From Candidatus Woesebacteria bacterium RIFCSPLOWO2_01_FULL_39_10 (GTDB lineage: Bacteria > Patescibacteriota > Microgenomatia > UBA8517), in NCBI GenBank assembly GCA_001793015.1, contig MGHC01000029.1:15381-54189 (forward strand): DNA of 38,809 nt, in the 5' to 3' direction. Below are positions 1 through 38,809 of the stretch, one piece after another (the stretch's first letter is position 1; each line of letters starts with the position of its first letter). The notes beneath the pieces are model-generated. The model made no database searches and was not told where the DNA came from. It worked only from the letters and a program-made list of their open reading frames with translations. A program made the translations under genes and the position numbers.

Positions 1-301
1 CCCATTTGCCGTAAAATTCTAAAGTATTAAAACCTAAGTCGTTTAAAAACACGGGTAATTCTTCTAAAAAGATACCAAGACCAATAGGAGTAAAATTATT
101 ATTTTTTAACAGTTTATTTAACGGAAGCGCTAAAATTAGGATAACCAGACCTATTTGATAATGATGCAAAGAGTCATTTATTACCTTGTCTATAAACTGT
201 GGGTTATTACGAAAAATAAGAAAGAGACTTAATGTCCATAACCGCGTTGCAATAACTGAGCCCACAAGAATTAAAAAGAACCTGTTAATTTTCTTTTTCA
301 T
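1..301 (-). CDS. Partial integral membrane protein of unknown function (left edge)
   Basis: An open frame starts at the ATG at 301-299 and runs off the left edge after 100 codons, so the C-terminus is missing. A positively charged N-terminus (MKKK) is followed by hydrophobic segments at about residues 8-30 and 48-62. After these comes a motif G-x-G-x-F-L-E-E-L-x-x-F at residues 74-85, preceded by His46-His47. The same motif (with D for the first E) and an upstream histidine pair occur in the multi-TM protein at 32195-33226, so the two may be distant relatives. The start overlaps the 3' end of cca by 17 bp, so it is probably co-transcribed with cca. The family is not recognised and no function is assigned. 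Confidence 0.6.
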   Translation of the reverse strand, partial: MKKKINRFFLILVGSVIATRLWTLSLFLIFRNNPQFIDKVINDSLHHYQIGLVILILALPLNKLLKNNNFTPIGLGIFLEELPVFLNDLGFNTLEFYGKW

Positions 302-1691
302 CCTTATTCTCTTCTAATCTCTTGAGTAGGTTTTCTCTTTCGTTTGGGACTTTTTTCTCCACGACCTCTTCGAATAATTTCTGTAACATTTCCCCGACCT
401 TTGGACTTGGTTTTATTCCTAAGACTTCCATTACATCATTACCTGATATTTTCAGATCGTGAACAGTGAAAGGTTGTTTCTGAACTTCGATAAGCCGTCT
501 TTTAAATTCCTCAAGCCTCCACGATGTTTCACGAGCGCCACCCCCCAATCGATCTCCAATTCTAAGATCAAGCATCTCAGTTATAAGATCCTGCCCAACC
601 TTTCTCAAAAAGCGTCTTACTGCAGAATCAGTTTGTCGCTCATCTACAGTGAATTGATGATATCGGACAAGGCGCCAAAGCTTATCCTTCTCCTTTTTTG
701 AAAAACGGAGTCTATCGGCAATATTTTTCGCAGTTCGCGCACCGATTACTTCGTGGTTATAAAAGGTAATTGTTCCGTTTTCTAATTTTTTGTAAGTTTG
801 TGGTTTTCCGATGTCGTGAATTAGTGTTGCAAAACGAACAATTGGGTCTGTATTTCTTTCTGCGACGTATTTCAAGGCGAGTAAACTATGCGTTCCAACA
901 TCGTATATATGGTGTCTTCCTGGGGACGCTTGTTCCACACCAAAAGTTTTTTCAAGCTCAGGTAAAATCTCTTCCGAAAGTGTTGAGTTTTTAAACATGA
1001 TAATCCCTTCGTGTGGATGAGCTGAAGCAAATATTTTCAAAAGTTCGTCTTTAACCCGTTCTTTAGAGATTTTATGAATTAAGCGAGCGTTAGCCTTTAT
1101 AGCTTCAAAGGTTTTTTCTTCGATTGTAAAACCCAGCTCAGCCGCGATACGAACAGCGCGCATCATCCGTAAGGCATCTTCAGAAAACCTCTCGTTTGGA
1201 TCTCCAACTGCACGAATAAGTTTATTATCAAGATCACTCTGTCCATCAAAGAGATCGATAATTTCAGCATCGACATTTACCATGTTGTGACTAGTGACTA
1301 GTGACTGGTGACTAGTGACTTTCAGTGCAAGGGCATTAATAGTGAAGTCACGCCGTTTAAGATCCTCTTCAAGACTTTTCCCCCACTCTACTTTGTCAGG
1401 TCGTCTTGAGTCCGAATACCCGTATTCGGTTCTGAAAGTTGTTATTTCATATGGTCTTTCGCCTTCGTTCTCGTTAGGTATTCCGACCATGCCAAAGTCA
1501 TTTGTATAATAAGAATCATCAAAAAGTTTCAAAATTTCCTCGGGTTGCGCATTTGTTGTGAAGTCCCAGTCATAGACTGACTTTGACATTAATATGTCGC
1601 GAATGGCACCTCCAACAACGTAGATTTCGAATCCTTTTTCTTCAAACTTATCTATTATTTCATGAACTTTTGGAGGAACCTTTACTTTCAT
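285..1691 (-). CDS. cca: CCA-adding enzyme / tRNA nucleotidyltransferase with HD domain
   Basis: Adds or repairs the 3' CCA of tRNAs in the cytoplasm. The class II nucleotidyltransferase head is clear: GGAIRD at residues 27-32, the two metal-binding Asp in DWDFTT (41-46), and RRDFTINA (113-120). A C-terminal HD domain has HDIGK at 292-296, as in bacterial CCA enzymes with phosphohydrolase activity. The length (468 aa) is normal. Residues 125-136 (VTSHQSLVTSHN) are encoded by a tandem heptanucleotide repeat and interrupt the segment between the catalytic head and IIDLFDG; this is not part of the usual family sequence. A TATAAT box 9 nt from the ATG suggests a leaderless transcript. The enzyme is needed here at least for the tRNA-Glu in this window, which lacks an encoded CCA. 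Confidence 0.95.
   Translation of the reverse strand: MKVKVPPKVHEIIDKFEEKGFEIYVVGGAIRDILMSKSVYDWDFTTNAQPEEILKLFDDSYYTNDFGMVGIPNENEGERPYEITTFRTEYGYSDSRRPDKVEWGKSLEEDLKRRDFTINALALKVTSHQSLVTSHNMVNVDAEIIDLFDGQSDLDNKLIRAVGDPNERFSEDALRMMRAVRIAAELGFTIEEKTFEAIKANARLIHKISKERVKDELLKIFASAHPHEGIIMFKNSTLSEEILPELEKTFGVEQASPGRHHIYDVGTHSLLALKYVAERNTDPIVRFATLIHDIGKPQTYKKLENGTITFYNHEVIGARTAKNIADRLRFSKKEKDKLWRLVRYHQFTVDERQTDSAVRRFLRKVGQDLITEMLDLRIGDRLGGGARETSWRLEEFKRRLIEVQKQPFTVHDLKISGNDVMEVLGIKPSPKVGEMLQKLFEEVVEKKVPNERENLLKRLEENKDEKEN
1287..1320. repeat. Tandem heptanucleotide repeat inside cca
   Basis: Nearly five units of GTGACTA / GTGACTG (4 full units plus 6 nt) lie inside the cca reading frame. The complementary heptad AGTCACN recurs in the adjacent recJ at 1801-1823 and 2372-2425. 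Since 7 is not a multiple of 3, gain or loss of one unit would shift the frame. Confidence 0.9.
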
Positions 1692-1700
1692 ATCTCACTC

Positions 1701-1706
1701 ATTATA
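1701..1706 (-). promoter_or_regulatory. -10 box for cca (TATAAT)
   Basis: A perfect TATAAT on the minus strand ends 9 nt before the cca ATG. No good -35 is seen at 16-18 bp. The spacing places the start of transcription at or within a few bases of the start codon. Confidence 0.5.
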
Positions 1707-1717
1707 CTTCAAGGAAA

Positions 1718-1749
1718 GGATATCAGGATATCAGGATTTTAAGATATCA
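1718..1749. repeat. Tandem octamer repeat between cca and recJ
   Basis: Two exact copies of GGATATCA (1718-1733) are followed by two degenerate ones (GGATTTTA, AGATATCA). They fill most of the 65-bp divergent spacer and end 7 bp before the recJ ATG. Each unit contains the palindrome GATATC. This may be a degraded minisatellite; a regulatory role is only possible. Confidence 0.6.
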
Positions 1750-1756
1750 AGAAAAA

Positions 1757-3676
1757 ATGAAAAATAATTCTTTAAAGTGGGAAGTACTCCACAAATCGCC
1801 AGTCACTAGTCACAAGTCACCAGAAATTATTGATATTCTTTTGGAAAATCGGGGACTTAACACAAAGAAACAAAAAGATGAATTTTTTAATCCTACAGAC
1901 CCTAAAAAGATAGAACTAAAGGAATTAGGAATTAGCGATAAATCTTTAAAAAAGGCAATTAAGAGGATAAAAAAAGCAATCGATAAGGACGAACATATGA
2001 TAATTTACGGTGACTATGATGCTGACGGGGTATGTGCAACAGCAATTTTATGGGAATGTCTTTATTCTTTAACTAAAAACGTTCAACCTTATATTCCCGA
2101 TCGGTTCACTGAAGGGTATGGAATGAATGCTGATACAATCTCAAAACTCAAATCGGAAAACTCAAAACTGAGACTAATAGTGACTGTAGATAACGGTATA
2201 GTAGCTAATGAGGCAATTGATTGTGCAAACGAACTAGGAATTGATGTTATCGTTGCTGATCACCATTTGGAGGGAAAGAAACTTCCAAAAGCACATTCCA
2301 TAATTCACACGACCAAGATTTGCGGATCAGCTATTGCTTGGATATTCTCTCGCGAAATCAATAAAAAACTAATCACTAGTCACACCCTCGGCCTGAGCTC
2401 GGGTCGAAGGCAGTCACCAGTCACCAATCTTGAACTTGCTGCCATAGGAACGATTGCCGATCAGATGCCACTTCTTGGACCAAACCGTTCCTTTGCGAAG
2501 CATGGACTTGAAGCGTTGAATAAAACCAAAAGACCGGGACTAATCGCTCTTTTTGAAGAAGCGGCGTTGATTGAGAGTCAAACCCGCCTTCGCCAAAAGG
2601 CTTCGGCGAGGCAAGTCGGAACTTATGAGGTTAATTTTGTTATTGCTCCACGGATTAACGCTATGGGGAGAATGGAGCATGCGATAGATTCGCTAAGACT
2701 TTTATGTACAACCAATAAACCTCGGGCTAATGAATTGGCGCGACACTTGGCAAAGACTAACCGTGAGAGACAAAGAATAGTTGATGAGATCGTTTTACAT
2801 GCAAGAAATGCTGCCCTGAAAATAAAGTGGCGAGGAGCAATTATCCTTGTCCATGAATCGTATCACGAGGGAGTCATAGGTCTAGCGGCGTCAAAACTAG
2901 TGGAAGAATTTTATCGACCTTCAATAGTTATTTCTAAAGGATCGGAATTTTCCAAAGCATCTGCCCGTTCAATTTCAGGAATTAACATAATAGAGTTGAT
3001 TAACAAAGTTGGAATTATTGAGGGCGGCGGCGGTCATCCAATGGCCGCAGGATTTACTATAAAAACTGAAAAGATTGAGAAATTTATACGAAAGTTCGAT
3101 AAAGCCACCAAGCCCTATTTTACTGAAGATGTTTTACATAAAAAACTTAAAATAGATAGTGAAATTGATTTTGAGGCGATTAATTTAGATCTTTGGGAAG
3201 TTTTAAAGAAATTCGAGCCGACTGGCATTGGGAATCCAAGACCTTGCTTTGCAACAAAACAGGTTAACGTCGCGAGTGCCAGAGTTGTTGGGGGAGATGG
3301 AAAACATTTGAAATTAAATTTGGAAAAACAAGGAGTAACTTTTGAAGCAATAGGATTTGGGATAGGAAATCTTTACGTGAACCTTTCTTCTACAAAGCCA
3401 ATCGATGTTGCATATACCGTTGATGAGAATATCTGGAACGGGAATAAAAAATTACAACTTAAAATTAAAGATATGAAGCTCCCCACGACCTTACGGTCGG
3501 GGTATCCCTTCGGTCTGAGCACTCAGGGTCGAAGACTTCTCCCCTCGCTTCGTCGGGAGCGGAATCCCTCGCGCCGTCGGCAAAGCCTTTGGCGACGTTC
3601 GACCGAAGCGAAGGTCCTTCGCTCCATCCGCCGAGTCAGACTCGGGGGTATTTCGCGAAGGGGGATAAAAGTTTAA
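1757..3676 (+). CDS. recJ: Single-stranded-DNA-specific exonuclease RecJ with several in-frame repeat insertions
   Basis: A 5'-3' ssDNA exonuclease of recombination and mismatch repair. DHH-family motifs are intact: YGDYDADG at residues 84-91, VTVDNG (142-147), VADHH (166-170) and ELAAIGTIADQMPL (226-239). The DHHA1 signature GGGGHPMAAG is near 423-432, followed by an OB-like domain. The ATG at 1757 was chosen because the longer upstream frame runs antisense into cca and has no RecJ-like sequence. Four stretches look inserted: residues 15-22 (heptad repeat), 206-223 (heptads around a GC-rich core), about 275-287 (palindrome) and 575-639, where a 197-bp dispersed repeat replaces the expected C-terminus with an Arg-rich tail. 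All catalytic motifs lie outside the insertions, so activity may be kept. It is followed after 4 bp by the RelA/SpoT gene. Confidence 0.93.
   Translation: MKNNSLKWEVLHKSPVTSHKSPEIIDILLENRGLNTKKQKDEFFNPTDPKKIELKELGISDKSLKKAIKRIKKAIDKDEHMIIYGDYDADGVCATAILWECLYSLTKNVQPYIPDRFTEGYGMNADTISKLKSENSKLRLIVTVDNGIVANEAIDCANELGIDVIVADHHLEGKKLPKAHSIIHTTKICGSAIAWIFSREINKKLITSHTLGLSSGRRQSPVTNLELAAIGTIADQMPLLGPNRSFAKHGLEALNKTKRPGLIALFEEAALIESQTRLRQKASARQVGTYEVNFVIAPRINAMGRMEHAIDSLRLLCTTNKPRANELARHLAKTNRERQRIVDEIVLHARNAALKIKWRGAIILVHESYHEGVIGLAASKLVEEFYRPSIVISKGSEFSKASARSISGINIIELINKVGIIEGGGGHPMAAGFTIKTEKIEKFIRKFDKATKPYFTEDVLHKKLKIDSEIDFEAINLDLWEVLKKFEPTGIGNPRPCFATKQVNVASARVVGGDGKHLKLNLEKQGVTFEAIGFGIGNLYVNLSSTKPIDVAYTVDENIWNGNKKLQLKIKDMKLPTTLRSGYPFGLSTQGRRLLPSLRRERNPSRRRQSLWRRSTEAKVLRSIRRVRLGGISRRGIKV
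1801..1823 (+). repeat. Heptad repeat AGTCACN near the recJ start
   Basis: Three consecutive heptads AGTCACT, AGTCACA and AGTCACC encode residues around 15-22 (SPVTSHKS) of RecJ. They are the same unit as in cca (opposite strand) and as at 2372-2425. Confidence 0.85.
2372..2425 (+). repeat. Composite in-frame repeat in recJ: heptads flanking a GC-rich core
   Basis: Heptads (ATCACT, AGTCACA) stand before, and AGTCACC twice after, a 27-bp core at 2385-2411. The core (CCCTCGGCCTGAGC...) resembles the stretch at about 3507-3534 of the long repeat at the recJ 3' end (CCCTTCGGTCTGAGC...). The 54 bp are exactly 18 codons and sit between DHH motifs III and IV. Confidence 0.8.
2586..2615 (+). repeat. 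Short imperfect palindrome in frame in recJ
   Basis: GCCTTCGCC and GGCTTCGGC flank an AAAA loop, and the segment encodes the basic peptide RLRQKASAR (residues 277-285) just before the conserved FVIAPRINAMGR block. The core AAGGCTTCGG followed by GGCAAG is shared with the in-frame element at 38416-38445. Confidence 0.65.
3473..3669 (+). repeat. Long dispersed repeat, copy A, forming the 3' end of recJ
   Basis: This 197-bp GC-rich segment begins ATGAAGCTCCC and ends GAAGGGGGATAAAA. It matches, with few differences over most of its length, the reverse complement of 18090-18326; shorter relatives lie at 21138-21275 and 23301-23350. It carries internal palindromes (for example around CGACCTTACGGTCG) and is open in several frames. 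It lies in frame at the end of recJ, encoding an Arg-rich tail that includes RNPSRRRQSLWRRSTEA. Confidence 0.92.
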
Positions 3677-3680
3677 ATTT

Positions 3681-5183
3681 ATGAGCTTAGAAAAACAGTT
3701 TAAAGAGTTATTGATACAGGTAAAGTCTCTAAATGGTGAACATTTCAATCTGAAATTAATTAAGGACGCTTGGAATTTCGCAAAATTAGCTCATACAGGA
3801 CAAAAAAGATATAGTGGTGAGCCATACGTTATTCATGCTCTGGAAACCGCAAAGATTCTGACTTCGTGGAGATTAGATACAACTACGATTATTGCTGGAA
3901 TATTACATGATACGGTTGAGGATGGTGCTGCAGAAGTTGAAGATATTGAAACGTCCTTTGGTAAGGAAGTTGCGGCTCTTGTGGATGGAGCAACAAAAGT
4001 ATCTCATATAAAACTCCGATCGAGTGTTGAAGAAGAATTTGTCGAGAATTTAAGGAAAATGTTTTTGGCAATGGCAAAGGATTTACGGGTAATCTTTGTG
4101 AAACTTGCTGACAGACTTCACAATGTGAGAACCCTTTCGTATGTTCCAAAAGATAATCAAAAAAGGATCGCTCAGGAAACGTTGGAAATTTATGTGCCGC
4201 TTGCAGACAGGCTTAGTATGGGAAATGTTAAAGGAGAATTAGAAGATTTAGCTTTTGTCTATTTGTATCCAAATGACTACAAAAAAGTTTTAAAACTTTC
4301 TCAACTTCATTATAGGAAGGGAGATGCCCGTATAGAGAAAATGAAGCATACTATTTTAAAAGTTTTGGCTCAGGAGAAAGTAGTAGCAAAGGTGGTAGGA
4401 CGGAAGAAGAGGCTTTACTCACTATGGAGAAAATTGGAAAGGCCAGATATCGAATGGGATTTTAGTAAAGTTCACGATATAGTTGCTTTACGGGTTATTG
4501 TAAATACTGTCAACGATTGTTATACCGCATTAGGTATAGTTCATAGACATTTCAAATTAGTTCCAAAGATAGGTATATCGGATTTTATTGCCCAACCTAA
4601 GCCGAACGGATATCAATCGATACACACAAAAGTATTTGGACCAGGTGGAGGCGTAGTTGAAGTTCAAATTCGCACGAATGATATGCATGAGCAAGCAGAG
4701 CACGGAATTGCTGCCCATTGGGGCTTGTCGGCTTTAAAGTCAACTGGGGAATTAGATTCTAAAGGCATAGACGAAGGAAAATGGATTATTAATAAAGACA
4801 AGTTTTCTTGGGTAAGACAGCTAGCTGAATGGCAAAAGGAAATTTCAGATTCTAAAGAATTTCTTAATGCGGTGAAATTTGACGCCTTGTCAGAAAGAAT
4901 TTTTGTTTTTTCGCCAAAAGGGGACGTTTTCGACTTACCTATAAACTCAACGCCACTTGATTTTGCCGCAACAGTACATACAGACTTATTAAACATGGTT
5001 AAAGCGGCAAAAGCCGACGGCAAAATGGTTCCTTTAGAGTATAAGCTTAAAAGTGGCCAAGTTGTTGAGGTAGTGAAAGATAAGCATCCTAAACCGCCAA
5101 GCCGCGACTGGTTGGAATTTGTAGTTACAACACAAGCTCGACGTGAGATAATGAAAAAATTAAAAAAACAAGGTAAAATCTAA
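3681..5183 (+). CDS. RelA/SpoT-family (p)ppGpp synthetase/hydrolase without ACT domain
   Basis: Makes and/or degrades the alarmone (p)ppGpp in the stringent response. Domain order: N-terminal HD hydrolase (HDTVED at residues 76-81 and a further HD-type block NLRKMFLAMAKDLRVIFVKLADR near 125-145), synthetase (ALRVIV, then PKPNGYQSIHT near 305-316, EVQIRT near 326-331, EHGIAAHW), and a TGS domain from about residue 406. The protein ends after TGS at 500 aa, while classical RelA/SpoT proteins of 700-750 aa continue into helical, zinc-finger and ACT domains. Key residues of both catalytic domains appear present, so a bifunctional enzyme is likely. The gene follows recJ by 4 bp with no obvious ribosome binding site, suggesting coupled expression, and is followed by aspS after 19 bp. 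Confidence 0.93.
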   Translation: MSLEKQFKELLIQVKSLNGEHFNLKLIKDAWNFAKLAHTGQKRYSGEPYVIHALETAKILTSWRLDTTTIIAGILHDTVEDGAAEVEDIETSFGKEVAALVDGATKVSHIKLRSSVEEEFVENLRKMFLAMAKDLRVIFVKLADRLHNVRTLSYVPKDNQKRIAQETLEIYVPLADRLSMGNVKGELEDLAFVYLYPNDYKKVLKLSQLHYRKGDARIEKMKHTILKVLAQEKVVAKVVGRKKRLYSLWRKLERPDIEWDFSKVHDIVALRVIVNTVNDCYTALGIVHRHFKLVPKIGISDFIAQPKPNGYQSIHTKVFGPGGGVVEVQIRTNDMHEQAEHGIAAHWGLSALKSTGELDSKGIDEGKWIINKDKFSWVRQLAEWQKEISDSKEFLNAVKFDALSERIFVFSPKGDVFDLPINSTPLDFAATVHTDLLNMVKAAKADGKMVPLEYKLKSGQVVEVVKDKHPKPPSRDWLEFVVTTQARREIMKKLKKQGKI

Positions 5184-5202
5184 TACTGTAAACTATATAT
5201 TA

Positions 5203-6546
5203 ATGGAAAGAACTTTAATTAAAGATACCCTCACAAAAATCGGCGAAAAAGTTAGTTTGGCCGGTTGGGTAAATACAAAGCGTGACCACGGAAAAATTAC
5301 TTTTATAGATCTGCGTGATCGCAGTGGAATTGTTCAAGTCGTCGGACAAGGATCATCCTTGTCAGTCGGGGCCGAGTGGGTAATCGAAGTCGAAGGTGTT
5401 GTCAAAAAAAGGCCTGAGAATTTAGTAAATCCAAATATTGAAACGGGTATGGTAGAGGTAGAAGCCCAAGATATAAGAGTTTTATCAAAGGCAGCAGAAC
5501 TTCCTTTTGATATGGGTAAACCTGATTTGGACTTGGGTCTTCCAACACTTCTTGATTTCCGCCCGTTGACTTTGAGAAACCAAAAAATAAATTCCATCTT
5601 TAAGATCCAGGAAGTTGTTATCGACTCTTTTCGACGAGCTCTTAAAGAAAAGGATTTCTTTGAATTTCAGGCGCCTGTGTTTATTCCCGAAGTTGCCGAA
5701 GGAGGAGCTGAGGTTTTCAAAGTCCCATACTTTGACCACGAAGTTTATTTATCGCAAAGCCCTCAACTTTATAAACAAATTTTGGTCGGTGCATATGAGA
5801 GAGTTTTTTCTGTCAACAAAACTTTAAGGGCAGAGCCTTCGATGACTACTCGACATCTTACTGAAGTAACAACACTTGATGCCGAATTTGGATTTATTGA
5901 CAGCTATTTAGATGTTAAAGAAATGGCGGAATATACAATAAAGTACATGCTTAATGCTGTTGAAAAGGAGTGTGGGGATATTTTGAAAAAATTCAATGCT
6001 ACCGTTCCTAAATTCACGGATAGTATTCCTATGATTAAGTTAAGAGAAGCGCAAGAAATAATTTTTAAACGCACTGGACGCGATAATCGGCAGGAACCGG
6101 ACTTACAGCCAGAGGATGAACGAGAAATCTGCAAGTGGTCCTTGGAGGAAAAGGGAAGTGATCTTATTTTTATTTCTCATTACCCCACGAAAAAAAGACC
6201 ATTCTATACATACCAGGATCCTGAAGACCCCGACTACACAATGAGTTTTGATTTATTGGGGAGAGGGACTGAATGGATGACAGGAGGTAGACGAATAAAC
6301 GATTATGATATTTTGTTGAAAATGGCAAAGGAGAGAGATGTTGACCCGAAAAAATTAGAACTTTATTTACAGGCTTTCAAGTTCGGCATGCCTCCCGAGG
6401 GTGGTTTTTCGTTCGGATCGGAAAGAGTTACGATGCATATACTAGGACTTGCTAATATTCGTGAGGCTTCACTTTTCCCGAGAGATATGGAGAGGGTTGA
6501 TATTCGGCTTTCACTTTTGGAAAAACCCAACAAAAAAGTTAAGTAA
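5203..6546 (+). CDS. aspS: Aspartyl-tRNA synthetase, archaeal/short type
   Basis: Charges tRNA with aspartate. Residues 1-100 form the OB-fold anticodon-binding domain (GWVNTKRDHGKITFIDLRD). The class II core follows, with motif 2 (RAEPSMTTRHLTEVTTLDAE, near 209-228) and motif 3 (FGSERVTMHILGLANIREASLFPRD, near 402-426). The length of 447 aa without the large bacterial GAD insertion domain marks the archaeal-type branch. Such enzymes in bacteria are often non-discriminating and work with GatCAB to make Asn-tRNA; the Trp expected near the start of the OB fold in discriminating archaeal enzymes is Asn here (GWVN), which fits but does not prove this. AsnRS is the main alternative. It is the third gene of a plus-strand run with recJ and relA/spoT. 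Confidence 0.85.
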   Translation: MERTLIKDTLTKIGEKVSLAGWVNTKRDHGKITFIDLRDRSGIVQVVGQGSSLSVGAEWVIEVEGVVKKRPENLVNPNIETGMVEVEAQDIRVLSKAAELPFDMGKPDLDLGLPTLLDFRPLTLRNQKINSIFKIQEVVIDSFRRALKEKDFFEFQAPVFIPEVAEGGAEVFKVPYFDHEVYLSQSPQLYKQILVGAYERVFSVNKTLRAEPSMTTRHLTEVTTLDAEFGFIDSYLDVKEMAEYTIKYMLNAVEKECGDILKKFNATVPKFTDSIPMIKLREAQEIIFKRTGRDNRQEPDLQPEDEREICKWSLEEKGSDLIFISHYPTKKRPFYTYQDPEDPDYTMSFDLLGRGTEWMTGGRRINDYDILLKMAKERDVDPKKLELYLQAFKFGMPPEGGFSFGSERVTMHILGLANIREASLFPRDMERVDIRLSLLEKPNKKVK

Positions 6547-6557
6547 CTTTCGGTAAT

Positions 6558-7484
6558 ATGAAGCTCTTTTTCTTGTCGTTGTTATCCTTTTTCTTTATTG
6601 CAACATCCACTCTTGCGATAACGAAGTTTATTCCTGCGTTTAAAAATGAAATCAGTAAAGTTGCCCCAACAGAAAATTTTGAAAATACTTCACTGCCAAT
6701 GTTACCGGTTTTAACCGGTAGTAACCCCTCTCCCTCATTTACTGCTCATTCCGTCCTTGCGGTTGATGTGTCTTCTCAAGTGAACTTATACGAAAAGGAT
6801 CCGGATTCGCGGGTCTTACCGGCATCCACCACAAAAATTGTAACTGCCTTGGTAGCGATGGATTTTTCCTTCCCCGCCGAGATTCTGACGGTTGGCGAAG
6901 AAGCGAGAATAGAAGGTCAAAAAATGGGTCTCGTAAAAGGCGAAAGAATTTTGGTGGAGGATCTTTTGTATGGACTTTTGGTTTTCAGCGCTAATGATGC
7001 TGCGGAGGTTCTTGCGAATAATTATCCTGGAGGAAGAGCTTCGTTTATTACTGCAATGAATCTTAAAGCCGAAGACTTGAATTTATTCAACACATCCTTC
7101 AACAATCCTTCCGGATTGGACGGAAATGGGCTTATGACTTCGGCGCGTGATTTAGTACGTGTTGCAGAATTTGCAATGGAAAATTCTCTTTTTCGAAAAA
7201 TTGTGGGAACAGAAGAGAAAGTTGTTGAGGGAAGCGAAGGCAAATTTAAACATAAGCTTGTCAATCTGAATGAACTTTTAGGCAAGGAAGAGGGAGTGCT
7301 TGGTGTAAAAACCGGATGGACCGAGGGTGCAAGAGAAAATTTAGTGACTTATGTTGATAGAGACGGTAAAAAAATAATAATTGTTGTTTTGGGAAGTCAA
7401 GATAGATTCGGAGAAACTAAGGTGCTTTTAGACTGGATTTTTGAAAATTACGAGTGGAAAGAAGTTACCGGCTATTCTTCCTGA
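6558..7484 (+). CDS. D-alanyl-D-alanine carboxypeptidase (peptidase S11, DacA/DacF-like)
   Basis: Trims the terminal D-Ala of peptidoglycan pentapeptides outside the membrane. The N-terminus has a signal peptide or signal anchor (hydrophobic residues 3-20 ending STLA). The three penicillin-binding signatures are intact: SxxK (S90-T-T-K93), SxN (S144-A-N146) and KTG (251-253). At 308 aa it covers the catalytic domain; the C-terminal beta domain of classical PBP5 is absent. It starts 12 bp after aspS and probably shares its transcript. Its 3' end overlaps the convergent gene at 7472-8578 by 13 bp. Confidence 0.9.
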   Translation: MKLFFLSLLSFFFIATSTLAITKFIPAFKNEISKVAPTENFENTSLPMLPVLTGSNPSPSFTAHSVLAVDVSSQVNLYEKDPDSRVLPASTTKIVTALVAMDFSFPAEILTVGEEARIEGQKMGLVKGERILVEDLLYGLLVFSANDAAEVLANNYPGGRASFITAMNLKAEDLNLFNTSFNNPSGLDGNGLMTSARDLVRVAEFAMENSLFRKIVGTEEKVVEGSEGKFKHKLVNLNELLGKEEGVLGVKTGWTEGARENLVTYVDRDGKKIIIVVLGSQDRFGETKVLLDWIFENYEWKEVTGYSS

Positions 7485-8578
7485 TTTTGCTCATTTCCGT
7501 AGTGAGTATCAACCACTGCCGGTACGTAAGCAAAAAAGTTATTATCTCCTTCGAAAACAAAAACGGGCTGATAGTATTCTGTATACTGTCCAGGGTCGTA
7601 ATACCCTAAGTAAACTCTGCGTATGACAGCTTCACCGCCAAGGCCGGGATTGGCGATGTATCCTTTGCCTTCCTGAAGTTCCTGCCAAGCGATTTCGCTT
7701 GTCTTTAGCGGGTACGTTCCAACAGATTTTGCGTCAATTGGGAAATAATGATATTCACCTGCAACTATTTGTCTTTCACCTGCAACTATAAACCAAATAT
7801 TTGCCTCGGGCATATCAGGGGTCACACTTATAACATCCGAGTTGGCTAGTTCTTCAGGTGTTCCAGTTACGGGTTTAGGGTCAAGGCCAAAACCCTTTCT
7901 GAAAAGGTTTACTTTTATTGCATTTGCTTCATTTAAGGCAATGGCATCTACAAATTTATTTCCTTCGTATTTAAGAAATTCGTATGTTGCTACCCCATCT
8001 TTTATATCGTCAGTCTGAAGTTTTGCCTGTTGTAGAAATTGACGGACATGTGTAATTGCTTGCTCGGGTAAGATCGGAGTACCGGAAACAACAGCTGGAT
8101 TTTCATTAATATTGTAATTAATGGAAAATATTCCCGTAATAATATTCATTGTAAGTCTTGATGGAACATTTATTTTTTCAAATATATAGACATTAGGAAT
8201 GCTTTCAACCAAAACTTTTCCATCAGGTTTAAATCCGAGAAGTTGTGCTTTATTTCTGGCGTCATCAACTACAGTAATACTAGTTTGAAATAATGGCATT
8301 GCGTAAACTTCCGCCTGTTCTGTAAGTTTTGGTAATGACCCTTCCGGTAGTTCAAGTTTATAAGTAATATTTTCTGGTATCGATTTTTCAGGAAATGGTA
8401 ATGTTGGTAATTTTCCAAAAGCTACATTCGGTTCAGGCGGTTTGGGAGGAAATATCCGCCTGTATATTGAAAGACCTACATTATAGGTAAGCCTTATGAA
8501 CAAGATAAGGACCAGTAAATATATTCCATACCTGATTGTACGTCTCGAGGCGATTGAGATTTGTGTGAGTGAGCTCAT
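7472..8578 (-). CDS. Membrane-anchored exported protein of unknown function
   Basis: A 368-aa protein with one N-terminal membrane segment (about residues 16-35, GIYLLVLILFIRLTYNVGL). A proline-rich linker follows (FPPKPPEPN) and then a long beta-rich ectodomain, expected on the outer face. The C-terminal block with GYYDPGQYTEYYQPVFVFEG and FAYVPAV recalls repeated exported domains such as YycI/PepSY-like folds, but this is only an impression. No catalytic motif is visible. It has its own well-formed promoter (8614-8642) and converges on the carboxypeptidase gene, overlapping it by 13 bp. Confidence 0.8.
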   Translation of the reverse strand: MSSLTQISIASRRTIRYGIYLLVLILFIRLTYNVGLSIYRRIFPPKPPEPNVAFGKLPTLPFPEKSIPENITYKLELPEGSLPKLTEQAEVYAMPLFQTSITVVDDARNKAQLLGFKPDGKVLVESIPNVYIFEKINVPSRLTMNIITGIFSINYNINENPAVVSGTPILPEQAITHVRQFLQQAKLQTDDIKDGVATYEFLKYEGNKFVDAIALNEANAIKVNLFRKGFGLDPKPVTGTPEELANSDVISVTPDMPEANIWFIVAGERQIVAGEYHYFPIDAKSVGTYPLKTSEIAWQELQEGKGYIANPGLGGEAVIRRVYLGYYDPGQYTEYYQPVFVFEGDNNFFAYVPAVVDTHYGNEQNQEE

Positions 8579-8613
8579 AAATTTTGGTAAAGAAAAAGGT
8601 TCAGATCCTTTTG

Positions 8614-8642
8614 AGTATAACCACCTGCGTGAGATAATTCAA
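8614..8642 (-). promoter_or_regulatory. Sigma-70-type promoter for the gene at 7472-8578
   Basis: On the minus strand: TTGAAT, a 17-bp spacer, then TATACT. The -10 box ends 35 nt before the ATG at 8578, leaving a leader of about 28 nt. Confidence 0.6.
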
Positions 8643-8720
8643 TTTCCTATATTGTAGAAATAACTTTGTAGAAATTCGCGTTCAATTTCAGTTGATATAG
8701 AAATAAAATTGTGGAAATTG

Positions 8721-8726
8721 TAGAAT
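8721..8726 (+). promoter_or_regulatory. Possible -10 box for gltX (TAGAAT)
   Basis: TAGAAT ends 9 nt before the gltX ATG, with no convincing -35. The 157-bp divergent spacer also holds repeated TGTAGAAAT-like words (8656, 8670 and a variant near 8711) of unknown meaning. Confidence 0.3.
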
Positions 8727-8735
8727 TCAATCAAT

Positions 8736-10166
8736 ATGGCTGGTAAAAAGGTAAGAACTCGAATGGCCCCAAGCCCTACTGGCGAATATCACATCGGTCA
8801 TATTAGAACCCTTCTTTATAACTGGGCGTTTGCCAAGAAGATTAAAGGCGACTTTATTCTTCGTATTGAAGATACTGACAGAGAAAGATATGTGGAAGGT
8901 GCAACAGAAAGAATTTTAGAAGTAATTAAGTCATATGGGTTTGATTGGGATGAAGGGCCGGAAATTGGAGGCCCTTACGAACCATATTTTCAATCAAAAA
9001 GACTTGAAATTTATCAGAAATACTCGCAAGAGCTTATTGATAAAGGAGCTGCATATCATTGTTTTTGTAGCGAAGATAGGCTAGCGAAGATGCGTGAGGA
9101 ACAAAAAACCCGCGGAATTGTTTCAACAAAATACGACAGGTTCTGTTTAAAGCTAACAAAGGATGAAGTTGTCAAAAATCTTGAAAATAAATTGCCTTAT
9201 GTTATAAGAATGAAAGTTCCTGATAATAAAGTTGTTTCATTTAACGACATCATTTCCGATAAGATTTCAGTTTCGTCAAACGAAATAGACGATCAGGTTC
9301 TTATCAAATCGGATGGGTTTCCTACTTACCACTTTGCGGTTGTGGTCGACGATCATTTAATGAAAATAACGCATATTATGCGAGGAAATGACTGGATCCC
9401 GTCAACACCAAAGCACGTTCTTTTATACCAATCTTTTGGTTGGGAATTGCCTTACTTTGCTCACATTCCGAATCTAAAAGAGATGGGGGCAGAAAAAAAA
9501 TTATCGAAAAGATATGGTGCGGTTGGAGCAAAAGAGTTTCTTGATGAAGGGTATCTCCCAGCAGCAGTTTTAAATTATTTAATGTTTCTGGGATGGAGTC
9601 CTGATACCGAGAAGGAAATTTATACACTTGAGGAATTTGTTAAAGATTTTTCTATTGAAAAAATTCACAAAACAGATTTGGTTTCCTTCGACCGCAAAAA
9701 ACTTCTCTGGATGAACGGACAGTATATTCAAAAATTAACAGATGAAAATTTTGCAGAAGTTTCTTTAAAATTTGCTCCCGAGGGTATCGATAAAAAGTTT
9801 TTAATTAAAATTGCATCACTTGTGAAATCAAGACTTAAAACACTATCTGAATTGAAAGACCTGATTGAGTTTTTTGTTAAAAAGCCAAAGGTGGACAAAA
9901 AGATATTGGGTGAAAGTTGGGAGAAACATTTGAGGAGTGCTAAAAGTATTATCGAGAAAGAAGACTCTTGGAGTCTAGAAGACTTAAACGATAATTTAAT
10001 GAAAGAAATCGAAGAAAAAGGGTTCAAAACCGGTAAGTTTTTCATGGATCTGAGAATTGCAATAACAGGAAAGAAAGAAACACCTCCAATTAACGACTCG
10101 ATAATTATTTTGGGTAAAGATGAAGTTATAGAAAGATTAAATTCTGTTTTAAGTATTAAGCCATAA
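8736..10166 (+). CDS. gltX: Glutamyl-tRNA synthetase
   Basis: Class I synthetase that charges tRNA with glutamate. The HIGH motif is at residues 19-22 within APSPTGEYHIGH, and the KMSKS-type motif KLSKR is near 254-258. A CxC...C segment near residues 109-139 resembles the zinc-binding region of some GluRS proteins. The length of 476 aa is typical. A GluRS rather than GlnRS identity fits the short bacterial form with an all-helical C-terminal region. If the genome lacks GlnRS, as in many related bacteria, it would be non-discriminating and mischarge tRNA-Gln (a tRNA-Gln gene lies at 20231) for conversion by GatCAB. The next gene follows after 6 bp. Confidence 0.95.
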   Translation: MAGKKVRTRMAPSPTGEYHIGHIRTLLYNWAFAKKIKGDFILRIEDTDRERYVEGATERILEVIKSYGFDWDEGPEIGGPYEPYFQSKRLEIYQKYSQELIDKGAAYHCFCSEDRLAKMREEQKTRGIVSTKYDRFCLKLTKDEVVKNLENKLPYVIRMKVPDNKVVSFNDIISDKISVSSNEIDDQVLIKSDGFPTYHFAVVVDDHLMKITHIMRGNDWIPSTPKHVLLYQSFGWELPYFAHIPNLKEMGAEKKLSKRYGAVGAKEFLDEGYLPAAVLNYLMFLGWSPDTEKEIYTLEEFVKDFSIEKIHKTDLVSFDRKKLLWMNGQYIQKLTDENFAEVSLKFAPEGIDKKFLIKIASLVKSRLKTLSELKDLIEFFVKKPKVDKKILGESWEKHLRSAKSIIEKEDSWSLEDLNDNLMKEIEEKGFKTGKFFMDLRIAITGKKETPPINDSIIILGKDEVIERLNSVLSIKP

Positions 10167-10172
10167 GTTAAT

Positions 10173-11156
10173 ATGGGACAGCTGCCTACTCAGACATATC
10201 ATAATATCGGGAGGAAAAAAGTTGATTCGGATGTTCTTCGTCAGAAACTTAAACTCAAACAGTTTGAAGTAAAAAGAAATGTTTTTGGAAAATATCCTCA
10301 TGTTGGAAAATTCTTCGCCGATAGAGGAATTGACCCAGGAAAAATAAGGGAACATTCAGCAAAATTAATTGGAACTGGTGCAATAGTTGGATCCCTACTT
10401 TTTCTGCCTCCCGTAAGTGTTAAATTCCTTCCAAGTCCACCGGAGCTTCTGGATAAATTTAAAAATAAAATTGACGAATCCGAGGGCAGTGTTAGCAAGA
10501 AAAAAATTCTAGTTGAAACTTTTAACTCTATTTTACCAGTGCGTCCGAGACCGTTAACTCGGGATGAGGAAAAATTGCTCGAACAGATATTTGGTAATAT
10601 TATTGGTATTCCTGCCAGAGCAACGCTTGAAGGAGAGCATCTAAATACGACATACGGATTTATTGGAGCCGAACAGCACCTCCGCCGTTATCCAGGGGAT
10701 TCGGTAAGCGAGCATGGCGAAGGCATCATCTTAAAAGAGGGAATGGCTCCTGGGCTTGGGGCTTGGGGTTATTTTTCACAGTCTCGTGAATCATTAACAG
10801 AAGATTTGGAAGATGTTGAGCGTTGGTACGCAGTTGTTCAAACACTTTATCTTTCTGACTGGAATAAAAGACAACCTTATTTAAAAAATTGGTATAAATA
10901 TAGAAAAGTGCTTATAGTGAATACTCAGAATGGTAATGCGGTTGTTGCGTCAATTGCTGATTCAGGACCGGCTGCTTGGACTGGAAAGCACTTTGGTGGG
11001 AGCCCAGAAGTAATGGAATATCTGGGTGGATCTCGATATAAAAAGGGGGCGGTTATTATTTTTTTTGTTGACGACCCTAAGAATAGAATTCCACTTGGGC
11101 CTGTGGAATACGCTAATCTTAAACTAGGTAGTATGCTTATAAACATAAATAAGTAA
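10173..11156 (+). CDS. Exported or membrane-anchored protein, possible double-psi beta-barrel
   Basis: A 327-aa protein with a long basic N-terminal stretch, one hydrophobic segment (about residues 65-85, GTGAIVGSLLFLPPVSVKF) and a C-terminal globular domain. The C-terminal part contains VLIVNTQNGNAVVASIADSG followed by AAWTGKHFGGSPEVMEYLG. This arrangement (a strand, an NG turn, V-V-A-x-I-x-D-x-G-P) recalls RlpA/expansin-like double-psi beta-barrels acting on cell walls. The resemblance is inferred from pattern only and could be wrong. It starts 6 bp after gltX and is probably co-transcribed. Confidence 0.6.
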   Translation: MGQLPTQTYHNIGRKKVDSDVLRQKLKLKQFEVKRNVFGKYPHVGKFFADRGIDPGKIREHSAKLIGTGAIVGSLLFLPPVSVKFLPSPPELLDKFKNKIDESEGSVSKKKILVETFNSILPVRPRPLTRDEEKLLEQIFGNIIGIPARATLEGEHLNTTYGFIGAEQHLRRYPGDSVSEHGEGIILKEGMAPGLGAWGYFSQSRESLTEDLEDVERWYAVVQTLYLSDWNKRQPYLKNWYKYRKVLIVNTQNGNAVVASIADSGPAAWTGKHFGGSPEVMEYLGGSRYKKGAVIIFFVDDPKNRIPLGPVEYANLKLGSMLININK

Positions 11157-11188
11157 TAAAAACATTATGAGTAAAATTTTTTACTACC

Positions 11189-11194
11189 GGAGGG
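11189..11194 (+). promoter_or_regulatory. Strong ribosome binding site for the gene at 11204
   Basis: GGAGGG stands 9 nt before the ATG. Clear Shine-Dalgarno sequences are rare in this window, so this one stands out and fixes the start. Confidence 0.7.
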
Positions 11195-11203
11195 AACTAT
11201 AAA

Positions 11204-11524
11204 ATGTCACACATTTTCTACGATCATCTAATAATTCTCGAGGAGGTCGAAATTGAAGTTAAAAATATTGCCTCAAGTTCTGAAGAAAGAGAAGAACTTT
11301 GGAAACTTATTGATGAAATTATTCACCACCGGGTTTTGGAAAGCATTTTTGATATTTTGCCCCGAGAACATCACGAAGAATTTCTAACAAAGTTCCACGA
11401 AGCCCCTTATCATGAAGAACTTTTTAATTACTTAAAAGAAAAAACACAACAAGATGTGGAAAAAGTTCTTAGTGAGAAAATACAGGCCTTAGAAAAAGAA
11501 ATTCTGAAAGAGATCAAAGGATGA
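11204..11524 (+). CDS. Small acidic helical protein of unknown function
   Basis: A 106-aa, strongly charged protein predicted to be all-helical, with a C-terminal coiled-coil-like stretch (QQDVEKVLSEKIQALEKEIL). The central block LPREHHEEFLTKFHEAPYHE looks like a conserved feature; similar small proteins recur in CPR genomes as I recall them, without known function. No signal peptide, membrane segment or catalytic motif is seen. It has the best ribosome binding site in the window, which suggests strong translation. It converges on the gene at 11535 with a 10-bp gap. Confidence 0.7.
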   Translation: MSHIFYDHLIILEEVEIEVKNIASSSEEREELWKLIDEIIHHRVLESIFDILPREHHEEFLTKFHEAPYHEELFNYLKEKTQQDVEKVLSEKIQALEKEILKEIKG

Positions 11525-11534
11525 AATTGTGAAG

Positions 11535-12479
11535 TTATCGTTTGAACTTACCAACTTGCTTCTTTGCCCATTTTAAAACTTTTTCTTTATCAATTGTTGC
11601 TAAACAAACGACTTTGTCTCCTGCCCCATAATAAACTAGATACTCATTATTTTTTTCTATTGCCCCACAACTGAAGACAACGTTATTTACCAACCCTTCT
11701 TTTTCATACGACTCCTTGGGTTCCAATATTGGATCGGTTGTCCTCGCTAAAACTTTTGTTGGGTCATTTAAATCCAAAAAGACAATACCAAGTCTATAAA
11801 CTCTTTCGCTAGTCAAGCCATGATAAAATAGTAACCAACCGCATTTTGTTTTTATCGGTGGGCCACCAGCCCCCACCTTAAAAGAATCCCAAGATCCTTG
11901 CCTAGGACCAAAAACTTCTCCTACATCTTTATAATTAACACCGTCTTGTGAAGTTGCTAGCTTAATAGAAGGACTGATCCTATGAAGTAAGTAAAATTTG
12001 CCACCTATTTTTTCAGGAAAAAGTGCCCCGTTTTTGCTATTCACATCTCGTATTATCACACCAGATCTTGAAAACACTTTGAAGTCTTGTGTTGTTGCTA
12101 AGCTCACTCTTATTCTCCACCCCTCGCGCTCATAAAGATCAGAGGCGTAAGGAATAGGTTCAACTCTCGATGCAGCAGTATAAACGACGTAAAAAGTATC
12201 ATTTATCTTTGTCACTCTTGGATCTTCAACGCCAGAGGATTCGTACTTATTTTTTGGCTCAGGCGAAAATACCGGCGTAGAAAGTCTTTCTTCAACTGTA
12301 TCTGGTGATGACAGTCTTGCTAAGCCAAAATAAGAAACGTTTTCTTCGCCTTGCGCTCTATAGAGAAGATTAATTTTCCCTTCATATTCAAAAACTGCAC
12401 AGTTCATGACAGCTTTGGATTCCCAACCGTTTCCTGTGGTTTGCAATATGGGGTTTTTGGGAGATCGGGCAAGTTTCAT
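11535..12479 (-). CDS. GH130-family glycosidase/phosphorylase (five-bladed propeller)
   Basis: Probable beta-mannoside phosphorylase or hydrolase. The GH130 pattern is recognisable: N-terminal SPKNPIL, the GVEDPRV block (about residues 80-86) with the catalytic-site Asp, then YYVVYTAASR-like strands, NGALFPEKIGGKFYLLHR and the late YHGL / YYGAGD motifs. The length of 314 aa is standard. It is the last gene of a minus-strand cluster with two GT4 glycosyltransferases and a six-hairpin-type protein, beginning 3 bp after the GT4 stop codon. Enzymes of this family act on beta-1,2- or beta-1,4-mannosides; the exact substrate cannot be read from the sequence. Confidence 0.85.
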   Translation of the reverse strand: MKLARSPKNPILQTTGNGWESKAVMNCAVFEYEGKINLLYRAQGEENVSYFGLARLSSPDTVEERLSTPVFSPEPKNKYESSGVEDPRVTKINDTFYVVYTAASRVEPIPYASDLYEREGWRIRVSLATTQDFKVFSRSGVIIRDVNSKNGALFPEKIGGKFYLLHRISPSIKLATSQDGVNYKDVGEVFGPRQGSWDSFKVGAGGPPIKTKCGWLLFYHGLTSERVYRLGIVFLDLNDPTKVLARTTDPILEPKESYEKEGLVNNVVFSCGAIEKNNEYLVYYGAGDKVVCLATIDKEKVLKWAKKQVGKFKR

Positions 12480-12482
12480 GGG

Positions 12483-13511
12483 CTATAGTTTATCCGCAAG
12501 TAATTTTTTGTAAACTTCCAGATAACCTTTCGCCATTTTATCCGCGCTAAATTTATCAAAAGCTAAATTCCTGACTTCTACCGGGTTGAATGAAGTTAAA
12601 TTTTTAACAGCATCTGCCGCCTCGTCCAGATTATTTACAATTATTCCCATCCTATTGTCAAAAACTAACTCTGGAAAAGCTCCGCGAGGATACCCTATTG
12701 CTGGAACTCCAGAAGCCAAAGAATCAACTATAGATAAACCAAATGGTTCGTCCCAACTTATCAAAAAAAGCGTGGCAGCAGCCTTTTTAAGCACGGGCAC
12801 ATATTCTGTATAAGCTAAATTACCCAAATACTCAATTTTCCCTGGAGATAAATTTGGTTCAACAGTTTTTCTATAATACTCGGCATCTGTTATTATTCCG
12901 GCAATTTTTAACGGGAAACCTGTCCTTTTAGAAAGTTCTATGGCATCTTCTATTCCTTTTTCTTTTGTTATCCTTCCTGAAAAAAGTAGATACTCTCCTT
13001 TTCCTTCAGAAATTTCATACTTATTAAAATCAACACCATTGTAAACATTTTCGACATAGTTTAAGTAAGGAGCAAATTCTCTTTCCGCATAGGAAATTGA
13101 AACGTAATTTTCCTCTTTCAAATACTCGTGATAAGGTTTATTTTTCCTCTCACAACCCGCTCCATGAAGTGTTGTAACCATTCTCACCCCTAAAAGTTTT
13201 GCAAAAAGAACTGGATGAATATTCAAATGGTTATGGACTATATCAAAGTCTTTTGCTACTTTTATGGCTTCGCTTATGTGAATTAGATTTTTACTATCAC
13301 TGTCTATGCTTTTTTCATCAACTGGTTCTTCCCAAAAAGCTAATAACTTGGCTCGCGTTTTAGCGCTTTTCGTTGCAAAAACAGTTACCTCCACTCCCAT
13401 CTTAACCAACTCTTCGCAGAGGTTATACGAAATAAGCTCCCATGGTCCATAACCTTTTGGTGGAAAATCGTGTTGTATGGGAGCCAAGATTAAGACTTTG
13501 GGTAAATTCAT
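12483..13511 (-). CDS. Glycosyltransferase family 4 protein
   Basis: A GT-B fold sugar transferase. The N-terminal domain starts MNLPKVLILAPIQHDFPPKGYGPWE with a Rossmann-type strand and a glycine-rich loop. The C-terminal domain has GRITKEKGIEDAIEL and the GT4 nucleotide-sugar motif EPFGLSIVDSLASGVPAIGY with E-x7-E-like spacing. The ATG at 13511 was chosen because it overlaps the upstream stop codon in the ATGA arrangement, implying translational coupling; a longer frame upstream is not family-like. No membrane segment is seen, so it probably works at the cytoplasmic face. Confidence 0.88.
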   Translation of the reverse strand: MNLPKVLILAPIQHDFPPKGYGPWELISYNLCEELVKMGVEVTVFATKSAKTRAKLLAFWEEPVDEKSIDSDSKNLIHISEAIKVAKDFDIVHNHLNIHPVLFAKLLGVRMVTTLHGAGCERKNKPYHEYLKEENYVSISYAEREFAPYLNYVENVYNGVDFNKYEISEGKGEYLLFSGRITKEKGIEDAIELSKRTGFPLKIAGIITDAEYYRKTVEPNLSPGKIEYLGNLAYTEYVPVLKKAAATLFLISWDEPFGLSIVDSLASGVPAIGYPRGAFPELVFDNRMGIIVNNLDEAADAVKNLTSFNPVEVRNLAFDKFSADKMAKGYLEVYKKLLADKL

Positions 13512-14500
13512 GTGGCTAAGAGTCCTCGATTCTTCATTTCCAGACTTGCGATAAGAAAACAAATATTTGATTCTGCTCCTGCGTTGGGATTGGGGCCGTA
13601 CTCATATAAACCATCGTAACACGCCCCGTCTTCTCTTATCATATTTTGTTTTTTTAAATTATTCCCCAAAAACCAGCTATAGTAAAACTTGGCTTTATCC
13701 AAATATTTTTCTTTACCCGTAATTTTTTTAGCAGAAAGACAGGTAAGTGTCATATAAGAAATGTCTATTGGTTGCTGATCATAAAAAGCCATATCTTTGC
13801 CCTTTATCCACCAACCCTCATTTCCAACTACAATAGGTACTCCTTCTTTTGTTAAATTATTAAACAAAAATTTTAAGGTTTTTTGTGCAATTACTAAGTA
13901 TTCTCTCTTTTTCAAAAGAGAGTAAGCTGAGAAAAGACTCCAAGGCAGAAGAGCGTTGGCATAAGTCATTTTACTTTCAAACCAAATCCACTCCTCACTT
14001 TTGTTTTTCGAATAAATGTTGGTAAGATTATTCGCTAGAAGTTGAACCGTTTTCAAATTATTAAGTTCTGCTAGTCCAAGTAGCGTGTATGCCATAACCC
14101 TAGGATACGGAGTTTTTACTAAACCTTTCTCTAAGTCCAAAACCACACTATCAATGCTCTTTTTATAGGAATCTCCAAATTTAGAATTTCTAAGTTTTGA
14201 TAGCGCCCATAGAACCTCTGCTGAAGCTTCCTCAAAGTTGTCGAAATTTCCGGTCAATTTCCCAAACTTATCTCTTAACATATCCACTCCTTTATCTTTT
14301 GTAACAGATTCTTCTATTGAATTAAAAAATTGGTCAATTAGTTTCCTGTCCTCCAACAAAATTGCCACCAATAGAGCTCTTGCCTGATCCTCAATTGCAT
14401 AGCCGTAGGAATAATCTTTTTTGTAGCCTTTTGTGAATTGTATAATTCCATTTTTATCTATAAGGCTTTTGAAATAGTCAATGCTTTTAGTGATATCCAT
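13508..14500 (-). CDS. Six-hairpin (alpha/alpha barrel) glycosidase-like protein
   Basis: A 330-aa soluble helical protein. Regularly spaced helix pairs (YSYGYAIEDQARALLVAIL, EASAEVLWALSKL, RVMAYTLLGLAEL, TYANALLPWSLFSAYSLL, DISYMTLTCLSA) and a C-terminal YDGLYEYGPNPNAGAESNICFL fit the (alpha/alpha)6 toroid of six-hairpin glycosidases and related proteins found beside GT4 and GH130 genes. Specific catalytic acids were not identified. It overlaps both neighbours (14 bp with the upstream GT, 4 bp with the downstream GT), so it is tightly coupled to the two glycosyltransferases. Confidence 0.7.
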   Translation of the reverse strand: MDITKSIDYFKSLIDKNGIIQFTKGYKKDYSYGYAIEDQARALLVAILLEDRKLIDQFFNSIEESVTKDKGVDMLRDKFGKLTGNFDNFEEASAEVLWALSKLRNSKFGDSYKKSIDSVVLDLEKGLVKTPYPRVMAYTLLGLAELNNLKTVQLLANNLTNIYSKNKSEEWIWFESKMTYANALLPWSLFSAYSLLKKREYLVIAQKTLKFLFNNLTKEGVPIVVGNEGWWIKGKDMAFYDQQPIDISYMTLTCLSAKKITGKEKYLDKAKFYYSWFLGNNLKKQNMIREDGACYDGLYEYGPNPNAGAESNICFLIASLEMKNRGLLAT

Positions 14501-15698
14501 TTATGGCGTATTTAAATAAGTGAAGGTATTGATGAGCTACATTATTCCAAGTCATTGTTCTTCCAATAAGGTAAGAATTTGTTTCGTAAAGTTCTCTTTC
14601 TTTACTGTCTCTCATAACCCTAACAACAGCTTCTGCGACCGATTCACTGTCCTTAAAGGGAACCAAAATGCCCCTTAATTTTCCAAGCATCTCTTGGGCA
14701 TAAAGATAGGGGGTAGAAATACAAACTTTACCTGCCCCTATTCCATAAGCGAGTGCACCCGAAGCTGCTTGTTGAGCATCAAGGTATGGAGTTATGTAAA
14801 AATCGCTAGCACCAACATAATTCATCAAACTCTTTATGCTTAGGTATTGGTTTACAAACCTAACATGTTTTCCAATGCTTAAATCTTTTACAAGCTTTTT
14901 AAGCTTTTTTCTATAAACATCATTCCCGTTATTTTTTTTCAAGTAAACAGGATGTGTTTCTCCGATTATCAAATAGAGAAAATTTGGAATCTTTTTAACT
15001 ATTCCAGGCACCGCTTGTATTGCAAACTCAAGTCCCTTTGATGGAGAAATAAGATTAATACTTGACATGATTGTGTATTTAGAAAGTTTAATTTTTCTCT
15101 TCCAAGTTTCGGCCTCAAGTTTGGGAAAATCCGGTACTCCGTGATGAATAACAACAATTTTATTTCTATCAACACCATATTTTTCTACCAATATATTTTT
15201 AGCGTTACTTAGCATTACAACTAAAAATCTTGATTTGTTGCAAATGATTCCAAGTATTTTCTCTTGGTTAGCTGAAGGGTTTTCCAATACTGTGTGAAGA
15301 GTTGTTACTATCGGTTTTTTCATTAGGTCTATAAACTCTAAAATTTCCTCCCCGTCGTTCTTACCGTAAATCCCATACTCATGCTGAAGAGAGATTAAAT
15401 CATAATTATTTTCGTTGTTTCCTGTCTTTAATCTATAAGCCAACTCTTTATAATCAAAATTTTCATTTTCGTATAATCTAAACTTAACTTCATGAGGATA
15501 GTGAAGAGATGTACTTATATCGTTATCCAAAGCTGCAATATCGGCAATTTTCGAAGGATTAAGCATATTTATTGCGTTTGTCAGATCTTTAGTGAAAGTT
15601 GCTATTCCGCATTTTCGGGGAATATATGAAGATAGATACAGAACACTTATAGGTTTTATAAGATTATTTAGTTCTTCACCGATGTTTTGCTTTACCAT
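14487..15698 (-). CDS. Glycosyltransferase family 4 protein (first gene of carbohydrate cluster)
   Basis: GT-B fold glycosyltransferase of 403 aa. Near the N-terminus SSYIPRKCGIATFTKDL is typical of one GT4 subgroup that co-occurs with the six-hairpin-like gene and GH130 genes. The LQHEYGIYG and VTTLHTV segments, HHGVPDF, and the C-terminal ASGALAYGIGAGKVCISTPY region support the call. The usual E-x7-E pair is not obvious: DAQQAASGALAYGIGAG replaces it, so the acceptor or donor chemistry may differ from classical GT4 enzymes. Its 3' end overlaps the next gene by 14 bp. Confidence 0.82.
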   Translation of the reverse strand: MVKQNIGEELNNLIKPISVLYLSSYIPRKCGIATFTKDLTNAINMLNPSKIADIAALDNDISTSLHYPHEVKFRLYENENFDYKELAYRLKTGNNENNYDLISLQHEYGIYGKNDGEEILEFIDLMKKPIVTTLHTVLENPSANQEKILGIICNKSRFLVVMLSNAKNILVEKYGVDRNKIVVIHHGVPDFPKLEAETWKRKIKLSKYTIMSSINLISPSKGLEFAIQAVPGIVKKIPNFLYLIIGETHPVYLKKNNGNDVYRKKLKKLVKDLSIGKHVRFVNQYLSIKSLMNYVGASDFYITPYLDAQQAASGALAYGIGAGKVCISTPYLYAQEMLGKLRGILVPFKDSESVAEAVVRVMRDSKERELYETNSYLIGRTMTWNNVAHQYLHLFKYAINGYH

Positions 15699-15959
15699 AA
15701 AGTGGTAAAAAAAAGTTTCTAGAGAGCACCAAGTCTACTAGGTATGAGAAAAGGCAGAATCGCCTGGAGCAGAAAAAGAAAGCGCTTAACTTGTCTCACT
15801 AAAACCATTTTATACCTAAAAACAGTTGAGATCAAACTTAGACTTATGGTTTTTTTGAAGTGAGAAAAGCGAATCAAAGTGCTGCGAACTGTGGATTTAT
15901 GGGGAATACTTCGACTTAGCTTAAGTTTAAATCTATCTAACCACAGAGTTAGAACCTCC
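15699..15959. other. Gene-free spacer with hairpins and a decayed repeat fragment
   Basis: No convincing gene is seen in these 261 bp. An imperfect inverted repeat pairs 15794-15808 (TCTCACT, AAAACCAT) with 15846-15865 (ATGGTTTT, then AGTGAGA). Around 15881-15917 two words (GCTGCGAACTGTGGA and ATACTTCGACTT) are identical to parts of the repeat region at 17837-18010. Confidence 0.5.
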
Positions 15960-16931
15960 TTAAATTCTGGACACATCAACGGTGGCTACAGCGGAACGTC
16001 GATCCGCAATCGTGTAATAAAGATTCTGGGTTACTCCACCTTCCTCTTTTACCAAAGAATTGGCAAAAGCGATAAGCTGATTATCTGGACCTATTTCCCC
16101 CGGAGGGATAATCAGTGGCTTTTCTGATCTCTGAAATATACTCTCGCGAACAGGGTCAATTATGGCACAGCCCACAGCCCAAGTGGGAGTCTGATCTTCT
16201 GGGCTTCTTGGACCACGACCATTATAAAAAATAAATATGTCACCTCTAGACGTCGCAAAAATAGGTCCGGGACTAACATGTTGAGAATCCCATTTATCTT
16301 CTCTAACGTCAAACAAAAGTCTGTGTCCTTTATAAGGACCCTCCACATTCTTACCCGTACTCCTTGCCATTGCTATCCTTGATCTCTCGTTATCAGCAAA
16401 CTCGTAGATCATAAGCCAGTCTCCATCCTTCGTCATAAAAAATTCGGGCTCTTTAACCATATTTACCTTCCCCAATTCGGTTTTCACATCCTGAGGTGTA
16501 AGGACGAGTTTTCTATCTCCGATCTTGTCGAGTGAAGGTCCAGTTGCAAGCTGAATGGCTGTTTCGACTCCCACTGAAACAGGTCTTACTGCAGTATGAA
16601 AAACATGGTATTTGTTTCCCTTCTCTGTCTGGACAACCACCACAGTAGGATCTTCAACGGCAAGACGATCCCAACTATCTGGCCTTTTATCAGGACTAAG
16701 AGCGACAATTCCGCTCCTTTCGAAGTCAATACCATTGGGACTAGTTACAAATCCCAACGCAGAGTACAAAACTGGCTCAGAAACATTGGGCCTATGCAAC
16801 TCCCTATATAGCGCCTCGTAATAATCCTCTATTCTCAAGACTGCCATACTCATGGCCCCAACTACTTCCGGATCCGACTCTATTGAGGGATTAAAGGTCA
16901 CATTTTGGGTTTCTTTTACTCCGACTTCCAT
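15960..16931 (-). CDS. Second five-bladed-propeller glycosidase-like protein (GH130/GH43-like)
   Basis: A 323-aa protein whose repeated strand pattern and AVEDPTVVVV block (about residues 90-99) match the propeller core of GH130/GH43-type enzymes. Further blades carry VKEPEFFMTKDGDWLMIYEFADNE and DSQHVSPGPIFATSRGDIFIFYNGRG. It differs clearly from the protein at 11535 and keeps acidic residues at blade entries (ED, KE). It lacks a signal peptide. It lies upstream of the GT cluster on the same strand but is separated by 261 bp, so may be a separate unit. A role in mannoside or other oligosaccharide breakdown is inferred from the fold and neighbours. Confidence 0.75.
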   Translation of the reverse strand: MEVGVKETQNVTFNPSIESDPEVVGAMSMAVLRIEDYYEALYRELHRPNVSEPVLYSALGFVTSPNGIDFERSGIVALSPDKRPDSWDRLAVEDPTVVVVQTEKGNKYHVFHTAVRPVSVGVETAIQLATGPSLDKIGDRKLVLTPQDVKTELGKVNMVKEPEFFMTKDGDWLMIYEFADNERSRIAMARSTGKNVEGPYKGHRLLFDVREDKWDSQHVSPGPIFATSRGDIFIFYNGRGPRSPEDQTPTWAVGCAIIDPVRESIFQRSEKPLIIPPGEIGPDNQLIAFANSLVKEEGGVTQNLYYTIADRRSAVATVDVSRI

Positions 16932-17036
16932 GTCTACTATATTTTATATAACAAACGGAAAACCAACTTCTGGTGCTGGTTATCTAAAAATGCTGAGCAG
17001 GGCGGTCTAGAACCTTTAAGACACATCACCATTAAT

Positions 17037-17540
17037 TTATAAAACCTTAATAGTTTTCTCTATTAATTTTCCTTTTTTATCATGATCAAAAAAGCCAAAT
17101 ATGAAAGCATTTGGGTTTTTGGAAAGGATTTTAATATATTCTTTGATATCCGTTGGAGTTGGTAGGTTATCTATTTCTTTTGGATCAATCCAATGAAAGG
17201 TTCCGTCTCCAGAAGATCTAACTTTAATTTGTTTCGTAATATTGACAATAAAATAAATATTGATCCATTCCGAGTCACTTGGTGGATATGGATGCTGAGT
17301 AACTGAATAAGGCCTTATAGACTCAAGTTCAGTAATTCCAGTTTCTTCCTCAATCTCGCGAAGTAATGCATCGTAGAAACTTTCATGAGGCTCTACTTTT
17401 CCACCAATTCCAGCATATAATCCAGGGTCAACCTTCTTTGAGTCCGCTCTTTTGAGCATTAAAACTTTACCGTTGCACCAAATTAAAGCGTTTACGGAAA
17501 GAACAGTTTTGTAATTTGTATATTTACTAAAACCCCCCAT
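17037..17540 (-). CDS. Nudix hydrolase
   Basis: Hydrolyses a nucleoside diphosphate linked to another group; MutT-like 8-oxo-dGTP cleaning is one possibility. The Nudix box is complete: GGKVEPHESFYDALLREIEEETGI, near residues 45-68, with the REUxEE core. The length of 167 aa is normal for a stand-alone Nudix protein. It follows the GIY-YIG gene on the same strand after 11 bp, so the pair is probably co-transcribed. The substrate cannot be deduced. Confidence 0.9.
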   Translation of the reverse strand: MGGFSKYTNYKTVLSVNALIWCNGKVLMLKRADSKKVDPGLYAGIGGKVEPHESFYDALLREIEEETGITELESIRPYSVTQHPYPPSDSEWINIYFIVNITKQIKVRSSGDGTFHWIDPKEIDNLPTPTDIKEYIKILSKNPNAFIFGFFDHDKKGKLIEKTIKVL

Positions 17541-17551
17541 CTTGCCATATT

Positions 17552-17824
17552 TTACAACTTTTTTGACCGTAATTTGTTACCCATTATGAGAGCGTCCTTT
17601 TTGGCGCGCGACCATTTCTTTAATTGGATTTCTCTTTGCATTGCCTCTTTTCTCGTTGAATATTTTTCCGAAAAAACTAATTTAGATGATTTAAAATAGC
17701 GTATATATTTTGCAGACTTGCTGGATTTATTTTGGTGTTCTTTAAGTCTATTTTCGAGATTATTTGTTTGCCCGATGTAAAGAGTGTTTGAAGAAGTTCG
17801 GAGAATGTAAACAAAATAGGACAT
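17552..17824 (-). CDS. GIY-YIG domain nuclease (UPF0213/YhbQ-like)
   Basis: A 90-aa single-domain endonuclease-like protein. It begins MSYFVYILRTSSNTLYIGQT, giving the paired VYIL / YIGQT motif of the family (GIY and YIG positions). The family Arg lies in NNLENRLKEH, and the C-terminal EAMQREIQLKKWSRAKK block holds the conserved Glu and basic tail. DNA-binding or repair roles are usual guesses for this family; its function is not established. A TATAAT box 6 nt before the ATG suggests a leaderless message. Confidence 0.9.
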   Translation of the reverse strand: MSYFVYILRTSSNTLYIGQTNNLENRLKEHQNKSSKSAKYIRYFKSSKLVFSEKYSTRKEAMQREIQLKKWSRAKKDALIMGNKLRSKKL

Positions 17825-17830
17825 TTAACA

Positions 17831-17836
17831 ATTATA
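17831..17836 (-). promoter_or_regulatory. -10 box for the GIY-YIG/Nudix pair (TATAAT)
   Basis: Perfect TATAAT on the minus strand, 6 nt before the ATG at 17824. No -35 match is seen; the upstream DNA is repeat sequence. Confidence 0.5.
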
Positions 17837-18010
17837 TGCCCTTCGACTCTGGTTCGATACTTCGACTTCTCTCAGTACTCACCATCGCTCAGGACGATTC
17901 GACACAAATTTAAACATATTCTGGTCATTGATTAAGTGGCTATAGCCGTGAGTGAACCCTTTTGAAAGGGTGGGTCGAATTGGCTGCGAACTGTGGACAC
18001 TATTCGAACT
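17837..18010. repeat. Repeat cluster E with CCTTCGAC / GCTCAGGAC modules and hairpins
   Basis: This is the first third of the 518-bp gene-free stretch between the GIY-YIG gene and mazF. It contains CCTTCGACTC..., GCTCAGGACGATTCGAC, a hairpin GGCTATAGCC, a hairpin CCCTTTTGAAAGGG, and GTCGAATTGGCTGCG ending near ATTCGAAC. The same order of parts recurs in the repeats at 18956-19100 and 20100-20230. Confidence 0.75.
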
Positions 18011-18089
18011 TTTTGGCAAACAATGAATGACAGTTTTTATATTCCAAGTTATGAGTAAAGAATAGGGAATAGCTTTGGCTTTAAAACTA

Positions 18090-18326
18090 TTTTATCCCCC
18101 TTCGCAGAAAACCTTGGGCGTCCTTCGACAGGCTCAGGATGGTGAGCATTGTCGAACCATAAGCCCGTGGATGAATGCGAAGAAATTTCTGCTTCGGTCG
18201 AACGTCGCCAAAGGCTTTGCCGACGGCGCGAGGGATTTCGCTCCCGACGAAGCACGGGGAGAAGTCTTCGACCCTGAGTGCTCAGACCGAAGGGATACCC
18301 CGACCGTAAGGTCGAGGGAGCTTCAT
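18090..18326 (-). repeat. Long dispersed repeat, copy B, downstream of mazF
   Basis: A 237-bp copy of the element at the recJ 3' end, here on the minus strand and outside any known gene. From its ATGAAGCTCCC end it matches copy A almost base for base through the CGACGTTCGACCGAAGC segment and again at the GAAGGGGGATAAAA end. A block of about 45 bp carrying TCCTTCGACAGGCTCAGGA and GTCGAAC is nested near that far end. An open frame through it still encodes RNPSRRRQSLWRRSTEA but is not supported as a gene. Confidence 0.92.
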
Positions 18327-18342
18327 ATTGCTTAGTTATTTT

Positions 18343-18678
18343 TCATGATTCTGTAAACAATTTACGAACCTTCAGTAAAATGGCGCTCTTTTTACTTGCT
18401 GTTAATTCTCCAGCCTTACCCTTAAGAATAGACGCATCAGCAGTAAATAGCTTATCTGGCCTTACGAAGCTTTTCAATGGAAGCATTCCTTGTGCAAAAT
18501 CGGATTGTTCAACACTAATCGCAGTTTTACTTGAATATGATTTTGAGGTGATTTGGCATAAAATCAAATTTCCAAATTCAACTTGAGCTAATACTAAGGC
18601 TGGACGAATCTTCTTTCCTTTCAGATTAGAAAATGGAAAGGAAACTAAGACAACACTTCCTACCGTAAAGATTTCCAT
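18343..18678 (-). CDS. MazF/PemK-type endoribonuclease toxin
   Basis: Sequence-specific mRNA interferase. The 111-aa protein opens GSVVLVSFPFSNLKGKKIRPALVLAQ, the PemK/MazF signature with the conserved Arg-Pro-Ala-Leu-Val. It continues with LILCQITSKS and SFVRPDKLFTADAS, where SFVRPDKLFT matches the family active-site Ser/Thr region. Its start overlaps the antitoxin gene by 19 bp, so the toxin is translated from the same message. Immediately 3' of it lies long repeat copy B. Confidence 0.92.
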   Translation of the reverse strand: MEIFTVGSVVLVSFPFSNLKGKKIRPALVLAQVEFGNLILCQITSKSYSSKTAISVEQSDFAQGMLPLKSFVRPDKLFTADASILKGKAGELTASKKSAILLKVRKLFTES

Positions 18679-18899
18679 GCTTCATCCTCTTCTGGTCTAT
18701 CCCAATCCGTTCCCAGCGATTTCTCTGATAATAATAGAGTATCATTTACTATACTCTCCTTCAGTTTTGCTGGAATAATTCTTATTTCCCCCTTTTTAAC
18801 CTCTAATTCAACTTCATTATCTAAACCACTTTCATCAAGCAATATTTTAGGAATACGTATGCCTCTAGAATTTCCTATAGATATAATTGTAGTTATCAT
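18660..18899 (-). CDS. MazE/AbrB-type antitoxin
   Basis: A 79-aa DNA-binding antitoxin. The N-terminal swapped-hairpin AbrB/MazE domain reads ITTIISIGNSRGIRIPK followed by EVELEVKKGEIRIIP. The acidic C-terminal tail (GTDWDRPEEDEAWKSL) is typical of the toxin-neutralising segment. It precedes the toxin gene, with 19 bp overlap. The promoter at 18910-18938 has two 10-bp palindromes at its -10 box, fitting autorepression by the toxin-antitoxin complex. The ATG lies only about 10 nt from the -10 box, so translation may start on a leaderless message. Confidence 0.92.
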   Translation of the reverse strand: MITTIISIGNSRGIRIPKILLDESGLDNEVELEVKKGEIRIIPAKLKESIVNDTLLLSEKSLGTDWDRPEEDEAWKSLR

Positions 18900-18900
18900 A

Positions 18901-18921
18901 TGTAATTACATTGTATATACA
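18901..18921. promoter_or_regulatory. Candidate MazE operator: two tandem perfect palindromes
   Basis: TGTAATTACA (18901-18910) and TGTATATACA (18912-18921) are both perfect 10-bp palindromes sharing the outer TGTA/TACA, one base apart. They cover the -10 box of the mazEF promoter, an ideal place for a repressor. Confidence 0.7.
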
Positions 18922-18938
18922 CACTAACATCATGTCAA
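18910..18938 (-). promoter_or_regulatory. Consensus sigma-70 promoter of the mazEF pair
   Basis: On the minus strand TTGACA (18938-18933), a 17-bp spacer and TACAAT (18915-18910). Transcription is expected to begin about 4 nt before the antitoxin ATG at 18899. Confidence 0.8.
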
Positions 18939-18955
18939 GCCCTAATTGAATTGAA

Positions 18956-19100
18956 GGTTCGAATCCGAGATGGGTGTTTTTGCTGCAGGACAGGGATTCG
19001 CTACGCTCACTCAGGACATTCGACATTATACATAGGGCCGAAGGCCATGAGCGACCGAAAGGAGTCGAATGGCTGGCGACTGTAGACGCTATTCGAACCT
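18956..19100. repeat. Repeat cluster F (modules shared with 20100-20230)
   Basis: A block at 19010-19074 with CTCAGGACATTCGACATTAT, the hairpin GGGCCGAAGGCC, ATGAGCGACCGAAAGGAG and TCGAATGGCT differs at only a few positions from the block that abuts tRNA-Gln at 20166-20236. Inverted ATTCGA/TCGAAT words recur through it and it ends at TATTCGAACC. It fills most of the 273-bp gap upstream of mazE together with the operator region. Confidence 0.8.
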
Positions 19101-19111
19101 ATTTTATCACG

Positions 19112-19143
19112 ACAAAAGAGCCTGTTTTTATCCCCTCTTTTGT
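19112..19143. other. Inverted repeat between repeat F and the gene at 19173
   Basis: ACAAAAGAG (19112-19120) pairs perfectly with CTCTTTTGT (19135-19143) across a 14-nt loop. It may be a weak terminator or an mRNA hairpin; no T-run follows. Confidence 0.4.
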
Positions 19144-19172
19144 ATAGCTAGCTTTCGAGATATTATTTATAT

Positions 19173-20054
19173 ATGTCGGAAAGTGCTGTAGGAATAACTT
19201 ATGAAGCCGCTTATTGTTATGGGCTAAGGCAATTTACTGATTACAGATGCCTGGACTTAGCCAATCCTGAACTGTTTTTTTGGTTAATAAGTATTGCCCT
19301 AATTATTGTTCTAGCTGCAATTGTTTTCCTTCTTATTAGAGCCTGGCGAAATAAAAAATTACCTGTGTTATATAAGATATTAATCAGTTTTTTAGGTCTA
19401 ACGTGTATTCTTATTCTGTTTTATGTAGAGATTTGGAACCTTGAGCATACGTCTTATAGAAAAATTGGTAGGCTTTGGGAAGATTTAGAGACAAGTTCAC
19501 AAATAAGACAGGTGGATATTCCCAGTTACGCCATAGAAACAGCAAATAATCTCATTATCGATCAGACCGGAAGAGAAAGATTTTATAAGGATATAAAATA
19601 TAACGAGCAGGAAACGAAAAAAGTTAATATAGCAAAAGTATTAGGGAAAGCCACTTACCAAGTATACAAAATTGCTTATAATTATACTCCTCTAGAGATT
19701 TTAAACGGGTCTTCGGAAGACTCTCTCTTTTATGTAGATATAGTAGATATAGACTCACCTTATTACGAACAACATAAAATTATTCGAACAAGAATAGTAA
19801 ATAACCATTTACCTAGATGTACTGCAGACCCGTCTTTATGCGACTTTCACCTAACGCGCAAGGAAGCAATTCAGATTGCAAATAAAAATGGCTTTAAAGC
19901 GACGGATTTAAGTGTAAGCTGGAATTCTTGGGAATATCAAAAATTAACAATAAAGTTAACGAGTTGTGCTGAAAATAAAGCTATGTATTTAGATTATCGA
20001 GATGGCAGTGTAATTAAATTTCAGGACGAAGTAATCTGTGGCGGTGTGTTTTAA
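19173..20054 (+). CDS. Two-TM membrane protein of unknown function
   Basis: A 293-aa protein with a short N-terminal stretch containing AAYCYG and DYRCLD, then two membrane segments (about residues 33-55 FFWLISIALIIVLAAIVFLL and 67-88 ILISFLGLTCILILFYV). A C-terminal domain of about 200 residues follows, probably outside the cell. The distal part has two Cys pairs (PRCTADPSLCDF and SCAENK / VICGG), which could form disulfides. HLTRKEAIQIANKNGF resembles the helix of PepSY-like domains, but this is weak. The gene stands alone between repeat clusters F and G. Confidence 0.75.
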   Translation: MSESAVGITYEAAYCYGLRQFTDYRCLDLANPELFFWLISIALIIVLAAIVFLLIRAWRNKKLPVLYKILISFLGLTCILILFYVEIWNLEHTSYRKIGRLWEDLETSSQIRQVDIPSYAIETANNLIIDQTGRERFYKDIKYNEQETKKVNIAKVLGKATYQVYKIAYNYTPLEILNGSSEDSLFYVDIVDIDSPYYEQHKIIRTRIVNNHLPRCTADPSLCDFHLTRKEAIQIANKNGFKATDLSVSWNSWEYQKLTIKLTSCAENKAMYLDYRDGSVIKFQDEVICGGVF

Positions 20055-20099
20055 TTCTTGCCACACACGTCGGTTGCAACAAAGGAAACGCTTCAAAAG

Positions 20100-20230
20100 T
20101 CGAGCTGCGGGACAGGGTATCCTTCGATTCGTCATGAGCGGTTCGACTTTGCTCACCGTCGAATGACTCACTCAGGACATTCGACATTATATATAGGGCC
20201 GAAGGCCATGAGCGACTGAAAGGAGTCGAA
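20100..20230. repeat. Repeat cluster G abutting the 3' end of tRNA-Gln
   Basis: It contains TATCCTTCGATTCG, GAGCGGTTCGACTTTGCTCACC, CTCACTCAGGACATTCGAC, the GGGCCGAAGGCC hairpin and GGAGTCGAA, the last base of which directly precedes the tRNA CCA end at 20231. It makes up much of the 364-bp gap between 20054 and 20419. Confidence 0.8.
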
Positions 20231-20304
20231 TGGCTGCGGGGCTAGGATTTGAACCTAGATTGCGCGGTTCAGAGCCGCGATGCCTACCATTAGCAGACCC
20301 CGCA
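20231..20304 (-). tRNA. tRNA-Gln (anticodon CTG), CCA encoded
   Basis: Minus strand. The 7-bp acceptor stem TGCGGGG/CCCCGCA pairs fully. The anticodon arm CGCGG-CTCTGAA-CCGCG reads CTG, decoding CAG (Gln). The T arm CTAGG-TTCAAAT-CCTAG is perfect. The D arm (TGC...GCA) is short but contains GG. G73 and CCA are encoded (20234-20231). A CTG anticodon for Gln is normally accompanied by a TTG isoacceptor elsewhere. Confidence 0.93.
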
Positions 20305-20418
20305 ATAAAGAGATCAGGAAACCTTGTTATTTTATCACAAACTGAACCTAAACCGAATTGGTGATGGAGTTGAAAGCGGACTTTTCAAGTTAATCTCCAA
20401 GATGATAAAGTTAAGTTA

Positions 20419-20706
20419 ATGGTAAAAGGGATAATAATAATTTCTTTCAGTGTTTTTTCTATTGTTCTTTTACTATTTAGTGTTTGGATGAACTTCACAC
20501 CCGGTCATTTTCAAAGGGAATATTGCGGATGTAGGGTTGGTTATTTCACTTTTGAGGAAATGAGGGTACAAGAAGTAAGAGCAAATCAAATCTATCCGGT
20601 AAACGGACAAGGCGGTAAGTATGAGAAACCTCAGTGCCCGGTTTGTTACGGAAACTTCAAGGCTGTAATTGGTGAAGCACTATCACGTCTGGACTCCTTC
20701 AAATAG
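20419..20706 (+). CDS. Small membrane-anchored protein with Cys pairs
   Basis: A 95-aa protein with an N-terminal membrane anchor (residues 3-25, KGIIIISFSVFSIVLLLFSVW) and an expected extracellular domain. The domain carries C-G-C (REYCGCRVGY) and C-P-V-C (KPQCPVCYG), four cysteines that could bind a metal or form disulfides, plus a repeated V-G-Y / C-Y-G type spacing. I do not recognise the family. Start chosen at the ATG at 20419; there is no clear ribosome binding site. Its stop lies 3 bp from the convergent exonuclease gene. Confidence 0.7.
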   Translation: MVKGIIIISFSVFSIVLLLFSVWMNFTPGHFQREYCGCRVGYFTFEEMRVQEVRANQIYPVNGQGGKYEKPQCPVCYGNFKAVIGEALSRLDSFK

Positions 20707-20709
20707 TTC

Positions 20710-21489
20710 TTAAAATAACCCAGCTTGTTTAGTTGGTGTGTCTTTTGGATAGGAGAAATCGACCTCGACTTTTTGTAAGGTGTTCCATTTATCTTTAAGA
20801 AGAAGGTGTCCGTTTTGAAGCGCGTAGTCGTAAATATCTCGGGTAATTAACACATCTGCCTCGCAATATTTTTTTAATTTTTCCAAACTTTCCTTATCTC
20901 CCTTTTGCCAATAATATACGGCATTTATTCCCACATCCGTTTTTTCCCGATCCAGTGTTTCTTTTGCGATTGCGTCCAAGGCGATTCGATGACCAAAGAC
21001 TTCTTTGACTTTTTGCATAATGTCAAAGTGTGGAAGTTTTTGAAAAGGGAAGTTGGTGTATGGAGAAAGAGCGGGAATATCAAATCCAAGCGAATTAAAT
21101 CCAATTATCCTATCAGCACTTTGGAAAAGCGGCCACATTTTATCCCCCTTCGCGAAATACCCTGGGCGTATGCCCGCGGATGAACGCGAAGAATATTTCG
21201 CTTCGGTCGAACGTCGCCAAAGGCTTTGCCGACGGCGCGAGGGATTTCTCTCCCTACGAAGCGAGGGAGATTCATCAAAATCCTTTTCCCAGAAGCTTTG
21301 CATTTTGCCTTCGACTACGCTCAGGACAGTGTGTCCTTCGATAGTTCGATTTTGCTCACCACTAAAGCTTTCATCAATTTTTCTTGAATAAACTGAAACA
21401 ATTGAGACTCCAAGATCAGCTGGGTTAAATCCCTCAATATCTCCAAAAAGTTTCTTCGTTTCAACATCGAAAAATACTTCCGAAAGCAT
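20710..21489 (-). CDS. DEDDy-type 3'-5' exonuclease with two in-frame repeat insertions
   Basis: An RNase H-fold exonuclease-like protein of 259 aa. The metal-binding residues are in place: FDVETKK (D8, E10), IGFNSLGFDIPAL (D137) and YCEADVLITRD (Y208, D212). The spacing Y-x3-D marks the DEDDy type, as in YprB/PolB-related nucleases. Residues about 42-62 (SGEQNRTIEGHTVLSVVEGK) are encoded by a CCTTCGAC/GCTCAGGAC module, and about 74-117 by long repeat copy C. Removing both would join VSVYSRKIDE to KMQSFWEKDF and then MWPLFQSADRIIGFN, giving a compact exonuclease core. The nucleic-acid substrate is unknown. Confidence 0.85.
   Translation of the reverse strand: MLSEVFFDVETKKLFGDIEGFNPADLGVSIVSVYSRKIDESFSGEQNRTIEGHTVLSVVEGKMQSFWEKDFDESPSLRRERNPSRRRQSLWRRSTEAKYSSRSSAGIRPGYFAKGDKMWPLFQSADRIIGFNSLGFDIPALSPYTNFPFQKLPHFDIMQKVKEVFGHRIALDAIAKETLDREKTDVGINAVYYWQKGDKESLEKLKKYCEADVLITRDIYDYALQNGHLLLKDKWNTLQKVEVDFSYPKDTPTKQAGLF
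21138..21275 (-). repeat. Long dispersed repeat, copy C, inside the exonuclease gene
   Basis: A 138-bp version of the element, in the gene's own orientation. Compared with copy A it lacks a segment of about 55-60 bp between the CTCCC near its start and the TCGCTTCGT part, but keeps the ATGAATCTCCC and GAAGGGGGATAAA ends. It encodes the shared peptide RNPSRRRQSLWRRSTEA in the same frame as copy A. Confidence 0.9.
21307..21366 (-). repeat. Short module (CCTTCGAC...GCTCAGGAC) inside the exonuclease gene
   Basis: CCTTCGACTACGCTCAGGAC is followed by TCCTTCGATAGTTCGAT and TTGCTCACC. The same words occur in clusters E, F and G and nested in copy B. Here they are translated within the exonuclease (residues about 42-62). 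Confidence 0.75.
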
Positions 21490-21639
21490 GTGAAGAATAT
21501 TATATCAAGCTTAAATGGAATATTTTTAATCTGAGACTTTTTACCTACTTACAAAAAGAATATCCGCGCACCAGAATTGCTTCGTAATACGGCGCGGGAC
21601 TTCGCATTCGGAAGGTCACGACCGGGTGATTTTGGATTA

Positions 21640-21855
21640 TTACGCTGTTGTAAAAAATTTTTCCTTAACTTCTTTGGGTAATTCCTTGGAAGCAATATTA
21701 AAGAATTTTGAGGCTTTCAAGATTTCTAATGACACAGGAGAATTCTCTTTGTCAACTTCAAGTATTGCGTTTTCAACTTCAAATGAATCATCTACAGGTT
21801 TTGTCGAAAACCTGATAACTAGGATATCGTCATCTTTGTAGTATTTCAGCTTCAT
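21640..21855 (-). CDS. DUF2283 family protein
   Basis: A 71-aa protein with the DUF2283 pattern: MKLKYYKDDDILVIRFS, then ILEVDKENSPVSLEILKASKFF. Such proteins often sit beside a small RelE/DUF4258-like partner and are thought of as possible antitoxins; the function is not proven. Its ATG overlaps the stop of the upstream gene by 4 bp (ATGA), so the two are translationally coupled, here with the DUF2283 gene second. Downstream, 21490-21639 holds no gene I can support. Confidence 0.85.
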   Translation of the reverse strand: MKLKYYKDDDILVIRFSTKPVDDSFEVENAILEVDKENSPVSLEILKASKFFNIASKELPKEVKEKFFTTA

Positions 21856-22103
21856 TTGTATCGCTGCTTTCTGGCTATATGAAATGTTATTACTTTGATT
21901 CCAACCTCAATTATATCATAGATTATTCTAACGTCGTGTTCTTGGTCAATTTGGTCAACTACAGCAAAATTTCCGTATTTTGTCTTGGATCTAGATCTTG
22001 GATTTTCTAAAAATTTCCTTAATTTTCTTTTGGTGATTTTGAATTTCTTGATATCTTTACGCTTGAGTTTCTCTTCGGCGTGTTTTGTTAATATAACTTT
22101 CAT
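21852..22103 (-). CDS. Small basic protein, DUF4258/RelE-like possible toxin
   Basis: An 83-aa, strongly basic protein starting MKVILTKHAEEKLKRKDIKKF, with a helix then strands ending DVRIIYDIIEVGIKVITFHIARK. The H-A-x-x-(K/R)-L-x-x-R pattern and a C-terminal strand pair are typical of the DUF4258/RelE-like fold that partners DUF2283. The ATG at 22103 was chosen because it overlaps the stop of the upstream gene in ATGA form; a longer frame reads antisense-like sequence within that gene. The pair may act as a toxin-antitoxin module, by inference from family pairing only. Confidence 0.75.
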   Translation of the reverse strand: MKVILTKHAEEKLKRKDIKKFKITKRKLRKFLENPRSRSKTKYGNFAVVDQIDQEHDVRIIYDIIEVGIKVITFHIARKQRYK

Positions 22104-23356
22104 TTCCCTATGAATAAGATTACATTGGGTAAGTTGCGGCCGGGGCCGATTTTGTAGCCTCCGCTCCATAAAGCAGTTGAACCACCGTCGTCGAGATTTA
22201 GAGCATTTTCCATACCCATTGTCCGAAGTACACGTGCGGCTTCAGCAACAGTTGCTGAATGAACAACACCTATATAAACAGTATTTCCTTTGTTTGCAAC
22301 AAAACTTCTGCCTCCTTTAGAACCTTTTTTGGGATCGTCATCTCCTCCGAATGCAATATTTCCGCCTTGTACTAGCATTGGAAAATTCGAGAGCATACTG
22401 TCAATTCCAGTATCTCTACCCCATTGCGATGCCTGTCCCACGAAACGGATATATGAACCACCAAAAATAACTGCTGGATTGTTGCTGTAGACATTATTTC
22501 CAGAATTAAAGTAGGTTTTTTTATAATTCATCACCAAAAGATCGTAAGTGTTAGTTTTTCCAGCACATGAAGGGTATTCGGCAGGGCAAAAGTAGCTGCC
22601 GTTTACTCCTGCGTATGCACCGTTTCTGGAAACATATGTTGCTAAAGGAAGAACCGGGCAATCATTCGAACAATCGCTATCAGAGGCTGTATCTACAATT
22701 ACTTTTGTTGAACCCAAATCTCCTGCAACAATACTTACTAAGTATGAACCAAGTCCTTCAACAGCAACTTGCTGACGACTGTATCCAGCACCCGGTGGAG
22801 CATTATTCTGGGGAACATTAGCAGGAATTGTGAATGACGTAGCAAGTTCTTCTTCTTCTTTTTTGATTGCCGCTGTAATTTGGGAAAGCACATCGTTGGC
22901 GCCACTAAAATCTCTTTGGGAAATTTTAAATAAGACATCAGCATATTGTTTCTCGAGAGCGAGAGTGTCTTTTGATTTTGATCTTAAGTCGAGTAAATCC
23001 TCATAAACAGCAATTGATTGATTGAATGTTTTTTGCATGGTCGCAATTTCCTTTTGCAGCTCTTCATTTTTCTTTTGAGGGTCTTGATTTTTCAGTTCTT
23101 CCAACTCTTTGGCAATTTTTTCCAATTCAACCAAATTCTTATCTTTTTCTTCTGTTAAATTTTGGACGATTGTGGTGAGAGTTGTTATTTTTCTATTTGC
23201 AAAAAGATAGCCGACCGCCAGGATAATTATTAGAATAACTATTATTGGAATGTGCTTGTCGGGTTTAAAACGAAACTTTGCAAGCTTATATTTGGGTAAA
23301 TTTATCCCCCTTCGCGAAATACCTTGGGCGTAAGCTTGAGTGAGATTCATTTTCAC
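22100..23356 (-). CDS. Membrane-anchored phosphodiester glycosidase (NAGPA domain) with coiled coil
   Basis: A 418-aa protein with one membrane segment at about residues 35-54 (HIPIIVILIIILAVGYLFA), a coiled coil at about 62-170 rich in Glu/Lys heptads, and a C-terminal NAGPA domain. NAGPA hallmarks are visible: ANGSYF-like VNGSYFCP, GRDTGIDSML, and NLDDGGSTALW near the end. Two cysteine pairs (DCSNDCP; CP...SCAG) suggest disulfides outside the cell. Family members cleave sugar-phosphate diesters, for example in wall or exopolysaccharide metabolism. The first residues (about 3-18, NLTQAYAQGISRRGIN) are encoded by repeat copy D, which also supplies one of the two possible ATGs (23356 or 23350). 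Confidence 0.88.
   Translation of the reverse strand: MKMNLTQAYAQGISRRGINLPKYKLAKFRFKPDKHIPIIVILIIILAVGYLFANRKITTLTTIVQNLTEEKDKNLVELEKIAKELEELKNQDPQKKNEELQKEIATMQKTFNQSIAVYEDLLDLRSKSKDTLALEKQYADVLFKISQRDFSGANDVLSQITAAIKKEEEELATSFTIPANVPQNNAPPGAGYSRQQVAVEGLGSYLVSIVAGDLGSTKVIVDTASDSDCSNDCPVLPLATYVSRNGAYAGVNGSYFCPAEYPSCAGKTNTYDLLVMNYKKTYFNSGNNVYSNNPAVIFGGSYIRFVGQASQWGRDTGIDSMLSNFPMLVQGGNIAFGGDDDPKKGSKGGRSFVANKGNTVYIGVVHSATVAEAARVLRTMGMENALNLDDGGSTALWSGGYKIGPGRNLPNVILFIGK
23301..23350 (-). repeat. Minimal dispersed repeat, copy D, at the start of the phosphodiester glycosidase
   Basis: A 50-bp unit keeping both ends of the long element (ATGAATCTC... and ...CGAAGGGGGATAAA) and nothing of its middle. 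It is co-oriented with the gene and encodes QAYAQGISRRGIN; the same GISRRGI peptide is encoded at the end of copy A in RecJ. Confidence 0.85.
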
Positions 23357-23417
23357 AGGTACTTCTCAGAATAATGCAAAAGATCAGATATTTTCAACTA
23401 GGTAAAGTTTTGTTGCG

Positions 23418-24140
23418 ATGGTTGCGGTTACTGAACTACACTTAATAATAATGTTGTATCTAGCCCTCTTTTTTCTACAACTTTCTGCAATATATTTTCT
23501 TTCGCGACGACTCAATCATGAGCTTATTCAATTCTTTTATCATTTGACAAAAAGTAAAAGTTGGGCAGTATACCTATTTTCAATCGTATTTTTGCCCGGG
23601 ACATTTATACACGAAATATCCCATTTTTTGGCAGCACTTTTTCTTTTAGTACCCGTGGGTAAGTTGGAAATTATTCCTCAATTTGACGAATTGGAAAAAG
23701 GAGTTGAATTGGGAAGCGTTTCTATCGGGAAAACCGATCCCGTGCGCAGATTTTTAATAGGAATTGCACCTTTTATTTTTGGAACAGGACTGATTTTAGC
23801 TACTACCTATTTAGTATTCATGAACCCGCCTGCGCAGGCAGGTCGATTCATAGATACAAAATGGGGGTTAGTGTTTGCAGGATATGCAATCTTTTGTGTT
23901 GGAAACTCGATGTTTGCAAGCAAAAAAGATCTAGAAGGCGCATTCACTTTAGCAATATTTCTTTTGATAGCTTTCTCGTTCGCCTACGTTCTTGGTATCC
24001 GAATCCCTGCCGTAAACTTCGAACTTATTTTTTCAGAAGGATTTATTAATGTACTCAGAATTGCTAACACTTTTTTGCTCGTCCCAGTTCTTTTAGACCT
24101 AGTTGTTCTTTTTCTTTTAAAACCGTTAAGAAGAAGATAA
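23418..24140 (+). CDS. Multi-TM putative metalloprotease (M50/site-2-protease-like)
   Basis: A 240-aa membrane protein with about six hydrophobic segments. FLPGTFIHEISHF places a zinc-type HExxH motif (H65, E66, H69) in or next to a membrane helix, as in M50-like proteases. A third ligand cannot be assigned with certainty. Residues 137-143 (PPAQAGR) in the loop after the YLVFM helix are encoded by a 12-bp perfect palindrome plus flanks and look like a small insertion. The gene diverges from the phosphodiester glycosidase with a 61-bp spacer. Confidence 0.7.
   Translation: MVAVTELHLIIMLYLALFFLQLSAIYFLSRRLNHELIQFFYHLTKSKSWAVYLFSIVFLPGTFIHEISHFLAALFLLVPVGKLEIIPQFDELEKGVELGSVSIGKTDPVRRFLIGIAPFIFGTGLILATTYLVFMNPPAQAGRFIDTKWGLVFAGYAIFCVGNSMFASKKDLEGAFTLAIFLLIAFSFAYVLGIRIPAVNFELIFSEGFINVLRIANTFLLVPVLLDLVVLFLLKPLRRR
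23826..23843 (+). repeat. Palindromic insertion in the M50-like gene
   Basis: GCCTGCGCAGGC (23828-23839) is a perfect palindrome flanked by CC and AGG. It encodes PPAQAG in frame and is GC-rich against an AT-rich gene. Related hairpins with CCGCC...GGCGG occur elsewhere in the window (30086-30100). Confidence 0.65.
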
Positions 24141-24158
24141 AGATTATTTGATAGATGC

Positions 24159-24167
24159 TGGTATAAT
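24159..24167 (+). promoter_or_regulatory. Extended -10 promoter for the deformylase-like gene
   Basis: TG-G-TATAAT forms an extended -10 element. It ends 9 nt before the ATG at 24177, predicting a transcript with almost no leader. Confidence 0.55.
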
Positions 24168-24176
24168 CCTGATAAT

Positions 24177-24836
24177 ATGACTAAGTGGAAACCCACTCCT
24201 TCTTTTGTTAAGCATAAAAGGGAAGTTTTTAAAAATGAAATTAATATAAGTAGTTTTATTTATAAAATTGGTGAGTCGAAAAAATTAAGGCTTCCTTCGA
24301 AAGAAATTCCAGTTACAAAAATAACTTCATCCGAAACAAAAGAAAAAATAAACTATTTAAAAAAATGTTTATTAAATTATAGAAAGTTAACTGGGTATGG
24401 AAGGGGCGTCACTGCCGTGCAGGTAGGAATTCCCGAGCGGTTTTCAGTTATTTATAAAGGACAAACAATTACGAATATTAAAAATAAGAAAGATGTAACT
24501 GATAAAAATATACAAGTAATAATAAATCCTAAGATCACTAAGAAGTCGAAACATCTTCTTAACTACCCAGAAAGCTGCATGAGTGCAAGTCCTGTTATAG
24601 TTCCAACAATCCGTCCTTCCTGGATAGAATTTGATTATTACGACGAAGAAGGAAATTTAAAACATTGGGATACGAAAGACGAAACTGATGTTGGTAAGAT
24701 GATGAATAGGGTATTCATGCATGAATTTGATCATATGGAAGGTATAGTAAACGTAGACATCGTAAAAGATCCTAGCAAAATTATTTTATGGTCTGACCCA
24801 GATTTTTACAAAAATGCGGAGTTTACAAAAGTATAA
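24177..24836 (+). CDS. def: Peptide deformylase-like protein, divergent motifs
   Basis: Removes formyl from the initiator Met. The metal-binding motif MHEFDHMEG (H182, E183, H186) is intact. Motif 1, usually GxGLAAxQ, reads GRGVTAVQ (Q82 kept). Motif 2, usually EGCLS, reads ESCMS with the metal-ligand C134 kept. At 219 aa it is longer than typical deformylases, with an N-terminal extension of about 40 residues. All catalytic ligands are present, so activity is likely, although the changed motifs show a divergent branch. The next gene, msrB, starts 7 bp later. Confidence 0.85.
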
Positions 24837-24843
24837 TATTTTT

Positions 24844-25260
24844 ATGGGAGGTATGAAATCTAAATCTGAAGAGTATTGGAAGAAAAAACTTACTCCCGAA
24901 CAGTATCGAGTTTTAAGAGAAAAAGATACTGAGCAACCATTCACCGGAAGACTTTTGAATAATAAAGAGGGGGGAATGTATTTTTGCGGGGCCTGCGGGT
25001 CTCCTTTATTTTCCTCTGATACAAAGTACGAATCAGGGACCGGCTGGCCAAGTTTTGTTGATGCTCTTGATAAAGATAAAGTTGAATTGGAAGAAGATAA
25101 TTCTTTGGGTATGCATCGCGTTGAAGTGAAATGCGCAAAGTGCGGAGGGCATCTTGGCCACCTTTTTGACGACGGTCCGACAAAAATGCCTGATGGTAAA
25201 GAGGCGACCGGAAAGAGATATTGTATTAACTCCTGTGCACTTAAATTTAAAGGCAAATAA
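24844..25260 (+). CDS. msrB: Peptide methionine-R-sulfoxide reductase MsrB
   Basis: Reduces methionine-R-sulfoxide in proteins. The catalytic block [12 protein letters not shown] carries the nucleophilic Cys. Two zinc CxxC pairs (CGAC and CAKC) are intact, as is GTGWPSF. I chose the ATG at 24844 ([10 protein letters not shown]); an ATG at 24853 is also possible, and the longer frame from 24814 overlaps the deformylase end. The stop TAA shares its last base with the ATG of uppP (TAATG), so the two are probably coupled. Confidence 0.93.
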
Positions 25261-26000
25261 TGAATGCTTTATGGGCGATTGTATTGGGAATTTTGCAGGG
25301 ACTGACTGAATTTATCCCGGTGTCTTCTTCGGGGCATTTGGTTTTAGCACAAAGCTTAATTCCGGGTTTTTCTCAACCAGGAATATTATTTGATGTGGTT
25401 CTTCACTTGGGAACTCTTTTTGCAGTTTTCTATTTTTTCAGAAAAACAATTCTAAGGCTCGGTCGAAAATATTATTTACTTCTAATCGTTGGAAGTATTC
25501 CTGCCGCACTGATCGGTTTTTTATTCCAAGAACAACTAGTGTCAACTTTCGGAAACGTTAAAATGGTAGGTTTGGAGTTAATAATTACGGGTGTTTTAAA
25601 TTTATTAATTGACAGATTTGAGGCGAATAAACAAAAAATCTCATTTCTAGACTCTTTTTTGGTTGGTATTTCACAAGCTATAGCCATCATCCCCGGAATT
25701 TCCCGCTCGGGTGCAACAATTTTTAGCGCTGTAAAATTAGGGATTGATAAGAAAAAGGCGGCAGAATTTTCATTCCTTTTGTCAATCCCAGCTATCGCTG
25801 GCGCAAATATACTTCAATTTCTAAGTAACGACGTTTCCTCGCTAGAAAATCCCCTAAATTATGTTATTGGTTTTGCGGCAGCTTTTGTTACAGGATTTTG
25901 GTCGATTAATTTGGTATTAAAGTCTCTGGCAAAGAGAAAGTTTAGCGTATTTGGAGTTTATAGTATTGTCTTGGGATCTATAGTTTTACTCTTTAAGTAA
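25260..26000 (+). CDS. uppP: Undecaprenyl-diphosphatase UppP/BacA
   Basis: Dephosphorylates undecaprenyl diphosphate to recycle the lipid carrier for peptidoglycan and other polymers. Signature motifs: GILQGLTEFIPVSSSGHL (about residues 10-27) and IPGISRSGATI (about 143-153), with about eight membrane helices in 246 aa. The start overlaps the msrB stop by one base. It converges on the DgkA-type gene with 8 bp overlap, and a PAP2 gene follows, so three enzymes that can handle undecaprenyl or lipid phosphates are clustered. Confidence 0.95.
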   Translation: MNALWAIVLGILQGLTEFIPVSSSGHLVLAQSLIPGFSQPGILFDVVLHLGTLFAVFYFFRKTILRLGRKYYLLLIVGSIPAALIGFLFQEQLVSTFGNVKMVGLELIITGVLNLLIDRFEANKQKISFLDSFLVGISQAIAIIPGISRSGATIFSAVKLGIDKKKAAEFSFLLSIPAIAGANILQFLSNDVSSLENPLNYVIGFAAAFVTGFWSINLVLKSLAKRKFSVFGVYSIVLGSIVLLFK

Positions 26001-26361
26001 AAAGTGAAGCAAGTTTCGGGATAAAGAGGACAATTCCTACTAATAAAGCGGCAATCGCAGCAACCAAGACCATAGCCGCTGAGACATCTTTTGCTACTTT
26101 TGCATCAGGTTTGACTTCAGGACTTACCAAACTTACAACTGCTTCAAGTACCGTGTTAAGAAGTTCAAGTGCAATCACGAAAGATATTGTAAAAGCTAAT
26201 ATTAGCCATTCAATTGAATTGAATTTAAAAAAGATTGCTGCCAAAAGTACAATAACAGCTATAAAAGTATGTATCCTTAAATTTGGTTCCCTTCTGAATG
26301 CGGTTCGTATCCCCTCAAAAGCGTAAATAAAACTTTTGGTTGTAGAGTGTCTTAAGCCCAT
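25993..26361 (-). CDS. DgkA-type kinase (diacylglycerol or undecaprenol kinase)
   Basis: A 122-aa membrane kinase with three helices. Family motifs are clear: AFEGIRTAFRREPNLRIH and ELLNTVLEAVVSLVSPE followed by AKVAKDVSAAMVLVAA, with the E-N-T/E-A-V-x-D-like catalytic region (here the D position is S). In Gram-positive-type bacteria this family phosphorylates undecaprenol, which fits the adjacent uppP. It starts from a TATACT box 8 nt before the ATG, predicting a leaderless transcript. Confidence 0.92.
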   Translation of the reverse strand: MGLRHSTTKSFIYAFEGIRTAFRREPNLRIHTFIAVIVLLAAIFFKFNSIEWLILAFTISFVIALELLNTVLEAVVSLVSPEVKPDAKVAKDVSAAMVLVAAIAALLVGIVLFIPKLASLFT

Positions 26362-26369
26362 ATATTTTT

Positions 26370-26375
26370 AGTATA
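26370..26375 (-). promoter_or_regulatory. -10 box for the DgkA-type gene (TATACT)
   Basis: TATACT on the minus strand, 8 nt before the ATG at 26361, with no good -35. Confidence 0.45.
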
Positions 26376-26515
26376 CTACGCAAACCAGTTGGAAAAGTAA
26401 AAGAAATACAGTATTCTAAGATTATCGTTAATTTTATGAAAAAGTACTATGTATTTCTTCTTTCTGTCTGCACAAACTCTGAAAATATAGTAACGAGGAT
26501 TGTAATCTACGAATA

Positions 26516-27019
26516 ATGAACCCGGCTGTTTTATCAGGTCAGACATCCCTCACAATTACCTTTTTGGCAAGTTTTTTAATTTGGTTTATGTTCTTGGGTT
26601 TGACAATCCTTTGGCTAATTGATGGAAGAATTAAAAAAGAACAAGCATTCCACGCATTTTTAAGTGCGCTTATTGCATGGGGAATTGCAAGTATGATTAA
26701 AAACTTGTTTCCCACACCCCGACCGTTTGAAACCTTAGGATTAACACCTTTGACCATAACAATACCTAGCGATGGTGGATTCCCCTCCGAACACGCAGCA
26801 ACAGCTTGGGCGCTTGGACTAACAGTATGGATGCACGATAAAAAATACGGCCTTTTATTTATTCTTGGTGCAATAGGAGTAAGCATGGGTAGAGTTTTAA
26901 GTAATGTTCACTTTCCCGCGGACATCATTGTTGGAAGTTCAATTGGAATTGCCGTATCCTATCTTTTTGAGAAACTACATTTATATAGAGTTCTAACCGG
27001 AAGAAAAAATAGAGGTTGA
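26516..27019 (+). CDS. PAP2-family lipid phosphatase
   Basis: A membrane phosphatase acting on undecaprenyl diphosphate or phosphatidic-acid-like lipids. The three PAP2 signature blocks are present: KNLFPTPRP (K-x6-RP), GFPSEHAATA (PSxH region) and SMGRVLSNVHFPADIIVG (SR-x5-H-x3-D region). It has about five helices in 167 aa. Together with uppP and the DgkA-type kinase it forms a small lipid-carrier recycling cluster. A weak promoter CTGAAA-N17-TGTAAT lies just upstream. Confidence 0.92.
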   Translation: MNPAVLSGQTSLTITFLASFLIWFMFLGLTILWLIDGRIKKEQAFHAFLSALIAWGIASMIKNLFPTPRPFETLGLTPLTITIPSDGGFPSEHAATAWALGLTVWMHDKKYGLLFILGAIGVSMGRVLSNVHFPADIIVGSSIGIAVSYLFEKLHLYRVLTGRKNRG

Positions 27020-27027
27020 TATTCCTA

Positions 27028-27056
27028 TTGACTTTTAGCAGATAACCAGTTAGACT
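27028..27056 (+). promoter_or_regulatory. Promoter of lon
   Basis: TTGACT (27028-27033), a 17-bp spacer and TAGACT (27051-27056). The -10 ends 19 nt before the lon ATG. Confidence 0.6.
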
Positions 27057-27061
27057 GCTAA
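27035..27061. promoter_or_regulatory. CIRCE-like inverted repeat in the lon promoter
   Basis: TTAGCAGAT-N9-GACTGCTAA has the exact 27-bp geometry of the CIRCE element (TTAGCACTC-N9-GAGTGCTAA) and matches it at 14 of 18 defined positions, 8 of 9 in the right half. Seen as a simple palindrome it is TTTTAGCAG / CTGCTAAAA (9 bp perfect, 27033-27041 with 27055-27063). It covers the -10 box and spacer, so a repressor such as HrcA could block transcription. Confidence 0.55.
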
Positions 27062-27075
27062 AACAAATTAAATTC

Positions 27076-29544
27076 ATGGCTGAAGAAGTTACAAAACTAT
27101 TTCGTCAAATTCCAGTTGTTGCAATTCGCGGATCAGTTGTATTTCCTCACACAGACGCTGTTCTATCCTTCGGAAGAAAGAAAAGTGTTGCTGCTATTAA
27201 TGCTTCTTTTCAAGAAGATAAGGTTATAGGAATTTTTACTCAAAAAGACGCACGAATGCCTGATCCGGACGTTGAAGATCTATATAAAGTTGGAACTATA
27301 GCAACTATTACTCAAATGATGTCAACGGAAGGAGAAATTCATGCCGTTGTAAAAGGTCAAGCAAGGATTCGGCTAGTTGATTTGATCTCTCGTGAACCCC
27401 ATTTAATTGCCAAGGTAGAAGAGATTTATACAGAACTTGGTGCTGCAGGAGATCAGATTGAGGCGCTTGCAAATAAAATTTCAGAACTTTTTAAAAAGTC
27501 AATTAATCTTGGTAAACAGGCAGAGATTATGGCTGTAATGAAACTAGTATCTGGAAAAGTTGAACCTGAGGAATTAGTAGATCAAGTGGCATCTTTACTT
27601 GAAGTTAAAACTAAAAGTAAGCAAGAACTTCTTGAAACAATATCACTAAAGGCTCGCTTGCAGAAAGTTTTGGAACACCTTGCTCACGAGGTGAATGTAT
27701 TGGAACTGGAGCGGACAATTTCCACAAAGACCCAAAAAAGGTTTGAAGATCAGATGAGGAAGGCAATGTTACGAGAGAAAAAGAGAACAATTGAAGAAGA
27801 ACTAGGAGAGGGTGAGGAAGGGGATTTAAGTAATGAGGAATTAGATGACTACAGAAAAAAAATTAAGAGTGCGAACATGCCCAAGGATGTTCATGAGAAA
27901 GCGGATAAAGAACTAAAACGGCTTTCTCAGTTATCTCCCCACAATCCTGAAGGCGGTTACATAAGAAATTATCTTGATTGGTTGACTGACATGCCGTGGG
28001 ATATTCAATCGCCTAATAATGTTTCAATTGCCAAAGCAGCAAAAATTTTGGAAAAGGATCACTACGGTATCAAAAAAGTCAAAGAAAGAATTTTAGAATA
28101 TTTGGCCGTGATGCAGATTAAAAAGGAGTCTAAAAAAAATTTGAAGGAAGATGATAAAGATAAAAGTAAAGATACTGACCAAACGCCGAATGTAAGCGAT
28201 TCACAACCCACAATCCTTTGCTTTATAGGCCCCCCCGGAGTCGGCAAAACTTCAATTGGAAAATCAATTGCTCGAGCACTTGGAAGAAAATTTGTGAGAA
28301 TGTCACTTGGAGGGATAAGGGATGAAGCAGAAATTCGAGGTCATAGAAGGACATATGTAGGTGCCTTACCTGGCCGAATAATTCAAGGAGTTAAAAACGC
28401 TGGGACAAAAAATCCTGTTTTTATGCTTGATGAAATAGATAAAATCGGGATTGATTTCAGAGGAGATCCTTCTTCTGCACTTTTGGAAGCACTGGATCCT
28501 GAACAAAATAGAGAGTTTTCAGATCATTACTTGGAAGTTCCGTTCGATCTTTCACAAGTTATGTTTATTTGTACAGGAAACGTGATGGAGAAAATTCCAG
28601 TTGCACTAAGAGATAGAATGGAAGTAATACGCTTTCCTGGTTACACACAAGATGAAAAGTATAATATAGCAAAACAATTTCTTTGGCCAAAACAATTAAG
28701 ACTTCATGGATTAGAGAAAAAAGAAATTAAAGCTGAAAAGAGCGCTCTTGATGAAATTATCAACCGTTATACAAGAGAGGCCGGTGTACGAGAACTTGAG
28801 CGCAGTCTTGCGACAGCCTTCAGAAAAATTGCCCGTCTTGTTGCGGAAGGCAAAAATTATCCAAAAGTCGTAAAAATAACTGATGTCAGAAAGTTTCTGG
28901 GGCCGCAGAGATTCAGTTCTCAAATTGCAGAGAAAAATGATGAAGCAGGTATGGCTACAGGACTTGCAGTTACAGCTGCCGGCGGGGAAATATTATTTAT
29001 TGAAGTAGCACTTACCCCTGGGAAAGGAAAACTTACTTTAACAGGGCAGCTAGGTGATGTTATGAAAGAGTCGGCTAAAGCTGCTTTCACTTGGGCAAAA
29101 GCGCATTATTTGGAATTGGGACTTAATGCCGACTACGTCCAGGCAATTGACGTTCATGTACACGTCCCGGAGGGTGCGGTTCCGAAAGATGGCCCATCGG
29201 CAGGAACTGCTATTGCAACAGCACTAGTATCAGCTTTAACCGGAGTTACTACAAAAAGAGATGTTGCAATGACAGGCGAAATTACCTTGAGAGGTCGGGT
29301 TCTTGAGATAGGTGGAGTTAAGGAAAAAGTTATTGCAGGGCACCGTGCAGGACTTAAGAAAATAGTTTTACCAAAAGATAACGAAAAAGACATGGAAGAT
29401 GTTCCGGAAAAAGTACAAAAAGATATTAAATTTGTATTTGCTAGCAGTATTGACGAGGTACTCGAACAAGCTCTTAATAAATGGCCGGTTGTTAAAGAAA
29501 AACCCACTCTCATCAGGCATCAAACTTATATCGCAGCAAGTTAG
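27076..29544 (+). CDS. lon: ATP-dependent protease Lon
   Basis: Degrades damaged and regulatory proteins in the cytoplasm. Order: N-terminal LON substrate-binding domain (RQIPVVAIRGSVVFPHTDAVL), coiled-coil linker, AAA+ module with Walker A GPPGVGKTS (about residues 385-393) and Walker B FMLDEIDKI (near 449), then the protease domain with catalytic dyad S708 (KDGPSAGT) and K751. At 822 aa the length is typical. A charged insert of about 28 residues (ESKKNLKEDDKDKSKDTDQT...) precedes the Walker A strand. The promoter contains a CIRCE-like operator, suggesting heat-shock control. The stop lies directly against that of the convergent gene at 29545. Confidence 0.96.
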   Translation: MAEEVTKLFRQIPVVAIRGSVVFPHTDAVLSFGRKKSVAAINASFQEDKVIGIFTQKDARMPDPDVEDLYKVGTIATITQMMSTEGEIHAVVKGQARIRLVDLISREPHLIAKVEEIYTELGAAGDQIEALANKISELFKKSINLGKQAEIMAVMKLVSGKVEPEELVDQVASLLEVKTKSKQELLETISLKARLQKVLEHLAHEVNVLELERTISTKTQKRFEDQMRKAMLREKKRTIEEELGEGEEGDLSNEELDDYRKKIKSANMPKDVHEKADKELKRLSQLSPHNPEGGYIRNYLDWLTDMPWDIQSPNNVSIAKAAKILEKDHYGIKKVKERILEYLAVMQIKKESKKNLKEDDKDKSKDTDQTPNVSDSQPTILCFIGPPGVGKTSIGKSIARALGRKFVRMSLGGIRDEAEIRGHRRTYVGALPGRIIQGVKNAGTKNPVFMLDEIDKIGIDFRGDPSSALLEALDPEQNREFSDHYLEVPFDLSQVMFICTGNVMEKIPVALRDRMEVIRFPGYTQDEKYNIAKQFLWPKQLRLHGLEKKEIKAEKSALDEIINRYTREAGVRELERSLATAFRKIARLVAEGKNYPKVVKITDVRKFLGPQRFSSQIAEKNDEAGMATGLAVTAAGGEILFIEVALTPGKGKLTLTGQLGDVMKESAKAAFTWAKAHYLELGLNADYVQAIDVHVHVPEGAVPKDGPSAGTAIATALVSALTGVTTKRDVAMTGEITLRGRVLEIGGVKEKVIAGHRAGLKKIVLPKDNEKDMEDVPEKVQKDIKFVFASSIDEVLEQALNKWPVVKEKPTLIRHQTYIAAS

Positions 29545-29916
29545 TTACCTCCAAGGAGTTTTATTCAAAACAGGTTTTGTAGGATCTGGAGTATTTGGAG
29601 TAATTACGTCTTTTGTTGCGGTCTCGTTTTCGATCTCAACTTCTATACCGCCAAAACGCTTTGCTATAAAGTTATAAGTGGCAGCGGAAATTGCAACCAT
29701 CACGCCGCCAAGAATTGCATAAAGAAAAGGTAGTACTAACATAAAAATACCTCCGAAGATTGCTCCGAACATACCAAAATTACCTGAATTAGTAAAACCA
29801 CCTATCAAAAGTGAGATTACGAAAAGAGGAATAAAAATAGGAAGAGTTATAGCAAAATAAAAAATGGCAACGACTTTTGCCGTCTGTTTCACTCCGATTC
29901 TTTTGATCTGTGCCAT
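29545..29916 (-). CDS. Small two-TM membrane protein (DUF3566-like)
   Basis: A 123-aa protein with two long membrane helices (about residues 15-40 and 52-80) and a C-terminal YNFIAKRFGGIEVEIENE. The N-terminal MAQIKRIGVKQTAKV together with the YN-x-x-A-K-x-x-GGIE tail matches a common small membrane protein type close to DUF3566; its function is unknown. The ATG at 29916 was chosen because a longer frame runs antisense through the tRNA-Glu gene. It ends one base from the lon stop codon. Confidence 0.8.
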   Translation of the reverse strand: MAQIKRIGVKQTAKVVAIFYFAITLPIFIPLFVISLLIGGFTNSGNFGMFGAIFGGIFMLVLPFLYAILGGVMVAISAATYNFIAKRFGGIEVEIENETATKDVITPNTPDPTKPVLNKTPWR

Positions 29917-29935
29917 CAATTTATCATAACATACG

Positions 29936-29964
29936 TTGAGGTTGAGGCGTATTTGAGATAAAAT
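29936..29964 (+). promoter_or_regulatory. Candidate promoter of tRNA-Glu
   Basis: TTGAGG, 17-bp spacer, TAAAAT, ending 36 nt before the mature tRNA start. Confidence 0.5.
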
Positions 29965-30000
29965 ACAGGTTGAATTCTTTGGTAATTGAAAATTAATCGC

Positions 30001-30073
30001 GGCCCTGTCATCTAGTGGACTAGGATACTGGGTTCTCATCCCAGACACTGGGGTTCGAATCCCCACAGGGTCA
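30001..30073 (+). tRNA. tRNA-Glu (anticodon CTC), CCA not encoded
   Basis: Acceptor stem GGCCCTG with CAGGGTC (one G-U pair), T8 and C9. D arm ATCTAGTGGACTAGGAT. Anticodon arm CTGGG-TTCTCAT-CCCAG reads CTC (codon GAG, Glu). T arm TGGGG-TTCGAAT-CCCCA. Discriminator is A at 30073, followed by CAC, so CCA must be added by the cca product. Confidence 0.93.
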
Positions 30074-30085
30074 CACGTAGGTTCT

Positions 30086-30100
30086 TCCGCCAGAGGCGGA
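30086..30100. repeat. Short GC hairpin downstream of tRNA-Glu
   Basis: TCCGCC-AGA-GGCGGA is a perfect 6-bp stem with a 3-nt loop, in AT-rich surroundings. It may help end tRNA transcription or be a member of a short palindromic repeat family. Confidence 0.5.
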
Positions 30101-30147
30101 CAGGCATCCTGCAAACCTGGATGAGTAACCAATTTGATTACAAATTG

Positions 30148-30167
30148 TCGAATTCCAGTAGGGTCAC
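30148..30167 (+). repeat. Imperfect copy of the tRNA-Glu 3' end
   Basis: This 20-mer (TCGAATTCC...GGGTCAC) matches the tRNA 3' end at 30055-30074 at 16 of 20 positions, 93 bp downstream. It could be the scar of an integration event or a decayed tandem tRNA. Confidence 0.4.
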
Positions 30168-30187
30168 CGCGACTTATAGCCTTATAT

Positions 30188-30778
30188 TCATTCGATGGTG
30201 TTGGAAATTATGATTTGGTGTAGCTGATCTAAGTATCTACCATTAGAAATATCGTGATTAACCTCTTCTAAAAAGATCAAATGCTTATCTCCTTTTAAAT
30301 TCTTGAACACGTCTTTGGCTCTTTTCTCAATTTGCGGTCCTTCTTTGGTACCATATAGTACATATGTTTTAGTACTTATTTTTTGAGCTGCATTTTTACT
30401 ATTTATAGCCTCTAAATCTTTGACGCGATTTTTCCCAACATTTTCCTTCCAAGACTTTTTAAGATATGGTAAATCCTCTGAAAAATAAGGCGACAGAGAG
30501 CATAAAATAAGAAGATCCATCTTAATTTTACTGGCAGCTATAAAGGCAATAAGGGTCCCAAAAGAAAATCCTAAGACACATGTGTACTCAGATTGTTTGC
30601 TATTGGCCAAACTTATAAAGTTTTCAGTGTTTTGTGAAATTGTTGAGTTATCCCACTTCACATCTACATATATAGGTTCAATGTTTGCTTCTCTAAAAAA
30701 CCTACCTATGTTGAGATAAGCTTTTTCTTTAGGAGATGATTTGAACGAAGGGATGATATAAGCTATTTTTCTTCCCAC
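30188..30778 (-). CDS. Alpha/beta-hydrolase-like protein
   Basis: A 196-aa protein with a nucleophile elbow G-F-S-F-G (residues 70-74, S72) and a late His in EEVNHDIS (H175). The YGTKEGP strand-turn before it stands where such hydrolases keep an acid. The small size and absence of a lid domain point to a minimal hydrolase or esterase-like protein. The frame begins with GTG at 30778; an ATG at 30780 is in another frame and stops after five codons. The substrate is unknown. Confidence 0.78.
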   Translation of the reverse strand: MGRKIAYIIPSFKSSPKEKAYLNIGRFFREANIEPIYVDVKWDNSTISQNTENFISLANSKQSEYTCVLGFSFGTLIAFIAASKIKMDLLILCSLSPYFSEDLPYLKKSWKENVGKNRVKDLEAINSKNAAQKISTKTYVLYGTKEGPQIEKRAKDVFKNLKGDKHLIFLEEVNHDISNGRYLDQLHQIIISNTIE

Positions 30779-30865
30779 ATACCCATATTACATGAGGTTT
30801 ATCGTATGTATGAAATAGACGTTTTACAAAGGTGTTCAAATTACAGTACAGTGGGCTCACTCAAA

Positions 30866-31303
30866 TTATTCCCATCTTAGATATGCCAAAGTTATTGCAC
30901 TAATGATTGCGTAAGGAATACTAAGAATCGTTAAAACCATTAGTGTCGGTATTAATACAGCTGCCAGGCCACAAACGGATCCGAAAAGTATGCCATAGCA
31001 ACCATCCGGTCTAAGACCACTCATACCACCAGCAACTGCAGGGATTATTAAGAACACTATTAAGTCAAATACAAAGTATATAGGTATTGCGTATCTGGTT
31101 AATTTTTTGTAATTGTTATGCATATAAAAAAGAGTTGCGATTTGGACTGAGGCAAGAATGAAGGTTACTAAAAAAACTATCAAATTTCCGTATTGTCCTA
31201 GAACAATATAATATATTGACGTGCTCAAAAATCCTTTCAGCGGAGGAAAAATAAGTTGAACGATACGCTTCACTATCCAAATTATATGCAAATCGAAGGG
31301 CAA
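30866..31303 (-). CDS. Multi-TM membrane protein of unknown function
   Basis: A 145-aa protein with about four membrane helices (IYYIVLGQYGNLIVFLVTFILA, YAIPIYFVFDLIVFLIIPAVAGG, GILFGSVCGLAAVLIPTLMVL and a final one). No conserved motif is recognised. The start is uncertain: the longest frame opens with TTG at 31303, GTG codons shortly downstream are alternatives, and no ATG occurs before the second helix. Upstream, 31304-31419 shows nothing I can name. Confidence 0.6.
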   Translation of the reverse strand: MPFDLHIIWIVKRIVQLIFPPLKGFLSTSIYYIVLGQYGNLIVFLVTFILASVQIATLFYMHNNYKKLTRYAIPIYFVFDLIVFLIIPAVAGGMSGLRPDGCYGILFGSVCGLAAVLIPTLMVLTILSIPYAIISAITLAYLRWE

Positions 31304-31419
31304 GGTAAACAGATCAACTGATTAGTTGGTCCGAGTCCCTGTTTACACTTAAAAATTTCATATGAAATTTTAATAGTGTGGGGTCACAGATGTTAAACTA
31401 CGCCTTTTTATTCGTATAT

Positions 31420-32148
31420 TTATTTTGTGTACAGATCGTTCAAAGTGACGAATGATCCAGGCCGATTTATTGTTTCTCTTATACGATCTTTCATGACAGT
31501 TTCTGTAGTCTGCAATACAACCGATTGATTGTAGTATGGATCGACATAATAGCAATTTTCTCCGAGCTTGACCCAGCTCGTTGCATGATTTCCCGATCCG
31601 ACAAAGACGGCGACAGTTTCTTGAGATGATATCCTCGCTAAAGCATTTTCTGGATCTCCCTGTACAACATCCCCACCTTCAAATCTCTGTACGTTGGGAG
31701 AAACTGCAGTTCTAAATAGTAATGCCGAATTTGTGTTTGTTAAAGGTTCGTAAGGGTTATCAACCTTAATGTATAAATTATCAACATCATCTTCTCCACT
31801 GAAAAGCTCAGCATGTTCTTCTTGTGCATTTAATATCAATGGAATAGTTAAGTCGGTTTCTACTGACGACAAATCGAATTGTGGATTAGCTTTTAAATAC
31901 TCTTCTATTGCAGGATTAATAGCCATACCAGCTTTTGATAAAATGATCGCTGTATTTAAAGCTGTATATTCAGCACAGTTGCCTTCAAATGTTTGCTTAA
32001 TTAACTCAAGACTTTGTTGTCTTCCGTTAAGCTCCAAAACGGTCGTTCTTACTTCATAATCGCGAGGTGCAGCCAATCTACCTTCAGGTACAACAATTGG
32101 TCTAATTTCTTGAGCTGTCTGTTCTAGAACTACTTCATCTTCTGACAT
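31420..32148 (-). CDS. Putative papain-like cysteine protease or transglutaminase-like protein
   Basis: A 242-aa soluble protein without a signal peptide. It has an ordered Cys-His-Asp arrangement: GNCAEYTALNTAIIL (C58 at the start of a helix), GSGNHATSWVKL (H188 at the start of a strand) and CYYVDPYYNQ (D203 on the next strand). This is the layout of papain-like and transglutaminase-like enzymes. A conserved Gln upstream (Q44-Q45 or Q52) could form the oxyanion hole. The N-terminal 40 residues look flexible and acidic. I do not recognise a named family. Start set at the ATG at 32148; a TTG two codons upstream is possible. A TATAAT box lies 12 nt upstream. Confidence 0.65.
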   Translation of the reverse strand: MSEDEVVLEQTAQEIRPIVVPEGRLAAPRDYEVRTTVLELNGRQQSLELIKQTFEGNCAEYTALNTAIILSKAGMAINPAIEEYLKANPQFDLSSVETDLTIPLILNAQEEHAELFSGEDDVDNLYIKVDNPYEPLTNTNSALLFRTAVSPNVQRFEGGDVVQGDPENALARISSQETVAVFVGSGNHATSWVKLGENCYYVDPYYNQSVVLQTTETVMKDRIRETINRPGSFVTLNDLYTK

Positions 32149-32160
32149 AAACAATACTTT

Positions 32161-32166
32161 ATTATA
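32161..32166 (-). promoter_or_regulatory. -10 box for the cysteine-protease-like gene (TATAAT)
   Basis: Perfect TATAAT on the minus strand, 12 nt before the ATG at 32148; no clear -35. Confidence 0.45.
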
Positions 32167-32194
32167 TAACTACTAAGCTTGCAAAGAGTTATCA

Positions 32195-33226
32195 TCACTT
32201 TGCCTTCTCCTTTTTAGTCAATAGTTTTTCTTCGTAAATAAGGTATTGCAACACATTTAAAATTAATAAACCGATAATAAGTCCTGTTATTGCTCCGAGC
32301 TCCTCCTCTAAAAACCTAAAAAACTGTGTTAAGAAAATAGAAACAAGAACGGCATATTTGAAAATTTCGTATGCTTTTTTTCTTGAACCTTTGTGAAGTA
32401 GAAAATATACACCTACAATTACCAAAACACCTGATATTACTGAAAAAATAAGTTGCCCCCATTGTGCAAAAGACTCAGTATTTTGCAGAGACAACAAGGC
32501 TTGGATAACATTAAAAATTGAAGCTACAACAAAAAATGATACAATTGCTTTCACAAATTTTGAGGCATGAATAAGTTGAATATATTTTTCTTTTGCAACA
32601 CTTCTTATCTTGTGGAAAATATTAGGTACCGAAAGCGGACTTGTTGAAATTTTATCCAAGGCCTGTGTAAGCAAGTTTACGATCGGATTATCTTGGTCGC
32701 TTTTTTTTAAAAATCTATAGGCTTTCCTTTTTTCCAAAACGTCCAAGTCGTGCATAATAACTTGCTTGATCATTTCGAGTGCATTAATCGCATATTCTTG
32801 TTTATTGGGTTTGAAATATTTTTCTATAGCCCGCGCGCCTAAAAAAAGGAGAACAAAAATAACATAAATTAGGGCAATTGTTGGTTGATAAAAATAGTCG
32901 TTATCATTTGTGATAAATTTCCCAAGTTCGTCTAAAAACATTCCGAATCCTATCCCACCAACATATGAAGCGATATGTTTGGTTTCTTTGTTTAGAAAAA
33001 CCAAAAGTCCAATGAGGGCTAAAAACATCAAAAATCCTCCCACAAGCATATGGGCTATATGGAAGTTTTCACCTCCAAGTTGAGGGTAGCCGGTTATTGC
33101 GAGAAAAAGTCTAATTACAAGAATAGAGGCTATAGCTGAAACCAAAAAATTTTCAACTAAATCTCCAGCTTCGACATCTCGAGGGAAGTAGTGAAAGCTT
33201 AGTCGCGTCACAAATAAATTATGCAT
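32195..33226 (-). CDS. Multi-TM membrane protein with a repeated FL(D/E)EL motif
   Basis: A 343-aa protein with about seven membrane helices in two groups separated by a cytoplasmic-looking stretch of about 100 residues (MIKQVIMHDLDVLEKRKAYR...). The first group has HIAHM (56-60) in a helix and G-F-G-M-F-L-D-E-L-G-K-F (93-104). The second ends FFRFLEEELGAITG, echoing the first motif and suggesting an internal duplication. Acidic and His residues in membrane helices hint at metal or proton handling, but no family is recognised. The ATG at 33226 is preceded by GGAG; a GTG at 33247 would add seven residues. The related motif in the gene at 1-301 is noted there. Confidence 0.75.
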   Translation of the reverse strand: MHNLFVTRLSFHYFPRDVEAGDLVENFLVSAIASILVIRLFLAITGYPQLGGENFHIAHMLVGGFLMFLALIGLLVFLNKETKHIASYVGGIGFGMFLDELGKFITNDNDYFYQPTIALIYVIFVLLFLGARAIEKYFKPNKQEYAINALEMIKQVIMHDLDVLEKRKAYRFLKKSDQDNPIVNLLTQALDKISTSPLSVPNIFHKIRSVAKEKYIQLIHASKFVKAIVSFFVVASIFNVIQALLSLQNTESFAQWGQLIFSVISGVLVIVGVYFLLHKGSRKKAYEIFKYAVLVSIFLTQFFRFLEEELGAITGLIIGLLILNVLQYLIYEEKLLTKKEKAK

Positions 33227-33298
33227 CAAAAAGTTACTCCAAGCCACTTTTTAAACTTTTCGAACCTAAAATTACAAGATTAGAAGCCGCGATCCATC

Positions 33299-33327
33299 TT
33301 GACAAGAGGTCAAAGAATATATACAAT
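33299..33327 (+). promoter_or_regulatory. Consensus sigma-70 promoter upstream of greA
   Basis: TTGACA (33299-33304), a 17-bp spacer, and TACAAT (33322-33327), giving a leader of about 145 nt before greA. The -35 box is part of an inverted repeat TTGAC-AAGAG-GTCAA. The leader holds a hairpin (CCCAGA...TCTGGG, about 33375-33398) and GTTTTT-CGC-AAAAAC. Confidence 0.75.
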
Positions 33328-33448
33328 TTCGTCTATTGTGTACATGCTAAGAGTTCCCTCCCTTATTTTTTGCACCCAGATTAACAAGGTCTCTGGGTAG
33401 TTTGTGGGAGCGTTTTTCGCAAAAAACTTTTCCACAAGATACCAAAAA

Positions 33449-33481
33449 ATGGCGGGGAATTTTTTTTTGAAACAAATATGA
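33449..33481 (+). other. Possible 10-codon leader ORF overlapping greA
   Basis: ATG at 33449 opens MAGNFFLKQI and its TGA (33479-33481) overlaps the greA ATG. It runs through a tract of nine T. It has no ribosome binding site and may be chance. Confidence 0.2.
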
Positions 33482-33945
33482 ACGGACATAAAAAAATTCA
33501 AGTTACAAAAGAAGGTTTGGATTCGATAAAAGATGAACTCGATATACTCATTGAGGTCAAAAGACCCAAAGTAGTCGAGAGGCTTTCCAATGCCAGGACC
33601 CAAGGAGATTTGGCAGAAAATAGTGATTATCACAACGCAAAAGACGAGCTGGAATTTTTGGACGGACGAATTGCCGAACTTGAAGATGTTTTGAAAAATT
33701 CAGAAGTTCTTAGTCAAGGCTCAAACGGTGGTGGAATTTCAGTGGGAACCAAAGTCACTCTAAAAACAAATGGCCAAAAACACATTTTTCATATCGTTGG
33801 AGAGTGGGAAGCGGATCCTATTCAGAAAAAGATTTCCCACACTTCTCCTTTGGGACACGCATTGATTGGGAAAAGAGTGGGAGAGAAAGTGGAAGTCGAA
33901 GCGCCTGTCGGAAAAGTAATATATGAAATATTATCGATTGAGTAA
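33478..33945 (+). CDS. greA: Transcription elongation factor GreA
   Basis: Rescues backtracked RNA polymerase by stimulating transcript cleavage. The 155-aa protein has the N-terminal coiled coil with the acidic tip (ARTQGDLAENSDYHNAKDELEFLDGRI), whose D and E residues reach into the polymerase channel. The C-terminal FKBP-like domain ends SHTSPLGHALIGKRVGEKVEVEAPVGKVIYEIL. All signature segments are present. It has a strong upstream promoter and a long leader, and a perfect intrinsic terminator follows 61 bp after its stop. Confidence 0.96.
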   Translation: MNGHKKIQVTKEGLDSIKDELDILIEVKRPKVVERLSNARTQGDLAENSDYHNAKDELEFLDGRIAELEDVLKNSEVLSQGSNGGGISVGTKVTLKTNGQKHIFHIVGEWEADPIQKKISHTSPLGHALIGKRVGEKVEVEAPVGKVIYEILSIE

Positions 33946-34006
33946 TCAAGTTATATCTAAGAAGGCGACAGCTTCCTAACGGGGGTTGTTGTTTTGTGTT
34001 GATTAC

Positions 34007-34030
34007 AGCCTCCTAAAAGGAGGCTTTTTT
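34007..34030 (+). terminator. Intrinsic terminator after greA
   Basis: AGCCTCC-TAAAA-GGAGGCT is a perfect 7-bp stem followed by five further T. It lies only 13 nt before the ATG of the next gene, so that gene needs read-through or a start inside or after the hairpin; an attenuator role is possible. Confidence 0.85.
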
Positions 34031-34042
34031 AATGGAAAAAAT

Positions 34043-35353
34043 ATGTCTGAAAGACTCTTACCAGTAGATAGCCAAGATCAAGTTGAAATAGCCCGAAATA
34101 TTGAGTCAAGGCTGTGGGAGGCAAATATTGCATACGGGCCTGATGATGATCCAAGGCTATGGAGAATTAGTCCAAGGTATTTTGTTATTAGGCAGCAATC
34201 TCTGGATCAGATTAAGGCACAGGCCGCGATTATGCCCAGAATCGTTCATGCAATCAATTCTTTAGACGATGATTCTTGGAATCCTAGCACTCCATACTAT
34301 TTCAGGTTTGATGCAACAGTAGACGACAAAGGAAAAGTGGTACCCATGGAGTTTCAGAATGAGGTTCCTGTTGAAGATGCTACAGTAGACACAAACAGAG
34401 GAATTTATGAAGATTTGGTTCCCCTGCCAGCGGGTTGTAGCAATCCTTTTGTGGGCAGTGTCAACGGAATAACACGTGCTTTGAAAAGAAGCGAGAATAG
34501 TCATGGAGGAGTCGGAATTGTCGTACCAAGTACTAGGGAATACTATCTTAGGGACTATAGGAAAACTGCTAGAATGCTTCAGCAAAGGGGAATCAACGCC
34601 TGGGTTGAGGAAGGGAGTTTGGATTTAAATGGAGATGGACTTCATGGCACAAATGGAAGGATACACACAGTGTACAGGGCTTTTACGAGAAAAGATCTTT
34701 TGGAAGAGGGGAGATTAATCGGCAATGACACTATAAAAAGAGCTTATGAAACGGGCCAAGTGGATATTTTCCCTCAGTTTTCTAGTGCAGTTGAAGATAA
34801 AGGAGTTATGGCCGCTTTGTTTATGCCAGACTTCCAGGACAGGTTAACAGATGCTTTAGGTGGCGAGGAAGCGTATAGATTCGCCCAGAGTCAGTTTCCG
34901 TTCACTTGGCTATGTAACGCTGGGGCTCCGCCTACTGCAGGTGGGAAAGAAAGAGGTTGGGGGTCTTACTATATGAGCGAGGGAGCATGGAAAGAAGGCT
35001 ATGTGCTCAAACCTCGGAGGAGCTTTGGCTCTGCCGGGATGTTTACTTCTAGAGATTTATCACTGCCAAAATGGAGAGAGGCAGTTTTGGAAGCATTAAC
35101 AAACCAACACGGAAATTACGTAATACAAAAACAAGTCGAACAAAGGAGATTTTGGGCAGAAGTTTTGGAAGGTGGGCAAATAGTAAGGACTGATCCAAAC
35201 CTTGGAGTAAGATTATCGGTTACATGCATTGTTGAAGAGGGCAATTCCGAAGTAGTAGAGGTTGATGCATGTTTATCGCGGGGATCTCGTGTTCACGGAA
35301 CTAGAGAATCAGTGCTTATGCCGGTTGTTGTTAAAGGCAATAAACATGATTAA
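34043..35353 (+). CDS. ATP-grasp-like protein of unknown substrate
   Basis: A 436-aa protein. The C-terminal part has YVLKPRRSFGSAGMF (about residues 323-337), which looks like the Lys and glycine-rich loop of an ATP-grasp fold, then NYVIQKQVEQRRFWAE, resembling the strand that holds the adenine and its glutamates. The N-terminal half carries YYFRFDATVDDKGKVVPMEFQNEVPVED with many acids. I assign ATP-grasp tentatively; the acceptor cannot be guessed. The ATG at 34043 was chosen because the longer frame would run through the terminator hairpin. The HAD-like gene starts inside its last codons (8 bp overlap), so the two probably work together. Confidence 0.55.
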   Translation: MSERLLPVDSQDQVEIARNIESRLWEANIAYGPDDDPRLWRISPRYFVIRQQSLDQIKAQAAIMPRIVHAINSLDDDSWNPSTPYYFRFDATVDDKGKVVPMEFQNEVPVEDATVDTNRGIYEDLVPLPAGCSNPFVGSVNGITRALKRSENSHGGVGIVVPSTREYYLRDYRKTARMLQQRGINAWVEEGSLDLNGDGLHGTNGRIHTVYRAFTRKDLLEEGRLIGNDTIKRAYETGQVDIFPQFSSAVEDKGVMAALFMPDFQDRLTDALGGEEAYRFAQSQFPFTWLCNAGAPPTAGGKERGWGSYYMSEGAWKEGYVLKPRRSFGSAGMFTSRDLSLPKWREAVLEALTNQHGNYVIQKQVEQRRFWAEVLEGGQIVRTDPNLGVRLSVTCIVEEGNSEVVEVDACLSRGSRVHGTRESVLMPVVVKGNKHD

Positions 35354-35789
35354 AGCTATTATATTTGACTTCAATCGTACTTTATTCGATCCTCTCAGAA
35401 ATGTTCCATTCACCGGTGCATTAGAACTCATTTTGAATTTAAAAAAAATATTTAGATTGGGACTAGTAAGTACTGGGGGAGAAAGTCGAGTCGCTACAAT
35501 TTCGGAAAGTGGTTTGAGAGAACACTTTGACTATATAAGAGTAGTAGAACAAAAAAATGAACAGGTGTTTCTCGATTTCCTGAAAAGATTCAATTTTGAG
35601 CCTCAAGAACTTGCGGTTGTTGGAGACTACTTAGGCGACGAAATAGCATGCGGTAACAAAATTGGTGCGGTAACTATATGGTACAAAGAGTGGGCAGCGC
35701 TAACAATGAAAGTAGAAAATGAAGGACACAAGCCTCAATTTATTGCAGAAAGCTATAAAGACATTCAAAAAATACTGAGTGTGAAATGA
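35346..35789 (+). CDS. HAD-superfamily-like protein with Asn in place of the second Asp of motif I
   Basis: A 147-aa HAD-fold protein. Motif I reads DFNRTLFD: D8 is the nucleophile, but the acid-base position two residues on is N10 instead of Asp. Motif II LVSTG, a Lys in VVEQKNEQVF (motif III) and motif IV VVGDYLGDEI are in place. With N10, normal phosphatase turnover may be slow or lost. The start at 35346 overlaps the ATP-grasp-like gene by 8 bp; a longer frame upstream is not HAD-like. There is no cap insertion of note. Confidence 0.8.
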   Translation: MIKAIIFDFNRTLFDPLRNVPFTGALELILNLKKIFRLGLVSTGGESRVATISESGLREHFDYIRVVEQKNEQVFLDFLKRFNFEPQELAVVGDYLGDEIACGNKIGAVTIWYKEWAALTMKVENEGHKPQFIAESYKDIQKILSVK

Positions 35790-35810
35790 AGTAGTACTTT
35801 TGCTAAACTT

Positions 35811-35815
35811 GGAGG
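35811..35815 (+). promoter_or_regulatory. Ribosome binding site of lysS
   Basis: GGAGG with only 3 nt to the ATG at 35819 (AGGAG gives similarly short spacing). It is one of few clear Shine-Dalgarno sites here. Confidence 0.55.
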
Positions 35816-35818
35816 AGT

Positions 35819-37303
35819 ATGGCTGAACAAAGTTTGGATGAAATGAAAAGAGTACGTCTTGAGAAGCTTGAGGAGCTCAAAAGACTTGGAGTTAATCCCT
35901 ACCCGTCAAAAACTAAAGGAGTTCCGATAAAAATCGGAAAAGCTCGCGAACTGATGGATCAGGAAGTTGAAGTTGCAGGGAGAATTATGTCATGGAGAGA
36001 ACATGGCAATATTGTATTTGCTGATTTGAAGGATGAAACAGGTCAAATTCAACTTTGGTTTCAGAAAAATAATCTGGGTGAAAATTTTAAAACCCTTAGA
36101 CTTTTTGATATTGGAGATATATTTTTTGCTAAAGGCAAAATTGTAAAAACCGTAGCAGGAGAGTTAAGTGTTGATATTGTTGATTTTCAACTATTGAGTA
36201 AATCCATACGCCCATTACCTTCAAAATGGCATGGAGTTAAAGACGTTCAGGAGCGATATAGGAAAAGATATCTTGATCTAATTTTAAATGAGGGAGTAAG
36301 AGAAAGGTTTAATGTACGAACTAAACTTGTTAGGGAAATAAGAAGATATCTTGATGATTTGGGGTATTGGGAAGTTGAGACACCCACACTTCAACCGCTT
36401 TACGGCGGTGCTAATGCAAAGCCTTTTATTACGCGGCATAACGCTTTAGGTCATGATTTTTATTTAAGAATTGCTGACGAACTTTATTTGAAAAGACTTG
36501 TGGTAGGGGGTTATGAAAAAGTTTACGAAATCTGTAAAGACTTTAGAAACGAAGGGATAGATCAGACGCATAACCCCGAGTTTACAATGATTGAATATTA
36601 TGAGGCGTACGCGGATTACCACAGAGTAATGGATGTGACAGAGGGACTTTTCAAGCACTTAGCTCAACAAGTATTGGGAAAAATGGAAATGGAGGTTGGT
36701 GAAAAAATAATTGATATTAGTAAAAATTGGCCAAGGATAACCATGGTGGACATTATTAAGGAGAAACTTGGGTTAGATGTTAGGGCTGTGTCGGTGGAAG
36801 AACTAACCAATTATTGCACGGAAAACGGAGTTGAAATTTTAGGAGGAGAAACCAAAGGACAACTAATTTTCAATCTTTTTGAAACTAAAGTAACCGGCAC
36901 GCTTGTTGAACCGACATGGATAATTGATTATCCAAAAGAAGTGTCCCCTCTGTCCAAAGGAAAATGGGAGGAGCCGGAGTGGGTGGAAAGATTTGAGGGT
37001 TATATAGGTGGTAAGGAAATTTGTGATGGTTGGAGCGAGTTAACTGATCCTGTAGAGCAAAGAAAAAGGTTTGAAGCCGATGTTAAAGCAACAAGAAAAG
37101 ACAAAGCAGAAGCTCAACAAGTTGATGAAGATTTCTTGGAGGCGATGGAATACGGTTTGCCTGCTTTAGGCGGAATAGGAATAGGGATTGATAGACTTAC
37201 AATGTTTTTTACAAATACATGGTTGATTAAGGAGGTTATCCTTTTTCCAACTTTAAGGCCCGATAATGAAGACATTAAAAGAAAAAGACGAAAAAAAAGA
37301 TAA
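35819..37303 (+). CDS. lysS: Lysyl-tRNA synthetase, class II
   Basis: Charges tRNA-Lys. The N-terminal OB fold (VAGRIMSWREHGNIVFADLKDETGQIQLWF) is followed by the class II core: motif 1 region RRYLDDLGYWEVETPTL, motif 2 YEICKDFRNEGIDQTHNPEFTMIEYY and motif 3 PALGGIGIGIDRLTMFFTNTWLIKEVILFP. The 494-aa length is typical. The C-terminus ends in a basic tail (KRKRRKKR) not usual for the family, read in a region shared with the next small gene. It overlaps the next gene by 38 bp. Confidence 0.96.
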   Translation: MAEQSLDEMKRVRLEKLEELKRLGVNPYPSKTKGVPIKIGKARELMDQEVEVAGRIMSWREHGNIVFADLKDETGQIQLWFQKNNLGENFKTLRLFDIGDIFFAKGKIVKTVAGELSVDIVDFQLLSKSIRPLPSKWHGVKDVQERYRKRYLDLILNEGVRERFNVRTKLVREIRRYLDDLGYWEVETPTLQPLYGGANAKPFITRHNALGHDFYLRIADELYLKRLVVGGYEKVYEICKDFRNEGIDQTHNPEFTMIEYYEAYADYHRVMDVTEGLFKHLAQQVLGKMEMEVGEKIIDISKNWPRITMVDIIKEKLGLDVRAVSVEELTNYCTENGVEILGGETKGQLIFNLFETKVTGTLVEPTWIIDYPKEVSPLSKGKWEEPEWVERFEGYIGGKEICDGWSELTDPVEQRKRFEADVKATRKDKAEAQQVDEDFLEAMEYGLPALGGIGIGIDRLTMFFTNTWLIKEVILFPTLRPDNEDIKRKRRKKR

Positions 37304-37490
37304 TTACTTAGTCCCCTGGATTATATTGGTTGCAGTGATTATTGTAGGAATTGGCGGACTGGTGCTTCTTCAAAAATATTCAAGAAATAACAAATACATA
37401 TGTAGTTACTTGGGCGGTTTGTGGATGAGAAAAGATACTGATCAAGCTCATCGGTGTTATACTTACGAAGAATTTTACAAATATGATTAA
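37266..37490 (+). CDS. Small single-TM protein overlapping lysS
   Basis: A 74-aa protein: a basic/acidic N-terminus (MKTLKEKDEKKDNY), one membrane helix (about residues 15-36) and a short outer tail CSYLGGLWMRKDTDQAHRCYTYEEFYKYD with two cysteines. The C-x3-GG-x-W...R-C-Y pattern looks like a small extracytoplasmic motif and argues for a real gene. It starts 38 bp before the lysS stop and its end overlaps the NIF3 start by 8 bp, so it is embedded in one unit. No function is known. Confidence 0.6.
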   Translation: MKTLKEKDEKKDNYLVPWIILVAVIIVGIGGLVLLQKYSRNNKYICSYLGGLWMRKDTDQAHRCYTYEEFYKYD

Positions 37491-38259
37491 GCGAGATGAA
37501 TTGATCGATTTTATTAATCAAACCATCGGGAAAGAGTTAATTAGCAAGGCTCTCCAAAAAGACGAGATGCTTAATGGAATTCAATTTTTAGGAGGCGAAA
37601 ATGTAGAAAAAGTTGCCCTTGGGGTCAGTCTCAACGAAGAATTCCTTCAAGAAGCGGAAAAGTTTGGTTCTAATTTTTGTATATTTCATCATGGATTTGA
37701 CGTAAGAACTTGGAAATCTAGATACCCGACGTATTCACAAAAAAGGCTTCGATTAATTTTTAAAAACGACATAACAGTAATGGGCTTTCATTATGCCTTG
37801 GATGCGCATCCAAAAATAGGTAATAACGCACAAATTGTTAAAAAGTTGGGCGCAAATATAAAAGAACCCCTATTTGATGAGTGGGGCTACACTGCCACTT
37901 TTGAAAAATCGCAAGACATTCATGATCTTGCTGAGAAGTGCCAGAAAATTTTCAACCACGAAGTATTTGTGGTTGAAAACGGCCCGCATAAAGTGAAAAA
38001 AATCGGAGTTGTTTCAGGAGGCGCAAAACCATATGAGGCAGAGGTTGCCGAGATGGAAGAAAAAGGAGTGGAACTATTTTTGTCCGGAGAAACATCAGAA
38101 TCAACTCCCTATAAAATGAAAGAAGCGAAAATTAACTATTTTGTTTGTGGGCATTATGCGACTGAGAAATTTGGTGTCCAAGAACTTGGGAAGAGTATAG
38201 AATCTAAGTTTAATGGAAAGATTAATGTAAAATTCATAGAAGTGGAGAACCCAATATAA
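37483..38259 (+). CDS. NIF3-family dinuclear metal-binding protein
   Basis: A member of the NIF3/YbgI/GTP cyclohydrolase I type 2 family, with a dinuclear metal site. FCIFHHGFD gives the His pair, HYALDAHPKIGNN the internal D-x-H, and GHYATEKFGVQELG the C-terminal His and Glu ligands. The length of 258 aa equals the family core without the inserted domain of some bacterial members. The biochemical role of the family is not settled. It overlaps the upstream small gene by 8 bp, suggesting coupling. Confidence 0.93.
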   Translation: MIKRDELIDFINQTIGKELISKALQKDEMLNGIQFLGGENVEKVALGVSLNEEFLQEAEKFGSNFCIFHHGFDVRTWKSRYPTYSQKRLRLIFKNDITVMGFHYALDAHPKIGNNAQIVKKLGANIKEPLFDEWGYTATFEKSQDIHDLAEKCQKIFNHEVFVVENGPHKVKKIGVVSGGAKPYEAEVAEMEEKGVELFLSGETSESTPYKMKEAKINYFVCGHYATEKFGVQELGKSIESKFNGKINVKFIEVENPI

Positions 38260-38292
38260 ATTTGTGTTCATGAATTGATTCACAGATACAAT

Positions 38293-38809
38293 ATGACTAG
38301 AGAACAAGCTTTAAAATTACTCCACGATAATGTTCAAAATCAAAACTTAAGACGGCATTGTTATGCGGTTGAGGCTGTAATGAGGGCTTTATATAAACGA
38401 TTAGAAGGTGGCGGATCCTCTTACTCCAAGGCTTCGGAGGACAAGTGGGGAATGGCTGGACTTTTGCATGATGCTGACTACGAACTTACAAAAGAGACAG
38501 CAAAGACAGAGCATACGAAACATGTTTTAAAATGGCTTAAAGATTTAGACACAGAAATTGATATATATGATGCAATTGCCGCTCATGCCTGGGGATTTGT
38601 TGATGGAGCTCCGCAGCCTGTAACTAAAATGCAGTGGGCTTTGTATGCGTGTGATGAATTAACAGGACTAATTGTTGCAGTTGCACTTGTTAAGCCTGAT
38701 AGAAAACTTGCATCAGTAACAGTTGAATCTGTCATGAAAAAATGGGACTCGCCTTCTTTCGCGGCCGGGGCTAATAGGAAACTGATTGCGGAGTGTGAAC
38801 CACGTCTGG
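38293..38809 (+). CDS. HD-domain protein, 3' end cut by window edge
   Basis: Open from the ATG at 38293 through 172 codons to the window end. It starts MTREQALKLLHDNVQNQNLRRHCYAVEAVM and continues AGLLHDADYELTK, then DAIAAHAWGF and ALYACDELTGLIVA: the H...HD...H...D set of an HD metal-dependent phosphohydrolase. Residues about 42-51 (SSYSKASEDK) are encoded by a palindromic repeat that interrupts the link between the first helix pair and the HD helix. It begins 33 bp after the NIF3 stop. The substrate is unknown. Confidence 0.85.
   Translation, partial: MTREQALKLLHDNVQNQNLRRHCYAVEAVMRALYKRLEGGGSSYSKASEDKWGMAGLLHDADYELTKETAKTEHTKHVLKWLKDLDTEIDIYDAIAAHAWGFVDGAPQPVTKMQWALYACDELTGLIVAVALVKPDRKLASVTVESVMKKWDSPSFAAGANRKLIAECEPRL
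38416..38445 (+). repeat. Short palindromic repeat in frame in the HD gene
   Basis: TCCTC...CTCC-AAGGCTT-CGGAG-GA is an imperfect palindrome containing AAGGCTTCGG and a following CAAG, shared with the element in recJ at 2586-2615. Confidence 0.65.

Follow-up and report, generated by a model that had tools for sequence, protein, structure and literature searches.

In-frame repeat insertions in a DEDDy exonuclease-like gene of a Woesebacteria genome and a putative Microgenomates element resembling Rickettsia palindromic elements

How does a DEDDy exonuclease-like gene come to carry two repeat-like segments within its reading frame, and what kind of DNA are these segments? The question was raised by a 259-aa open reading frame in a stretch of 38,809 nucleotides (the window, G000:C29:15381-54189) from the draft genome (1.15 Mb, 38 contigs) of Candidatus Woesebacteria bacterium RIFCSPLOWO2_01_FULL_39_10, and the features concerned are collected in Table 1. 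The encoded protein matched PF13482 (RNase_H_2), and all parts of the DEDDy signature were present (DxE, the second Asp, YxxxD and an RNase H-like fold). The residues named in the initial annotation, D8, E10, D137, Y208 and D212, were found at exactly those positions and were invariant among 23 aligned proteins, and Foldseek placed the fold with RNase T and with the exonuclease domains that proofread for family B polymerases. Homologues from 22 relatives were about 190-219 aa long and continuous across residues 1-72 and 117-259 of the window protein, whose sequence flanking the insert was about 80% identical to these relatives and retained nearly all conserved residues.

Table 1 Repeat-derived features of the window and the exonuclease-like gene that carries two of them
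Feature	Position in window	Strand	Evidence
DEDDy 3'-5' exonuclease-like gene, 259 aa, with both insertions inside	20710..21489	(-)	PF13482 match, invariant catalytic residues, fold matches
Net 132-nt in-frame long-element insertion, residues 73-116	21142..21273	(-)	Empty site in L036, 22 homologues without it, covariance model match, fold z -3.4
Long-element insertion including the flanking target codons GAT and AAA	21139-21276	(-)	
REP-like palindromic module (CCTTCGACTACGCTCAGGA on the + strand at 21308-21326, second half-site TGTCCTTCGAT)	21308..21342	(-)	Exact pattern; longer than the native turn
Long-element copy, C-terminal end of a RecJ-like ORF (phase 1)	3472..3669	(+)	Covariance model hit G000:C29:18852-19049
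Long-element copy, composite with REP-like modules, intergenic	18091..18327	(-)	Covariance model hit G000:C29:33471-33707
Long-element remnant, first residues MNLTQAYAQGISRRGIN of a phosphodiester-glycosidase-like ORF	23302..23351	(-)	DNA match and open frame

Comparison with the homologues confirmed that both inserts are in frame and repeat-derived and are absent from the homologues, as had been claimed. The 44-residue segment was missing from all 22 homologues, which run directly from residue 72 to residue 117, and the empty site could be read at codon level in one relative (L036), with GAT TTT GAT AAA ATG TGG vs GAT TTT GAT [132 nt] AAA ATG TGG in the window. At the first site, 21 of the 22 homologues had no extra sequence; the window protein (SFSGEQNRTIEGHTVLSVVEGKMQSFW) exceeded the homologue L034 (NFNEVEGKMQSFW) by 14 residues, and the short module adds about 14 codons within residues 44-61. 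The exception was the homologue of G014 (76% identical), with a different 10-residue repeat-like insert, GESNMVSSVEPVEG, at this site, so that either the turn would have been hit twice or the G014 insert would be a diverged copy. The native GTCGAAGGA found here resembles the end of the short module, which may be the reason why this turn was hit. Conserved non-repeat sequence at both segments was found in none of the 22 relatives. The 11-residue spacer between the inserts was also described correctly, and the estimate that about a quarter of the protein is repeat-derived proved slightly generous (net 44 plus about 14 codons, or 22%).

The AlphaFold2 models with and without the inserts showed that the core was kept and that the inserts were predicted with low confidence. 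The insert-free L034 had a mean pLDDT of 94, with strands at residues 28-38 and 44-53 and a helix at 54-65; in the window protein the structural elements followed one another in the same order, most of it at pLDDT 93-98, and the values were about 41-58 in the long insert and below 50 at residues 44-48. Low pLDDT in the inserts fits disorder and partly reflects the absence of aligned relatives there, and in these models both inserts are probably disordered on an intact DEDDy core. The inserts had been expected in surface loops, which agrees with the first site, a beta turn between two strands, but not with the second, which maps between L034 residues 58 and 59 within the first turns of the helix 54-65 and splits its start, leaving only residues 118-123 as the remainder of the helix after the long insert.

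The long insert represents a repeat that was matched 22 times in the genome at DNA level (E <= 0.001; best other copy 2.6e-50). Alignment of the own-genome copies gave the unit ATGAAGCTCC[hairpin]GGTATCTTCTCCC-[hairpin CGCTTCG...CGAAGCG]-CTTCGCATTCATCC[hairpin]GGTTTTCTGCGAAGGGGGATAA, which has about 129-132 nt net between the conserved ends AT-GAAGCTC and GGGGGAT-AA, and typical copies measured 129-138 nt. As a single strand the element folds into an outer stem and three hairpins, maintained by compensatory changes. The consensus fold has 40 pairs, and in a 9-copy alignment made with MAFFT without use of the structure, 91.9% of the cells pair vs 43-54% in slid versions, 15 pairs had changes on both sides, and the covariation score was reached by none of 500 shuffles. 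The same support for the fold was given by 57 copies in an alignment fitted to the model. In the exonuclease copy, which folds at -58.7 kcal/mol (z -3.4), the first hairpin has been lost and another is present internally. The two ends form no inverted repeat, the closing stem being an internal TCTCCC paired with the end, and no clear target-site duplication was found at the junctions, where at most a 2-bp AT is repeated. A search of Rfam with the long element returned no family at its threshold and no intron family match. A divergent subfamily, starting ATTGAAGCTCCGAG and ending GCGAAGGTGGACTAAA, comprised L111, L112, L113, L115 and L116, and L115 lies in frame within a nucleotidyltransferase-like ORF.

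The short module is exact over CCTTCGACTACGCTCAGGA, for which 0.19 matches with up to 3 mismatches would be expected by chance in the whole window. Its pattern, CCTTCGACNNNGCTCAGGA, had 9 exact copies in the genome vs 0 for the reversed control. Two of these nine were the last hairpin of the long elements L016 and L019 (near versions were seen in L011 and L013), and four formed the terminal hairpins in another structured repeat family, which ends GCGAAGGCGGATTAAA (L023, L027, L029 and L031). The short insert appears to be a REP-like hairpin in its own right, and since hairpins of this kind also terminate some long-element copies, the two repeats are modular relatives. The initial annotation had seen two different repeat types here, but the two are not unrelated. 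Another exact copy, L026 (G000:C22:9901-9919), sits in frame inside a cysteinyl-tRNA synthetase-like ORF of 499 aa (PGGRSFDSAQDDAASRRHMEWDSPWGKG). Module-like matches were also found near two of the 8 Y1_Tnp genes in the genome, but these were weak, and a shortened Y1 transposase-like gene at a contig end (L079:2-622) contains another in-frame repeat, RAKSPRFSRKGSNSLFTASLHPWTKSPRFSR. The window also holds a 70-nt intergenic direct repeat at 19006-19075 and 20167-20236 (97% identical, the second copy adjoining a tRNA at 20234-20304) and an inverted repeat of GTGACTAGTGACT-like units at 1285-1320 and 1788-1823, with arms about 470 nt apart.

The exonuclease is one of many host genes. Copies of the long element were found inside genes for UvrA, GatB, Sua5-TsaE, VanW, a DUF2298 protein, ribulose-phosphate 3-epimerase, FemAB, a DHH protein, a Mur ligase and others, with Pfam domains flanking the in-gene copies on one or both sides. 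The recurrent target was AT|AA, and in-gene copies stood at codon boundaries as NAT|AAN, or NTT|ATN if reversed. A second exact empty site was found in rpe, where relatives have GAA AAT AAA ACN vs GAA AAT[129 nt]AAA ACT in the filled gene. The gatB of G002, single-copy in its genome, is also filled and its relatives lack this insert; in uvrA the site was too variable among relatives to fix the exact junction. The gatB of G023 (L226) has a different in-frame REP-type composite, KVTAGHPELVEGSLAHAGPTSVGDSSSTTRNDM, so gatB has been hit independently in the two lineages (G002 and G023). No insertion common to different species was found.

To avoid selecting open copies only, each element was removed in silico at NAT|AAN, and all six frames of the rejoined flanks were searched. 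Three cases were left out of the count, namely the short ORFs L117 and L121 and L110, which is an antisense shadow of rpe. Excision restored 14 long genes, 9 with the element in sense and 5 in antisense orientation. The insertion point lay between codons in all 14, and the element was open throughout in 13 of them, uvrA, gatB, rpe and sua5 among these. The only broken gene was a peptidase-like one with an antisense copy (L010, G000:C1:23785-23919), which stands at a codon boundary and has one stop in a hairpin. According to the sites in 110 long ORFs, the expected codon-boundary fraction was 56% for ATAA and 45% for TTAT, which means a joint probability of about 1e-4 for 14 out of 14, as a post hoc statistic. 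The net lengths of in-gene copies (126, 129, 132 and 156) were multiples of three, and comparison of length modulo three between gene and intergenic copies gave p = 0.065, a test biased by the definition of gene copies. Sense phase 1 was free of stops in most copies and was never seen mid-gene, so stops alone do not account for the phase bias. Phase 0 peptides were more hydrophilic (GRAVY -0.82 vs -0.43), which suggests selection for a tolerable peptide, and the element-encoded peptide was net basic.

We consider, with a probability of about 0.8, that the long insert represents one copy of a Microgenomates mobile element, small and non-autonomous, which works like the Rickettsia palindromic elements. 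The element inserts precisely at AT|AA, and its in-gene copies, placed at codon boundaries, nearly always stay open and add a hydrophilic peptide to the reading frame. The fold would be what a mobilising enzyme recognises. The additional residues would be translated as part of the host protein, which would tolerate them as a bulge without much order, and insertions that break genes would be purged by selection.

It is improbable that the inserts were instead recruited for a function, with the basic peptide altering how the exonuclease, UvrA or RecJ binds nucleic acids. Several hosts do act on nucleic acids (the exonuclease, uvrA, recJ, gatB and cysS), an excess of intragenic REPs has been reported for repair genes (Di Nocera and others, PMC3733652) and the peptide charge would suit such a role, but unrelated genes were hit as well (rpe, FemAB, the Mur ligase, DUF2298 and VanW), and the lack of any insertion found in common between species gives no sign of long-term retention. 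We regard it as quite improbable that the insert is skipped after transcription and the proteins are normal, whether by RNA splicing or by ribosome bypass as with the byp elements of Magnusiomyces mitochondria, which, as cited in PMC6649704, are also palindromic, lie in coding genes and are reportedly passed over by the ribosome. The strong and stable fold would fit skipping, and the AT repeat at both junctions could provide take-off and landing sites. But skipping needs no frame-keeping, and the multiples of three and the 13 open copies out of 14 argue for translation, unlike byp as there described; in addition, take-off and landing codons would differ in many copies (AAT vs GAT), and splicing lacks a matching intron family. 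It is very improbable that the exonuclease gene is decaying or was misassembled and is in frame by luck. The draft state in 38 contigs and the single stop of L010 would fit this, but all catalytic and nearly all conserved residues are retained, the flanks are similar to relatives, and the same element recurs in genomes that were assembled independently (one consists of a single contig) as well as in further single-copy genes.

The distribution of the long element was surveyed with a covariance model and an exact core pattern. With the model, 30 copies were found in the own genome, and 20 of the 38 relatives had matches; at a stricter cut-off the element was present in 7 of 137 genomes sampled across the class. 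The core pattern gave 14 loci among 84,980 species (one genome per species), all in Patescibacteria, and the carriers were Woesebacteria, Gottesmanbacteria, Amesbacteria, Levybacteria, other Microgenomates and one Uhrbacteria; no match to the core was found in viral contigs. The element is patchy within Patescibacteria, and nearly all carriers are Microgenomates. The own-genome uvrA copy shares 96% identity over 134 nt with one from a different family's genome, which argues for recent spread of the long element.

As for the mover, Y1 transposases did not co-occur with the long element in the own genome and relatives. A RAYT or other Y1_Tnp enzyme was rejected as a candidate: Y1_Tnp is absent from the single-contig genome G008 despite its 5 good copies, and G007, G016 and G017 show the opposite, Y1_Tnp with no copies. 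Reverse transcriptase (RVT_1) was rejected too, being absent from G000 and from G008. Because neither Y1_Tnp nor RVT_1 tracks the element, the mover would be another enzyme, or one lost after the spread.

The closest known systems are the Rickettsia palindromic elements (RPE; Ogata and others 2000), which add in-frame peptides to conserved genes (PMC2229807, PMC10969869); a Rickettsia guanylate kinase with such an insert is translated and active, and the RPE have terminal inverted repeats of 12 bp (PMC2229807). The likeness extends to size (about 105-150 bp), strong fold, several families per genome, positions both between genes and in frame in conserved genes, an added peptide of about 30-50 residues and reduced host genomes. 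Unlike RPE, the long element has several consecutive hairpins rather than one long palindrome, lacks terminal inverted repeats, has a defined AT|AA target with exact empty sites, can be read in both orientations and, in the scan of 84,980 species, had its core in Patescibacteria only, whereas RPE are confined to Rickettsia. Compared with the descriptions of RPE, the long element would work like them but is a separate family, because it has no terminal inverted repeats and a different taxonomic range. The short module is like the GTAG/CGTC REPs, short in-frame palindromes inside genes, often repair genes and sometimes two per gene (Di Nocera and others 2013, PMC3733652), the likeness being one of description, and as in the REP / RAYT system the palindrome is short and occurs many times. 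The long element has 4-6 times the length of those REPs and a conserved architecture of its own. Like MITEs, the long element is small, non-autonomous, repeated and structured, but it has no terminal inverted repeats, no clear target-site duplication and no related autonomous element in searches for Y1_Tnp and RVT_1. No description of the element in Patescibacteria was found in the open-access literature, and the family is apparently undescribed.

A wider reading remains tentative, and we lean against it: the element would represent a new class of coding mobile element, independent of terminal inverted repeats and of any Y1 transposase or reverse transcriptase of the host. It would enter AT|AA sites in folded, single-stranded form, would be shaped for reading in either orientation at codon boundaries and would thereby supply Patescibacteria with new protein segments again and again. 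For annotators, in-gene segments of this kind are real insertions and not sequencing errors. The exact empty sites and the near-identical copies across genomes make movement of the element directly testable, and it is also testable how 43 additional residues are tolerated by proteins such as UvrA or GatB. Selfish DNA lying in frame within conserved genes has been known mainly from Rickettsia and Wolbachia, and an unrelated, structurally well-defined family in the ultra-small Patescibacteria suggests that such DNA has arisen repeatedly in reduced genomes.
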